Of a stretch of 64,000 bases of DNA, positions 1 through 64,000 are shown piece after piece. The DNA is taken from positions 62,001-126,000 of the forward strand of contig NZ_RBZQ01000007.1 of assembly GCF_003640395.1 (NCBI RefSeq). Reading direction: 5' to 3'. The position numbers and the translations under genes are program-made. Position 1 is the stretch's first letter; each line of letters begins with the position of its first letter. This DNA comes from Stutzerimonas urumqiensis (GTDB lineage Bacteria; Pseudomonadota; Gammaproteobacteria; Pseudomonadales; Pseudomonadaceae). The notes under the pieces were generated by a model. It was given only the letters and a program-made list of their open reading frames with translations. It was not told the origin of the DNA and did no database searches.

Positions 1-1989
1 AGTGCGATCGACCGTGCCTTCAACCAGCGCTACGACAAGGCGCTGGACGTGATCGAGAAGCTGGCGCTCGAAAAGGAGATCGCGCTCTACCGCGACAGCA
101 CCAACATCGCCTTCACGCCGATGAAGGATGGCAAGTCGATGGACGAGGCCGAATTCGCCCAGCTGCCGGAGGCCGACCGGGAGCGCTATCACGCGGACAT
201 TTCCGCGCTCGAGGTAAGGCTGAACGAGGAGCTGGCCAGCCTGCCGCAGTGGAAGCGTGAATCGAGCAACCAGCTCCGCCAGCTCAACGACGAGACCATT
301 ACCCAGGCGCTCGAGCCGTTGTTGGCGCCGCTCATGGAGCAGTACGCGGGCAACGACGGTGTCGAGTCCTACCTGCGGGCGATGCAGGCCAACCTGCTCA
401 AGACGGCGGCCGAGCAACTCGTCGACGACAACCGCTCCGAGGCCCAGAGCCGCTCGTTGCTCGAGGAGCAATACAGCCCGAGCCTGGTCGTCGGCCATGC
501 CGCCGGCGGCGGGGCGCCCGTCGTGTTCGAGCCGCATCCGACCTACGACAACCTGTTCGGCCGCATCGAATACAGCACCGACCAGGGCGCGCTCTACACC
601 AGCTACCGCCAGTTGCGCCCCGGTGCGCTGCACCGTGCCAACGGCGGCTTCCTGGTGCTGGAAGCTGAAAAGATGCTGAGCGAACCCTTCGTCTGGGATG
701 CGCTCAAGCGTGCGCTGCTGTCGCGCCAGTTGAAGATGGAGTCCCCGCTCGCCGAGCTGGGCCGGCTGGCGACCGTGACGCTGACGCCCGAGGTCATTCC
801 GCTACAGGTCAAGGTCATCATCATCGGCTCGCGCCAGCTCTATTACACGCTGCAGGAGCTGGATCCGGACTTTCAGGAGATGTTCCGCATCCTCGTCGAT
901 TTCGACGATGACGTGCCGCTCGCCGAAGACAGCCTCGAGCAGTTCGCCCAACTGCTCAAGACCCGCACTTCGGAAGAGGGCATGGCGCCTCTCACCGCCG
1001 CCGCCGTGGCGCGCCTGGCGACCTACAGCGCGCGCCTGGCCGAACACCAGGGGCGGTTGTCGGCGCGTATCGGCGATCTGTTCCAGTTGGTCAGCGAGGC
1101 GGATTTCATTCGCCAGGTCGCCAAGGAAGAGGTCACCGACGTGGGCCACATCGAGCGTGCGCTCAAGGCCAAGGCGACGCGAACAGGCCGCGTCTCGGCG
1201 CGGATTCTCGAAGACATTCTCGCCGGCGTGATCCTGATCGACAGCGAGGGCGCGGCGATCGGCAAGTGCAACGGGCTGACGGTGCTGGAAGTCGGCGACT
1301 CGGCGTTCGGTATGCCGGCGCGCATCTCGGCGACGGTCTATCCGGGCGGCTCGGGCATCGTCGACATCGAACGCGAGGTCAACCTGGGGCAGCCGATCCA
1401 TTCCAAGGGCGTGATGATCCTCACCGGCTACCTCGGCAGCCGCTACGCGCAGGAATTTCCGCTGGCCATTTCGGCGAGCATCGCGCTCGAGCAGTCATAT
1501 GGCTACGTCGATGGCGACAGCGCTTCGCTTGGCGAGGTGTGCGCATTGATTTCCGCGCTGTCCCGTACGCCGCTCAAGCAGTGCTTCGCGATTACCGGCT
1601 CGATCAACCAGTTCGGCGAGGTGCAGGCGGTCGGTGGAGTCAACGAGAAGATCGAAGGCTTCTTCCGGCTGTGCGAAGCGCGCGGTCTCACCGGCGAGCA
1701 GGGTGTGATCGTTCCCTTCGCCAACGTCGCCACCCTGATGCTCGACGAGCGGGTGCTCGATGCGGTGCGTCGCGAGCAATTCCACGTCTATGCCGTGCGC
1801 CACGTCGACGAGGCGTTGGGGCTGCTCGTTGGCGAGCCCGTCGGTGAAGCGGATGACAAGGGGTGTTTCCCGTCCGGCAGCGTCAACGCCCGTGTCGTGG
1901 AGCGTCTTCGGGATATCGCCGAGATCGAGCTGGGCGAAGACGACCGCGAGGCGAAGGACAAGGCCGAGACGCCTGCATCGGAGCAATAG
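1..1989 (+). CDS. Lon-family ATP-dependent protease, 5' end outside window
   Basis: The reading frame is open from the first base, so this is the C-terminal 662 residues of a longer protein; a GTG at 49 is internal. The first part resembles the AAA module of LonB/LonH-type proteases (ANGGFLVLEAEKML looks like the Walker B strand region). The last part is a Lon (S16) protease domain. The catalytic Ser lies in DGDSAS (codon at 1519) and the Lys in GGVNEKIEG (codon at 1648), giving the Ser-Lys dyad. It should degrade cytoplasmic proteins. It corresponds by position to the 'probable ATP-dependent protease' upstream of the fklB-ispB block in Pseudomonas, not to the canonical lon next to clpX. Family and dyad are clear; substrates are unknown. 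Confidence 0.9.
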   Translation, partial: SAIDRAFNQRYDKALDVIEKLALEKEIALYRDSTNIAFTPMKDGKSMDEAEFAQLPEADRERYHADISALEVRLNEELASLPQWKRESSNQLRQLNDETITQALEPLLAPLMEQYAGNDGVESYLRAMQANLLKTAAEQLVDDNRSEAQSRSLLEEQYSPSLVVGHAAGGGAPVVFEPHPTYDNLFGRIEYSTDQGALYTSYRQLRPGALHRANGGFLVLEAEKMLSEPFVWDALKRALLSRQLKMESPLAELGRLATVTLTPEVIPLQVKVIIIGSRQLYYTLQELDPDFQEMFRILVDFDDDVPLAEDSLEQFAQLLKTRTSEEGMAPLTAAAVARLATYSARLAEHQGRLSARIGDLFQLVSEADFIRQVAKEEVTDVGHIERALKAKATRTGRVSARILEDILAGVILIDSEGAAIGKCNGLTVLEVGDSAFGMPARISATVYPGGSGIVDIEREVNLGQPIHSKGVMILTGYLGSRYAQEFPLAISASIALEQSYGYVDGDSASLGEVCALISALSRTPLKQCFAITGSINQFGEVQAVGGVNEKIEGFFRLCEARGLTGEQGVIVPFANVATLMLDERVLDAVRREQFHVYAVRHVDEALGLLVGEPVGEADDKGCFPSGSVNARVVERLRDIAEIELGEDDREAKDKAETPASEQ

Positions 1990-2035
1990 CGTGGTGGGTC
2001 GTAGCGGAACGTTGTGCGGGCGGTGGGGTCTTTCC

Positions 2036-2099
2036 AATTAGGAGTCGCCGGCTGTGGAGCCGTCGCCTAATTCGGTCCCGACCGGGCAGACAGGTCGGG
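2036..2099. other. Two adjacent hairpins between the Lon-like gene and the next gene
   Basis: An imperfect stem has arms starting AATTAGG (2036) and ending CCTAATT (2072). It is followed by a perfect 7-bp stem CCCGACC/GGTCGGG (2077-2083 and 2093-2099). No U-tract follows, so a Rho-independent terminator is possible but not convincing. The rest of the 1990-2121 gap shows nothing else. Confidence 0.4.
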
Positions 2100-2121
2100 G
2101 TCCTGCGTGAGGATCGTCATC

Positions 2122-2463
2122 ATGTCGCAAAGTCTCTGCCTGACCCGCCAGTGCCTGGGCTTCATGACCCGGATAGAGTGCGAGATCAAACCCCTGGCCG
2201 GCGGCAACGGCCTCTGGACGTTGCTGTGCGCGGCGGGAATGTCCGGGGCGCAACCGACCGCCATCAAGGCCCAGGGCCCGTTTCACGGCTCGCGCAAGGC
2301 GGAGTCGGTGCTGGAGGCGATCGTCGCCAATCTGCGCGAGCAGGGCTACGACGAGGCTGAAGAGCCTTCCATCTGGCAATTGCATATGCAGGCAGAGTTG
2401 CGTCGCCTGAACGCCGAACGTGGGCGCCCGGCGCTGAAGATGCAGTCTCGCCCCGAGGCCTGA
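2122..2463 (+). CDS. Conserved hypothetical protein, 113 aa
   Basis: The start chosen is the ATG at 2122, which has AGGA eight bases upstream. The GTG at 2107 in the same frame lacks such a site. The product is small and soluble, with no signal peptide or membrane segment, a Cys pair near the N-terminus and a charged C-terminal helix (AELRRLNAERGRP). I recognise no domain. From memory a protein of this size sits at the same place next to the Lon-like protease in Pseudomonas genomes, which supports it being a real gene. Function unknown. Confidence 0.75.
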   Translation: MSQSLCLTRQCLGFMTRIECEIKPLAGGNGLWTLLCAAGMSGAQPTAIKAQGPFHGSRKAESVLEAIVANLREQGYDEAEEPSIWQLHMQAELRRLNAERGRPALKMQSRPEA

Positions 2464-2542
2464 GTATCGTCGCCTGAACGCCGGGCCCGTCGATGCCCGG
2501 CCGGCTGTGCTAGTCTGCCGACCCTTTTTTGGCGGACTTACC

Positions 2543-3160
2543 ATGAGCGATTTCGACTTCTCTACTGATGAAACCCGCGTCAGCTACGGTATCGGCCGGC
2601 AGCTCGGCGACCAGCTGCGTGACAATCCCCCTCCGGGTCTCGATCTCGAGGCCGTGATCATCGGCATGCGCGATGCCCTCGCCGGTACGGCCAGCCGTGT
2701 GGCGCCGGAAACACTGAACGCGAGCTTCCGCGTCATTCGCGAGCGCATGCAGGCCGAAGCGCAGGCCAAGGCTGAGGCAGCGGCAGGCGAAGGGCGCGAG
2801 TTCCTGGTGCAGAACGCCAAGCGAGAAGGCGTGGTGGTGCTTCCGTCGGGCCTGCAATACGAGGTCATTCAGCAAGGCGAGGGTGCGCGGCCGACCCGTG
2901 AAGACAGCGTGCGCACGCATTACCACGGCACCCTGATCGACGGGAGTGTCTTCGATAGTTCCTATCAGCGCGGCCAGCCGGCGGAATTCCCCGTCGGAGG
3001 TGTCATTGCCGGCTGGACCGAAGCGCTGCAATTGATGAACGCGGGCAGCAAATGGCGTCTGTATGTTCCCAGCGAGCTGGCCTATGGGGCGCAGGGCGTG
3101 GGCAGCATTCCTCCGCACAGCACGCTGGTGTTCGACGTCGAACTGCTCGACGTGCTCTGA
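2543..3160 (+). CDS. fklB: FKBP-type peptidyl-prolyl cis-trans isomerase FklB
   Basis: The 205-residue product matches the usual length of FklB (about 206). An N-terminal dimerisation domain (residues 1-90, starting MSDFDFSTDE, YGIGRQLGDQL) is followed by a charged helix and a C-terminal FKBP fold. Typical FKBP elements are visible: LPSGLQYEVI, GTLIDGSVFDSSY, GVIAGWTEALQLM and YGAQGVGSIPPHSTLVFDVEL. The enzyme isomerises X-Pro bonds during protein folding. No signal peptide is seen, so it is probably cytoplasmic. The ATG at 2543 fits the family start; the frame extends upstream to 2507 but without homology. It is monocistronic as far as can be seen. Confidence 0.93.
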   Translation: MSDFDFSTDETRVSYGIGRQLGDQLRDNPPPGLDLEAVIIGMRDALAGTASRVAPETLNASFRVIRERMQAEAQAKAEAAAGEGREFLVQNAKREGVVVLPSGLQYEVIQQGEGARPTREDSVRTHYHGTLIDGSVFDSSYQRGQPAEFPVGGVIAGWTEALQLMNAGSKWRLYVPSELAYGAQGVGSIPPHSTLVFDVELLDVL

Positions 3161-3187
3161 GGCGAGGCAGCTTGGGCCAAGGCTCGC

Positions 3188-3415
3188 CTAGGGACGAAGC
3201 TCTCTGGCATAGCAGAACAGGAACAGGCTGCGCACCTGTTCCTTTAGCACTGCCGGTTCGCTCGTGCTCAGTTGGCTGACGTCCAGGTCGCCTTGATCGC
3301 GCAACTCGCCGAGCGCTTCTTCGTCGAGGGCAATGCAGACGGCGCCGGTCTGGCGATCGAGTATCCGCAGATAGGGCTGTGGGCGGTCGAGCCAGGCATC
3401 GATCAGATAGGTCAT
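3188..3415 (-). CDS. Small conserved Pseudomonas protein, 75 aa
   Basis: The ATG at 3415 is preceded by a strong GGAGGT six bases upstream. The protein starts MTYLIDAWLDRPQPYL, is acidic and soluble, and has no recognisable domain. By position (between fklB and ispB) it corresponds to the small unknown protein PA4570 of P. aeruginosa, which I recall as iron-responsive, with moderate certainty. A Fur-like site lies immediately upstream at 3440-3458, in line with that. Function unknown. Confidence 0.8.
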   Translation of the reverse strand: MTYLIDAWLDRPQPYLRILDRQTGAVCIALDEEALGELRDQGDLDVSQLSTSEPAVLKEQVRSLFLFCYARELRP

Positions 3416-3430
3416 GGTGCACCTCCAATG

Positions 3431-3466
3431 ATTTCGTTAAATGAGAATAAATCCTATTAACGAAAT
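3431..3466. promoter_or_regulatory. Perfect 10-bp inverted repeat enclosing a Fur-like box
   Basis: The arms ATTTCGTTAA (3431-3440) and TTAACGAAAT (3457-3466) are exact reverse complements with a 16-base spacer. Inside, the 19 bases at 3440-3458 (AATGAGAAT A AATCCTATT) match 13 of 18 positions of the Fur consensus AATGATAAT-N-ATTATCATT. The site lies 16-50 bases upstream of the small gene ending at 3188, where a repressor would block its promoter. Confidence 0.5.
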
Positions 3467-3550
3467 AGCAAGAGGCGATCGATCTTTCGGCTGGTGCTGC
3501 AGGCGTTTCAGGGCTGCGCTGGTCGAGCAGCCTCGGTCTGCGGCCTTGGA

Positions 3551-4519
3551 TCAGTGCGTACGTGCTACGGCAAAGCGGCTCAGCTCGACCATTGCCTCGC
3601 GATAGGGGCTGGGTGGGAGGGCATCCAGGCAGGTGATCGCCTGGTCGGCGAAGTCTCGCGCCAGCGCGGCGGTGTAATCGAGCGCACCGGCGGCCTCGAC
3701 AGCCGAGCGAATGCTCTCCAGGTCTTCGATGCCGCCTTTCTGAATCGCGCGCCGGACGAGTTCCGCCTGCTGGGCGGTTCCTTCGCGCATCGTATAGATC
3801 AGCGGTAGGGTGGGCTTGCCCTCGGCGAGGTCATCGCCAACGTTCTTGCCCAGCGTCTCGCTGTCGCCCCGGTAGTCGAGCAGGTCGTCGACCAGTTGGA
3901 AGGCCACGCCCAGACGATCGCCGAATTGCCGCAGCGCCTCGCGCTGCTCCGCTCCCGCGCCGGCCAGGGTGGCGGCGCTATGGGAGGAGGCCTCGAACAA
4001 CATGGCGGTCTTGGCCTTGATGACGTCCATATAAATGGCTTCGGTGGTGCTGGCATCGCGCACCTTGCTGAGCTGCAGGACCTCGCCCTCGGCGATCACG
4101 CGGGTCGCTTGCGAGATGATGCGCATCACCGGCATGGAATCCAGCTCGACCATCATCTCGAAGGAGCGGGCATACAGAAAATCACCGACCAGCACGCTCG
4201 GCGCGTTGCCCCAGAGCGCATTGGCGGTCGACCGGCCGCGCCGCATGCCGGACATATCAACCACGTCGTCATGCAGCAAAGTAGAGGTATGAAGGAATTC
4301 GATGATCGCGGCGAGCAGGCGAAGGCGGTCGCCTTCCAGGCCGAGTGCCTTGCCACCGAGGAGGACGAGCAGCGGTCGTAGTCGCTTGCCGCCCGCGGAC
4401 GTGATGTAGTCGGCGATCTTCTCGACCAGGGGCACGCGGGAGCTGAGCTGTTTGCGGATGATGCCGTCGACGGCGGCGAAGTCTTCCGCCACCACGTTAT
4501 AGAAGGCCTGGGGTTGCAT
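3551..4519 (-). CDS. ispB: Octaprenyl diphosphate synthase IspB
   Basis: The 322-residue protein is a trans-polyprenyl synthase. The first Asp-rich motif is DDVVD (residues 84-88) and the second is DDLLD (211-215); both bind Mg2+-diphosphate. It extends farnesyl diphosphate with isopentenyl units to build the ubiquinone side chain. GGKRLRPLLVLL and the Lys-Arg region are typical. It is transcribed divergently from rplU-rpmA, as in enterobacteria and pseudomonads. Chain length cannot be read with certainty from sequence; octaprenyl versus nonaprenyl remains open, since pseudomonads make Q9. Confidence 0.93.
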   Translation of the reverse strand: MQPQAFYNVVAEDFAAVDGIIRKQLSSRVPLVEKIADYITSAGGKRLRPLLVLLGGKALGLEGDRLRLLAAIIEFLHTSTLLHDDVVDMSGMRRGRSTANALWGNAPSVLVGDFLYARSFEMMVELDSMPVMRIISQATRVIAEGEVLQLSKVRDASTTEAIYMDVIKAKTAMLFEASSHSAATLAGAGAEQREALRQFGDRLGVAFQLVDDLLDYRGDSETLGKNVGDDLAEGKPTLPLIYTMREGTAQQAELVRRAIQKGGIEDLESIRSAVEAAGALDYTAALARDFADQAITCLDALPPSPYREAMVELSRFAVARTH

Positions 4520-4731
4520 CAGGGCGGTTGCTCCGGTGAAGCGTTTCTATCGGCGTCGCGTCGGACAGGCTGCCACCAGGAGCGCGAGGGGCAACGCAGG
4601 GCTCACTGTCTTGGCAGTGACAGCCCGCTGACGCGCTGGGCCGGATCGTCATATAACCAACGGGCGCGTCCTTGGTTGCGCGGCATGCTAGGGGGGCGGC
4701 CGACGGGCTGTCAAGGAAGCACCCGGCGAGC

Positions 4732-4760
4732 TTGCGCAGGGTAGGGCGCTTGAGTAGAAT
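4732..4760 (+). promoter_or_regulatory. Putative sigma-70 promoter of rplU-rpmA
   Basis: TTGCGC (4732-4737) and TAGAAT (4755-4760) are separated by 17 bases. This would give a leader of about 130 bases before rplU, long enough to carry regulatory structure. The 4520-4898 gap between divergent ispB and rplU shows no other feature that I can support. Confidence 0.45.
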
Positions 4761-4898
4761 CGCGGGCCCTGAACTTTCCCTGGGCATTTCCCTGCCTTAC
4801 GCAATTGCAAGGGCGTCTCATCCGGCCCCGAGCAGCCATGCCAGCCCCTAATACTTCCTATCAAGCGCTGGGTGAGCAGGATCAACGGAGATATTTAG

Positions 4899-5210
4899 AT
4901 GTACGCAGTTATCGTAACTGGCGGCAAGCAGTACAAGGTTGCCGAAGGCGAATTCCTGAAGGTCGAGAAGCTTGAGATTGCGACCGGCGAATCGGTCACT
5001 TTTGACCGGGTTCTGCTGATTGGCAACGGCGAAGACGTAAAGATCGGCGCGCCGATCGTCGATGGTGCCAAGGTGACCGCCGAGGTGGTTGCTCAAGGCC
5101 GTCATGACAAGGTCAGCATCATCAAGTTCCGCCGTCGTAAGCATCACATGAAGCGTCAGGGCCACCGTCAGTGGTTCACTGAGATCAAAATCACCGGTAT
5201 CCAGGGCTGA
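4899..5210 (+). CDS. rplU: 50S ribosomal protein L21
   Basis: The 103-residue protein begins [18 protein letters not shown] and contains [16 protein letters not shown], both diagnostic for L21. It binds 23S rRNA and works with L20 in early assembly of the large subunit. The length is exactly that of the E. coli protein. It is followed after 33 bases by rpmA, the usual bacterial pair. Confidence 0.98.
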
Positions 5211-5243
5211 TCGGCCTGGATCCAACACAGGAGTATTGAACTC

Positions 5244-5501
5244 ATGGCACACAAAAAAGCTGGCGGTTCTACCCGCAACGGTCGCGATTCCGAAAGTAAA
5301 CGCCTTGGCGTGAAGATGTACGGTGGCCAGGTCATCAAGGCCGGCAACATCATCGTCCGTCAGCGCGGCACCCAGTTCCACGCCGGTTACGGCGTCGGCA
5401 TGGGCAAGGACCACACCCTCTTCGCCAAAGTCGAAGGCGTGGTGAAGTTCGAAGTCAAGGGCGCGTTCGGTCGTCGCTATGTGAGTGTCGTCGCGGCCTG
5501 A
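5244..5501 (+). CDS. rpmA: 50S ribosomal protein L27
   Basis: The 85-residue protein starts [19 protein letters not shown], the conserved flexible N-terminal tail that reaches the peptidyl transferase centre. [18 protein letters not shown] follows. It is co-transcribed with rplU and ends in front of a clear terminator. The ribosome-binding sequence GGAG lies about 10 bases before the ATG. Confidence 0.98.
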
Positions 5502-5517
5502 TCGCGATTGCACGACG

Positions 5518-5547
5518 AAAGCCCTGTCTTGCGACGGGGCTTTTTTG
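5518..5547 (+). terminator. Rho-independent terminator after rpmA
   Basis: An 11-bp stem (5518-5528 with 5533-5543, one G-U pair) has a four-base TTGC loop and is followed by a T-rich tract (TTTTTTGTTT from 5541). It ends the rplU-rpmA transcript and separates it from obgE. Confidence 0.85.
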
Positions 5548-5694
5548 TTTCTGCGCATCGGTGCGGTTCTGGCACCATGCGGCTCTCATAGGGTCTGTTG
5601 CGCTGTGATGCCTGCCGTCCAGGTGGCGGCTCGCTCGCAGGCGCTTACGCTTAAGTTCTGATGTTTTTGCGCCCGCTCCAGCGGCGGGAGGTAA

Positions 5695-6912
<1,218 letters not shown>

Positions 6913-6997
6913 AGGTGTCGGTGCGCGCCGACGTACAGGTGAGTGACGCGGGATGGCGTCGCTCGTTTGCGGACAGAGTGGATCGGACGGCTGGACG

Positions 6998-8116
6998 ATG
7001 CGAGACAAGGTGGCGGGTGCGAAACGCTGGGTGGTAAAGATTGGCAGTGCGCTGCTGACGGCCGATGGGCGAGGTCTCGATCAGGGTGCGATGCAGGCCT
7101 GGGTTGGGCAGATGGTTGCGTTGCGTGAGGCGGGCGTCGAGCTGGTGCTGGTGTCATCCGGCGCGGTGGCGGCCGGCATGAGCCGCCTGGGCTGGTCCGC
7201 CCGGCCGAAGGCCATGCACGAGTTGCAGGCGGCGGCAGCGATCGGTCAGATGGGGCTGGTCCAGGCCTGGGAATCCAGCTTCGCTCGGCATGGACTGCAT
7301 ACCGCACAGATCCTGCTGACCCATGACGACCTGTCCGACCGCAAGCGCTACCTGAACGCGCGGAGCACGCTGCGGACGCTCGTTTCGCTGGGTGTGGTGC
7401 CGGTCATCAATGAAAACGACACCGTCGTGACGGATGAAATCCGCTTTGGTGACAACGACACGCTCGCCGCGCTGGTTGCCAATCTGGTCGAGGCTGATCT
7501 GCTGGTCATCCTGACCGATCGTGATGGCATGTTCGATGCCGATCCGCGCACCAATCCCTCTGCTCGCCTGATCAGCGAGGCACGGGCGGACGATCCGGCG
7601 CTCGATGCCGTCGCGGGTGGTGTCGGGGGTGCGCTCGGGCGAGGCGGCATGCAGACCAAATTGCGTGCGGCGCGGCTGGCGGCGCGCTCCGGCGCGCATA
7701 CGGTCATCATCGGGGGGCGAATCGAGCAGGTCCTGGCGCGTCTGCGGGCCGGCGAAAACATCGGAACCGTGCTCGCGCCGGAGCGGAGCCGGCATGCGGC
7801 ACGCAAGCAATGGTTGGCGGGGCATCTGCAGACGCGCGGCGTGCTGATGCTCGATGAAGGGGCCGTCCGAGCCTTGCGCGAAGGGCATCGAAGCCTCTTG
7901 CCGGTGGGCGTGCGAGCGGTGCAGGGCAGCTTCCGTCGCGGCGAGATGGTCGTTTGCGTCGCGCCGGACGGTTCGGAAGTGGCGCGTGGCCTGGCCAACT
8001 ACAGTGCGGCCGAAGCGCAGAAAATCCAGGGCTGTGCATCGGATGACATCGAGACCCGGCTCGGCTACGTCGATGAGCCGGAGCTGGTTCACCGCGACAA
8101 CATGATCGTGCTGTGA
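6998..8116 (+). CDS. proB: Glutamate 5-kinase ProB
   Basis: The 372-residue protein phosphorylates glutamate in the first step of proline synthesis. The amino-acid-kinase domain is recognised from [37 protein letters not shown] and [14 protein letters not shown]-terminal PUA domain (from about residue 275) is present, the usual long form. I chose the ATG at 6998 because Pseudomonas ProB begins MRDKV; an in-frame ATG at 6953 would add 15 residues without homology. It is probably co-transcribed with obgE. Confidence 0.95.
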
Positions 8117-8123
8117 GGTTCGA

Positions 8124-8585
8124 ATGCGCCTGACTATCTGGTTCGCCGGGCTGGCTCTGTTACCGGGCCTGGCACATGCACGCGAAGTGGGCGAGGTCGA
8201 TACCGTCTTCAAGTGGCTGGGACCGAATCACAAGATCGCCGTCGAAGCTTTCGACGATCCCAAGGTGGCGGGTGTGACCTGCTATCTGTCGCGCGCCAAG
8301 ACCGGCGGTATCAAGGGTGGCCTGGGTCTGGCCGAAGACCGGGCGGAGGCTTCGATCGCCTGTCGGCAGGTCGGTCCTATCCATTTCGAGGCGCCGCTGG
8401 AGGATGGTGAGGTGGTATTCAAAGAGCGCACCTCGCTGATTTTCAAGACCATGCAGGTGGTGCGCTTTCATGACGAGGCGCGCAATGCGCTGGTCTACCT
8501 GGTGTATAGCGACAGGGTAATCGAGGGGAGTCCGCAGAATGCGGTGACCGCGATACCGATCGTGCCTTGGCCGACCGCCCGCTGA
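8124..8585 (+). CDS. creA: CreA-family periplasmic protein
   Basis: The 153-residue product has a signal peptide ([19 protein letters not shown], cleavage after AHA). The mature part carries family signatures: [35 protein letters not shown] and [13 protein letters not shown]. CreA proteins are periplasmic and of unknown biochemical role. It starts eight bases after proB, so it probably belongs to the same transcript, and ends at a strong bidirectional terminator. Confidence 0.88.
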
Positions 8586-8600
8586 GCGGATGCAGGCCAT

Positions 8601-8631
8601 AAAAAAACCGGCCAATTGGCCGGTTTTTTTT
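8601..8631. terminator. Bidirectional Rho-independent terminator
   Basis: A perfect palindrome has a GC-rich core (ACCGGCCAATTGGCCGGT) flanked by an A-run on the left and a T-run on the right, so it works in both directions. It separates the converging creA and rpsT transcripts. Confidence 0.93.
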
Positions 8632-8645
8632 CATCTCGACATCAG

Positions 8646-8921
8646 TTACGCGGCGGCTTGGCCGAGTGCCTTGATGTGAGCGTTCAGGCGGCTCTTGTGA
8701 CGAGCGGCCTTGTTCTTGTGGATGATGCCCTTGTCGGCCATGCGGTCGATCACCGGCACGGCAGCCGTGTAGGCGGTCTGGGCTTTTTCCAGGTCCTTGG
8801 CGTCGATCGCCTTGACCACGTTCTTGATGTAGGTGCGGACCATCGAGCGCAAGCTGGCGTTGTGGCTGCGACGCTTCTCAGCCTGGATTGCGCGTTTTTT
8901 GGCGGAAGGGCTGTTGGCCAC
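8646..8921 (-). CDS. rpsT: 30S ribosomal protein S20, GTG start
   Basis: The 91-residue protein reads (V/M)[17 protein letters not shown] at the N-terminus and [20 protein letters not shown] later, typical of S20. It binds 16S rRNA helices early in 30S assembly. The homologous start falls on a GTG (8921-8919) with GAGGAG seven bases upstream. The frame stays open to 8999 but the extra 26 residues have no S20 character. A weak start codon is functionally relevant because S20 represses its own translation in E. coli, where the start is UUG. Confidence 0.96.
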
Positions 8922-8970
8922 CGTCGAACTCCTCGAAACTTTGGGATTGCCAAGACAAATAAGGCCGCGA

Positions 8971-8999
8971 ATCATGCCGTCGGGTAGGGGGATTGTCAA
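8971..8999 (-). promoter_or_regulatory. Putative sigma-70 promoter of rpsT
   Basis: On the minus strand a consensus TTGACA (8999-8994) is followed after 17 bases by CATGAT (8976-8971). This gives a leader of about 40 bases before the S20 start. It lies in the divergent gap between rpsT and murJ. Confidence 0.55.
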
Positions 9000-9144
9000 T
9001 CCCTCTGTGCAGGCGTTGGAACTGGCCGGATAGGCGGCCGCTCGCTAAACTCGCCGGCGCTTGATCTGTCCTAACTGCCCAAGCTTCAGGCAGTTTGCTT
9101 GCAGTCGCCCTCATAGCCCTCGATTTTTCTCCAGGTTTCCCAGT

Positions 9145-10692
9145 ATGGCCAAAGAAAGCGCCAAGGCCGGTCTGCTGCGCTCCAGCGCAGTGGTCAGTCT
9201 GATGACGTTGTTGTCTCGTGTGCTTGGCATGGTCCGGGACATGGTCGTTGCCAGCCATTTTGGATCGAGCGCGGCGGCCGATGCCTTCTTCATCGCGTTC
9301 AAGATTCCGAATTTCCTGCGGCGGCTGTTTGCCGAGGGTGCGTTCGCTCAAGCCTTCGTGCCGGTCTTGTCGGAATACCGGACGAAGCGTTCGCTGGCCG
9401 AGGTGAAACTGCTGGTCGACCGCACGGCCGGCATGCTGGGGCTGATCCTGACCCTGATCACCGTGGTAGGTGTGCTGGCGGCGCCTTATATCGTCATGCT
9501 GTTCGCGCCTGGCTTCCATGACGACCCGGCCAAGCTGGAGCTGGCTGGCGAGCTGTTGCGCATTACCTTTCCCTACCTGCTGCTCATCTCGCTGACCGCG
9601 TTCACGTCGGGCGTTCTCAATACCTACGGGCATTTTGCGGTGCCGGGCTTCACGCCGGTGTTGCTCAACGTCTGCATGATCGCGTCGGCGCTGTTCATGA
9701 CGCCCTATTTCGAGGAGCCCATCAAGGCGCTGGCCTGGGGCGTGTTCATCGCCGGTTTTGCCCAGCTGGCCTTCCAGATGCCCTATGTCGCACGCCTTGG
9801 CTTGCTGCCGCGCCCGCGGGTAAAGCGACACGACGACGGCGTGCGGCGGATCATGCTGTTGATGGTGCCGGCGCTCTTCGCTGTATCGGTCAGCCAGATC
9901 AACCTGCTGCTCGACACGGTGCTGGCGTCGTTCCTGCAGACCGGTAGCGTGTCGTGGCTGTATTACGCCGACCGTTTGTCCGAGCTGCCGCTGGGGGCTT
10001 TCGGGATTGCGATCGGCACGGTCATCCTGCCAAGCCTGTCGCGTCAGCATGCCGGAGACGATCCGCGCGGATTTTCCAGCACGCTCGACTGGGCGCTGCG
10101 GATGGTGTTGCTCGTCGGCCTGCCCGCCGCCGTCGCCCTGGCCATCCTGGCCGAGCCGCTGATCACGGCGCTGTTCCACTACGGTGCCATGAGTCAGGAA
10201 GCGGTGATTCAGTCCGCGCGTGCGCTGGAAGCCTATGCGCTGGGCGTGCTGGCGTTCATGCTCATCAAGGTGTTGGCCCCCGGATTCTTTGCCCGTCAGG
10301 ATTTGAAGACGCCGGTGCGCATTGCGGTGACCTGCATGGTGGCGAACATGGCCTTCAACCTGATCCTGATCTGGCCGTTGCAGCACGTGGGTCTGGCGCT
10401 AGCGACATCCTTGTCGTCGATGCTCAACGCCTTCCTGTTGTTATGGGGGCTGCGCCGGATCGGCGTCTACGTGCCTGAGCCGGGCTGGTGGCTGTTTGGC
10501 TTGCGGCTGGTTGGCGGCTGCGTCGCGATGGTGGTAGCCATCCTCTGGCTCAGCGCGCCCGTAGCGGAATGGTTTGCCTGGGGCTGGGAGCGTCGCGCCC
10601 TGCACATTACCCTGCTGGTCGTCGTCGGCATCCTGGCGTTCGTTGCGGGCCTTCTGCTGCTCGGACTGCGGCCCCGGCACCTGCGGCACTGA
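9145..10692 (+). CDS. murJ: Lipid II flippase MurJ (MviN)
   Basis: The 515-residue protein has about 14 hydrophobic segments of the MOP/MVF superfamily. It starts MAKESAKAGLLRSSAVVS and contains LLSRVLGMVRDMVVASHFG, which carries the conserved N-terminal arginines. It moves lipid-linked peptidoglycan precursor across the inner membrane. The family start is the ATG at 9145; the frame is open from 9061 but the added residues are not conserved. It is followed by ribF, as in other pseudomonads. Confidence 0.96.
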   Translation: MAKESAKAGLLRSSAVVSLMTLLSRVLGMVRDMVVASHFGSSAAADAFFIAFKIPNFLRRLFAEGAFAQAFVPVLSEYRTKRSLAEVKLLVDRTAGMLGLILTLITVVGVLAAPYIVMLFAPGFHDDPAKLELAGELLRITFPYLLLISLTAFTSGVLNTYGHFAVPGFTPVLLNVCMIASALFMTPYFEEPIKALAWGVFIAGFAQLAFQMPYVARLGLLPRPRVKRHDDGVRRIMLLMVPALFAVSVSQINLLLDTVLASFLQTGSVSWLYYADRLSELPLGAFGIAIGTVILPSLSRQHAGDDPRGFSSTLDWALRMVLLVGLPAAVALAILAEPLITALFHYGAMSQEAVIQSARALEAYALGVLAFMLIKVLAPGFFARQDLKTPVRIAVTCMVANMAFNLILIWPLQHVGLALATSLSSMLNAFLLLWGLRRIGVYVPEPGWWLFGLRLVGGCVAMVVAILWLSAPVAEWFAWGWERRALHITLLVVVGILAFVAGLLLLGLRPRHLRH

Positions 10693-10760
10693 GGCGGGGC
10701 CGGGTGTCCGTGAGCTAGAGGTCATGCGTATAATCGGCCACTTTGTAAGCGAAGTGCGGT

Positions 10761-11702
10761 ATGCAGCTGGTTCGAGGTCTTCATAATCTAGGTCCCCGGC
10801 TGGGCGGATGCGTCGCCACCATCGGTAATTTCGATGGCGTGCACCGGGGGCATCAGGCAATCCTGGCGAGGCTGCGCGAGCGCGCGGCGGAACTCGGCCT
10901 GCCCAGCTGCGTGGTGATTTTCGAGCCGCAACCCCGTGAGTTCTTCTCACCCGATCAGGCGCCGCCGCGCTTGACGCGTCTGCGCGAGAAGCTCGAGCTG
11001 CTGGCTTCGTTCGGCGTGGATCGCGTGCTTTGCCTGGCCTTCAACCGCCGGCTGCGTGAGCTCAGCGCGGCCGAGTTCGTTGGAACCGTTCTGGTCGATG
11101 GCCTTGGGATTCGCCATCTCGAGGTCGGCGATGACTTCCGCTTCGGTTGCGATCGTGCCGGAGACTTCGCCTTTCTACAGCGCGCCGGCGCGGCCGAAGG
11201 CTTCTCGGTCGAGGCGGCCAAGACCATCGAAGTCTCGGGGGAGCGCGTCAGCAGTTCACGCATTCGTGAGGTGCTTGGCGCGGGCGATCTGGCGACGGCC
11301 GAGCGCCTCCTGGGGCGCCCTTACAGCATCTGCGGCCGTGTGCTCCACGGGCAGAAGCTCGGACGGCAATTGCAGGCGCCGACCGCGAATATCCAGCTGA
11401 AGCGCCGTCGTCCGCCGCTGGCCGGCGTTTATGCGGTCAGCGTCGAGGTCGATGGCCGCCCCCGCCAAGGCGTGGCCAACATCGGCATGCGGCCGACCGT
11501 CAAGAGCGATGGCCAGGCCCACCTCGAGGCGCATCTCCTGGACTTCTGCGCCGATCTCTACGGGCGCAGGCTGCGGGTGGTGTTCCGACACAAACTGCGT
11601 GACGAGCGACGATTCGATTCCCTGGCGGAGCTGAAAGCGGCGATCGAGGCGGATTTCGCCGCGGCGCGCGCCTATTGGCATACCCAGCAACCTTCTACCT
11701 AG
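10761..11702 (+). CDS. ribF: Bifunctional riboflavin kinase / FAD synthetase RibF
   Basis: The 313-residue protein has an N-terminal nucleotidyltransferase domain with [16 protein letters not shown] and a later SSSRIREVL. Its C-terminal flavokinase domain contains [17 protein letters not shown] and [10 protein letters not shown]. It converts riboflavin to FMN and FAD. The ATG at 10761 gives the standard N-terminus ([10 protein letters not shown]). It ends 11 bases before ileS, so the two are probably co-transcribed, as in E. coli. Confidence 0.96.
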
Positions 11703-11713
11703 TCAGGACCGAG

Positions 11714-14545
11714 ATGACCGATTACAAAGCGACCCTCAATCTGCCGGAAACGGCGTTCCCGATGAAGGCCGGTCTGCCGCAGCGCGAGCCGGAGACGCTC
11801 CAGCGCTGGGACAGCATCGGTCTGTACGGGAAGCTGCGCGCGATTGGTCAGGGACGTCCGAAGTTCATCCTTCACGATGGCCCGCCGTATGCGAACGGCA
11901 ACATCCATATCGGGCATGCCGTGAACAAGGTCATCAAGGACATGATCGTTCGGTCCAAGACCCTGTCGGGCTTCGATGCGCCTTATGTGCCCGGGTGGGA
12001 TTGCCACGGGCTGCCCATCGAACACAAGGTCGAGACGACGTTCGGCAAGAACCAGCCGGCCGACCTCACGCGCGAGCGCTGCCGCGCCTATGCCGCCGAG
12101 CAGATCGAGGGACAGAAGGCCGACTTCATCCGCCTGGGTGTGCTCGGTGACTGGGATCATCCCTACAAGACGATGGATTTCGCCAACGAGGCCGGGGAGA
12201 TCCGCGCGCTGGCTGAAATGGTTCGCCAGGGCTTCGTGTTCAAGGGGCTGAAGCCGGTCAACTGGTGCTTCGATTGCGGCTCGGCGCTGGCCGAGGCCGA
12301 GGTCGAGTACCAGGACAAGAAGTCGGATGCCATCGACGTCGCGTTCACCGTCGAAGACGCCGACAAGCTGGCCGCCGCCTTTGGCCTGGCGCAGCTCGAC
12401 AAGCCCGCCGCCATCGTCATCTGGACGACCACGCCCTGGACCATCCCGGCCAACCAGGCGCTGAACGTTCATCCCGACTTCATCTATGCGCTGGTCGATG
12501 TCGGCAATCGCCTGCTGGTTCTCGCCGAGGAGCTGGTCGACAGCTGCCTGCAGCGGTACGGCCTCGAGGGGCGTACGCTCGCTACGGTCAAGGGCGAGGC
12601 GCTCGAGCTGATCCGCTTCCGCCATCCGTTCTATGACCGCCTCTCGCCGGTCTATCTCGCCGACTACGTCGCGCTGGATGCCGGTACCGGCATCGTGCAT
12701 TCGGCGCCAGCCTATGGCGAGGACGACTTCCATAGCTGCAAGCGCTACGGCATGCAGAACGACGACATCCTCAGCCCGGTGCAGAGCAATGGCGTTTATG
12801 TCGAATCCCTCCCGTTCTTCGGCGGGCAATTCATCTGGAAGGCAAACCCGGCCATCGTCGCCAAGCTCGAGGAGGTCGGCGCACTGCTGCGCCATGACGG
12901 CATCACCCATAGCTACATGCACTGCTGGCGTCACAAGACGCCGCTGATCTACCGCGCCACGGCGCAGTGGTTCGTCGGCATGGACAAGCAGCCGCATGAT
13001 GGCGCCCCGCTGCGCGAGCGTGCCCTGGCCGCCATCGACCAAACCGAATTCGTTCCGGCCTGGGGGCAGGCGCGCCTGCACGGCATGATCGCTGGCCGCC
13101 CGGACTGGTGCATTTCCCGGCAACGCAACTGGGGCGTGCCGATTCCCTTCTTCCTGCACAAAAGCTCCGGCGAGTTGCATCCGCGCACCGTCGAGCTGAT
13201 GGAGGAAGTCGCCAAGCGCGTCGAGCAGGAGGGCATCGAGGCCTGGTTCAAGCTCGATCCGGCCGAACTGCTGGGCGATGAAGCTGCGCAGTACGACAAG
13301 ATCGCCGACACCCTGGACGTCTGGTTCGATTCGGGGACCACGCACTGGCACGTCATGCGCGGCTCGCACCCGATGGGTCATGAGCAGGGGCCGCGCGCCG
13401 ACCTGTATCTGGAAGGCTCCGACCAGCATCGCGGCTGGTTCCATTCATCGTTGCTGACCGGCTGCGCCATTGATGGCCATGCCCCGTACCGGGGCCTGCT
13501 CACCCACGGCTTCACCGTGGACGAGAATGGCCGAAAGATGTCCAAGTCGCTGGGCAACGTGATCGCACCGCAACAGGTCACCGATACCTTGGGTGCCGAC
13601 ATCCTGCGCCTGTGGGTGTCGGCCACCGATTACTCGGGCGAGATGGCGGTGTCGCAGCAGATTCTTCAGCGCAGCGCCGATGCCTACCGCCGTATTCGCA
13701 ACACGGCGCGTTTCCTGTTGAGCAACCTGACAGGATTCGACCCCGCGACCGACCTGTTGCCGAACGATCAATTGATCGCACTGGATCGCTGGGCCATCGA
13801 CCGCACGCTGCTGTTGCAGCGTGAAATCGAAGAGGCCTACGCGAGCTACCGTTTCTGGAATGTCTACCAGAAGGTGCATAACTTCTGCGTTCAGGAACTG
13901 GGCGGCTTCTACCTCGACATCATCAAGGATCGCCAGTACACCACCGGTGCCGACAGCCTGCCGCGACGTTCCTGCCAGACGGCGCTGTACCACATCGCCG
14001 AGGCGCTGGTCCGCTGGATCGCGCCCATCCTGGCCTTTACCGCGGAGGAGATCTGGCAGTACCTGCCGGGCCAGCACAACGAGTCCGTCATGCTGAACAC
14101 CTGGTACGACCGCCTGGCCGAACTGCCAGCCGATGCGCCGCTCGACCGCTCGTTCTGGGAGCAGGTGATGGCCGTCAAGGCGGCGGTCAACAAGGAGCTG
14201 GAGAAACAGCGGGCGGCCAAGGCGATCGGCGGCAACCTGCAGGCCGAGGTGACGCTCTATGCCGATGCCTCGCTGGCCGATCAGCTGCGTAAGTTGGAGG
14301 GAGAACTGCGCTTCGTTCTGATCACCTCGGCGGCATCGATCGCGCCGCTCGAACAGGCGCCGGCCACCGCGGTGCAGAGCGAGTTGCCCGGCCTCAAGCT
14401 GAGCGTGCGCAAGTCGGACGACCCCAAGTGCGGCCGCTGCTGGCATCACCGCGCCGACGTCGGGCAGCATGCCGCGCACCCGGAAATCTGCGGTCGCTGC
14501 GTCGAGAACATCGAAGGCTCCGGCGAGGAGCGGCACTATGCCTGA
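11714..14545 (+). CDS. ileS: Isoleucyl-tRNA synthetase
   Basis: The 943-residue class I synthetase charges tRNA-Ile and edits valine. The HIGH motif lies in [12 protein letters not shown] (residues 57-68) and the KMSKS loop at residues 608-612. A C-terminal zinc ribbon (CGRCWHHRA ... CGRC) is present, which marks the common bacterial, mupirocin-sensitive class. The ATG at 11714 gives [13 protein letters not shown], the usual start; the longer frame from 11675 overlaps ribF and is not conserved. Confidence 0.98.
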
Positions 14546-14575
14546 CCACCTCGTACGGCAGGAGGGCCTCGCTCG

Positions 14576-15073
14576 ATGAGTCTTGGAAAACTGCGCTGGG
14601 CCTGGCTCAGCGTGGCGGTGATCGCCATCGATCAAGCTACGAAGCTGTACTTCGAGCGGTTGCTCGAGCTGTATCAGCGCATCGAGGTCGTGCCGGGCTA
14701 CTTCAGCTGGACGCTGGCCTACAACCGCGGCGCCGCCTTCAGCTTTCTGGCGACCGAGGCGGGTTGGCAGCGCTGGCTGTTCGCGCTGATCGCCATCGTC
14801 GTGAGCGGCGTCCTGATCGTCTGGATGAAGCGGCTCAAGCCTAGCGAGACCTGGCTGGCCATTGCGCTGGCACTGGTGCTGGGGGGCGCGCTCGGCAACC
14901 TGTACGACCGTGTCGTGCTGGGGCATGTGGTCGATTTCATCCTGGTGCACTGGCAGGAGCGTTGGCATTTCCCGGCGTTCAACGTGGCGGACAGCGCCAT
15001 AACGGTCGGCGCGATCATGCTGGCGCTGGACATGTTCAAGGGCAACAAAACCGGAGAAACCGCTCATGGCTGA
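14576..15073 (+). CDS. lspA: Lipoprotein signal peptidase (signal peptidase II)
   Basis: The 165-residue inner-membrane protein has four hydrophobic segments. The aspartyl-protease dyad is visible as IDQATK near the N-terminus (conserved region), GNLYDRV (first catalytic Asp) and FNVADSAI (second). It cleaves signal peptides of diacylglyceryl-prolipoproteins; several lipoproteins in this window are predicted clients. It overlaps fkpB by eight bases, which suggests translational coupling. Confidence 0.97.
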   Translation: MSLGKLRWAWLSVAVIAIDQATKLYFERLLELYQRIEVVPGYFSWTLAYNRGAAFSFLATEAGWQRWLFALIAIVVSGVLIVWMKRLKPSETWLAIALALVLGGALGNLYDRVVLGHVVDFILVHWQERWHFPAFNVADSAITVGAIMLALDMFKGNKTGETAHG

Positions 15074-15503
15074 ACAGCGCATCGGCAACGCCACCGAAGT
15101 CACGCTTCATTTCGCCCTTACGCTCGACAACGGCGATGTGGTCGACAGCACCTTCGACAAGCAGCCGGCGACCTTCCGGGTGGGCGACGGTAACCTGCTG
15201 CCGGGCTTCGAGCAGGCGCTGTTCGGGCTCAAGGCCGGCGACAAGCGCACGCTGGACATTCCGCCGGAGCAGGGCTTCGGTCAGCCGAACCCGCAGAACG
15301 TGCAGATCATGCCGCGACAGCAGTTCGAGGGCATGGAGCTTTCGGAAGGGCTGCTGGTCATCTTCAACGACGCGGCGAACACCGAATTGCCCGGCGTCGT
15401 GAGGCAGTTCGACGATCGTCAGGTGACGGTCGATTTCAATCACCCACTGGCAGGCAAGTCGCTCGAATTTCGCGTCGAGATCATCGACGTCAAAGCGTGC
15501 TGA
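15066..15503 (+). CDS. fkpB: FKBP-type peptidyl-prolyl isomerase FkpB (SlpA)
   Basis: The 145-residue protein is a SlyD-like FKBP with an inserted flap. Visible elements are [38 protein letters not shown] and [15 protein letters not shown]. It lacks the His-rich tail of SlyD, which separates SlpA from SlyD. It acts as a prolyl isomerase and chaperone in the cytoplasm. The lspA-fkpB-ispH order is conserved in gammaproteobacteria. Confidence 0.94.
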
Positions 15504-15538
15504 GCGAGTTCGTGGCGGCGAGTAACGAGGCGACACGC

Positions 15539-16483
15539 ATGCAGATCACATTGGCCAACCCCCGCGGCTTCTGCGCCGGCGTCGACCGCGCAATCGAGAT
15601 CGTGAACCGCGCGCTGGAGGTCTTCGGCCCGCCGATCTACGTCCGACATGAGGTCGTGCACAACAAGTTCGTGGTCGAGGACCTGCGCGCACGCGGCGCC
15701 GTCTTCGTCGAGGAGCTGGACCAGGTGCCGGACGACACCATCGTCATCTTCAGCGCCCACGGTGTTTCCCAAGCGGTTCGCCGCGAAGCGGAAAACCGCG
15801 GCCTCAAGGTGTTCGACGCGACCTGTCCGCTGGTCACGAAGGTCCATCTCGAGGTCGCCAAGTACAGTCGGGAAGGGCGCGAGTGCGTGCTCATCGGTCA
15901 TGCGGGCCATCCCGAGGTGGAGGGCACCATGGGCCAGTACGACACCCGTAACGGCGGCGCGATCTACCTTGTCGAGGACGAAGCCGACGTCGGACGCCTT
16001 AGCGTGCGGGATCCCGAAGCCCTGGCATTCGTCACGCAGACGACCCTGTCGATGGACGACACCAGCCGTGTGATCGATGCGCTGCGGTCGCGCTTCCCGA
16101 GCATTGGCGGCCCGCGCAAGGACGATATCTGCTATGCCACGCAGAATCGCCAGGATGCTGTGAAGCAGCTGGCAGCCGAGTGTGATGTGCTGCTGGTCGT
16201 CGGCAGCCCGAACAGCTCCAACTCCAACCGGCTTCGCGAGCTCGCCGAACGCATGGGGACTCCGGCCTACCTCATCGACGGTGCCGAAGACCTTCAGCAG
16301 GGCTGGTTCGCCGACGCCGGGCGCATCGGCATCACCGCCGGCGCCTCCGCCCCGGAAGTGCTGGTGCGCGGCGTGATCGAGCAGCTCAAGGCCTGGGGCG
16401 CGAGCGACGCGAGCGAACTGGAAGGGCGGCCGGAAAACGTGACGTTTTCGATGCCGAAGGAGCTGCGGCTGAAGGCGGTGTAA
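15539..16483 (+). CDS. ispH: 4-hydroxy-3-methylbut-2-enyl diphosphate reductase IspH
   Basis: The 314-residue iron-sulfur enzyme makes IPP and DMAPP in the last step of the MEP pathway. The three cluster ligands are Cys12 ([14 protein letters not shown]), Cys96 ([10 protein letters not shown]) and Cys198 ([11 protein letters not shown]). These are at nearly the same positions as in E. coli. The ATG at 15539 has ACGAGG upstream; the frame from 15497 is longer but unconserved. It supplies the substrate used by IspB nearby. Confidence 0.97.
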
Positions 16484-16510
16484 CGGCGGGGCTGTTTGAG
16501 CCTATTCAGG

Positions 16511-16547
16511 AAAGGGCGCGTACAACCTGAAAGTTGGCGCGCCCTTT
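16511..16547. terminator. Hairpin between converging ispH and pilE
   Basis: Perfect 10-bp arms AAAGGGCGCG (16511-16520) and CGCGCCCTTT (16538-16547) flank a 17-base loop that itself has a CAAC/GTTG pairing. Short A and T runs at the two ends could allow termination in both directions. Confidence 0.6.
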
Positions 16548-16560
16548 CTGCGTCACGGCT

Positions 16561-17006
<446 letters not shown>

Positions 17007-17007
<1 letters not shown>

Positions 17008-20000
17008 TACTGCCTCACTTCGTGCCATGACAGCCGGTTCGAATCGTTATTGTCGCCCATCACTTCGATGCACACCGGCGTGACGCCGTTACTACCTACA
17101 CTGGCGGCCGAGCTTGCATAGCAGAGATAGCGCTTGCCCGTCTTGCGGTCATTCAGCCCAATGGTGCCCTTCACGGCACCATCATCCGGGTCCGAGATGC
17201 CGCTCACCGGAATCTTGGTGCCGTCTTCGAGCTGGATGTAGTCCCTCTGATCAATCGTGCCGTCACCGTTGTAGTCGAAATAGGAGTAGGCGAGACGGCC
17301 CCCCGTTGATAGGTCGAGGCTCATGATCCAGCTACGGCCGCCCGCATCGCAGGGGTTGTCTGATGGAATCAGGGAGCTGAAGGTAACGCGGTTTCCACCC
17401 AGCTGAGCCTGTGAAATCACACGTTCGCCTTTTGCGTTGCCTCCCTTTAGCACGAGGTCCAGATACCAGCCCTTATGGCTGTCGCTCATCTCTCGTTGAC
17501 TAATGCCGCGACCATTAAGTTTGGTGCCTGATCTTTCAATGAGAATTTCCTGCTCCAGCAGTGAGCTGCGCCCACTGATCTGGCTGCCACCATCGATGAT
17601 TCCGTAGAACGACTGGACCTGCGGCGATGCGGGTATCTCGTTATCCGTCGTCTTGTAGAAGCTGCCCGTACCGAACACCAGCATGATGTCCCGATCCTTG
17701 GTGTAGGCCGCGTCCAGTGGCGCCGTGATGGGCTGACGGACACCGTTGCGGTCGAGCGCGATGAACAATGGGGTGATGGCATTAGCGGATTTCAGCGCAG
17801 AGGGCGCATCCCACCCTGTGGCACTGCTGCCTTCGATGTCGAGCCGCCAGACATTGCCCTGCGTGTCGCCGATATAGATACGGTCGGTGACTCGATCATT
17901 GTCCAGGTCGACAGCCAGCGGGGCACCCAGGTCACCGCTATTCGGCAGGTCGAATTGCCTGAGAATCGAGCCATCCGCGGCATCGAGAACCCAGACATAG
18001 CCTGCCGTGGTTTCAGTGCTGCGCTCGTAACCGCTAGTCACGATGACGCCGAACTTGCCATTGGGAAGCGGGACGAGGCTAGGCCGGCCGAGGGTGTAGC
18101 CCATTTCAGGATGGGTGAATTCCCAGAGGACGCTATCGGCGGTCATGTTCCCCGGATCGGTGATGTCCAGCGCAAAGATGCTGCGTCCGCCGGCACCGGT
18201 GGAGCCGATCGCCAATGTTTTCCAGGCGCCATCTACCCATGCATCGCCGAGCCGGGCAGTGCCGTCCACGTAATAGCGATGTGCATAAGTGGGCTCGGTC
18301 AGCTCGTATAGGTCATCGATAACGTCGTTGGGGACATAGGCGAACAACTCGGTTCCAGCCCCTGCGCCTTCCAAGCTCGCATTGAAGCCGTGAAGCATTC
18401 CATCGTTCGCGCCCACGACGACTAGCGGAGGACGGTTCTTATAGGTCGTGGTATTGCGGAAAGTGGTGTAGGCCGCGGCTGTGCTGGTAGTGAAGCCTGC
18501 GCTCGCCGGCAACTGCGCGTAGCCGAAGTTGGGCTTATGTATGTATTGCGGATCGGAGTTGGCGATGTCGCCGAGCCGGCTGGCGCGCTCACGGAACGGA
18601 AGGTTCGGTTTGGCATCGGTTCGTTCCTGACTTCTGTCACCTTTGATGAACTCAAGGCGCTGCTGGCCAAGCGTCTCGGTTACCAGGGTGCCGCCTGCCG
18701 TAGCGCGAAGCGCCAGCTTCTGCTCCTCTGTCAGACCTGCCCAGGTGAAGGGGCTGCCCGTCGTCGAGCGTACTGCGCCTGTATCGATATCCGTTGTCGG
18801 CGGGGCTGAGGTGAAGATGTCTCGTGTAAGCGCCTGATCGTTGGTCAGCGCATCGAGCTTGGACGCGGCCCGCCAGGAAGGCGTGGTAGCGACCGTTCCG
18901 TCGGTAGCAACAGCCTTGGCGAGCAGATCGCCGCTCCAGTCGGCGCTATCCAACAGCGACTGGAAGACGGCTGTGCCGGTATCCAACCGGGTGGAGTTCG
19001 TCGATAGCGCGGCGGTCGTGCTGCTGACTTCTTTGGCGATATTGGCGAATGCTGTTTTCAGACTTTCCACCATCTTGGTCGCATCACTGGCTACGTAAAA
19101 ATTGCGAGGGCGAAGCTCCTTTGCCTCGGTAAGATCACCATCAGTCCACCAGCTATTGGGAAGCGCTTCGGTGCGAGCGTACGGATCACCGAATTCGACT
19201 TTTTCAGGAACTTTAAATCCGCCATACTTGGCCGCAAGCCAATATTGGTTCTTTGCACGGCCTTTGAGCTTCTCACCTTCTCGAACGTCAACCCAATGAG
19301 TCGAGAGCAGTTGTTTGCCGATAATATCATCCCGAAGGTCAACAGTGTTGGCGTGATAGGCCATGCCTGCGATATAGGCTGAATTATTGCTACAGCAGTC
19401 GCCAAACGTATCGGCAGAGGTAGCTTTAACGTCAACACCTTCGATAATGCCAACTCTTGCGGTTGCATCCGATACGTTGAAGCTGTCTGCTGCTACTCGA
19501 GCCGGCGTGGCTGGTTCTTTGTCGCTTTTTGTTGCATGAGGCAGGTTGCGGTCGGCATGCGTGTTGGTATCACCGATACCCAGGATTACGTTTTTCTGGC
19601 AAGCATATTGAATGGGGTCATCCCAGTCAGTGATAACCGGAAAGCCATCGAGCCACTTATCTTTAGTGTCGCCTGAAATCATAGTATGAGCCGGGCTCGG
19701 AGTAGAATATTCAGGCACATTGCCAACCGAGTTGCCGTTTGCATCGGTTGGGTGGCGGAAATACCGGAATGCGGCGTAATAGAGCTCGCTTACCGGGTCA
19801 TTGCTTTTGTGATCATAGTTAGTTAGCTGACCAAATTTGTTCAGGTAATTGATGACCCCGCTATTGCTGACCGTAAGACCAAATGCTGTTTGGGTTGCAG
19901 TAGCGTCGGCAGGGTTCGGGTTGGTAAACAAAATACCGGTGTTCTTATCCCATTCGGCTCTGGCGTTATTCGTCTGGCCGGCTACTCCGCGCTCCCTTTT

Positions 20001-20957
20001 AAGTGGGCCTATATATTTTTGACCGGCCCGCAATACGCCGCCGTCGCGTAGTTGACTTCCGTCGTTTAGATAGCCGAACACGCTATAGCGTATGCTTTCG
20101 TTATATTGCTGAAGTAGCCCTTCAGGCTTGTAGCTATTATTTTCGTATTGCTTGCAATTTGCTTCCAGCATCGTTGGGACGCAAACTTTTACTCGTATCT
20201 TTAAACGAAATACACTTTTTAAAGTATTGCCTGAGCCGGTTTTTGGTTTGAGTCGACCATTTTCCCAATAAGCGCTGCCTGATGGGTACGGCATTTGTTC
20301 TGATCTAGAGGTGTTGTCGTCGCCAAGTTTGTTATTCCAGTTTGAAAATAGCATGTCTACCCCCAGCCTATTCAGGCGAAGGTAGAAATTTTCCCAATTT
20401 GTCCCGGCTGGCGTGGCGCCTACAATCTCTGCTCTGGGTACGTTTTCGACGGATGTACGATCCCCAGCAGTGCTTTGGCCTGTATGTCGCGCTTTTTCCA
20501 AAACAGTTAGTCCTACTTCGTCCTTATAACGGTAACCACCCGTCAAGGCGCTTCGGAAAGGATCGATGGTCGGCGTGCCGGCCCAGTTCAGGAAGTTCCC
20601 ACTCCATTGCCTGGAGCCGCCGCACTTTTGGGCAGTGGCATATCCCTCTGGTACGAACCACTCGTTCGTTACGTCATACACGTAACATTTGGCGGAATCG
20701 AAATAACCCAAATAGATGTTGGTAGAGCTGTAGTTACCTGTATTAGCCACCGAGAGAAGCGTCGGCCATTCCACCGACGGCACCAGCGCAAGGTTGCCTG
20801 GCACATTCCCGCCACCGAGTAGCAGGGGGGTCTGGGATACGTCGGCTGCGGCGCTGCTGGCACCCAGTGTCCATAGCAGCGAGCTACCGGCCAGTAGCAG
20901 GGCGCGCCAATGGTTGGTCTTTCCTTGAGCCTGACGGCTGCTGTTCAAGCGCGTCAT
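17007..20957 (-). CDS. pilY1: Type IV pilus tip adhesin / assembly factor PilY1
   Basis: The 1316-residue exported protein has a long signal sequence ([22 protein letters not shown]). The C-terminal third is the PilY1 beta-propeller: [32 protein letters not shown], and a calcium loop DLDNDRVTD at about residues 1017-1025. A second acidic loop ([12 protein letters not shown]) follows. PilY1 caps the pilus, controls retraction and mediates surface sensing. I see no clear von Willebrand A MIDAS motif in the N-terminal half. That half (about 19090-20450) is visibly poorer in G+C than its surroundings. I chose the ATG at 20957, with AGGAG eight bases upstream, over a GTG at 20966 that overlaps the pilX stop. 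Confidence 0.93.
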
Positions 20958-20962
20958 TGCTG

Positions 20963-21478
20963 TCACTCCTCGACGAAATAAAGGGACCGAAGGGTGACCT
21001 TCGAGTCGGCGCTCATGCCGGTGCCGGTGCTTTCGATACGGACCAGGACAAAATCGAATATCAACGACTCACCCGCGGCCAGCGAACCGCCACCGGCTGT
21101 TTCAGGGTTGATCATGTCTTGCATGTCGAGCGGACCGGGGTGAGGCAGGCGGGTTACGGTGTAGGTCGGCTTGGCCGCAACGTCGCCCGTGAAGGCCGTG
21201 AACGTGACCACGTCGGGCGTTTCATCGTTGATCGGATAGGTGGCGTCGTTGATGAGCGTGTCGTAGTCATCCTTGATTTCCTGCTCCGCAAAGCGCAGTC
21301 CGGCCTCGGCAGCCTGGAAGGCCAGGCTATGGTCGCGCATGTTGCCGGCCATCTTTTCCTGCAGGTTGGTATCGCGCATGGCGGCGATGCCGATGATGGT
21401 CAGAAGTAAAAGCATGACGAGCGCGACGAGCAGCACGGCGCCGCGCTGGTTGGCATGGCCGAGGCGTCCTTGATTCAT
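20963..21478 (-). CDS. pilX: Type IV pilus minor pilin PilX
   Basis: The 171-residue protein has a PilX-type N-terminus: RGAVLLVALVMLLLLTIIGIAAMRDTNLQEKMAGN. It has no classic FTLIE, which is normal for PilX. LAFQAAEAGLRFAEQEI is the typical helix. It is part of the minor pilin priming complex with PilV, PilW and PilE. Its ATG overlaps the pilW stop as ATGA, so translation is probably coupled. Confidence 0.92.
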   Translation of the reverse strand: MNQGRLGHANQRGAVLLVALVMLLLLTIIGIAAMRDTNLQEKMAGNMRDHSLAFQAAEAGLRFAEQEIKDDYDTLINDATYPINDETPDVVTFTAFTGDVAAKPTYTVTRLPHPGPLDMQDMINPETAGGGSLAAGESLIFDFVLVRIESTGTGMSADSKVTLRSLYFVEE

Positions 21479-22545
21479 GGCAGTCGATTCCGGATGGCTA
21501 CGGTGGTGGTGAAGACCTGGGCGATGCGGTTGTTCTTGATGGTGACGGTGCCGTCATCGTAGGTGGCGAAGTCATCGTCTCGAACGATGCCCGCCACGGC
21601 GGGGTACACAAAAACCTGCGGCTCTTCGAGCGCATTGATTTCAGGGCTGACGACCAGCAACGAAATACGTGCCGAGACGACCTTGTTCCAGTCGCCCTCG
21701 CCCGATGCGACGAGGTTGTTGGTGCCGGCCTTTACATAGTCGTCCGCCAGACGGTCGCCGTCCTTGTCGAGGCCATAGGTGACCTGCATATCGATCACGC
21801 CTTCGACCAACTCCTCATCATGTGGGCTAGGGCTGAGCGCTTTGCGAACGAGGGAAGGCAGACGACCGGCGTTGTCGCGAATGTAGTAGACGTGGCTTTG
21901 CAGAATGTACGCGGAAAGCGGCTCGGTATAGGACTGACTCCAGTTAACGTTCCGGTTGCCTGGCGTGACATTGCCGCCACTGGTGTTGAACGTCGTTGCC
22001 TGCTGGTTTGCTGTGTTCTGGAAGATGTCGCAGCCAGTAGAGTTGGCTGCGATTACGATCTGACCAGAAAACGCCCCGGTACTGCCGTCGACGCCCAAGT
22101 TGGGTCCGCCGATCTGGTGTGTGCCTTGTGGCTCGAAGGGGAGACCGGAACCTGCATATTTAACGATGAGCGCATCGGTGTCGGCTCGAGTCTGCTCGGT
22201 CGCCGCGAAAATCACGGGCTTGCTGTTTTCCCAGCCCTGGATTGCGGGGCTCGTGCTGTAGGCGTTGCGTAGATCGGCGCTGGCACTGGTCAGATTCAAA
22301 TGGTTGACCGGTTCTCCCAGACATTCCCCCTTGTACCCCGCCTGCCTGACATCGAACGCGACGAATTCCGTTGCGAAGCGTCCCGCTTCCTGCACCCGCG
22401 CAACCGCCGTGTTGGTGTGGTAAAGCTCCTTGCTCGAAAGGAACACCTGAAGCACCCCACCCAGCAGCAGCAGGCTGATGAGCATGGCGATCATCAGCTC
22501 GATCAGGGAAAGCCCTCGCTGCGCAAAACATCCTTTCTGGTTCAT
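21475..22545 (-). CDS. pilW: Type IV pilus minor pilin PilW
   Basis: The 356-residue protein starts with a prepilin leader and RGLSLIELMIAMLISLLLLGGVLQVF, the PilW signature. It is the largest minor pilin and links PilV and PilX in the tip complex below PilY1. Its start overlaps the pilV stop (ATGA). The C-terminal domain is variable and otherwise unassigned. Confidence 0.93.
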   Translation of the reverse strand: MNQKGCFAQRGLSLIELMIAMLISLLLLGGVLQVFLSSKELYHTNTAVARVQEAGRFATEFVAFDVRQAGYKGECLGEPVNHLNLTSASADLRNAYSTSPAIQGWENSKPVIFAATEQTRADTDALIVKYAGSGLPFEPQGTHQIGGPNLGVDGSTGAFSGQIVIAANSTGCDIFQNTANQQATTFNTSGGNVTPGNRNVNWSQSYTEPLSAYILQSHVYYIRDNAGRLPSLVRKALSPSPHDEELVEGVIDMQVTYGLDKDGDRLADDYVKAGTNNLVASGEGDWNKVVSARISLLVVSPEINALEEPQVFVYPAVAGIVRDDDFATYDDGTVTIKNNRIAQVFTTTVAIRNRLP

Positions 22546-23015
22546 AGCTGCGTCCGGTAAACGAAGGTTTCGCGATCGGTAGCGGCCGAGTTCTCGATGC
22601 GGCCGCGGTTGTCATCCCATTCGACGGTTATGGTGAAGACGCGGCCGACACGGGTAATGCCGCCGCGTGCATCGCTCGAGAGCAGGCAGGACAGCGAATT
22701 GAGCCACTCGGCGACATCCTTTGCGGCCAGCGTGCCCGTCGCGTCGAGATCGGGATCGCAGGTCACGTTGGTCAGGGCGGTGTCGTATACGCCGTTGAGC
22801 GCGTCGGCGCGGTTGGCACGCATGCGATCGGTGATGTCGTAGGCCAGCACCGTGGCCTGCGAGCGGTAATAGGCGCTGTGGTTGCTCTTGATCGCGGCCA
22901 TCTGCAGGCCGGCCAGGCCGAGAAGACCGATGGACAGCACCAGCAGCGCGACCAGCACTTCGATCAGGGTGGCGCCGCGCTCACGGTCAGGCGGCGCGAG
23001 CGAGACGTGGCTCAT
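22542..23015 (-). CDS. pilV: Type IV pilus minor pilin PilV
   Basis: The 157-residue protein begins MSHVSLAPPDRERG before the processed segment ATLIEVLVALLVLSIGLLGLAGLQ, which keeps Glu5. GLAGLQMAAIKSNHSAYYRSQATVLAYDI is the PilV family block. The ATG at 23015 overlaps the fimU stop (ATGA). The open frame reaches 23207 but that part lies inside fimU in another frame. Confidence 0.93.
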   Translation of the reverse strand: MSHVSLAPPDRERGATLIEVLVALLVLSIGLLGLAGLQMAAIKSNHSAYYRSQATVLAYDITDRMRANRADALNGVYDTALTNVTCDPDLDATGTLAAKDVAEWLNSLSCLLSSDARGGITRVGRVFTITVEWDDNRGRIENSAATDRETFVYRTQL

Positions 23016-23518
23016 TGGCAAGTTCCTTTTGCACGGGAAAGATGACCGGTGACGCTCAGCGTCAGGGTGTAATTCGTTTGGCCGGCGCAGCTTGCGGGAG
23101 CGGCGATGAAAGCGGACGTAGGCGCAGCGGCGAGCAGGCCGCTTGGAAGGAAAGTCAGCGTTTGCGAGGGACCGGTGATGGTCGTGCCGCCGGCGGTGGC
23201 ATCCCATACCCGCAATACGGTTGTTTCGTTTGCCACGGTAGCCGGGTTATCAGGAATTCTTACGAGCCAACCATTGCCCCACGTCGTCGCGTTGGCGCAG
23301 GCCCCGTTGTTGCGCCGACAGATTTCGACCGAAACGCCACGGCGCACGGCTTCGGAGCGTGCGTACTGAAAGGCGGTCATCAGGTTGTCGGCGGCGGTCT
23401 GGGTTCGGTTATTGGCAATCATCTGGCGGAACGACGGCGCGGCGAGGCCGAGCAGGATTGCCAGGATCGCCAGGGTAATCATCAGTTCGATCAGTGTGAA
23501 ACCACGGGAGTCGCGCAT
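23012..23518 (-). CDS. fimU: Type IV pilus minor pilin FimU
   Basis: The 168-residue protein has the leader MRDSRG and then [23 protein letters not shown] GspH-type C-terminal domain carries AFQYARSEAVRRGVSVEICRR. FimU is a minor pilin that bridges the tip complex to the major pilin. The chosen ATG at 23518 gives the standard short leader. It is the first gene of the ATGA-coupled chain fimU-pilV-pilW-pilX. Confidence 0.9.
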   Translation of the reverse strand: MRDSRGFTLIELMITLAILAILLGLAAPSFRQMIANNRTQTAADNLMTAFQYARSEAVRRGVSVEICRRNNGACANATTWGNGWLVRIPDNPATVANETTVLRVWDATAGGTTITGPSQTLTFLPSGLLAAAPTSAFIAAPASCAGQTNYTLTLSVTGHLSRAKGTCQ

Positions 23519-23576
23519 AGCTGCTCTCGGTTCATTAGGTTGCGAAATGATGCGATTTTGCCGCCTGGCTTCCTCG

Positions 23577-23598
23577 ACCGACCGGACATCCGGTCGGT
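23577..23598. other. Perfect 9-bp hairpin between fimT and fimU
   Basis: ACCGACCGG (23577-23585) and CCGGTCGGT (23590-23598) flank a four-base loop. There is no U-tract in the direction of pil transcription, so it is either an attenuation or processing structure or a protein-binding palindrome. It lies in the 100-base gap where a separate fimU promoter would be expected. Confidence 0.5.
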
Positions 23599-23618
23599 TT
23601 AATCCGCTGTACGGCAGG

Positions 23619-24140
23619 TCAGTCGCAGTCGTTGTCAGCGAGCTGTGAGTCAAGTCTCGTTCTGCCTGTGATGTTGATCTTGAAGGCCTTGAGCACTTCG
23701 CCTCCGTGACAGAGCGAAAGGCTGCCGTTCTGGTCATTGGTCGTACCATCCGTGCGGAAGCTCAGGTGAGGTTGGTTGCGAAAACTGCTCCAGTTCCAGT
23801 GCAGACTCCCGCCGATCTCCGAGACCTGTAGCAAGGTCTCGCCTGCGTCAAATTGTCCATTCAGGTTAGGGTCCCGAAAGATCATCATCCGCCCGACCCA
23901 TTGGTCATTGCCGTCGCAGGCATCCTGCCCCGCGCAAAGCGTTACAGGCTGTCGGCTGGTTATCGCCTGGTTGCGTGCGAAATTGAGATCGGTCAGCAGT
24001 TGGTTCATCTGGGTACGATGACGAGCTTGCTCGAGGGTCTGGTTGAAGGACGGTGCGGCGATGCCCAGCAGAATGCCCAGCACCGCCAGGGTCACCATGA
24101 GTTCGATGAGGGTGAAGCCGCGATAACGGACGGTTTTCAC
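23619..24140 (-). CDS. fimT: Type IV pilus pseudopilin FimT, GTG start
   Basis: The 173-residue protein has a short leader and FTLIELMVTLAVLGILLGIAAPSF. It carries a GspH/FimT C-terminal domain with four cysteines (CAGQDAC, SLCHGG, DNDC). FimT-type pseudopilins bind DNA in some bacteria; whether this one does is inference. The start is a GTG at 24140 with AGGAA eight bases upstream, which gives a six-residue lead-in before the conserved Gly-Phe. It is divergent from thiO. Confidence 0.86.
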   Translation of the reverse strand: MKTVRYRGFTLIELMVTLAVLGILLGIAAPSFNQTLEQARHRTQMNQLLTDLNFARNQAITSRQPVTLCAGQDACDGNDQWVGRMMIFRDPNLNGQFDAGETLLQVSEIGGSLHWNWSSFRNQPHLSFRTDGTTNDQNGSLSLCHGGEVLKAFKINITGRTRLDSQLADNDCD

Positions 24141-24243
24141 GTGCAGATTCCTTTCCAATGTTCGGATCGCCTTCCTGGCGGGCGTTCTTTTCGGCCGAGG
24201 GCTTGCCAATGTCAAGCCGCGGCCCATTTCTTAGGAGCGTAAT

Positions 24244-25350
24244 GTGGGGCAGCTAACACTAGTCATCGGCGGCGGCGTCATGGGCCTGCTTACCAGCCTG
24301 CATCTGGCCGATGTCGGGGTGGAGATCGTGTTGTTCGATCAGGGCCAGGTCGGTCGCGAGGCGTCGTGGGCAGGCGGTGGCATCGTGTCGCCGTTGTATC
24401 CGTGGCGGTATTCACCGGCGGTAACGGCCCTGGCGCACTGGTCGCAGGACTACTACCCGGCGCTGGGCGAGCGGTTGCTGGGCGAGACGGGGATCGATCC
24501 GGAGGTCACCACGACGGGGCTGTACTGGCTGGACCTGGATGATGAGAGCGAGGCGCTGGCCTGGGCGCAGCGCGAGGGACGGACGTTGCGCGCGGTGCCG
24601 ATCGAGCAGGCCTACGCCGCGGTGCCGGGCCTGGGCGAGGGTTATCAGCGGGCGGTCCACATGCCGGAGATCGCCAACGTGCGCAATCCCCGGTTGCTCA
24701 AGGCCCTGCGCCAGGCGTTGGCCGAGCGGCCCAATGTCGAGTTGGTCGAAGGCTGCGCCGTGCGCGGCATCACGACCGCCAACGGGCGTGTCGTCGGGGT
24801 CGAGACCGAGCAGGGCCAGCGGCGGGCCGATCGGGTCGTGGTGGCGGCCGGTGCGTGGAGCGGGCAACTGCTGGCGTCGCTCGGCCTAGAGGTGCCGGTC
24901 GAACCGGTCAAAGGCGAGATGATCCTCTACAAGGCCGAGCGGAACTGGCTGGGCAGCATGGTGCTGGCCAAGGGGCGCTATGCGATTCCGCGCCGCGACG
25001 GCCACATCCTGGTTGGCAGTACCCTGGCGCGCACCGGTTTCGACAAGCAACCGACGCAAACGGCGCTGGAAAGCCTGAAGGCGACGGCGCAGACGCTGCT
25101 TCCGGCGCTGGCCGGGGCCGAGGTGGCCCAGCATTGGGCGGGGCTGCGGCCCGGGTCGCCCGATGGCGTTCCTTATATAGGCGAGTTGTCCGGCGTCGAG
25201 GGTTTGTGGCTCAACTGCGGCCACTACCGCAACGGGTTGGTGCTGGCGCCGGCGTCGTGTCGGTTGCTGGTCGACCTGATGCTCGGTGAGTCGCCGATCA
25301 TCGACCCGACGCCCTATGCGCCGGCCGACCGGCTCGCCGCACGAGCCTGA
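24244..25350 (+). CDS. thiO: Glycine oxidase ThiO
   Basis: The 368-residue FAD enzyme has the Rossmann motif LVIGGGVMGLLTSLHLADVG and the DAO-family segments EASWAGGGIVSPLYPW, VEPVKGEMILY and HWAGLRPGSPDGVPYIG. It oxidises glycine to the imine used in making the thiazole of thiamine. It starts with GTG (24244) behind AGGAG with six bases spacing. The gene is at the expected Pseudomonas position next to fimT, but what follows differs from P. aeruginosa (see findings). Confidence 0.9.
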   Translation: MGQLTLVIGGGVMGLLTSLHLADVGVEIVLFDQGQVGREASWAGGGIVSPLYPWRYSPAVTALAHWSQDYYPALGERLLGETGIDPEVTTTGLYWLDLDDESEALAWAQREGRTLRAVPIEQAYAAVPGLGEGYQRAVHMPEIANVRNPRLLKALRQALAERPNVELVEGCAVRGITTANGRVVGVETEQGQRRADRVVVAAGAWSGQLLASLGLEVPVEPVKGEMILYKAERNWLGSMVLAKGRYAIPRRDGHILVGSTLARTGFDKQPTQTALESLKATAQTLLPALAGAEVAQHWAGLRPGSPDGVPYIGELSGVEGLWLNCGHYRNGLVLAPASCRLLVDLMLGESPIIDPTPYAPADRLAARA

Positions 25351-25446
25351 CGCGCGAGCGCTGCGACGTTGCATCCGCCGGCGTTGCTGCTACATTCCGC
25401 AGCTTCGTCGCCCGGCTGGGCGCGCAACGATCGAAGGAAGAGGGCG

Positions 25447-25818
25447 GTGGCCAAGAAAACGACTTCGCTCGCCGGGCTCGGCGGGCTCGTCTACTCGACC
25501 GATGCGGGGCGCCACTGCCCTGAGTGTGGCAAGCCGCTCGGCGCCTGCATCTGCGGCGCGCCCGCGCAGCCAGCGGGCGACGGCGTCGCACGGGTTCGCC
25601 GGGAAACCAAGGGGCGCGGCGGCAAGACCGTGACCACCGTCAGCGGGGTTCCGCTGGCGGAGGCCGAACTGAAGGAACTGGCCAGTGCCCTCAAGCGCCG
25701 TTGCGGAACCGGAGGGGCGCTGAAGGACGGCGTCATCGAGATCCAGGGCGATCACGTTCAGCTGCTGCTCGACGAACTGACCACGCGCGGTATCAAGGCC
25801 AAGCGATCGGGTGGCTGA
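25447..25818 (+). CDS. SUI1/eIF1-like translation factor (YciH family)
   Basis: The 123-residue protein has an N-terminal zinc-ribbon-like CPECGKPLGACICG and a C-terminal SUI1 domain (GRGGKTVTTVSGVPL, LKRRCGTGGALKDGVIEIQGDH). This matches the YciH family, a bacterial relative of eIF1 thought to act in initiation fidelity or stress translation. The start is a GTG at 25447 preceded by GGAAGAGGG. It lies just upstream of speA, an arrangement I recall from P. aeruginosa. Confidence 0.88.
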   Translation: MAKKTTSLAGLGGLVYSTDAGRHCPECGKPLGACICGAPAQPAGDGVARVRRETKGRGGKTVTTVSGVPLAEAELKELASALKRRCGTGGALKDGVIEIQGDHVQLLLDELTTRGIKAKRSGG

Positions 25819-25947
25819 GCCGGGTTCGCCGACTCGCCGCGGCGGCCGTCATGCCCAGTGAATTCCATTCGACCGGGCTGTTCCAACACATCATCAGTAC
25901 CCCAGGCGATCGCTTGCGGGTCCATTCGCTTCACCGGGGAGGCATCG

Positions 25948-27861
<1,914 letters not shown>

Positions 27862-27864
27862 GCC

Positions 27865-29754
27865 TCAGACCAGCGCCTCGATCGCACGAGCCAGGCTTTC
27901 GTAGGTGTACGGCTTGGGCAGCAGCGGGTAGTTGCTGCCCTGTGCCACTTCGCTGTAGCCGGTGGTGAGTAGCACCGGCAGCTCGGGCATTCGCTCGCGC
28001 AGCCGGTTGGCCAGTTCGAGGCCGCTGATGCCGCCGGGCATCACGACGTCGCTGAACAGCAGGTCGATACGCGCCACGCGGTCCATCACGTTCAGCGCCT
28101 CGTCGGGCTCGTGCGCCACCAGCACGTCGTAGCCCATCGCTTCGAGCATGCCTTGCGCGACCTCCGCGACGTTCCGGTCGTCCTCCAGCAGCAGCACGCG
28201 CTTGTTGCGACCAGTCGTTTCGTCGGCGGTCGTACTGGCGTCGTGCACCGGTAGGTAAAGCGTGACGGTCGTGCCCTGGTCCGGCTGTGAATCGAGGGTA
28301 ACGGTGCCGCCCGACTGGCGGGCGAAACCGTGCACTTGGCTCAACCCGAGCCCCGATCCCTTGCCGAACGCCTTGGTCGTGAAGAAGGGTTCGAACACGC
28401 GGGCGCGAATCTCCTCGGACATGCCCTTGCCGTTGTCCTCGAGGCGGATCGCGACGAAGCGACCCATGAGCCCGTCGGGCGCGCCGGACAGCGTGCAGGA
28501 TTCGGCATCGAGGGTCAGTCGGCCGGGATCGCCGACGGCATCCCGGGCGTTGAGTGTCAGGTTGAGTAGCGCTAGCTCGAGCTGGACAGGATCGACCTCG
28601 ATCAGCGGCAGATCGTCCGGCACCTGCAAGGCGAGCGTGACCGTGCGTGGGAGCGACTGTTTGAGCAGCGGCAGGCAGGATCGCAGCGCCTCGCCGGGGT
28701 CGATGACCTGCGCCTTGAGCGGCTGACGACGAGCGAAGGTCAGCAACTGCCGGGTGATGTCGCCGCCGCGCTCCGCAGCTTGGCCAATCGATTCGATCTG
28801 ACGCAGCAGGCGCGGGTCCTCGGTGAGTCGGCGGGCCAGATCCGCGGCGCCGCGGATGATCGTCAGCAGGTTGTTGAAATCATGCGCCAGGCCGCCGGTG
28901 AACTGACCGAGGGCTTCGAGCTTCTGCGACTGCAGCAGTTGCTGGCGGGCCTGTTCGAGGCGCTCCTCGGCAAGCCGCCGCTCGGTGACGTCCCGCGTGA
29001 CCTTGGCGAAGCCGATGTGCCGGCCCGCTTCGTCGCGTAACGGGTCGACCACCACGCTCGCCCAGAATCGCTCCCCGTTCTTGCGTACCCGCCAGCCCTC
29101 CGCGCTGAAGCGGCCCTGCTCGAGCGCAGCACGCAAGGCGCGGCCTGGTACGTCGGCGGCGCGGTCCTCGGGGGCGAAGAACAGCGAGAAGTGCGCCCCG
29201 ATCACCTCGTCGGCGCGGTAGCCCTTGATGCGCTCGGCGCCGCTGTTCCAGCTGCTGATACGGCCCTCGGTATCGAGCCGGTAGATGGCATAGTCGGTCA
29301 CGCCGTCGACCAGCAGCCGGAAGTTGCGCTCGCTGTCGCGCAGGGCCTGCTGGGCCAGGCGCTGTTCGGTCATGTCACGGGTGATCTTGGCTAGGCCGAT
29401 CAGCTCGCCGCGCTCGTCACGTACCGCATCGAGTGCCGTCAGCGCCCAGAACGGCGTGCCGTCCTTGCGCAGGCGCCAGCCTTCGTCCTGATGACGGCCC
29501 TCGCGGAGCGCCTTGGCCAGTGCCTTTTCCGGTATGCCGGCTGCCTGCGCCTCGGGCGTGAAGAAGACCGAGAAATGCTGGCCGAGGATTTCCTCGCGGC
29601 TGTAGCCGTTGATGCGCTCCGCGCCGAGATTCCAGCTGACCACGTGGCCTTCGGGGTCGAGCATGAAAATGGCGTAATCGACGACGGCGTTGACCAGGTC
29701 CCGGTAGGTCTCGGCTGGCAATTCCAGCGTGCGATGAGGATGCGGAGCGGGCAT
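27865..29754 (-). CDS. Hybrid sensor histidine kinase, PAS-PAS-HisKA-HATPase-REC
   Basis: This protein of about 629 residues has no membrane segment. Two PAS domains (about 15-135 and 145-262) are near repeats of each other: SWNLGAERINGYSREEILGQ versus SWNSGAERIKGYRADEVIG. They are followed by a kinase core with the phospho-His in GLAHDFNNLL (about residue 291), an ATPase domain (DNGKGM, GKGSGLGLSQVHGF) and a C-terminal receiver with Asp at about 569 (LLFSDVVMP). It is a soluble orphan kinase; no cognate regulator is adjacent. The start is uncertain: ATG at 29754, or GTG at 29766, and neither has a good ribosome-binding site. Confidence 0.88.
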   Translation of the reverse strand: MPAPHPHRTLELPAETYRDLVNAVVDYAIFMLDPEGHVVSWNLGAERINGYSREEILGQHFSVFFTPEAQAAGIPEKALAKALREGRHQDEGWRLRKDGTPFWALTALDAVRDERGELIGLAKITRDMTEQRLAQQALRDSERNFRLLVDGVTDYAIYRLDTEGRISSWNSGAERIKGYRADEVIGAHFSLFFAPEDRAADVPGRALRAALEQGRFSAEGWRVRKNGERFWASVVVDPLRDEAGRHIGFAKVTRDVTERRLAEERLEQARQQLLQSQKLEALGQFTGGLAHDFNNLLTIIRGAADLARRLTEDPRLLRQIESIGQAAERGGDITRQLLTFARRQPLKAQVIDPGEALRSCLPLLKQSLPRTVTLALQVPDDLPLIEVDPVQLELALLNLTLNARDAVGDPGRLTLDAESCTLSGAPDGLMGRFVAIRLEDNGKGMSEEIRARVFEPFFTTKAFGKGSGLGLSQVHGFARQSGGTVTLDSQPDQGTTVTLYLPVHDASTTADETTGRNKRVLLLEDDRNVAEVAQGMLEAMGYDVLVAHEPDEALNVMDRVARIDLLFSDVVMPGGISGLELANRLRERMPELPVLLTTGYSEVAQGSNYPLLPKPYTYESLARAIEALV

Positions 29755-29827
29755 GCAGGGCGTCACCAGGCTGCGTCATGAACGCGCAGGATGCCACGCA
29801 TGACGGCCAGGTGTCAGATTCCGCCGG

Positions 29828-30286
29828 TCAGCGGGCGATGACGCCGATGCCTCGCGCCATCAGGGCTGCCGCCAGCGGGATGAAGAGAAACAGCAGCAGC
29901 TCGAGGCGGATCGTCATCTTCACCCAGCGTGCGCGCGCGTCGCTCAGCGCCGGCGCCTGGCCGGCCTTGAGGTGGCGCCGCCAGCCGAGGAACGTCACGG
30001 TTGGGTAGATCGACAGCAGGGCGACCAGCACGAACAGCCCGACCTTGGCGTGGAAGGCGCTGTTCTGCAGGTAATACTCCAGCCCCTTGCCGAACCAGAT
30101 GACGCGCGCCAAGCCGGTCGCCAGCACCAGCGCGGCGGCGATACCGAAGGCGACGTCGATGCGGAACAGGCTGCGGGCGCGCTCGAAGCTCAGCGACGGG
30201 CGGAACAGCTGGTGTTCGAGCACCAGCAGCGCGAACAGCACGAAGATGGCGAGAAAGTGGAGGTAGGCGGCGATGGCATAGGCCAT
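29828..30286 (-). CDS. DUF2214-type inner membrane protein
   Basis: The 152-residue protein has four predicted transmembrane helices (AIAAYLHFLAIFVLFALLVLE, FGIAAALVLATGLARVIWFG, KVGLFVLVALLSIYP and the C-terminal LELLLFLFIPLAAALMARG). This pattern fits the DUF2214 family, whose function is unknown. An N-terminal His (YLHF) and later charged residues recall heme or copper membrane proteins, but I cannot assign that. The ATG at 30286 gives the membrane start; the longer frame to 30481 is not credible. Confidence 0.75.
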   Translation of the reverse strand: MAYAIAAYLHFLAIFVLFALLVLEHQLFRPSLSFERARSLFRIDVAFGIAAALVLATGLARVIWFGKGLEYYLQNSAFHAKVGLFVLVALLSIYPTVTFLGWRRHLKAGQAPALSDARARWVKMTIRLELLLFLFIPLAAALMARGIGVIAR

Positions 30287-30366
30287 GTCGGATTCCTTCG
30301 TCGGGCCGGTGCGACCGGGCAGGTGGCAAGAACGGCAATGCTGGCTGATTCGCCGGGAATTTGGAA

Positions 30367-31725
30367 TCACCCGGCCGCTGCGTGCGCGCCGTTCATCCAG
30401 GCATCGCGGCGATGCAGGCGCCAGGCCAGCACGGCCAGGCACAGGCCGCGCAAGGCCATGAACAGCAGGAACGCGAGCCACAGGCCATCGTTGCCGAGCC
30501 CGCGCAACAGCCAGCCGAGCGGCAGGGTCAACGCCACCGCCAGCAGCATGCTGTCGCGCATTTCACGGGCGCGCGTGGCACCGATGAACAGACCGTCGAG
30601 CAGGTAGCTCACCACCGCGATCAGCGGCAAGGCGGCCAGGTAGGGCAGGTGCGCCAGGGCCTCGCGGCGCACGGCCTCGATGTCGGTTTGCAGCGCGACG
30701 AAAGCTTCGCCGGCAAACACGAAGGCGCCGCTGAACAGCGCCGCCACCACCCCGGACCACAGCCCGCCGACCACCAGCCCGCGACCGAGCGCACAGCGGT
30801 CCCGGGCGCCGATCGCATGGCCGCACAGCGCCTCGGTCGCATGCGCGAGGCCATCCAGCGCGTAGGCCGTCAGCATCAGGCCATTGAGCAGCAGGGCATT
30901 GGCCGCGACCGTGCTGTCGCCCAGCCGGGCGCCCTGGAAGGCGATCAGGAAGAACACGCCCTGCAGCAACAGCGAGCGGATGAAGATGTCGCGATTCACC
31001 GCCAGCAGCGGTCGCCAGTTGCGCCAGTGACGCAAAGCGTCCGCCGCCAGCCGACCGGCATGACGCGCCAGCACCCGCCGGGCCAGCGCAAGCCCGAGCA
31101 ACGCGCCGCTCCACTCGGCGATGACCGAGGCCCAGGCCGCGCCCGCCACGCCCCAGCCAAGGCCGAGCACGAACCATAGATCGAGCGTGACATTCACGAG
31201 GTTGGTGAGCAGCAGCAGGGCGAGCGGGGCCCGCGCGTTCTGCGTGCCGAGAAACCAGCCCACCAGCGCATAGCTCGCCAGGGCAGCCGGCAGCCCGAGC
31301 AGGCGAATGCCGAAGTAATCCCGTGCCAGCCCGGCCAGTGCCGGCGACGGCGCCATGCCACGCAGGGCCAGCTCGCTCAGCGGCAGGGCCAGCACCCCGA
31401 GCAGGACCGCCAGACCCAGGCCGAGCAGCAGGCTTTGCAGCAGAACCGCCCGCAGCGCGCCGCCATCACCGCGGCCGGCTGCCTGCGCGGCGAAGCCGGT
31501 GGTGCCCATGCGCAGGAAGCCGAGACTGCCGACCATCACACCATAGAGCGCCGCACCCACCGCCGCTGCGCCGAGCTGGTGGGCATGCGGCAGGTGCCCG
31601 ACCACGGCGCTGTCGACCAGCGCCACCAGCGGGATCGACAGGTTGGAGAGCATCATCGGCGCCGCCAGCGACCATACCTGGCGGTGGGTCGGGCGATGCT
31701 GGAGGGTATCGCGCAGAGCGGTCAT
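30367..31725 (-). CDS. MATE-family efflux transporter (DinF-like)
   Basis: The 452-residue protein has twelve hydrophobic segments. It begins with the MATE pattern VWSLAAPMMLSNLSIPLVALVDSAVVGHL and contains GFLRMGTTGFAAQAAGRGD. DinF-branch MATE proteins export organic cations or oxidised compounds with H+ or Na+. An ATG at 31725 follows directly after a GTG in the same frame; I use the ATG. No regulator is adjacent, so its substrate cannot be guessed. Confidence 0.9.
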   Translation of the reverse strand: MTALRDTLQHRPTHRQVWSLAAPMMLSNLSIPLVALVDSAVVGHLPHAHQLGAAAVGAALYGVMVGSLGFLRMGTTGFAAQAAGRGDGGALRAVLLQSLLLGLGLAVLLGVLALPLSELALRGMAPSPALAGLARDYFGIRLLGLPAALASYALVGWFLGTQNARAPLALLLLTNLVNVTLDLWFVLGLGWGVAGAAWASVIAEWSGALLGLALARRVLARHAGRLAADALRHWRNWRPLLAVNRDIFIRSLLLQGVFFLIAFQGARLGDSTVAANALLLNGLMLTAYALDGLAHATEALCGHAIGARDRCALGRGLVVGGLWSGVVAALFSGAFVFAGEAFVALQTDIEAVRREALAHLPYLAALPLIAVVSYLLDGLFIGATRAREMRDSMLLAVALTLPLGWLLRGLGNDGLWLAFLLFMALRGLCLAVLAWRLHRRDAWMNGAHAAAG

Positions 31726-31815
31726 CACGGGGCAGTCGTTCGCAGCGTCGGAAAACGGCGGCCACTATACGGCGCCGTTCCGCTGCGCGTCAGGCGACCC
31801 GGCCGCCGCGCGGGT

Positions 31816-32109
31816 TCAGTGGATTAGCCAGCTCAACAGCCAGAGACCGAGCAGCAGCAGGATCAGGCCGCTGACGATGGCGCGGCGGAAAAAGGCCCGC
31901 ACCGCCGCGATCAACAACAGCAGCCCGATCACCAGGGCGGCCAGGCTGATCAGCGACTGGTCGATGCCCAGCGTGCGCGACAGACCTTCCAGGAAGTTGT
32001 GGCCGGCCGCGGCCAGCAGGCCGAAGAAGCCGCCGAGCGCATCGACGATAAAGCGGATCACCGTGCCCAGTGCGGCGCCGAGCCATTCGAAAAAACCTTC
32101 GACCTGCAT
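31816..32109 (-). CDS. Small membrane protein, 97 aa, unknown
   Basis: The ATG at 32109 has AAGGAA about seven bases upstream. The protein (MQVEGFFEWLGAALGTVIRF) has an amphipathic N-terminal half and then one or two strong hydrophobic segments (SLISLAALVIGLLLLIAAVRAFF, AIVSGLILLLLGLWLLSWL). I recognise no family with certainty. Codon use is like the neighbours, so it is probably real. Possible roles, such as a membrane-associated small regulator or part of the MATE unit, are guesses. Confidence 0.6.
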   Translation of the reverse strand: MQVEGFFEWLGAALGTVIRFIVDALGGFFGLLAAAGHNFLEGLSRTLGIDQSLISLAALVIGLLLLIAAVRAFFRRAIVSGLILLLLGLWLLSWLIH

Positions 32110-32291
32110 GTTGCGTTCCTTCAGAAAGAAATGGCGTACGCATCGCACGACCCTCGCTGCTTGGGCTGCCGGCCGCCGCGCCGAGTTCCCGACGTGCGGC
32201 GCAGCGGCGTGGATGACGAGGTGTGCGGTGGTCGACGAAATGCTTCAAGAAAATGAAGGGCCCGCCGAAATGAATTCCATGTAACAAAGTT

Positions 32292-32301
32292 TTGTATACA
32301 A
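32292..32301. promoter_or_regulatory. Palindrome TTGTATACAA upstream of the chemoreceptor
   Basis: This 10-bp perfect palindrome lies 35 bases before the chemoreceptor start, in a short AT-rich stretch where a promoter is expected. The GT-AT-AC core resembles operators of GntR-family repressors. No GntR gene lies nearby, so the link is tentative. Confidence 0.3.
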
Positions 32302-32335
32302 CACGAAAAATCCTTGCAGTGATCGGAGTCAGCCC

Positions 32336-34267
32336 ATGCATTTCTGGAAACGCAGCATCCAGCGGCAATTGACGTGGAGCATGGGCGCGGCCCTGCTCAC
32401 CAGCATTCTCATCGTGGTCGCCATCTATTCGAGCGTGGTGAGCCGCCTGACCGAGCGCTACCTGGTCGGACAGGCGCTCCCGGCCAACATCGCCTCGATT
32501 CGCAACGACCTCGAGCGCACCCTGACCGCCCCCCTGACCGCCGCGTCTTCGATCGCGAGCAACAGCCTGGTGCAGGACTGGCTCGTCGAGGGCGAGCGCT
32601 CCGACCAGGCCGACGCCTTCACGCGGTATCTCGCCGGGGTGAAGCAGGAGCAGAAGGCCCTGACGACCTCCATCGCGGTGCTCGAGAGCGGCAACTATTA
32701 CAGCGAGGCGGGGCTCGCCCGTACGCTCGAGCGTGGCAACCCGCGCGATGCCTGGTTCTACGGCATGGTCGACAGCGGCATCGAGCGGCGCATCGACATC
32801 GACATCGACAAGGCCACGCGCCAGCCGACGCTCTTCATCAACCAGCGCATCAGCGCCGGCGGCCGCACCCTGGGCATCGCCGGCCTCGGCTACAGCCTGG
32901 CGAGCATGTCGGAGATGATCCGCGACTTCCGTTTCGGCGAGCGTGGCCAGGTGTATCTGGTCGACGGGAAGGGCCAGGTCAAGGTCCATCCCAACGCCGA
33001 GCATAACGGCGCGACGCCGCTGACCCGGCTGGCCGGCGATCAGGCCGCCGCGAGCCTGATGTCGGGTAGCAGCGAGGCGGTTTCCTTCGAGCGAGACGGC
33101 GAGACATTCCTGGCGATCGCCCAGCCGCTCGAAACGCTCGGCTGGACGCTGGTCAGCGAAGTGCCGGAAGCCGAGATCTACGCCGAGGCGCGTCGCACCC
33201 TGTGGATGACCTGCGCGGTCGGCATCGCCATCGCCCTGTTCTTCCTTGGCCTCGTCGCCCTGCTGGCGCGCGGGCTGGCCCGGCCGATCCGGCAGGTCAC
33301 CGCGGCACTGGTCGAAATCGGCGGGGGCGGCGGCGACCTCACGCGTCGACTCGACGAGAGTCGTGCGGACGAACTCGGCGACCTGGCGCGTGGCTTCAAC
33401 CGCTTCCTCGGCAGCCTGCGCGGCCTGATCGGTGACGTGCTCTCGACCAGCGAACGCCTGCGCGTCGCGGTCAAGGAAGTGGCGCAGGTGGTCGACAACA
33501 CCGCCGACCGCGCCGGCCGGCAGAACGACATGACCGACATGGTCGCCACGGCCGTCAACGAAATGGGCCTGACCGTCCAGGAGATCGCCCGCAACGCCAG
33601 CCAGGCGGCCGAAGCCTCGCGGCTGGCCCGCGAAGAAGCGGCGCAGGCGCGGCAGGTGGTCGGCCAGTCGGTGCAGCACATCGAACGCATGTCCGGCGAG
33701 ATCGGCCAGGCGGCGGGGGCGGTCGGCCAGCTGGCGGACGAGGTCGCCTCGATCGACCAGGTGCTGGCGGTGATCCGCAGCATTTCCGAGCAGACCAACC
33801 TGCTCGCGCTCAACGCCGCGATCGAAGCGGCGCGCGCCGGCGAAATGGGGCGCGGCTTCGCGGTGGTCGCCGATGAAGTGCGCACGCTCGCCAGTCGCAC
33901 GCAGGCGTCCACCGACGAAATCCAGAAGATGATCTCGCGACTCAAGCAGGGCGCCGATACCGCCGTGACCTCGATGCAGGCCGGGCAGAGCGCGACCGTT
34001 ACGGGTGTCGAATCCAGCCAGCGCACCGGCCAGTCGCTGGCGGCCATCACCGATCAGGTCGAGCGCATCAGCGACATGAACATCCAGGTCGCGACCGCGA
34101 CCGAGGAACAGTCGTCGGTGACCGAGGAGATCACTCGCAACGTGCAGGGCATCGCCGATCTGGCGCATGCCACCGCCGGTGAAGTGCAGAGCTGCCTGGA
34201 GAACTGCCAGGCGCTGAGCGCGCTGGCCGACGACCTGAGCCGCCAGATGGGCAGCTTCCGGCTCTGA
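32336..34267 (+). CDS. Methyl-accepting chemotaxis protein with periplasmic Cache-type sensor
   Basis: The 643-residue receptor has a first membrane helix at about residues 14-34. A periplasmic sensor of about 250 residues follows, with the Cache-like features [27 protein letters not shown] and [11 protein letters not shown]. Next come a second helix ([23 protein letters not shown]), a HAMP domain ([18 protein letters not shown]) and a cytoplasmic signalling domain. The hairpin tip [20 protein letters not shown] is intact. It feeds CheA/CheW; its ligand is unknown, though related sensors often bind amino acids or organic acids. The ATG has GGAG seven bases upstream. Confidence 0.93.
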
Positions 34268-34333
34268 TCGCCACACCGGAGCCGCCGGCCGCGGCGCTTC
34301 GCGATGGCCGTCCATCGCGGCACCGCGGCACCG

Positions 34334-34767
34334 CCGGTCGCACCGCTCCACGATTAAGCCATCGCGACGCCCGGTTTCCAGCACCGGGCGCACTGCTTCT
34401 GAAGGAGCCCGCTTGCGGGCGATCAGATCACCCGGCGACGCCAAGCCGTAGGGCGGATTCAGGAGCGCAGCGAACAATCCGCCGGCGCACCACCGATGCG
34501 AGGCCGGTGCATTGCTTCGCGAATGCACCCTACGGGACCAGCGGTCGCGCGCCGGTTCGCGAGCAAGCTCGCTCCTACGAAGAAGCCCAAACCGTGGCGC
34601 TTACCTGTAGATGCCCGCTTGCGGGCGATCCGGTGGATCGCAGGGCTGTAACCCAGCCCCGATCGCCGGCAAGCCGGCTCCTACAGGGTCGGCGTGCGTG
34701 ATTTCGGCCTGCCGGACGACAGGGTCGGCGGGGTGCGCGCTATCACGGCGATCCCGGCTCCGGGACG
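34334..34767. repeat. First unit of a 434-bp tandem duplication of REP-rich intergenic DNA
   Basis: Non-coding sequence repeated head-to-tail with the unit at 34768, mostly identical with scattered substitutions and small indels. Inside are REP-like palindromes: GCCCGCTTGCGGGC (about 34408-34420 and 34613-34626), GCGAGCAAGCTCGC (34559-34572) and GCCGGCAAGCCGGC (34665-34678). Two other palindromic blocks start GTAGGGCGGATT (34449) and GGTGCATTGCTTCG (34506). No protein-coding frame in it looks real. Confidence 0.85.
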
Positions 34768-35204
34768 CCGGTCGCACCGCTCTACGGTTACGTCATCGCG
34801 GCGCCCGGTTTTTAGCATCGGGCGCACTGCTTTCTGTAGGAGCCCGCTTGCGGGCGATCAGACCACCCGGCGACGCCAAACCGTAGGGCGGATTCAGGAG
34901 CGCAGCGAACAATCCGCCGGCGCACCACCGATGCGAGGCTGGTGCATTGCTTCGCGAATGCACCCTACGGGACCAGCGGTCGCGCGCCGGTTCGCGAGCA
35001 AGCTCGCTCCTACGAAGAATCCCAAACCGTGGCGCTTACCTGTAGGAGCCCGCTTGCGGGCGATTCGGCGGATAGCAGGGCTGTACCCAGCCCCGATCGC
35101 CGGCAAGCCGGCTCCTACAGGGCCTGCGTGGGTGATTCGGTCTGCCGGACGGCAGGGTTCGGCGGGGTGCGTGCCATCACGGCGACCCCGGCTCTGGGGA
35201 TGCG
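34768..35204. repeat. Second unit of the 434-bp tandem duplication
   Basis: This starts again at CCGGTCGCACCGCTC and repeats the whole of the preceding unit, including the same order of REP-like palindromes. It fades out in a CCGGCTCTGGGGATGC stretch just before the truncated gene. Between the chemoreceptor stop (34267) and 34334 I see only further GC-rich sequence. Confidence 0.85.
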
Positions 35205-35226
35205 CGGTCATCCGATTGCAACCTGA

Positions 35227-35928
35227 CGCCGCCATGCTGCCGCCACCGATGCCGACCGCAATCAGCTCTGGGCCGTGGTGAACAATCCTGAAACGCTGCT
35301 GGCGCTCTCGCCGGAGGGCGAGACGCTTGCCCGCTATCCGCTGGACGGTTTCACCGATGTCGAGGCCGTGGCCTATCTGGGTGACGACCGGCTGCTGCTG
35401 GTCGAGGAGCGCAGCCAGAAGCTGGTGGTCGTGCCGGTCCCGACGGCCGAGGCACCGCTGCGGGCCGAGGCGGCGGTCTTCTCGCTGGCGCTTGGACTGG
35501 CTGGCAACGCTGGCCTGGAGGGCGCCGATTACGACGCGGCGGGCGATCGGCTGTTCCTGGTCAAGGAGCACTCGCCGCGCCAGTTGCTGGAAGTGGCCGG
35601 CCTCAGGCGCAGCCTGACGACCGGCGCCACGGCGATCACCCTCACCGACCGCTCGGCCTGGCTCGATGACCATGACATGGCGCGCGATCTGTCGTCGGTT
35701 CATCACGACGCCGCGAGCGGCCACCTGCTTCTGCTCAGCGACGAGTCCCGGCTGATGATGGAGCTGGACGGCGAGGGTCGACTCGTCAGCTACCGCTCGC
35801 TCTGGGGCGGCTTTGCCGGCCTCGCCGATCGCGTGCCGCAAGCCGAAGGGCTGACGCTGGACGATCAGGGCCGGCTGTACGTGGTCAGCGAACCGAACCT
35901 GTTCTACCGGTTCGTCCGCGAGGACTGA
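35227..35928 (+). pseudogene. SdiA-regulated (YjiK-type) beta-propeller gene lacking its 5' end
   Basis: The frame encodes SdiA-regulated-domain sequence (DGFTDVEAVAYLGDDRLLLVEERSQK, GLEGADYDAAGDRLFLVKE, VPQAEGLTLDDQGRLYVVSEPN), a family that normally runs to about 280-310 residues with an N-terminal signal or membrane segment. Coding similarity appears to reach upstream of the first GTG (35275), through ATDADRNQLWAVVNN, until an in-frame TGA at 35224. No start, signal peptide or first blade is present; the tandem repeats begin there instead. It is best read as a 5'-truncated remnant. A shortened cytoplasmic protein from GTG 35275 (217 aa) cannot be ruled out. Confidence 0.7.
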
Positions 35929-35932
35929 GCGC

Positions 35933-36382
35933 TCAGCCGCGGCGAATCATCCACACGCCGCCGAAGATCAGCAGCAGCCCGGCGACCTTGCCGAGACTGA
36001 TCGGTGACTGCCGAAAACCGGCCCAGCCGAAGTGATCCAGCACCGTGGCCGCCGACAGTTGACCGGCCAGCACCAGCGCCATGAACAGCAGCGCGCCGAT
36101 ACGCGGCCCGGCGAGCGTCGCGGTGAAGATAAAGAACGCGCCCAGAAAACCGCCAATCCAGTGCCACCAGTGCAGGCCGCGGAAGGCGCCGACCGCGGGC
36201 AGCTCCCGCTGCGCAGCGGTGACGGCGAACAGCAGCAGGGTGCCGACCGCGAAGGAAATCAGCGAGGCGGCCATGACGCTGGACAGGTGGCGGGCCAGCT
36301 GTCCGTTGATACCGGCCTGCAACGACAGGCAGGCGCCGGCAGCGAAGGGCAGGGCGAGCAGCCACCAGGGCATCGCGGGCAT
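35933..36382 (-). CDS. DMT-superfamily membrane protein (YdcZ / DUF606)
   Basis: The 149-residue protein has five hydrophobic segments and starts MPAMPWWLLALPFAAGACLSLQAGINGQLAR, the N-terminal signature of DUF606 proteins. LHWWHWIGGFLGAFFIFTATL and the C-terminal LLLIFGGVWMIRRG also fit. These are short, probably dimeric transporters of unknown substrate. The ATG at 36382 has GGAG upstream; the frame to 36472 is not conserved. Confidence 0.82.
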   Translation of the reverse strand: MPAMPWWLLALPFAAGACLSLQAGINGQLARHLSSVMAASLISFAVGTLLLFAVTAAQRELPAVGAFRGLHWWHWIGGFLGAFFIFTATLAGPRIGALLFMALVLAGQLSAATVLDHFGWAGFRQSPISLGKVAGLLLIFGGVWMIRRG

Positions 36383-36513
36383 GGGGTTCTCCGTAGTCGG
36401 GATCGGGGAAAGGCGCGCAGTGTAGGCCACCCGGCCGTGGCGGGCGATGACCCGGCGCTGCGCGCTCGGCATCCCGACGCGGTCGGAGCGCCTGCGCCCC
36501 TACCGCCAGGTGC

Positions 36514-37068
36514 TCACTTCGGCGGGTACTGCGAAAGCACCTCGGCGACGGTCTGGTTGATCGCCTCGGCACGGGCACGCGGGCCGGGCCGATCGGCCGG
36601 CAGGATGCGGCTGGTGCTGCCGCGCCACACCAGCTTGCCGTCGCGGCTGTCGTACAGGTCGATCTGCAGCGTGCCGACCTGGTAGTCGAGCGTGCGCGAC
36701 TCGACGATGCCGGGGCCGCCCCAGTAGCCGTACCAGGGGCCGATCATGCTGTTGTAGTGCGTCGTCACCTGCTGCTCGCGGTCGTCGACGATCATCCAGG
36801 TCTGCACCTCGAGATCGCCCTCGCTACCCGCCGGTGCCGGGCGCAGGCCGCGCTGGTCGAGCTGCTGGCTGACGGCGTCGCGGATGCGCTGCTCGGTCAG
36901 GTCGCTCTTGAGGCGCGGGTCGTCGGGCTGGTAGCGCACCGCCGGCTCACGCCAGCTCCATTGCCGGTAGCTGGAAAAGTCGCGGCTGGGGTCGAAGTCG
37001 CGTTCGACCTGGGTGGTTTGGCAGGCCGCCAGCAGGACGGCGAGACCGATCAGGGCAAGTCGCTTCAT
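36514..37068 (-). CDS. DUF4136 lipoprotein
   Basis: The 184-residue protein has a lipoprotein signal with lipobox (LIGLAVLLAAC, Cys at residue 16). The mature part carries DUF4136 features: RDFSSYRQWSWREPAVR, LTEQRIRDAVSQQLDQRGLRPA and LVWRGSTSRILP. It should be outer-membrane anchored and periplasm-facing. Function unknown. It is the downstream partner of a second DUF4136 gene, 25 bases apart, probably an operon. The ATG at 37068 has AGAGGAA upstream. Confidence 0.85.
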   Translation of the reverse strand: MKRLALIGLAVLLAACQTTQVERDFDPSRDFSSYRQWSWREPAVRYQPDDPRLKSDLTEQRIRDAVSQQLDQRGLRPAPAGSEGDLEVQTWMIVDDREQQVTTHYNSMIGPWYGYWGGPGIVESRTLDYQVGTLQIDLYDSRDGKLVWRGSTSRILPADRPGPRARAEAINQTVAEVLSQYPPK

Positions 37069-37093
37069 CGTCGGATTCCTCTCATGGCCTCGC

Positions 37094-37717
37094 TCAACGA
37101 GGCGGATAGCTGGACAGCGCCTTCTCGACGGCCTCGCGCAAGGCCTCCCGCTGCTCGGCCTGGCTGTCGCCGGCGCGCACTTCGGCGCCATTGCTCCAGA
37201 CCTGCTGGCCGGTGGCGGCGTCGTAGAAATTCAGGCGCACCACGGCAACCTGTTCCTCGTACTGGCGCAGACGAGGCCTCGGGCTGCCCCACAAGCCGAT
37301 GCTGGAATGCCCGCGTCCGTACCCGCCGTAGCCATAGCCGTAATCGCCGTACCCGCCGTAGTCGTCGTAGACCTGGCGGATGCGCGTCTCGGTGGCGAGC
37401 TGCGCGCTGACGGCGAGCCCCGCGTCGCGACCTTCGGGCGCGGGGCGCAAGCCGCGCTGGTCCAGTTCGCTGGCGACGATCTCCTGCACCGTGTTGGCGC
37501 TGATGGGGCCGGTGCCCGCTGGCGGGGTGCGCCAGGTCCAGTGTCGATAGCTTGAATAGTCGAGCGGCGCCGCCGGATAGGTCGTACTGACGGCTGGCGG
37601 ATTTGCCGGGGCCGGCGGTAGCGGCGCCGACTGATCGGTATAAGGGTTGGCGCCCTGACAGCCGGCCAGCGCCCCGGCCATCAGCGCCGTCAACCCGTGT
37701 GCGCGACGAGGCAGCAT
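37094..37717 (-). CDS. DUF4136 lipoprotein with Gly/Tyr-rich insertion
   Basis: The 207-residue protein has a lipobox (ALMAGALAGC). It shares DYSSYRHWTW, ELDQRGLRPAPEGRD, VVRLNFYDAATGQQVWSNGAE and a C-terminal SYPPR with its neighbour, so the two are diverged paralogues. It differs by a Pro-rich linker after the lipobox and a Gly/Tyr stretch (YGGYGDYGYGYGGYGRG) in the middle. The start at 37717 has GGAGGA in front. Function unknown; probably envelope-located. Confidence 0.83.
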   Translation of the reverse strand: MLPRRAHGLTALMAGALAGCQGANPYTDQSAPLPPAPANPPAVSTTYPAAPLDYSSYRHWTWRTPPAGTGPISANTVQEIVASELDQRGLRPAPEGRDAGLAVSAQLATETRIRQVYDDYGGYGDYGYGYGGYGRGHSSIGLWGSPRPRLRQYEEQVAVVRLNFYDAATGQQVWSNGAEVRAGDSQAEQREALREAVEKALSSYPPR

Positions 37718-37734
37718 GCGTCCTCCGAGCCGGC

Positions 37735-38484
37735 TCAGCGTGGCCGGCACAACCAATGCAGATAACGCCCGAGTCCGGCGAAGGCCGGGTGGCGACGGTA
37801 CGCCAGCTCCATCTCCAGCAGATCGGCCGGCTCGGTGCGCGCCTGGAAGTCCGGCGGCATGTAGTCATGGAACACCCGAACCCCGCTGGTACGTTCGACC
37901 CGCCAGGCCGGGTCGAGTTGCGCCGCCAGCTCGCGCGGATCGAGCGGTTCCTGCGGTGTGAGGCTCTGTCGTTCGCCGGCCAGCCGGCCGCTGCGCAGCT
38001 TGCGGAAATGGCCCTTGAGCAGGTTGCGATAGACCAGCGCATCGCGGTTGTAGAAGGCCAGCGACAGCCAGCCGTCATCGGCGGTCGCGCGCCGCAAGAG
38101 CGACAGGATCGCCTGCGGCTCGGCCAGCCACTCGAGCACCGCGTGGCAGACCACCAGATCGAAGGTGCCCTCGAGCGCCTCGTCCAGTTCCTGCCAGGGC
38201 GCCTGAATGAAGGTCGCCTCGCAGCCGGCCTCGGCAAAGCGTTCGCGCGCGCCCTCGATCATCGGCACGGCGGGCTCGGTCAGGGTGACCCGGTGGCCCT
38301 GCTGCGCCAGCCACAGGCTCATGTGCCCGAGCCCGGCGCCGATGTCGAGCACCCGCAGTGGTCGGGCCGGCAGCACCTCGCTGAGATCGGCCTGCAACAC
38401 GGCCAGGCGGATCGCCCCCTTGGCGCCGCCGTAGATCTTCTCGGCAAAGCGGGCCGCCAGCGCGTCGAAATGCCGGTCGCTCAT
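37735..38484 (-). CDS. cmoM: tRNA U34 carboxymethoxyuridine methyltransferase CmoM
   Basis: The 249-residue SAM methyltransferase has motif I VLDIGAGLGHM, an acidic motif II position (TLTEPAVPMIEGA) and HAVLEWLAEP. The features FYNRDALVYRNLLKGHFRK and GVRVFHDY are typical of CmoM (formerly SmtA). It methylates cmo5U34 of tRNA to mcmo5U, helping decoding. Its ATG overlaps the stop of the MazG-like gene (ATGA), so the two are coupled. Confidence 0.9.
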   Translation of the reverse strand: MSDRHFDALAARFAEKIYGGAKGAIRLAVLQADLSEVLPARPLRVLDIGAGLGHMSLWLAQQGHRVTLTEPAVPMIEGARERFAEAGCEATFIQAPWQELDEALEGTFDLVVCHAVLEWLAEPQAILSLLRRATADDGWLSLAFYNRDALVYRNLLKGHFRKLRSGRLAGERQSLTPQEPLDPRELAAQLDPAWRVERTSGVRVFHDYMPPDFQARTEPADLLEMELAYRRHPAFAGLGRYLHWLCRPR

Positions 38485-38786
38485 CGGGCGAACCGCCGCT
38501 CGTTGTCGGCCAGCTTGGTGAGCAGCGCCTGTTCCATGTCGATGCCCAGCTCGCCGCATAGCAGCACCAGGTACATCAGGATGTCGCCAACCTCTTGCCC
38601 CGCATGCGCGAGCGCCTCGGCCGGCAGCCGGCGCGACTCGTCCTCGTTCAGCCACTGGAAGATTTCGACCAGCTCGGCCATCTCGACGCTGGCGGCCATC
38701 GCCAGGTTCTTCGGGCTGTGGAAGCGCTGCCAGTCGTTGCGGTCGCGGATGGCGTGAAGGCGGCGGGTGATGGCGTCGAGGTTCAT
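38481..38786 (-). CDS. MazG-like nucleotide pyrophosphohydrolase
   Basis: The 101-residue all-alpha protein shows the NTP-PPase metal motif: EMAELVEIFQWL followed by EVGDILMYLVLL (ExxE ... ExxD). HSPKNLAMAASVEMAELVE is the typical RS21-C6/dCTPase-like sequence. It probably hydrolyses non-canonical or excess dNTPs as a house-cleaning enzyme. The ATG at 38786 starts the conserved protein; a longer open frame runs back through cra but is a shadow. Confidence 0.87.
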   Translation of the reverse strand: MNLDAITRRLHAIRDRNDWQRFHSPKNLAMAASVEMAELVEIFQWLNEDESRRLPAEALAHAGQEVGDILMYLVLLCGELGIDMEQALLTKLADNERRFAR

Positions 38787-38824
38787 GCGTGGCTCGCAAG
38801 GACGGGGAGGGCGGCTAGCTTCCG

Positions 38825-39853
38825 TCAGGACACCGATGTGGGCAAGCGTGCGGCCTCCGGCGCCAGCGCGGACTGCCGCCGCTTCAACAGACGCTCGATG
38901 GCCTCGATGCCGGGCCGGTACTCGCCCTGCTCGACCGCCGCCAGCGCCGCGTCGAGTACGCGCCGGGCGATCGCCTCGTGCTGCTGAGAGATGGCGTTGA
39001 CGGGCACCGGCAGGAAGTCGAGCAACTGGGCGTCGCCAAAGGTCGCCAGTTGAAGCTCGTCCGGCCACAGCTGCGCGCGCTCGTGGAGGGCGTCGAAGAC
39101 GCCTTCGAGCAGCACATAGGCGGTGGTGATCAGCGCATCCGGCAGCGGGGCGTCGAGCAGGGCCAGGGCTTGCTCGCGGCCGCAGGCACGGCTGAATTCG
39201 GCCGCTTGCAGGACGCTGACCCGCCCATCGAAACCTTCCAGTGCTTCGCGAAACCCTTGCTCGCGTGCCTGGCTGATGGGCAGCTCCGGCCGGGCGCTGA
39301 TCAGGGCGATGTGGTTTGGCCGCCGGCCGAGCAGCGAGGCCGTCAGGGCGCGGCCGGCGGCGCGGTCGTCGCTGACCACCGAATGGAATGCCGCCGGATC
39401 GAGCGCCCGGTCCACCGCGACCACCGGCAGGCCGGCCTTGAGCAGGCGCTGGTAGGTGTCGTCGCCCATCGGCAGGCAACTGGCGACGATCAGCGCATCG
39501 CAGCGACGCGAGCGCAGGACCCGCAGCACCTGGCGTTCCGTGTCCGGGTCGTCGTCGGAGCTGGCGATCAGCAGCTGGTAGCCACGTTGCCGGGCCATCC
39601 GCTCCAGGCACTTGGCCAGGCGCGCGTAACTGGGGTTCTCCAGGTCCGGAACGATGAAGCCGAGGGTGCGCGACTGGCCGCGGCGCAGGCCGGCGGCCTG
39701 CTGGTCGGGCTGGTAGCCCTGCTGACGCACGATCTCCAGCACGCGATCGACGGTCGCCTGGCTGATGCGTCGTCGGGCCGCCTGACCGTTGACCACATAA
39801 CTGGCGGTGGTAACGGAAACTCCGGCGAGCCGGGCGATGTCGGTCAGTTTCAA
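38825..39853 (-). CDS. cra: LacI-family regulator of fructose uptake (Cra/FruR)
   Basis: The 342-residue protein has a LacI-type helix-turn-helix (MKLTDIARLAGVSVTTASYVVNG) and hinge. A periplasmic-binding-protein-like effector domain follows (LGFIVPDLENPSYARLAKCLE, VVAVDRALDPAAF). ASYVVNGQA is the FruR-subfamily recognition pattern. In Pseudomonas, Cra represses fruBKA and responds to fructose-1-phosphate. It is divergent from fruB, and a palindromic operator lies between the two. Confidence 0.93.
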   Translation of the reverse strand: MKLTDIARLAGVSVTTASYVVNGQAARRRISQATVDRVLEIVRQQGYQPDQQAAGLRRGQSRTLGFIVPDLENPSYARLAKCLERMARQRGYQLLIASSDDDPDTERQVLRVLRSRRCDALIVASCLPMGDDTYQRLLKAGLPVVAVDRALDPAAFHSVVSDDRAAGRALTASLLGRRPNHIALISARPELPISQAREQGFREALEGFDGRVSVLQAAEFSRACGREQALALLDAPLPDALITTAYVLLEGVFDALHERAQLWPDELQLATFGDAQLLDFLPVPVNAISQQHEAIARRVLDAALAAVEQGEYRPGIEAIERLLKRRQSALAPEAARLPTSVS

Positions 39854-39924
39854 GGGTCGTCCTGCGAAGTCGCTGAGTCGTGGGGCTTCAAGAATCGCTC
39901 AGGATTGAGTACCGTGCCAGTCTT

Positions 39925-39940
39925 GGTGAAACGTTTCAGC
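39925..39940. promoter_or_regulatory. Cra (FruR) operator upstream of fruB
   Basis: The sequence GGTGAAACGTTTCAGC contains the perfect 12-bp palindrome TGAAACGTTTCA (39927-39938), which matches the Cra/FruR consensus GCTGAAACGTTTCAGC at all but one base. It is in the cra-fruB divergent gap, 93 bases before fruB and 73 before cra, so it could control both. I see only one full site. Confidence 0.85.
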
Positions 39941-40030
39941 AACGCTCCGGCGACAACAAGACACCCGGCGCCGACCCGCGAGGCCGCCAGGCCCGGCCCC
40001 GGTCGCGCCCGCCGGGCACAGGAGAATTCC

Positions 40031-42919
40031 ATGCTCGAGTTGAATGCGCAGCACATCCGCATGCACCAGTCCGCCCCCGACAAGCCCGCCGCGCTCGAGC
40101 AGATTGCCCAGGCGCTGAGCGCCGACGGTCTGGTCGCAGCCGGTTACCTGGCCGGGCTTCAGGCACGGGAGGCGCAGGGCTCGACCTACCTCGGCCAGGG
40201 GATCGCCATCCCGCATGGCACGCCCGAGACGCGCGATCAGGTCCACAGCACTGGCGTGCGGCTGCTGCACGTCCCCGGCGGCGTCGACTGGGGCGACGGG
40301 CAGGTCGTCTACCTGGCGATCGGCATCGCCGCGCGCTCGGATGAACACCTGCGGCTGCTGCAATTGCTGACCCGCGCCTTGGGCGAGAGCGACCTCAGCC
40401 AGGCGCTGCGCGACGCACAGACCGCCGACCAGATCATCGACCTGCTCAAGGGCGCGCCGCAGGAACTGGCCCTCGATGGCCAGCTGGTCGCGCTGAACAC
40501 TGAAGCCGAGGATTTCGACGAACTGGCCTGGCAGGGCGTGCGCCTGCTCAAGCGTGCCGACTGCGTGGCGCAGGGCTTCGGTCAGCAGCTCCCGATCGAC
40601 GAGGCGCTGCCGCTGGGCCAGGGCCTGTGGTGGCTCAGCAGCGACCAGGCGGTGCAGCGACCGGGGCTGGCCTTCGTCACCCCGGCGCGTCCGCTGGTTC
40701 ATCAGGATCAGCCCGTCGAGGGCCTGTTCTGCCTGGCCAGCCTCGGCGAAGCGCACCGGGCGATGCTCGAGCGGCTGTGCGATCTGCTCATCCAGGGCCG
40801 GGCCGGCGAGCTCAGCCAGGCGACCTCCAGTCGCGCGGTGGTTCAGGCGCTCGGCGGCCAGCTGCCGGTCGACTGGCCGAGCGCGCGCGTACCGTTGGCC
40901 AACGCACATGGGCTGCATGCTCGGCCGGCCAAGGTGCTGACGGAGTTGGCGCAGCAGTTCGATGGCGAGATCCGGCTGCGCATGGCCGATACCGATGCGC
41001 CGGGCGCCGATGCGCCGGGCGTGTCGGCCAAGAGCCTAAGCAAACTGCTGGCGCTGGGCGCCCAGCGTGGCCAGGTGCTGGAATTTCTCGCCGAGCCGGC
41101 GATCGCCGAGAGCGCCCTGCCGGCGCTCGTGGCGGCGGTACGTGACGGACTGGGCGAAGCGGTGGACCCGCTGCCCGAAGACAGTGGCGAGCCGCTGGCC
41201 GAGCAGCCGCCGGCCGCGCCGCTCGACTCGGCCGTGCGCCCGCCGGCGGCAGGCACGCGCCTGCAAGCCACCGCGGCCTCGCCCGGCATCGCCATCGGCC
41301 CGGCGCTGGTGCGCAAGCCGGTCGCCCTGCATTACCCGGAGCGTGGCGAGGCGCCGGACGTCGAGCTCAAGCGCCTGGATGCGGCGCTGGAGCAGGTCTT
41401 CCACGAGATCGGCGCGCTCATCGCCGAGGCGGAGATCGACAGCATCCGCGACATTTTCACCACCCACCAGGCCATGCTGCGCGACCCTGCTTTGCGCGAG
41501 GACGTCACCGTCCGTTTGCAGACCGGGGCGAGCGCCGAGGCGGCGTGGGCGGCGGAGGTCGAGGCGGCGGCCCGCCAGCAGGAGGCGCTGCATGACGCCT
41601 TGCTGGCCGAGCGCGCCGCGGACCTGCGCGATGTCGGCCGCCGGGTCCTGGCCTGCCTGGTCGGCGCCGAGTCCGAGCAGGCGCCGGACGAGCCCTACAT
41701 CCTGGTGATGGACGAAGTCGCGCCGTCCGATGTCGCCACCCTCAACCGGCAGCGCGTCGCCGGCATCCTGACCGCACGCGGCGGGCCGACCTCGCACAGC
41801 GCGATCATCGCCCGCGCACTCGGCATCCCGGCCCTGGTCGGCGCGGGCGAGCAGGTGCTGGCGCTGGCTTCGCGCACGCCGTTGCTGCTCGACGGTGATC
41901 GCGGCGAGTTGCAGGTGTCGCCCGACGATGCGGCGCTCGAGCGGGCCCTGGCCCTGCGGACGCAGCGCGCCGAGCGCCAGCGGCTGGCCGATGAGTGCCG
42001 GCTCGAACCGGCGCGTACGCGCGACGGCCATCGTGTCGAGGTGGTCGCCAACATCGGCGCCAGCGGCGAGACCGCGGAGGCCGTCGAGCGGGGCGCCGAA
42101 GGCATCGGCCTGCTGCGCACCGAACTGGTGTTCATGGACCACGCGCAGGCCCCCGACCAATCCACCCAGGAAGCCGAATACCGGCGTGTACTCGATGCGC
42201 TCGAAGGTCGCCCGCTGGTGGTGCGCACGCTCGATGTCGGCGGCGACAAGCCACTGCCCTACCTGCCGATGCCGGCCGAAGAAAACCCCTTCCTCGGCGT
42301 GCGCGGCATTCGCCTGAGCCTGCAGCGTCCGGCCCTGCTGGAGACCCAGTTGCGGGCGCTGCTGGCCTCGGCCGGCACCCGCCCGTTGCGGATCATGTTC
42401 CCGATGGTCGGCACGGTGGAGGAGTGGCGCGAGGCCCGCGCCATGGTCGACCGGCTGCTGCCTGAGTACGCCGTGCCCGATCTGCAGGTCGGCATCATGG
42501 TCGAGGTGCCGAGCGCCGCGCTGCTGGCGCCGGTGCTGGCGGCCGAAGTCGACTTCTTCAGCGTCGGCACCAATGACCTGACCCAGTACACCCTGGCCAT
42601 CGACCGCGGCCATCCGACGCTGTCCGCCCAGGCCGACGGGCTTCACCCGGCGGTGCTGCGGCTGATCCAGATGACCGTCGAGGCGGCGCACGCCCACGGC
42701 AAGTGGGTCGGCGTCTGTGGCGAGCTGGCGGCCGACGCCGCCGCGGTGCCATTGCTCGTCGGCCTGGGCGTCGATGAGCTGAGCGTCTCGGCGCGCAGCA
42801 TTGCGCTGGTCAAGGCGCGGGTGCGCGAACTCGAACTGGCCCGGTGTCAGGTGCTGGCGCGCGAAGCGCTGTCGCTGGCCGGGCCGCGTGAAGTCCGCGC
42901 CCATGTGCTGGAGGGCTGA
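40031..42919 (+). CDS. fruB: Fructose PTS multiphosphoryl protein EIIA-HPr-EI (FruB/FruI)
   Basis: The 962-residue fusion passes phosphate from PEP to FruA. Domains in order: EIIA-Fru (1-145, active His62 in GIAIPHGTPETRD); a middle domain (about 150-280) that looks like a degenerate EIIA; HPr (about 286-370, His296 in AHGLHARPAKVL); and enzyme I (about 415-962, His589 in GGPTSHSAIIARALG, Cys896 in GVCGELAAD). All phosphorelay residues are present. The ATG at 40031 has GGAG six bases upstream. The frame is open back to 38978 but overlaps cra antisense, so that extension is rejected. First gene of fruBKA. Confidence 0.95.
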   Translation: MLELNAQHIRMHQSAPDKPAALEQIAQALSADGLVAAGYLAGLQAREAQGSTYLGQGIAIPHGTPETRDQVHSTGVRLLHVPGGVDWGDGQVVYLAIGIAARSDEHLRLLQLLTRALGESDLSQALRDAQTADQIIDLLKGAPQELALDGQLVALNTEAEDFDELAWQGVRLLKRADCVAQGFGQQLPIDEALPLGQGLWWLSSDQAVQRPGLAFVTPARPLVHQDQPVEGLFCLASLGEAHRAMLERLCDLLIQGRAGELSQATSSRAVVQALGGQLPVDWPSARVPLANAHGLHARPAKVLTELAQQFDGEIRLRMADTDAPGADAPGVSAKSLSKLLALGAQRGQVLEFLAEPAIAESALPALVAAVRDGLGEAVDPLPEDSGEPLAEQPPAAPLDSAVRPPAAGTRLQATAASPGIAIGPALVRKPVALHYPERGEAPDVELKRLDAALEQVFHEIGALIAEAEIDSIRDIFTTHQAMLRDPALREDVTVRLQTGASAEAAWAAEVEAAARQQEALHDALLAERAADLRDVGRRVLACLVGAESEQAPDEPYILVMDEVAPSDVATLNRQRVAGILTARGGPTSHSAIIARALGIPALVGAGEQVLALASRTPLLLDGDRGELQVSPDDAALERALALRTQRAERQRLADECRLEPARTRDGHRVEVVANIGASGETAEAVERGAEGIGLLRTELVFMDHAQAPDQSTQEAEYRRVLDALEGRPLVVRTLDVGGDKPLPYLPMPAEENPFLGVRGIRLSLQRPALLETQLRALLASAGTRPLRIMFPMVGTVEEWREARAMVDRLLPEYAVPDLQVGIMVEVPSAALLAPVLAAEVDFFSVGTNDLTQYTLAIDRGHPTLSAQADGLHPAVLRLIQMTVEAAHAHGKWVGVCGELAADAAAVPLLVGLGVDELSVSARSIALVKARVRELELARCQVLAREALSLAGPREVRAHVLEG

Positions 42920-42922
42920 GGC

Positions 42923-43876
42923 ATGGCGAAGATTCTGACCGTCACGCTCAACCCGGCACGGGATCTCACGGTGCGGCTGCCGGCGTTGCGGCCGGGCGAG
43001 GTGAACCGCGGCGAGGCGCTGCACGTGCAGGCGGCCGGCAAGGGGCTGAACGTGGCCCAGGTGCTGGCCGATCTTGGGCATGCGCTGACCGTGACGGGCT
43101 TTCTCGGGGCCGACAACCCGCAGCCCTTCGAGGCGCTGTTCGCCGCGCGCGGGTTCGACGACCGCTTCATCCGCGTGCCTGGGCAGACGCGCAGCAACCT
43201 CAAGCTCGCCGAGGCCGACGGGCGCGTCACCGATATCAACGGGCCGGGCCTGATGATCGATCCGGCCGCCTGCGACGCCCTGCTGGCGCGGCTCGATGCC
43301 ACCGTGCCCGGCCACGCCGCGGTGGTGGTCGCCGGCAGCCTGCCGCGCGGGATCGACCACCTGTGGTTCGGCCACCTGCTGGGGCGCATCGCGCGTCACG
43401 GCGTGCCCGTCGCACTGGATACCAGCGGCCCGGCGCTGGCCGCGGGGTTGCGCACGCGGCCGTGGCTCGCCAAGCCCAATCTCGACGAGTTGGCCGAGGT
43501 GTCGGGCCGGGCGCTCGATGACGAGGCGGTGCTGGCCGACGAGGCGGGCCGGCTGCTCGCCGCCGGCGTGACGCACCTGGTGGTGTCGCGCGGTGCCGAC
43601 GGCGTCAGCTGGTTCGGCGCCGAAGGTCAGTGGCGTTCGACGCCCCCGCGGGTGCAGGTCGTCAGCACGGTCGGTGCCGGGGATTCGCTGCTCGCCGGCA
43701 TGCTGCACGGCCTGCTCGAAGGCTGGCCGCCCGAACGCACGCTGCGACAGGCCACCGCCATCGCCGCGCAGGCCGTTGCGCAGATCGACTTCGGCATCAC
43801 CGATCGCGCCGGCCTCGCCGACCTCGACGCCGCCACCGCCGTGCAGGCGCTTGGCCCGAACAAGAACAAGGGATAA
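42923..43876 (+). CDS. fruK: 1-phosphofructokinase FruK
   Basis: The 317-residue PfkB-family kinase phosphorylates fructose-1-phosphate to fructose-1,6-bisphosphate. Visible motifs are ILTVTLNPARDLTV at the N-terminus, GKGLNVAQVLADLG, and the catalytic STVGAGDSLLAGML near the C-terminus with the base Asp. It follows fruB after three bases and precedes fruA by five, so the three form a tight operon. Confidence 0.96.
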   Translation: MAKILTVTLNPARDLTVRLPALRPGEVNRGEALHVQAAGKGLNVAQVLADLGHALTVTGFLGADNPQPFEALFAARGFDDRFIRVPGQTRSNLKLAEADGRVTDINGPGLMIDPAACDALLARLDATVPGHAAVVVAGSLPRGIDHLWFGHLLGRIARHGVPVALDTSGPALAAGLRTRPWLAKPNLDELAEVSGRALDDEAVLADEAGRLLAAGVTHLVVSRGADGVSWFGAEGQWRSTPPRVQVVSTVGAGDSLLAGMLHGLLEGWPPERTLRQATAIAAQAVAQIDFGITDRAGLADLDAATAVQALGPNKNKG

Positions 43877-43881
43877 CCGAC

Positions 43882-45630
43882 ATGAACCTTCTTATCGTGA
43901 CCGCCTGCCCCAACGGCATGGTGACCAGCGTACTGACCTCCCGGTTGCTGGAGGCGGCGGCGCATCGGCTCGGCTGGTCGATGCGCGTCGAAGTGCACGA
44001 CCCGCAGGCGATCGGCTCGCCGCTCAGCGAGCGCGACATTGCCGAGGCGGAGCTGGTGGTGGTGGTCAAGACCGGCCCGCTCGCGTTGGATCGCTTCGTC
44101 GGCAAACGCCTGGTCCAGTCGACGCCGGCGCAGGCCCTGCGTGACCCGGAGGCCTTCCTGCGCGAGGCGCAACAGACGGCCGAGCCCTACGCCGGCGCCG
44201 TTGATGCCCCGGTTGCCACCGCGCCCGCTGACAAACCCAGACTAGTGGCCGTCACGGCCTGCCCGACGGGCGTCGCCCACACCTTCATGGCCGCGGAGGC
44301 CTTGCAGCAGGCGGCGATCAAGCTCGGCTACGACCTCAAGGTGGAAACCCGCGGCTCGGTCGGCGCGCGCAATCAGCTCGACGCCCAAGCCATCGCCGAG
44401 GCGGACGCCGTGCTGCTGGCCACCGACATCGAGGTCGACGTGACGCCCTTTGCCGGCAAGCGGGTCTATCGCTGCGGTACCGGTGTCGCGCTGAAGCAGC
44501 CGGAGGCGACGCTCAAGCGAACCCTGGAGGAGGCCGCCGTTCTCGCGGGCGCCGGCGCTCCGGCCAACAGCGAGCGCAAGCCGGAGAAAACCGGCGTCTA
44601 CAAGCACCTGCTGACGGGCGTGTCCTACATGCTGCCGATGGTGGTGGCGGGCGGCTTGCTGATCGCGCTGTCGTTCGTCTTCGGCATCGAGGCGTTCAAG
44701 GAAGAAGGCACGCTGGCAGCCGCCTTGATGATGATCGGCGGCGAGACGGCCTTCAAACTGATGGTGCCGCTGCTGGCCGGTTACATCGCCTATTCCATCG
44801 CCGACCGACCGGGACTGGCGCCCGGCATGATCGGCGGGCTGTTGGCCGGCACGCTCGGGGCCGGCTTCATCGGCGGCATCATCGCGGGCTTTCTGGCGGG
44901 CTACTCGGCGCTGGCCGTGGTGCGCTGGGTCAAGCTGCCGGCCAGCGTCGAGTCGCTCAAGCCGATCCTGATCATTCCGCTGCTCGCCAGTCTGTTCACC
45001 GGACTGGTGATGATCTACGTCGTCGGCGCGCCGGTGGCGCAGATGCTGGCGGGTCTCACGACATTCCTCGACACCATGGGCACCTCGAATGCCATCCTCC
45101 TCGGGCTGCTGCTCGGCGCGATGATGTGCATCGACCTCGGCGGCCCGGTCAACAAGGCCGCCTATGCGTTCTCGGTGGGCCTGCTGGCGTCGCAAAGCTA
45201 CGCGCCGATGGCCGCGACCATGGCCGCCGGCATGGTGCCGCCGATCGGCATGGGCATCGCCAGCCTGCTCGCTCGCCGCAAGTTCGCCCAGAGCGAGCGC
45301 GAGGCCGGCAAGGCGGCGCTGGTGCTGGGCTGCTGCTTCATCTCCGAAGGTGCCATCCCGTTCGCGGCGAAGGACCCGCTGCGGGTGATTCCGGCCAGCA
45401 TCGCCGGCGGCGCGCTCACCGGTGCGCTGTCGATGGCCTTCGGCGCCAAGCTCCTCGCGCCGCACGGCGGGCTGTTCGTGCTGCTGATCCCCAACGCGAT
45501 CAACCACGCATTGCTCTACCTGCTGGCCATCGCCGCGGGGAGTCTGCTGACCGGCGTGATCTACGCCATGATCAAGCGAAACGAGGCCGACCCGCTGGCA
45601 GTCGGGGCGGCGCAGGGTGGGTCGGTGTAG
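43882..45630 (+). CDS. fruA: Fructose PTS permease EIIB'BC (FruA)
   Basis: The 582-residue transporter starts with a duplicated EIIB: EIIB' (Cys9 in VTACPNGMVTS) and the catalytic EIIB (Cys127 in VTACPTGVAHTF). From about residue 245 an EIIC membrane domain follows (GVYKHLLTGVSYMLPMVVAGG, CIDLGGPVNKAAYAF, PPIGMGIASLLA, SEGAIPFAAKDP). It imports and phosphorylates fructose to fructose-1-phosphate. The ATG at 43882 gives the family start; an open frame from 43630 lies inside fruK and is a shadow. Confidence 0.95.
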   Translation: MNLLIVTACPNGMVTSVLTSRLLEAAAHRLGWSMRVEVHDPQAIGSPLSERDIAEAELVVVVKTGPLALDRFVGKRLVQSTPAQALRDPEAFLREAQQTAEPYAGAVDAPVATAPADKPRLVAVTACPTGVAHTFMAAEALQQAAIKLGYDLKVETRGSVGARNQLDAQAIAEADAVLLATDIEVDVTPFAGKRVYRCGTGVALKQPEATLKRTLEEAAVLAGAGAPANSERKPEKTGVYKHLLTGVSYMLPMVVAGGLLIALSFVFGIEAFKEEGTLAAALMMIGGETAFKLMVPLLAGYIAYSIADRPGLAPGMIGGLLAGTLGAGFIGGIIAGFLAGYSALAVVRWVKLPASVESLKPILIIPLLASLFTGLVMIYVVGAPVAQMLAGLTTFLDTMGTSNAILLGLLLGAMMCIDLGGPVNKAAYAFSVGLLASQSYAPMAATMAAGMVPPIGMGIASLLARRKFAQSEREAGKAALVLGCCFISEGAIPFAAKDPLRVIPASIAGGALTGALSMAFGAKLLAPHGGLFVLLIPNAINHALLYLLAIAAGSLLTGVIYAMIKRNEADPLAVGAAQGGSV

Positions 45631-45656
45631 GCGCCTCGTGCATCGGCGTGGCCTTT

Positions 45657-45682
45657 GATCGCCCGCAAGCGGGCTCCTACAG
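45657..45682. repeat. REP element downstream of fruA
   Basis: GATCGCCCGCAAGCGGGCTC followed by CTACAG forms a REP palindrome with GCCCGC/GCGGGC arms. It lies 27 bases after the fruA stop and could also protect the 3' end of the transcript. Confidence 0.8.
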
Positions 45683-45704
45683 GGAGTGTGGCTGGGTCCG
45701 GTGC

Positions 45705-46088
45705 GGTGGGCAGGGCGGTTTTTGTAGGAGCCGGCTTGCCGGCGATGGGCCCCGGCCCGCTCGCCGAACGTTCGTGCCGGTTTGGCCTTTGATCGCCCGC
45801 AAGCGGGCTCCTACAAAGGCGCGGGAATGACAGGTGTTTGTGCGGGGGCCTGCTGAGCGGCGTGTGTGTTATCGGTGGGCAGGGCGGTTTTTGTAAGAGC
45901 CGGCTTGCCGGCGATGGGCTCGGCCCGCTCGCCGAACGTTCGTGCCGGTTTGGCCGTTGATCGCCCGCAAGCGGGCTCTTACAAGGTGCGCGGGAATGGC
46001 TGGTCTTTGTGCGGGGGCCTGCTGAGCGGCGTGTGTGTTATCGGTGGGCAGGGCGGTTTTTGTAGGAGCCGGCTTGCCGGCGATGGGG
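45705..46088. repeat. 169-bp tandem BIME-like repeat, two full units and one partial
   Basis: Units start at 45705, 45874 and 46043, exactly 169 bases apart; the third breaks off at about 46088. Each full unit holds two REP palindromes in opposite orientation: a GCCGGCTTGCCGGC type (GTAGGAGCCGGCTTGCCGGC) and a GCCCGCAAGCGGGC type. Substitutions at paired sites (TAGGAG to TAAGAG, CTCCTAC to CTCTTAC) occur in both REPs of the middle unit. No coding frame is credible here. Confidence 0.88.
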
Positions 46089-46122
46089 CCTCGCCGCGCG
46101 CCCGGACGCGCATCCATCTGGT

Positions 46123-46590
46123 TCAGAGCCAGGCCGCATCCCACCAGGGGTAGTCGCCAATACGGTTGACCAGGCCGGCGCGTAGGGGGTTGGCTACGAT
46201 GTAGCGGGCAACCGTAAGCACGTCTTCATCGTGGCGTAGCGCGCGATCGTGAAATCCCTTCTGCCAGACCCGGCCGCTGGTGCCGTGGATTCGATTGATT
46301 GCGATGGCGCTACGCGATTTGAGCTGTAGCACCAGTCTGGACAGCGGCATGTTGTCCAGTTGTACCAGCCAATGCAGATGGTCGGGCATCACGACCCAGG
46401 CGAGGGAAAGGCCGGCGCGTTGCTCATGCAAGCGACGCATTTCTGCGATAAGCGAGCGCGCCAGGCGCCCGTCATGAAACAGCGGCCGGCGATGCTGTGT
46501 CACAGCGGTCAGCAGATAGGTGCGGCCGGGTTCGGAGAACCGGCCGGCGCGCAGGGCGCGACCGTGGTGGGCGATAGTGCTGGCATCCAT
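46123..46590 (-). CDS. REP-associated tyrosine transposase (RAYT)
   Basis: The 155-residue protein is a Y1 transposase of the IS200/IS605-related REP group. The HUH pair is His71 and His73 (WVVMPDHLHWLV) and the catalytic Tyr is Tyr130 (VARYIVANPLRAGLV). QLKSRSAIAINR and GRVWQKGFHDRALR are typical of RAYTs. It should recognise and process REP hairpins as single strands. It is flanked on both sides by REPs, the usual arrangement. The ATG at 46590 gives a normal length; it lacks a clear ribosome-binding site. Confidence 0.93.
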   Translation of the reverse strand: MDASTIAHHGRALRAGRFSEPGRTYLLTAVTQHRRPLFHDGRLARSLIAEMRRLHEQRAGLSLAWVVMPDHLHWLVQLDNMPLSRLVLQLKSRSAIAINRIHGTSGRVWQKGFHDRALRHDEDVLTVARYIVANPLRAGLVNRIGDYPWWDAAWL

Positions 46591-46616
46591 TCCAGTTCTC
46601 GCGGCAGGGGGATGGC

Positions 46617-46685
46617 GTAGGAGCCCGCTTGCGGGCGATCGCTTTTTTGGCGCAGTGCACAATCGCCCGCAAGCGGGCTCCTACG
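46617..46685. repeat. Inverted pair of REP elements between the RAYT gene and prfC
   Basis: GTAGGAGCCCGCTTGCGGGC (from 46617) and its inverse, GCCCGCAAGCGGGCTCCTAC (46664-46683), lie about 20 bases apart. Together they can fold into one large cruciform or act as a 3' transcript barrier for prfC's neighbour. They are the same subfamily as the REP next to fruA. Confidence 0.85.
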
Positions 46686-46709
46686 AAAGCGAACCGGGAC
46701 CCCGCCTGC

Positions 46710-48293
<1,584 letters not shown>

Positions 48294-48487
48294 GGCGGTC
48301 CCGGTTGGAATGCGTGTCGGAAAAAAGCCGGCGATTATAGAGCAAAGCCCCCCGGCCCGTCCCCGACGGCCGAAGGGCGGCGGGTGCCGGCGGGCGGACC
48401 ACCGGAACATCAGGCGGTCATCTCGGTCGGTTACAACAGAAGGGGTTCGCTCGTCCCGCGAAATTGCAGGCGTTGTCCTGGATTCAA

Positions 48488-48516
48488 TTGATCTCAGGGG
48501 GCGGTGGCTCTAAAGT
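48488..48516 (+). promoter_or_regulatory. Putative sigma-70 promoter of the ornithine decarboxylase gene
   Basis: TTGATC (48488-48493) and TAAAGT (48511-48516) are separated by 17 bases. Transcription would start near 48523 and leave a leader of about 220 bases before the gene. Between prfC and this promoter I see nothing else. Confidence 0.5.
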
Positions 48517-48744
48517 TCGCGCCCGAACGTCCATGCTGGAAACGATCCATCCGGCTCAAGTACTGACGACGAGAGGTTGCCGGTTTTCGAACCTGAAGAG
48601 CGTGGCTCGCAGGGTTCGCCGGGGCCGGTGATGCTCGGCGACGTGCCTTGGGAAGTAGGCGAACCAAAATGGGGAAACTGTCAGACGTTCGCGGCCTCGC
48701 GCCACCCCGTGCTCACTCTTCCGTTCCGCCAACTGGAGCCTTGC

Positions 48745-49908
48745 ATGTCGATCAAGATCGAAGACTACTACCCGCGCGAAACCTTCCAGAAGATGAAGGC
48801 GTTCGCCGATGAGCGTGAAACCCCGTTCGTCGTCATCGACACGAAGATCATCAGCGATTCGTACGACCAGCTCGTCGGCAACTTCCCGTTCGCCAAGATC
48901 TACTACGCCGTCAAGGCCAACCCGGCCACCGAGATCACCGAGCTTTTGCGCGACAAGGGCTCGAACTTCGATATCGCCTCGATCTACGAGCTGGACAAGG
49001 TGATGGCCACCGGTGTCGGCCCGGAGCGCATCAGCTACGGCAACACCATCAAGAAATCCAAGGACATCCGCTACTTCTACGAGAAGGGCGTGCGCATGTT
49101 CGCCACCGACTCCGAAGCCGACCTGCGCAACATCGCCAAGGCCGCGCCGGGCTCGAAGGTCTACGTGCGGATCCTCACCGAGGGTTCCAACACCGCCGAT
49201 TGGCCGCTGTCGCGCAAGTTCGGCTGCCAGACCGATATGGCGCTGGACCTCTTGATCCTCGCCAAGCAGTTGGGCCTGGAGCCTTACGGCGTGTCCTTTC
49301 ACGTGGGTTCGCAGCAGCGCGACATCGACGTCTGGGACGCCGCCATCGCCAAGGTCAAGGTGATCTTCGAGCGCCTGAAGGAAGAGGACGGCATCGTCCT
49401 GAAGATGATCAACATGGGCGGCGGCTTCCCGGCCAACTACATTGCCAAGACCAATGACCTGACCACCTACGCCGACGAGATCATCCGCTTCCTGAAGGAC
49501 GACTTCGGCGACGAGCTGCCCGAGATCATCCTCGAGCCTGGCCGCTCGCTGATCGCCAACGCCGGCGTGCTGGTCTCCGAAGTGGTGCTGGTGTCGCGCA
49601 AGTCGCGCACCGCGGTCGAGCGCTGGGTGTTCACCGACGTGGGCAAGTTCAGCGGCCTGATCGAAACCATGGACGAGTCCATCAAGTTTCCGATCTGGAC
49701 CGAGAAGAAAGGCGAGATGGAGGAAGTGGTCATCGCCGGCCCGACCTGTGACAGCGCCGACATCATGTACGAGCACTACAAGTACGGCCTGCCCTTGAAC
49801 CTGGCCAGCGGCGACCGCCTGTACTGGTTCTCCACGGGCGCCTATACCACCAGCTACAGCGCGGTGGAATTCAACGGCTTCCCGCCGCTGAAGGCGTACT
49901 ACATCTAA
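48745..49908 (+). CDS. speC: Ornithine (lysine) decarboxylase, fold III, SpeC type
   Basis: The 387-residue enzyme has the eukaryotic-like alanine-racemase fold. The PLP lysine is in IYYAVKANPATEI, the phosphate loop in MINMGGGFP and EPGRSLIANAGV, and the second-subunit active-site Cys in AGPTCDSADIMYEHY. It makes putrescine from ornithine; closely related enzymes also take lysine. Length and start (MSIKIEDYYPRE) agree with Pseudomonas SpeC. TGGAG stands about six bases before the ATG at 48745. With SpeA in the same window, both putrescine routes are present. Confidence 0.93.
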   Translation: MSIKIEDYYPRETFQKMKAFADERETPFVVIDTKIISDSYDQLVGNFPFAKIYYAVKANPATEITELLRDKGSNFDIASIYELDKVMATGVGPERISYGNTIKKSKDIRYFYEKGVRMFATDSEADLRNIAKAAPGSKVYVRILTEGSNTADWPLSRKFGCQTDMALDLLILAKQLGLEPYGVSFHVGSQQRDIDVWDAAIAKVKVIFERLKEEDGIVLKMINMGGGFPANYIAKTNDLTTYADEIIRFLKDDFGDELPEIILEPGRSLIANAGVLVSEVVLVSRKSRTAVERWVFTDVGKFSGLIETMDESIKFPIWTEKKGEMEEVVIAGPTCDSADIMYEHYKYGLPLNLASGDRLYWFSTGAYTTSYSAVEFNGFPPLKAYYI

Positions 49909-50129
49909 GGCCGATAGGCTGCAAGGAAAGCCCCGCTTCGCAGGCTGTGTGAAACCTACTGTGCTCGGTTAGGCCGCGCCGAGACAGGCTTGGACGCGAG
50001 CGCAGTTCGCTTCCAGGCCTGCTTGCGAGGACGTGCAGTCCTTGCCTGGCCGTTGCTCGCTACGTTTCTGCGCAGCCTGATCGGCGGAGTTTTTCGTTTC
50101 AGGGCTGGGCTTGGCGCCTCCCTGGACGC

Positions 50130-50152
50130 GGTGCCCGGCGGAACCGGGCACC
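50130..50152. terminator. GC-rich hairpin between converging speC and the SIMPL gene
   Basis: GGTGCCCGG (50130-50138) and CCGGGCACC (50144-50152) form a perfect 9-bp stem with a five-base loop, nine bases past the SIMPL gene stop. There is no U-tract, so intrinsic termination is only possible. I see nothing else supportable in 49909-50160. Confidence 0.4.
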
Positions 50153-50160
50153 GGCGGCGG

Positions 50161-50868
50161 TCACGGCATCTGGACTTCGATGACGCCGTCGGCATTGAGG
50201 GTGATGGTCTGGGTGCCGGCTTCTATTTCCGGTACCGGTGCGGCTTCCATCAGGGACTTCATGGCATAGCCGCGGTTGACCGGATGCATGCCGCCTTCGC
50301 TGCCCAGGTTCAGGCTGACCAGCTTGTAGCCGCTACCGCCGAGGGCCTCGGTCGCCAGTTGCGCGCGGGCGCGGAAGGCCGCCACGGCATCCTTCATCAG
50401 GGCTTCTTCGTTCTGCTTGCGGATGGCCTCGGAGACGCTGAAGTGCATCTCGCCCATCTTCAGCGTTTTCAGCAACTCGGCGGTCAGGGTGGAGAGGGCG
50501 GCGAAATCGGTGCTTTCCAGGCGGATTTCGGCGCGCTCGCGCCAGGCGACGATGCGCTCGCCGTCTTCGCCGTAGACCGGGTAGCTGTGGCGGCTGCCAA
50601 GGCTGACCGTGACGCCTTTCTGGGCGCGGGCCTTCTGCAAGGCCGCGTTCAGCGTCTGCGTGGTCTGCGCGGCGAGCTGGGCCGGATCCTCCTGCTGCGC
50701 TTCACTGTAGAGGGTGACGTGCATGCGGTCCTGGACGACTTCGGTGCTGGCATCGGCGTGCAGAGACACCTGGTTGTAGCGCAGCGCATCGTCCGCCATG
50801 GCGGCGGTTCCGGCGATCGAAAGGGCCAGCCCGAGCAGGCAGCTGGGCAACAGGCGGTATGAAAGCAT
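50161..50868 (-). CDS. Periplasmic SIMPL-domain (DUF541) protein
   Basis: The 235-residue protein has a signal peptide (YRLLPSCLLGLALSIAGTAAMA). The mature sequence follows the SIMPL pattern: HADASTEVVQDRMHVTLYSEAQ, AQKGVTVSLGSRHSYPVYG and AQLATEALGGSGYKLVSLNLG. Related proteins such as YggE are linked to oxidative stress resistance, but the biochemical role is unknown. AAAGGATT precedes the ATG at 50868. It is divergent from roxS. Confidence 0.87.
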   Translation of the reverse strand: MLSYRLLPSCLLGLALSIAGTAAMADDALRYNQVSLHADASTEVVQDRMHVTLYSEAQQEDPAQLAAQTTQTLNAALQKARAQKGVTVSLGSRHSYPVYGEDGERIVAWRERAEIRLESTDFAALSTLTAELLKTLKMGEMHFSVSEAIRKQNEEALMKDAVAAFRARAQLATEALGGSGYKLVSLNLGSEGGMHPVNRGYAMKSLMEAAPVPEIEAGTQTITLNADGVIEVQMP

Positions 50869-51006
50869 GGTCGAATCCTTTGCTGGTCGTGAACGGGCGC
50901 GAGCCCTCGGCGGCATGCCGGAGCCGTCTTTCTCTGCGTCCCGTTGCCACATGTCAATAGGGTCCGGGGCGCCTTGGTTATACTCGCCGAACCATTTGGA
51001 GCCCCC

Positions 51007-52260
51007 ATGTACGCACCTGTCCAGCTGCTGTCGGCGAGTCGTCAGAACCTGCGTCGCCTGACGCTCATTCGCATTCTCGTGCTGGCGGCGCAGGCCGGCT
51101 CGGTCGGGCTGGCCTATGCGACGCACCTGTTGCCGCTGCCCTGGCTTGCGCTCTGCGTCACCCTCGCCGTGTCCGGCGCGCTGTGCCTGGCGACCGCGCT
51201 GCGCCTGCGCGGCCCGTGGCCCGTCACCGAACTGGAATACGCCGCGCACCTGGCCGTCGACCTGATCGTGCACAGCGTGCTGCTGTACTACACCGGCGGA
51301 TCGACCAACCCGTTCGTGTCCTACTACCTGGTGCCGCTGACCATCGCCGCGGCAACCCTGCCCTGGCTGTACTCGGTGGTGCTGAGCGGGTTGGCGCTGG
51401 CGGGCTACACGCTCCTGCTGTTCCTCTACGACCCGCTGTTCCTGCCCGGCTCCTACCGCGCGACCTTGCAGATCTACGGCATGTGGCTGAGCTTCGCGCT
51501 GGCCGCCGGGCTGATCACCTTCTTCGTCGCGCGCATGGCCGAAGAGCTGCGCCGACAGGAGCAGTTCCAGGCCCAGCGCCGCGAGGAGAGCATGCGCGAC
51601 CAGCAGTTGCTGGCGGTCGCGACCCAGGCGGCCGGCGCCGCCCATGAGCTCGGCACACCCCTGGCGACCATGAGCGTGCTGCTCAAGGAGCTGCGCCAGA
51701 CGCACCAGGATCCGCACCTGCTCGAAGACCTCGGCCTGCTGCAATCGCAGGTCCAGCTGTGCAAGGAGAGCCTGCAACACCTGGTCCGCGCGGCCGAGGC
51801 GGATCGACGCCAGGCGATTCTCGAGCAGACGGCCCGCGAATGGGTCGAATCGGTGCTCAAGCGCTGGCACCTCATGCGGCCCGAGGCGACCTATCGCTTC
51901 GAGTGCCAGGGGCGCGGCAGCGCGCCGCGCATGATGCCGCCGGCCGACCTCAGCCAGTCCCTGCTGAACCTGCTCAACAACGCCACGGACGCCTCGCCTG
52001 ACAACCTGAACATCCGCCTGGAGTGGGACGCGCAGTGGATCACTGTCACCATCCGCGACAATGGCCCCGGCGTGCCGCTGGCGATTGCCGAGCAGATCGG
52101 GCGGCCGTTCTTCACGACCAAGGGCAAGGGATTCGGCCTGGGCCTGTTCCTCAGCCAGGCGAGCGTGACCCGCGCCGGCGGCACCGTTAAGTTGTACAAC
52201 CACGAGGATGGCGGCACGCTGACCGAGCTGCGGCTTCCCCACGGGGCCACGCGTCCCTGA
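51007..52260 (+). CDS. roxS: Redox sensor histidine kinase RoxS (RegB/PrrB family)
   Basis: The 417-residue kinase has six predicted membrane helices. It carries the RegB quinone-site signature GGSTNPFVSYYLVPLT, the phospho-His at residue 213 (AGAAHELGTPLATM), a nearby Cys252 (QLCKESLQHLV) equivalent to the redox Cys of RegB, and an ATPase domain (NLLNNATDAS, GKGFGLGLFLSQASV). It senses the respiratory redox state and controls terminal oxidases in pseudomonads. TGGAG lies five bases before the ATG at 51007, and a TATACT at 50979 is a possible -10. roxR follows after 20 bases. Confidence 0.93.
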   Translation: MYAPVQLLSASRQNLRRLTLIRILVLAAQAGSVGLAYATHLLPLPWLALCVTLAVSGALCLATALRLRGPWPVTELEYAAHLAVDLIVHSVLLYYTGGSTNPFVSYYLVPLTIAAATLPWLYSVVLSGLALAGYTLLLFLYDPLFLPGSYRATLQIYGMWLSFALAAGLITFFVARMAEELRRQEQFQAQRREESMRDQQLLAVATQAAGAAHELGTPLATMSVLLKELRQTHQDPHLLEDLGLLQSQVQLCKESLQHLVRAAEADRRQAILEQTAREWVESVLKRWHLMRPEATYRFECQGRGSAPRMMPPADLSQSLLNLLNNATDASPDNLNIRLEWDAQWITVTIRDNGPGVPLAIAEQIGRPFFTTKGKGFGLGLFLSQASVTRAGGTVKLYNHEDGGTLTELRLPHGATRP

Positions 52261-52280
52261 TCGATACGCGAGGAGCGGAA

Positions 52281-52841
52281 ATGAGCGACGAACACCTGAT
52301 AGACGGCGAAGAGCATCCCCATCTGCTGCTGGTCGACGACGATGCGACCTTCACCCGCGTGATGGCGCGCGCGATGGACCGGCGCGGTCTGCGCGTGAGC
52401 ATCGCCGGCTCGGCCGAAGAGGGCCTCGTGCTGGCCAGGCAGGACACCCCCGACTATGCCGTGCTCGACCTGAAGATGGACGGCGACTCGGGACTGGTGC
52501 TGCTGCCCAAGCTGCTGGAGCTGGATCCGGAGATGCGCGTCGTCATCCTGACCGGCTATTCGAGCATCGCCACGGCGGTCGAAGCGATCAAGCGCGGAGC
52601 CTGCAATTACCTCTGCAAGCCGGCGGACGCCGATGACGTGCTGGCCGCGTTGCTATCCAAGCACGCCGATCTCGAGACGCTGGTGCCGGAGAATCCGATG
52701 TCGGTCGATCGGCTCCAGTGGGAGCACATCCAGCGCGTGCTCGCCGAGCACGACGGCAATATCTCGGCGACGGCTCGCGCGCTGGGAATGCACCGCCGAA
52801 CGCTGCAGCGCAAGCTGCAGAAGCGCCCCGTGCGGCGCTGA
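52281..52841 (+). CDS. roxR: Redox response regulator RoxR (RegA/PrrA family)
   Basis: The 186-residue regulator has a receiver with the acidic pocket HLLLVDDDATF and phospho-Asp63 (YAVLDLKMDGDSG). A Fis-type helix-turn-helix follows at the C-terminus (HDGNISATARALGMHRRTLQRKL). This architecture and length are those of RegA/PrrA/ActR. It is phosphorylated by RoxS and would regulate respiration genes. The two genes form one operon. Confidence 0.95.
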   Translation: MSDEHLIDGEEHPHLLLVDDDATFTRVMARAMDRRGLRVSIAGSAEEGLVLARQDTPDYAVLDLKMDGDSGLVLLPKLLELDPEMRVVILTGYSSIATAVEAIKRGACNYLCKPADADDVLAALLSKHADLETLVPENPMSVDRLQWEHIQRVLAEHDGNISATARALGMHRRTLQRKLQKRPVRR

Positions 52842-52940
52842 TCGGCGCCTCGGCGATACGCGGCGATCGGCGGTCGGGCTGAGCTCACCCGGCGGCTTTT
52901 TCTCTTACCATGTGCGGCCGAGCCGTCTGCCGAGCCGTCC

Positions 52941-53882
52941 ATGCTTGCCCTAGTTGTCCAGACCCTCAGCGTCACCACGCCCGTCTTCGCCATGCTGCTG
53001 CTGGGCATGGTGCTGAAACGGCTCGGCGCGATCGATGTGGCCTTCATCAATACGGCGTCGAGCCTGGTGTTCAACGCCACCATGCCGGCGCTGCTCTTCC
53101 TGTCGATCTACAACGCCGATCTGGAGACGGCCTTGCAGCCGGCCTTGCTGGGCTATTTCCTGCTGGCCAATGTGGCGGGCTTCTTTCTGATCTGGGGATG
53201 GGCGCGGTGGCGGGTACCGCGGATCGACCGCGGCGTTTACGTCCAGGGCGCCTTCCGCGGCAACAACGGCATCGTCGGGCTCGCGCTGGCGACCAGCCTG
53301 TACGGCGATCTCGGGTTGTCGCTGGGCGGCTTGCTCGCCGGCGCGGTAATCCTCATCTACAACGTCTTTTCCGCCATCGTGCTCGCCGTCTACAGCCCGA
53401 ACGGCAATACGAACCCTCGCGCGATCGCCGTGGGCGTGGCCAAGAACCCGCTGGTGATCGGCGTCTTGTCGGCCATTCCCTTCGCCTATTGGCAAGTGGG
53501 CCTTCCGCAGTGGTTGCTGACCTCGACCGAGTATTTCGCCGGGATGTCGCTGCCGCTGGCGCTGATCTGCATCGGTGGTTCGCTGTCGCTGTCGGCGCTG
53601 CGTGACGGTCGGCGGACCGCCATTGGCTCCAGCCTGATGAAGATGGTCTGGTTTCCGGCGCTGTTCACGGCGCTCGCCTGGCTGCTGGGTTTTCGTGGAG
53701 CGGAGCTTGGTGTGCTGTTTCTCTATTTCGCCAGCCCGACGGCGGCCGCCAGCTATGTGATGGCCCGTGCCGCCAACGCCAACCACCAGCTCGCCTCGGC
53801 CATCATCGTGATGACCACGCTGATGGCGGCGATCACCATCAACCTCGGCATTCTGGCGTTGCAGACCCTCGGCTGGATCTAG
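52941..53882 (+). CDS. AEC-family transporter
   Basis: The 313-residue protein has ten hydrophobic segments and begins MLALVVQTLSVTTPVFAMLLLGMVLKRLG, a pattern of the auxin efflux carrier family. NTASSLVFNATMPALLFLSI and FRGNNGIVGLALATSLYG are conserved regions of the two repeats. Bacterial members move dicarboxylates or amino acids; the substrate here is unknown. The stop overlaps the stop of the convergent exchanger gene (CTAG at 53879-53882). Confidence 0.88.
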   Translation: MLALVVQTLSVTTPVFAMLLLGMVLKRLGAIDVAFINTASSLVFNATMPALLFLSIYNADLETALQPALLGYFLLANVAGFFLIWGWARWRVPRIDRGVYVQGAFRGNNGIVGLALATSLYGDLGLSLGGLLAGAVILIYNVFSAIVLAVYSPNGNTNPRAIAVGVAKNPLVIGVLSAIPFAYWQVGLPQWLLTSTEYFAGMSLPLALICIGGSLSLSALRDGRRTAIGSSLMKMVWFPALFTALAWLLGFRGAELGVLFLYFASPTAAASYVMARAANANHQLASAIIVMTTLMAAITINLGILALQTLGWI

Positions 53883-54964
53883 CCGGCCCCGACTCGGCGA
53901 TGCAGGCGCCAGTAGCGCAGCGCCAGTACCGCCAGGGTGACGGCCGTCAGCGGTAGCGCATACCCCAGCAGCGCATGGCCCAGCGTCTCGGCGAGCGGGC
54001 GCCCGGTGCTGACCAGCACCAGGTAGAGCGTGTAGGCGGCGTAATAGAGGACGAACAGCAGGCCCTCCCAGCGCGCGATGCTGAAGCCGGTGAAGAAGAT
54101 CGGCAGGCACGCGAGCGACACCGCCAACATCACCGGGAAGTCGAACGCCAGCGCGTTGGCGGCCACCGGAATGGGATTCGGCGAGACCAGCGAGGCCAGT
54201 CCGAGTACGCATAGCAGGTTGAAGATGTTGCTGCCAACGATGTTGCCGACGGCGATGTCGCGTTCGCCGCGCAGGGCGGCCATCACCGAGGTGGCCAGCT
54301 CAGGCAGCGAAGTGCCCACGGCGACGACCGTCAAGCCGATCACCAGCTCGGACAAACCCAGTGTCCGGGCGAGCGCCACCGCACCGGTGACCAGAAAGTC
54401 GGAACCCTGTATCAGCAGCGCCAGTCCGGCGACGATGAGCACCAGGTCGCGCCACGCCGGCCGCTGCCCGGCCTGGTCGGCGCCGTACTCGTCGCTGAAC
54501 TCATCCCCGCTGGTGCTCTTGTCCTGGCGGCTCTTGTAGATCAGGAACAGGGTGTAGACGACGATACCGGTGAACAGCAGTGCCCCGTCCAGCCTGCTTA
54601 GGCTTTCGTCGAAGGCCAGCGCATAGGTGGCGGCGCCGGCGACGATCATGATCGGCACGTCGAGGCGAATCAGCTGTCGCGAGACCAGCAGCGGGGCGAT
54701 CAGCGCGCTTGCGCCGAGAATGAGCAACACGTTCGCGATGTTGCTCCCGACAACGTTGCCGATGGCGATGTCGCCGCTGCCATCGAACGCGGCCTTGACA
54801 CTGACGGCCGTCTCCGGCGCGCTGGTGCCGAACGCGACCACCGTCAGGCCGATGATCAGCGGGGAAATGCCGAAGCGTGTCGCCAGCCGGGCGGCTCCGC
54901 GTACCAGCCATTCGGCGCCGAGCACGAGCAGCACCAGTCCGGCGACAAGGTAGACGAACGTCAT
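53879..54964 (-). CDS. CaCA-family calcium/sodium antiporter (YrbG-like), copy 1
   Basis: The 361-residue protein has ten membrane segments in two inverted repeats. The alpha-1 signature is FGTSAPETAVSVKAA with GNVVGSNIANVLLILG; alpha-2 is VGTSLPELATSVMAA with GNIVGSNIFNLLCVLG. Both carry the ion-coordinating Glu and Asn. It would exchange Ca2+ or another cation for Na+ or H+ at the inner membrane. The ATG at 54964 lies five bases after the stop of copy 2, so the two are one operon; a GTG at 54973 is an alternative start. Confidence 0.9.
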   Translation of the reverse strand: MTFVYLVAGLVLLVLGAEWLVRGAARLATRFGISPLIIGLTVVAFGTSAPETAVSVKAAFDGSGDIAIGNVVGSNIANVLLILGASALIAPLLVSRQLIRLDVPIMIVAGAATYALAFDESLSRLDGALLFTGIVVYTLFLIYKSRQDKSTSGDEFSDEYGADQAGQRPAWRDLVLIVAGLALLIQGSDFLVTGAVALARTLGLSELVIGLTVVAVGTSLPELATSVMAALRGERDIAVGNIVGSNIFNLLCVLGLASLVSPNPIPVAANALAFDFPVMLAVSLACLPIFFTGFSIARWEGLLFVLYYAAYTLYLVLVSTGRPLAETLGHALLGYALPLTAVTLAVLALRYWRLHRRVGAG

Positions 54965-54969
54965 GAGTG

Positions 54970-56052
54970 TCACGAATCGGTCTCCGTGGGCGGTTTGTGA
55001 CGGGGTGAAAGCCAAGCATGTAGGCCGCTGGCGATCAGAATGGTGCCGGTGGCCGGCAGCACGAACCAGCTCATCGCGTGACGAAATATGTCGAAGCCGC
55101 CCAGCCCGGTCGAAAACATCGCCAGGTAGAGGATATAGGCCAGGTAGTGCGTGCAGAGCAGCAAGCCTTCCCAGCGTCTGATCCGCATGCCGCTGAGGAA
55201 GATCGGTACGCAGGCGGCGAATACCGCGAGCATCACCGGGAAATCGAACGTCAGGGCATTGGGTGAAATGGACAGGCCATCGGGCGCGACGAGGGCAGCG
55301 GAACCGGTGATCAGCGTGAGGTTGACGATGTTGCTGCCGACGATGTTGCCGACGGCGATGTCGCGTTCGCCGCGCAGTACCGCCAGGAGCGACGTGGCGA
55401 GCTCGGGCAGCGAGGTACCGACTGCCACCAGCGTCAGACCGATCACCCGTTCCGACAGCCCCAGCGCGCGGGCCACCGATACCGCCCCCTCGATGAACAG
55501 GTGAGAGCCCGCGGCCAGTAAACCCAGCCCGACGAGCGCCAGCAGCAGGTTGGCCAGAGGCGGGCGGGCGGGTTCCTGCGCCTCGGTAGCGGATGGGGCG
55601 GTGCCTCGGCTGCGGCGTAGCAGGCATAGCGTGTAGAGCCCGATGGCCGCCAGCAGGCCGACGCCCTCCAGGCGGCCCAGCCTGCCGTTCAGCGCCAGCG
55701 CAAACACCAGCCCGCCGATTCCGAGCATGACTGGCACATCGAAGCGAACGAGCCGGGGCGCGACGGCCAGCGGCGAGACCAGCGCCGAGAGCCCGAGAAT
55801 CAGCAGCACGTTGGCGATGCAGCTGCCCAGGGCATTGCCGACGGCGATGTCGCCTCGTCCGGACAGCGCGGCCTCGACGCTGACGGCGCCTTCGGGAGCG
55901 CTCGTGCCCAGCGCGACCACGGTCAGGCCGATCGTCAATGGCGATCCGCCCAGCCGACGGGCCAGACCCGCCGCACCCTTGACGAGACCTTCGGCGCCAA
56001 GGACCAGCAGGCCGAGTCCGGCGATCAGGTAGGCAAGGGTCAGCGCCGACAT
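54970..56052 (-). CDS. CaCA-family cation antiporter, copy 2, with altered alpha-1 repeat
   Basis: The 360-residue paralogue of the next gene has the same two-repeat layout: LGTSAPEGAVSVEAA and GNALGSCIANVLLILG in alpha-1, VGTSLPELATSLLAV and GNIVGSNIVNLTLITG in alpha-2. In alpha-1 the usual GSN is GSC (Cys78), a change at a conserved position that remains Asn (residue 75) in copy 1. Ion preference may differ. It is the first gene of the pair and is preceded by the gatCAB-side rlpA-like gene on the same strand. Confidence 0.9.
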   Translation of the reverse strand: MSALTLAYLIAGLGLLVLGAEGLVKGAAGLARRLGGSPLTIGLTVVALGTSAPEGAVSVEAALSGRGDIAVGNALGSCIANVLLILGLSALVSPLAVAPRLVRFDVPVMLGIGGLVFALALNGRLGRLEGVGLLAAIGLYTLCLLRRSRGTAPSATEAQEPARPPLANLLLALVGLGLLAAGSHLFIEGAVSVARALGLSERVIGLTLVAVGTSLPELATSLLAVLRGERDIAVGNIVGSNIVNLTLITGSAALVAPDGLSISPNALTFDFPVMLAVFAACVPIFLSGMRIRRWEGLLLCTHYLAYILYLAMFSTGLGGFDIFRHAMSWFVLPATGTILIASGLHAWLSPRHKPPTETDS

Positions 56053-56070
56053 CGAGTGGTCACCCTGCCG

Positions 56071-56481
56071 CTACAAGTCGGCTTCGATGCGCACCCGTAC
56101 CACGCCCTGCTCGATCATGCCCAGCGCCTGAGCCGCGGCGCGCGACAGGTCGATGATGCGCCCCCGGCGAAACGGGCCGCGATCGTTGATACGGACGGTC
56201 ACCTGTTTGCCGTTGTCGAGATTGGTGACGCGAACCTGCGTACCGAACGGGAGTGAACGATGGGCTGCGACCATTGCGGTCTGATCGTGAGTTTCGCCAT
56301 TGGCCGTGCGCTGTCCGTGATGCCGGCGCGCATAGAAGGAGGCCTTGCCCGTCTGGGTGAAGGTGCGTGCCTGTGTAGTCGGCTCGGGCGCCGGCGGCGG
56401 ACTCACCGGCGCGCGATCGGCGCAGGCGGTCAGCAGGGCGAGGAACAGCAAGGCGAGCGGAAGCGGCAACCGGATCGGCAT
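56071..56481 (-). CDS. RlpA-like septal ring lipoprotein (double-psi beta-barrel)
   Basis: The 136-residue lipoprotein has a lipobox ([11 protein letters not shown]) and a Pro-rich linker. A double-psi beta-barrel follows with the family core [33 protein letters not shown] and [20 protein letters not shown]. The catalytic Asp of RlpA (INDRGPF) and the nearby His are present. It lacks the SPOR domain of full RlpA, so it is a short form. Such proteins cleave denuded peptidoglycan in pseudomonads. AAAGGATT precedes the ATG at 56481. Confidence 0.87.
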
Positions 56482-56563
56482 AGGGAATCCTTTCAGGTGA
56501 TCGGTAGCGAAGTCGCAGCGCGCCTCGTGAGGTGACGACCGGCGCACGTCGGTCACTTCGACG

Positions 56564-56599
56564 CGTGCGTGCGGGCGTTGGTTCACGCCCGCACGCACG
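56564..56599. terminator. 14-bp perfect hairpin just after gatB
   Basis: CGTGCGTGCGGGCG (56564-56577) pairs with CGCCCGCACGCACG (56586-56599) around an eight-base loop. It begins seven bases past the gatB stop. The stem is very stable but lacks a U-tract; it could end gatCAB transcription or stabilise its 3' end. Confidence 0.55.
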
Positions 56600-56605
56600 G
56601 AGAGA

Positions 56606-58051
56606 TCAGCCTTCGAGCTTCTTCTTCAGCAGCTCGTTGACCTGGCCGGGGTTGGCCTTGCCCTTGGAAGCCTTCATCGCCTGGCCGACGAAGAAGCCGA
56701 ACATCTTGCCGCGCTTGGCTTCGTCGCTGGCGCGGTACTGCTCGACCTGCTCGGCATTGGCGGCCAGCACTTCGTCGAGCATCTTCTCGATCGCCCCAGC
56801 GTCGGTGACCTGCTTGAGGCCCTTCTTCTCGATGATTGCGTCGGCCGAGCCTTCGCCGGCGGCCATGGCTTCGAAGACCATCTTCGCGATCTTGCCGCTG
56901 ATAGTGTTGTCCTTGATGCGCAGGATCATGCCGCCCAGCTGCTCGGCGGAAACCGGTGACTGCTCGATGTCCAGGCCTTCCTTGTTGAGCAGGCTGGACA
57001 GCTCGCCCATCACCCAGTTGGCCGCCAGTTTGGCATCGCTGCAGGTGGCGTTGACCTGTTCGAAGTAGTCGGCCATCTCGCGGCTGGCCGACAGCACGCT
57101 GGCATCATAGGTGGACAGACCGAACTCACGCTCGAAGCGCTCGCGCTTCTGGCCGGGCAGCTCCGGCAGGCTGGCGCGCACTTCGTCGAGGAAGCTTTGC
57201 TCGATCACTACCGGCAGCAGGTCAGGGCAGGGGAAGTAGCGGTAGTCGTTGGCTTCTTCCTTGCTGCGCATGGCTTTAGTTTGGTCGGTGTTCGGGTCGT
57301 ACAGGCGGGTTTCCTGCACCACCGTGCCACCGTCCTCGATCAGCTCGATCTGGCGCCGCACCTCGTGGTTGATCGCTTTTTCGATGAAGCGGAAGGAGTT
57401 GACGTTCTTGATCTCGGCGCGGGTGCCGAAGGCTTCCTGGCCTTTCGGGCGTACCGACACGTTGCAGTCGCAGCGCAACGAGCCTTCGGCCATGTTGCCG
57501 TCGCAGATGCCGAGGTAGCGCACCAGGGCGTGGATCGCCTTCACATAGGCGACGGCCTCCTTGGCGCTGCGGATGTCCGGCTCGGAGACGATCTCCAGGA
57601 GCGGCGTGCCGGCACGGTTCAGGTCGATACCGCTCATGCCGTGGAAGTCTTCATGCAGGCTCTTGCCGGCGTCCTCTTCCAGGTGCGCGCGGGTGATGCC
57701 GATGCGGCGCGTGGTGCCGTCTTCCAGGGTGATGTCCAGGTGGCCCTTGCCCACGATGGGGTGATCCATCTGGCTGGTCTGATAGCCCTTGGGCAGGTCG
57801 GGGTAGAAGTAGTTCTTGCGGGCGAAGACGTTCTTCTCGGCGATCTCGGCGTCAATGGCCAGGCCGAACTTGCAGGCCATGCGCACGGCCTCGGCGTTGA
57901 GCACCGGCAGGGTGCCGGGCATGCCGAGGTCGACCAGGCTGGCCTGGGTGTTGGGCTCGGCGCCGAAGGTGGTGGCGCTGCCGGAAAAGATCTTCGACTG
58001 GGTGCTGAGCTGTGCGTGGATTTCCAGCCCGATCACGGTTTCCCATTGCAT
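56606..58051 (-). CDS. gatB: Asp/Glu-tRNA amidotransferase subunit B
   Basis: The 481-residue protein starts [20 protein letters not shown] and contains [13 protein letters not shown] and [18 protein letters not shown] text ([16 protein letters not shown]), diagnostic for GatB. The C-terminal YqeY-type tail ends in [13 protein letters not shown]. It binds misacylated tRNA and activates it with ATP for amidation. It is the last gene of gatC-gatA-gatB. The ATG at 58051 gives the family start. Confidence 0.97.
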
Positions 58052-58064
58052 CTGTTCGAACTCC

Positions 58065-61165
<3,101 letters not shown>

Positions 61166-61253
61166 GCCGCACATCATGCGTCGGGCGGGTGGCTGGCGCC
61201 GGTGAGATCCGGTCACTTCCCCGACGCGATGCCTGCGCTACGAGGAAGCCGCC

Positions 61254-62390
61254 ATCAAACCCTTATTCGCAAAAGGCCCTTCGCTCGGTGTGCGCCTGTT
61301 GGCGCTCGTCGTGCTGTCGGTCGCCCTGATGGTGGTGGACGCCCGCTTCAACTCGCTCAAGCCCGTGCGCAGCGAGATGGGACTGGTGCTGATGCCGTTC
61401 TACTGGCTTGCCGAAATGCCGGCCCGGCTATGGGACGGCATGACCGAGCAGATCACCAGTCGCAGCACCCTGATGGCCGAGAACGAAAAGCTCAAGGCCG
61501 AGGCGTTGCTGATGCAGCGGCGGTTGCAGAAGCTGGCCGCGCTGACCGAACAGAACGTGCGCCTGCGCGAACTGCTCAATTCGTCGGCGCTGGTCGACGA
61601 CGAAGTGCTTGCCGCCGAACTCATCGGCGTCGACCCCAACCCATACACCCACCGCATCCTGATCGACAAAGGTGAAAAGGATGGGGTGTTCCTCGGCCAG
61701 CCGGTGCTCGATGCCAGCGGGCTGATGGGGCAGGTCGTGGAGGTGATGCCCTATACCGCGCGCGTCCTGCTGCTGACCGACAGCACCCACAGCATTCCGG
61801 TGCAGGTCAACCGCAACGGGCTCCGCGCGATTGCCAGCGGCACGGGCAATCCCGAGCGTCTGGAGCTGCGGCATGTCGCCGATACGGCCGACATCAAGGT
61901 CGGCGATCTGCTGGTCAGCTCCGGTCTGGGGCAGCGCTTTCCGTCCGGCTATCCGGTGGCGACCGTCACCGAGGTGGTGCATGACGCCGGACAGCCGTTC
62001 GCGATCGTGCGGGCGATGCCGACGGCGGCGCTCAATCGCAGTCGCTACCTGCTGCTGGTGTTCACCGACCAGCGCACCCCCGAACAACGCGCGAACGATT
62101 CGGCGATCGCCGCCGAGCAGGCCGCCGAAGCTCCGGCTGGGGAGGCGACGCCGGCATCGGGAAGCGCCGCCACCGCCGAGCCGACACCAGCCGCACCGAC
62201 CGCCGCACCCGCCCCAGCCACACCGAACGCAACCACACCGAATACAGCCACGCCGAACGCACGTACACCGAGCACAGCCGCGCCGGGGCCATCCGATGCG
62301 CGCGGTCCGGATGCACCGCCGTCGCCGTCGAGCGAGCAGACGAGGCCGTCGACTCCGCCAGCCGTGCCTGCTGACCAGGGGGCGCAATGA
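61254..62390 (+). CDS. mreC: Rod-shape protein MreC, apparently starting at an ATC codon
   Basis: The 378-residue protein has one membrane helix near the N-terminus, a coiled coil (NEKLKAEALLMQRRLQKLAALTEQ region), a periplasmic beta-barrel domain (LIDKGEKDGVFLGQPVLDA, GDLLVSSGLGQRFPSGYPVA) and a C-terminal Ala/Pro/Thr-rich tail. It links MreB to the cell-wall synthases. The conserved start (IKPLFAKGPSLGVRLL, matching E. coli MKPIFSRGPSLQIRLI) maps to ATC 61254, five bases after GAGGAAG. No ATG, GTG or TTG exists between the in-frame stop at 61203 and that point. GTG 61290 is the first ordinary start and would remove 12 conserved residues. Confidence 0.9.
   Translation: MKPLFAKGPSLGVRLLALVVLSVALMVVDARFNSLKPVRSEMGLVLMPFYWLAEMPARLWDGMTEQITSRSTLMAENEKLKAEALLMQRRLQKLAALTEQNVRLRELLNSSALVDDEVLAAELIGVDPNPYTHRILIDKGEKDGVFLGQPVLDASGLMGQVVEVMPYTARVLLLTDSTHSIPVQVNRNGLRAIASGTGNPERLELRHVADTADIKVGDLLVSSGLGQRFPSGYPVATVTEVVHDAGQPFAIVRAMPTAALNRSRYLLLVFTDQRTPEQRANDSAIAAEQAAEAPAGEATPASGSAATAEPTPAAPTAAPAPATPNATTPNTATPNARTPSTAAPGPSDARGPDAPPSPSSEQTRPSTPPAVPADQGAQ
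62217..62276 (+). repeat. 15-bp minisatellite in the mreC 3' end
   Basis: Four imperfect 15-base units start at 62217, 62232, 62247 and 62262, based on GCCACACCGAACGCA. They encode a five-residue repeat of the ATPNA/TTPNT/ARTPS type in the C-terminal tail of MreC. Confidence 0.75.
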
Positions 62391-62878
62391 TAGGTACCCG
62401 TCCCAACAACGGCTGGGTGATCTGGCTGACGTTCGCCATCGGCCTGCTGCTCAGCGTGGCGCCGATGCCGGAATTCATGGAGGTCGGCAGGCCGCTGTGG
62501 GTGGCGTTGTTCCTGAGCTACTGGACGCTTTACGTGCCTCACCGCATCGGTATGGGAACGGCATGGTTGCTGGGGCTGGCCGCCGACGTGCTGTACGGCA
62601 CGCTGCTGGGCCAGAACGCCCTGGTGCTGACGCTGGTGGCCTTTCTGGTATTGCTGCTCCAGCAACGGTTGCGCATGTTCCCGATGTGGCAGCAGAGCCT
62701 CGTCCTGCTGGTGGTGTTCGGGCTGGCCCAGCTGGTTCGGCTATGGCTGAACGTGCTGGCCGGCAGCCCGCCGCCGCCGACGCTGCCTTTCCTTCTGCCG
62801 GTGCTGGTCAGCGCGCTGCTGTGGCCCTGGATGTTCGTCGCCCTGCGTGGCATCAGGACGCGCCTGCAGGTCAACTGA
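62387..62878 (+). CDS. mreD: Rod-shape protein MreD
   Basis: The 163-residue inner-membrane protein has five hydrophobic segments (WVIWLTFAIGLLLSVAPMP, WVALFLSYWTLYVPHRIG and others). It belongs to the MreD family of the elongasome, with the motif LGLAADVLYGTLLGQNAL. Its ATG overlaps the mreC stop (ATGA), so the two are coupled. Confidence 0.95.
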   Translation: MIGTRPNNGWVIWLTFAIGLLLSVAPMPEFMEVGRPLWVALFLSYWTLYVPHRIGMGTAWLLGLAADVLYGTLLGQNALVLTLVAFLVLLLQQRLRMFPMWQQSLVLLVVFGLAQLVRLWLNVLAGSPPPPTLPFLLPVLVSALLWPWMFVALRGIRTRLQVN

Positions 62879-62917
62879 GCCGACCCGCACGGGCGAGTCG
62901 GACCGAAGGAGGGCCTC

Positions 62918-63502
62918 ATGGCCGCTTTGTACCTCGCCTCCGCGTCGCCCCGGCGCGCCGAATTGCTGCAGCAGATCGGCGTACCGTTCGATATTCGTAT
63001 CCGCCCGATAGACGAAACCCTGTTGCCGGGCGAGCAACCGGCGGCCTACGTTGAGCGCCTGGCCCGCGCCAAGGCGAAGGCGGTGCTCGAAACCCTGACC
63101 GTACCGGCCTGTGTGCTGGGCTCGGACACCGCTGTGGTGCTCGCGGGGCGGGTGCTTGGCAAGCCTGCCGACCGGGACGACGCCATCGCCATGCTCGAGG
63201 CCCTGTCGGGGCGCGAGCACCAGGTGTTCACCGGGGTCGCGGTGCTCGACCGCACCAGCTGCCAGGTCGAGGTGGTCGACACCCGGGTGCGCTTTCGCCG
63301 GTTGCGTCGCGATGAGATCGAGGCCTACTGGGCCACCGGGGAACCGTGCGACAAGGCCGGTGCTTATGGCATCCAGGGACTTGGCGCCGTGTTCGTCGAG
63401 CGTATCGAGGGCAGCTACAGCGGGGTGGTCGGCTTGCCGCTGTGCGAAACTGCCCGCCTGCTCGAAGAATTTGGGTTATATGGCTGGAGACCGGAGGCCT
63501 GA
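62918..63502 (+). CDS. maf: Maf-family nucleotide pyrophosphatase
   Basis: The 194-residue protein shows [21 protein letters not shown] and a later [18 protein letters not shown], the Maf signatures. [29 protein letters not shown]-type text closes the domain. It hydrolyses dTTP and UTP or modified nucleotides to monophosphates. GGAGG lies about eight bases before the ATG. The mreD-maf-rng order is standard. Confidence 0.95.
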
Positions 63503-63540
63503 GCCTCGACGAGTCACCACACGGCTGCCGGGAAGCGAAA

Positions 63541-64000
63541 ATGAGCGAAGAAATTCTGATGAACATCACCCCGATGGAATCGCGGGTGGCCGTGGTCGAG
63601 AACGGTGTCCTGCAAGAGGTGCACGTCGAGCGCACCCAGCGCCGCGGCATCGTCGGGAATATCTACAAGGGCAAGGTCGTGCGCGTGCTGCCGGGCATGC
63701 AGGCGGCGTTCGTGGACATCGGTCTCGATCGCGCGGCGTTCATCCACGCCTCGGAAATCTCGACGCGCGAGGCCAACGCGGTGGAACCGATCAGCGCGCT
63801 CGTGCAGGAAGGGCAGGCCCTGATCGTGCAGGTGACCAAGGACCCGATCGGCACCAAAGGCGCCCGGCTCACCACCCAGCTGTCCATCCCGTCGCGCTAC
63901 CTGGTCTACATGCCGCGCACCGCGCACGTCGGCATCTCGCTGAAGATCGAGGACGAGGCCGAGCGCGAGCGGCTCAAGCAGGCGGTGGCCGATTGCATCG
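63541..64000 (+). CDS. rng: Ribonuclease G, 3' end outside window
   Basis: The first 153 residues are present. They start MSEEILMNITPMESRVAVVENG and contain the S1-domain text RGIVGNIYKGKVVRVLPGMQ and AAFVDIGLDRAAFIHASEI, typical of RNase G (CafA). It matures 16S rRNA 5' ends. The frame runs through the right edge. It is probably co-transcribed with maf. Confidence 0.95.
   Translation, partial: MSEEILMNITPMESRVAVVENGVLQEVHVERTQRRGIVGNIYKGKVVRVLPGMQAAFVDIGLDRAAFIHASEISTREANAVEPISALVQEGQALIVQVTKDPIGTKGARLTTQLSIPSRYLVYMPRTAHVGISLKIEDEAERERLKQAVADCI

Follow-up and report, generated by a model that had tools for sequence, protein, structure and literature searches.

An mreC reading frame with a probable noncanonical start codon

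At which codon does the translation of mreC start, if ATG, GTG, and TTG are all missing from the frame at the point where its similarity to E. coli MreC begins? This question is raised by the mreB-mreC-mreD locus of the window, that is, the whole stretch of 64,000 nt analyzed here, in which the three genes follow each other on the plus strand in the order annotated in E. coli. The mreB gene (60128..61165, ATG start, TGA stop at 61163-61165) shares 73.3% DNA identity with E. coli mreB, and the ATG of mreD (62387..62878) overlaps the mreC stop codon; both genes served as controls. For mreC, a sequence-only reading had stated that no ATG, GTG, or TTG occurs between an in-frame TGA 5' of the gene (61203..61205, plus strand) and a GTG at 61290, and it had proposed a start at an ATC (61254..61256, plus strand). 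When the frame was re-read and translated, the first statement proved correct, and a single CTG was found at 61233. Translation from the ATC yields IKPLFAKGPSLGVRLL, and E. coli mreC begins ATGAAGCCAATTTTTAGCCGTGGCCCG, which aligns position by position with the window residues and bears out the similarity that had been claimed. Counted from this codon, mreC (61254..62390, plus strand) comprises 378 codons followed by TGA. The encoded rod shape-determining protein MreC matches TIGR00219 with 237.9 bits (cut-off 92.75) over positions 3-278 of the 283 model positions, and its closest named database relative, among the matches listed, is from Stutzerimonas urumqiensis (97%).

The putative AUC initiation codon is located 88 bases downstream of the end of mreB. 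A Shine-Dalgarno motif, GAGGAA, is found at the usual distance from it at 61242..61247 (plus strand), and, as had been noted, the extended motif GAGGAAG (61242-61248) ends five bases 5' of the ATC. An xAGG is present at this place in 71 of 79 named relatives, and GAGG in 52. In a different frame, a GTG open frame of 157 codons (61202-61675) overlaps the mreC start. At its other end, MreC has a tail of low-complexity Ala/Pro/Thr sequence that contains TPNATTPNTATPNA-like repeats (62100-62387), and the 378 residues counted from the AUC compare with 344 in P. aeruginosa PA7.

Our preferred reading, to which we assign a probability of roughly 0.9, is that mreC is translated from AUC 61254, that an AUH codon is kept at this place throughout the family, and that its likely function is to keep MreC low relative to MreB.

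The aligned codon within the Pseudomonadaceae

At the place of the E. coli Met, the aligned codon is ATC, ATT, or ATA in all 151 Pseudomonadaceae loci (some species are represented twice), and it is GTG or TTG in none of them. These loci fall into three sets: 80 named loci (the 80 best-ranking of 228, with 74 distinct junctions), 30 loci from the same genus (the 30 highest-ranking of 56 genomes), and 41 loci of family members in which a strict sequence pattern had failed to match; ATH was found in 80/80, 30/30, and 41/41 cases, respectively. Four of the genus loci equal named loci over 105 bases. The named loci are from Pseudomonas, Stutzerimonas, Azotobacter, and some MAGs, and two of them, labeled 'Gammaproteobacteria bacterium', were assigned to the family by similarity.

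The sequence-only reading had named ATG at this codon in related strains as the sign of a sequencing error. A search of 398 Pseudomonadaceae genomes with the pattern ATG plus KP.F..KGP gave no matches, whereas ATH plus KP.F..KGP matched in 352 of them, and a reversed control matched in none. Thirty of the 352 genomes were fetched and read, and the loci chosen via the ATH pattern (L111-L140) were excluded from all counts. Among the other 46 genomes, 41 could be read directly, and all carry ATH; three had no mreC match, and two had only a fragment without the N-terminus. None of the 393 scorable family genomes (out of 398) has ATG at this codon. Because not a single ATG occurs at the aligned codon in the 151 loci, a sequencing error or chance was ruled out. 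The aligned sequences indicate that AUH is kept in the family against a one-base change to AUG. Two loci, L040 (P. matsuisoli) and L142 (a family member), retain the ATC and have an ATG three codons later (IKPMLFAKG), a possible alternative start.

A probable start codon rather than an internal isoleucine codon

A profile of 79 named loci (L040 was omitted due to its insertion) revealed that the first two bases of the aligned codon are invariant, and that the third position shows C, T, and A, but never G. The conservation of the amino acid sequence starts exactly at this codon: codons 2-12 (KPLFAKGPSLG in the window, 61257..61289, plus strand) keep their amino acids with freely varying third positions, and the codons upstream are unconserved except for the place of the Shine-Dalgarno motif. 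The usage of ATA also differs, as it accounts for 12 of the 80 aligned codons versus 14 of the 814 isoleucine codons inside these genes (Fisher p 4e-7, relatedness ignored). A gene tree built from the 80 named loci requires at least nine changes among ATC, ATT, and ATA, and none to ATG.

Among 283 ATH loci, 225 have no ATG, GTG, or TTG between the codon and the preceding in-frame stop, and in the other 58 either such a codon is present upstream or no stop was reached within the locus. In 43 of the 283 loci, ATG, GTG, and TTG are also missing from codons 2-21, and in one locus (L307) an in-frame stop directly precedes the ATC.

The neighboring genes of the same named loci gave a different picture: mreB has ATG in 80/80 cases, and mreD, which was not found in one locus, has ATG in 72, GTG in 5, and TTG in 2 of 79 cases. 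As a further control, infC was analyzed in 30 loci of the same order. No ATG, GTG, or TTG exists between the stop and the IF3 domain in 14 of them, and the control was not uniform, as four loci (L419, L428, L437, and L441) offer only canonical codons. In the infC gene of the window's own genome (L413, G000:C2:65386-65886), a run of ATC-ATT-ATT precedes KREMRQ, in agreement with the AUH start known for this gene, although there is an in-frame ATG four codons further on.

Distribution of the AUH codon beyond the family

The analysis was extended to the rest of the order, to the class, and to the order of E. coli. All loci were selected without knowledge of the codon, and low-ranked matches are under-represented. 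For the rest of the order, 241 of 244 genomes gave a match, and 69 loci were hand-picked from the upper places so that, if possible, each family listed was represented; 62 have ATH, 5 ATG, 1 TTG, and 1 was unclear. For the class, 80 loci with at most two per family were picked from the upper ranking among the matches listed (246 of 274 genomes matched), and they comprise 65 with ATH, 9 with ATG, 1 with GTG, 1 with TTG, and 4 unclear cases; because low-ranked matches are under-represented, 65/80 overstates the share of ATH in the class. Altogether, the two samples include 14 ATG loci. In E. coli's order the distribution is reversed, with ATG in 45 and ATH in 5 of 50 loci (30 best and 20 picked, from 111 of 119 genomes matched). 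The five ATH loci (L396, L401, L407, L409, and L412) belong to families that are less similar to E. coli. Ten further Gammaproteobacteria, mostly lower-ranked and including four from the window's order, were judged by eye; six have ATG, two GTG, and two ATH. Eight scattered loci of the class with ATG at or next to the codon (L267, L325, L277, L281, L310, L312, L319, and L331) belong, to the extent of our sampling, to other orders than that of E. coli.

The aligned codon had to be moved in 16 loci: by one to three codons in 11 loci of the family, order, and class sets, by one codon in L396, L399, L401, and L409, and by seven in L395. L210 and L245 were placed by hand, and L209, L265, L289, L315, and L323 were left as unclear. 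Outside of the Gammaproteobacteria, the mreC N-terminus did not align with the window query. In each of ten loci from other Proteobacteria, an in-frame canonical codon was found upstream, which means that AUH is not needed there, and nothing more.

Taken together, the sampled sequences indicate that AUH is general in the family, usual in the order, and common in much of the class, without being universal. The AUC start that the sequence-only reading had proposed is supported, but the scope given to it was too narrow, since AUH is widespread in the order and in a large part of the class sample. As most loci of E. coli's order, further Gammaproteobacteria, and some loci of the samples have ATG, an AUH start is not required for MreC in general. 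An unrooted tree of the loci of the order, the class, and E. coli's order requires at least 13 changes between ATG and ATH; the AUH codon may be ancestral, perhaps dating from deep in the Gammaproteobacteria.

Alternative starts and the annotation of MreC

The GTG at 61290 (61290..61292, plus strand; codon 13) would be chosen by a gene caller restricted to ATG, GTG, and TTG, and the database entries for this protein (P0001) and for a close relative (P0004) indeed begin there. The similarity upstream of it would then be untranslated or vestigial. Database N-termini in general are divided: of the best 120 of 5363 homologues, 50 begin at the M-KPLF-like AUH start, 48 lack the N-terminal segment, and 22 are longer. 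Several lines of evidence render initiation at this GTG very improbable. The conserved amino acids of codons 2-12, with their free third positions, lie in front of it and would be lost, as the sequence-only reading had pointed out in ranking the GTG as an inferior fallback. Codon 13 is ATG, GTG, or TTG in only 41 of the 79 named relatives, and something else in 38 (ATT, GTA, GTT, ATC, GTC, ACG, GGA, or GCG); on the tree it switches at least 14 times. The only motif that had been noted for it, AAAAGG at a distance of 13 bases, is present at 61271-61276, and pairing with the anti-Shine-Dalgarno sequence in front of codon 13 is weaker than in front of the ATH, both in the window (-3.2 versus -5.9 kcal/mol) and in the relatives (medians -3.4 versus -7.2). 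In addition, a protein starting there would probably have almost no residues in front of the likely membrane helix. The GTG was rejected as a conserved mreC start on the basis of the conservation profile, the Shine-Dalgarno pairing, and the switches on the tree. An alternative in the opposite direction is that the ATH encodes an internal isoleucine, translation starting upstream at a less usual codon or entering by a frameshift from another frame. The window has a CTG (61233) seven codons upstream of the ATC and an out-of-frame ATG (61229), and an upstream GTG or TTG is present in some relatives. Yet, many relatives have in-frame stops one to five codons upstream of the ATH, with varying codons in between, the upstream peptide is unconserved, and an upstream start would place the Shine-Dalgarno motif inside a coding stretch at a fixed distance from the ATH; the excess of ATA at this position also argues against an internal isoleucine. 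With stops so close in the relatives and no conserved upstream peptide, an upstream or frameshifted start is scarcely credible, and was rejected.

The databases already hold the AUH start of mreC implicitly. In many entries the AUH start has been missed, and therefore MreC is listed in truncated or extended form. The numbering of P. aeruginosa MreC appears to be affected in practice. A structural study describes the constructs 36-330 and 97-258 (PMC8137920), and chain 6zm0, judged by its length of 164, probably represents the latter. The end of this chain is residue 274 when counted from the AUC; if it is residue 258 of the published numbering, the offset is 16, and therefore published residue 1 would be at codon 17. 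This codon is a GTG in strain PA7 (L064), although the strain used for the structure may differ. The published numbering (6zm0/6zlv), and with it that of the constructs, thus appears to start at a misannotated internal GTG that lies 16 codons beyond the conserved ATC and would be located inside the likely membrane helix.

What the AUH start may achieve

If AUC 61254, with the Shine-Dalgarno motif a few bases upstream, is where the translation of mreC begins in this Stutzerimonas-like genome, the most likely function of the AUH start would be to hold the synthesis of MreC low relative to that of MreB, which is encoded in the same gene cluster; the sequence-only reading had raised this as a possibility. 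The low output would be brought about by a start codon that is discriminated against by IF3, as in infC. Initiation at the AUC in the cell, a low output of MreC, and any role of IF3 are what we infer from comparative data, and the conserved avoidance of AUG suggests that weak translation initiation is preserved.

The Shine-Dalgarno motifs were compared across the loci of the order, the class, and E. coli's order. Pairing is stronger with ATH (median -6.9 kcal/mol, n=132) than with ATG (-3.7, n=59; -3.0 for E. coli mreC), a contrast that rests mainly on the one clade that holds most of the ATG loci. The contrast agrees with a weak net initiation that has been conserved. When the trade-off was tested phylogenetically, only two supported independent pairs were available, which left the test underpowered. 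Exceptions occur on both sides, as 17 of the 59 ATG loci reach -5 or better and 12 of the 132 ATH loci do not, and the five loci with ATG in the window's order go against the trend with strong motifs (median -6.8). In the named loci, the median pairing of mreC (-7.2) is like that of mreD (-7.4) and stronger than that of mreB (-3.5); therefore, the Shine-Dalgarno motif itself is no mark of weak mreC translation.

These data bear on two further explanations, both of which accept the AUH start. One of them holds that the start is real but serves no regulatory purpose: little MreC is needed, and any combination of a weak start and a Shine-Dalgarno motif is equivalent. The on the whole weaker motifs of the ATG loci would fit this idea, as if net strength were kept, and we regard it as a serious contender at somewhat below even odds. 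Against this idea, GTG and TTG are rare: they occur in 0/151 loci of the family and in 3/149 loci of the order and class sets, an argument tempered by the 2 GTG among the ten later-added Gammaproteobacteria. The lack of ATG in every scorable family genome (393/398) also speaks against it. The other explanation is that mreC is translated by reinitiation of ribosomes that have terminated at the end of mreB and tolerate a non-AUG start. The end of mreB was recognized just upstream of mreC in 307 of 350 loci, with a shortest gap of 16 bases. However, the two genes overlap in none of the 307 loci, which makes reinitiation less likely, the median spacing in the 80 named loci is 95.5 bases, and mreC has a Shine-Dalgarno motif of its own; we consider coupling to mreB unlikely. 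An RNA element at the junction was also considered and rejected: the folding of 61163-61300 hardly exceeds that of shuffled sequences (z -0.83, with 41 of 200 shuffles as good), and a search with Rfam gave one viral match inside mreC that is far below threshold (17.9 bits versus a gathering value of 82, E 0.046).

Our preferred reading, initiation at the AUC with a low output of MreC, leads to a more specific and more doubtful idea, namely, that mreC is gated by IF3. A protected AUH codon might link MreC synthesis to the ratio of IF3 to 30S subunits, and AUG lineages such as E. coli might use a weak Shine-Dalgarno motif instead. If so, the capacity for cell-wall elongation would be tied to the translational state of the cell, and the AUG lineages would keep the output low in another way, without that link.

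Comparison with known noncanonical starts

A noncanonical mreC start was found in no paper in our literature searches, which covered few subscription journals and preprints. The accessible parts of PMC5945682, PMC2170320, and PMC3831641 contain nothing on the mreC start. In a proteogenomic study of Xanthomonas, peptides support an ATT start of infC, and the main text is without any word starting with 'mre' (PMC5559785).

The E. coli mreC has the same gene order and the same N-terminal segment as the window, but differs in its ATG start and its weak Shine-Dalgarno motif. To our knowledge, few conserved non-AUG starts have been described, the best known being that of infC. E. coli pcnB, a non-ribosomal gene, has an AUU start that limits its expression, and resembles mreC in this type of start codon. 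The likeness to infC is the AUH-type start, and in the window's order many infC loci have AUH codons in the appropriate position. According to PMC5472188, the infC start is ATT in E. coli and ATC in Streptomyces, IF3 acts against such noncanonical start codons, and infC is repressed by IF3. In contrast to infC, which feeds back on itself, MreC is a cell-wall elongation scaffold, and control of mreC by IF3 is hypothetical. The closest parallel outside of translation that this paper offers is Streptomyces sigR, which, like mreC, combines a conserved noncanonical start with a strong ribosome-binding site: its start is GTC in 32 of 34 species, and it has been misannotated to a nearby canonical codon (PMC5472188). 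It differs from mreC in that the codon is GUC rather than AUH, that it has been described for Streptomyces, and that its repression by IF3 is, in the same source, demonstrated by experiment (PMC5472188). A non-AUG start conserved through a whole family in a cell-shape gene would be a case outside of the translation machinery, and, next to infC and sigR, the mreC start offers a simple test of whether the fidelity function of IF3 controls a physiological process.
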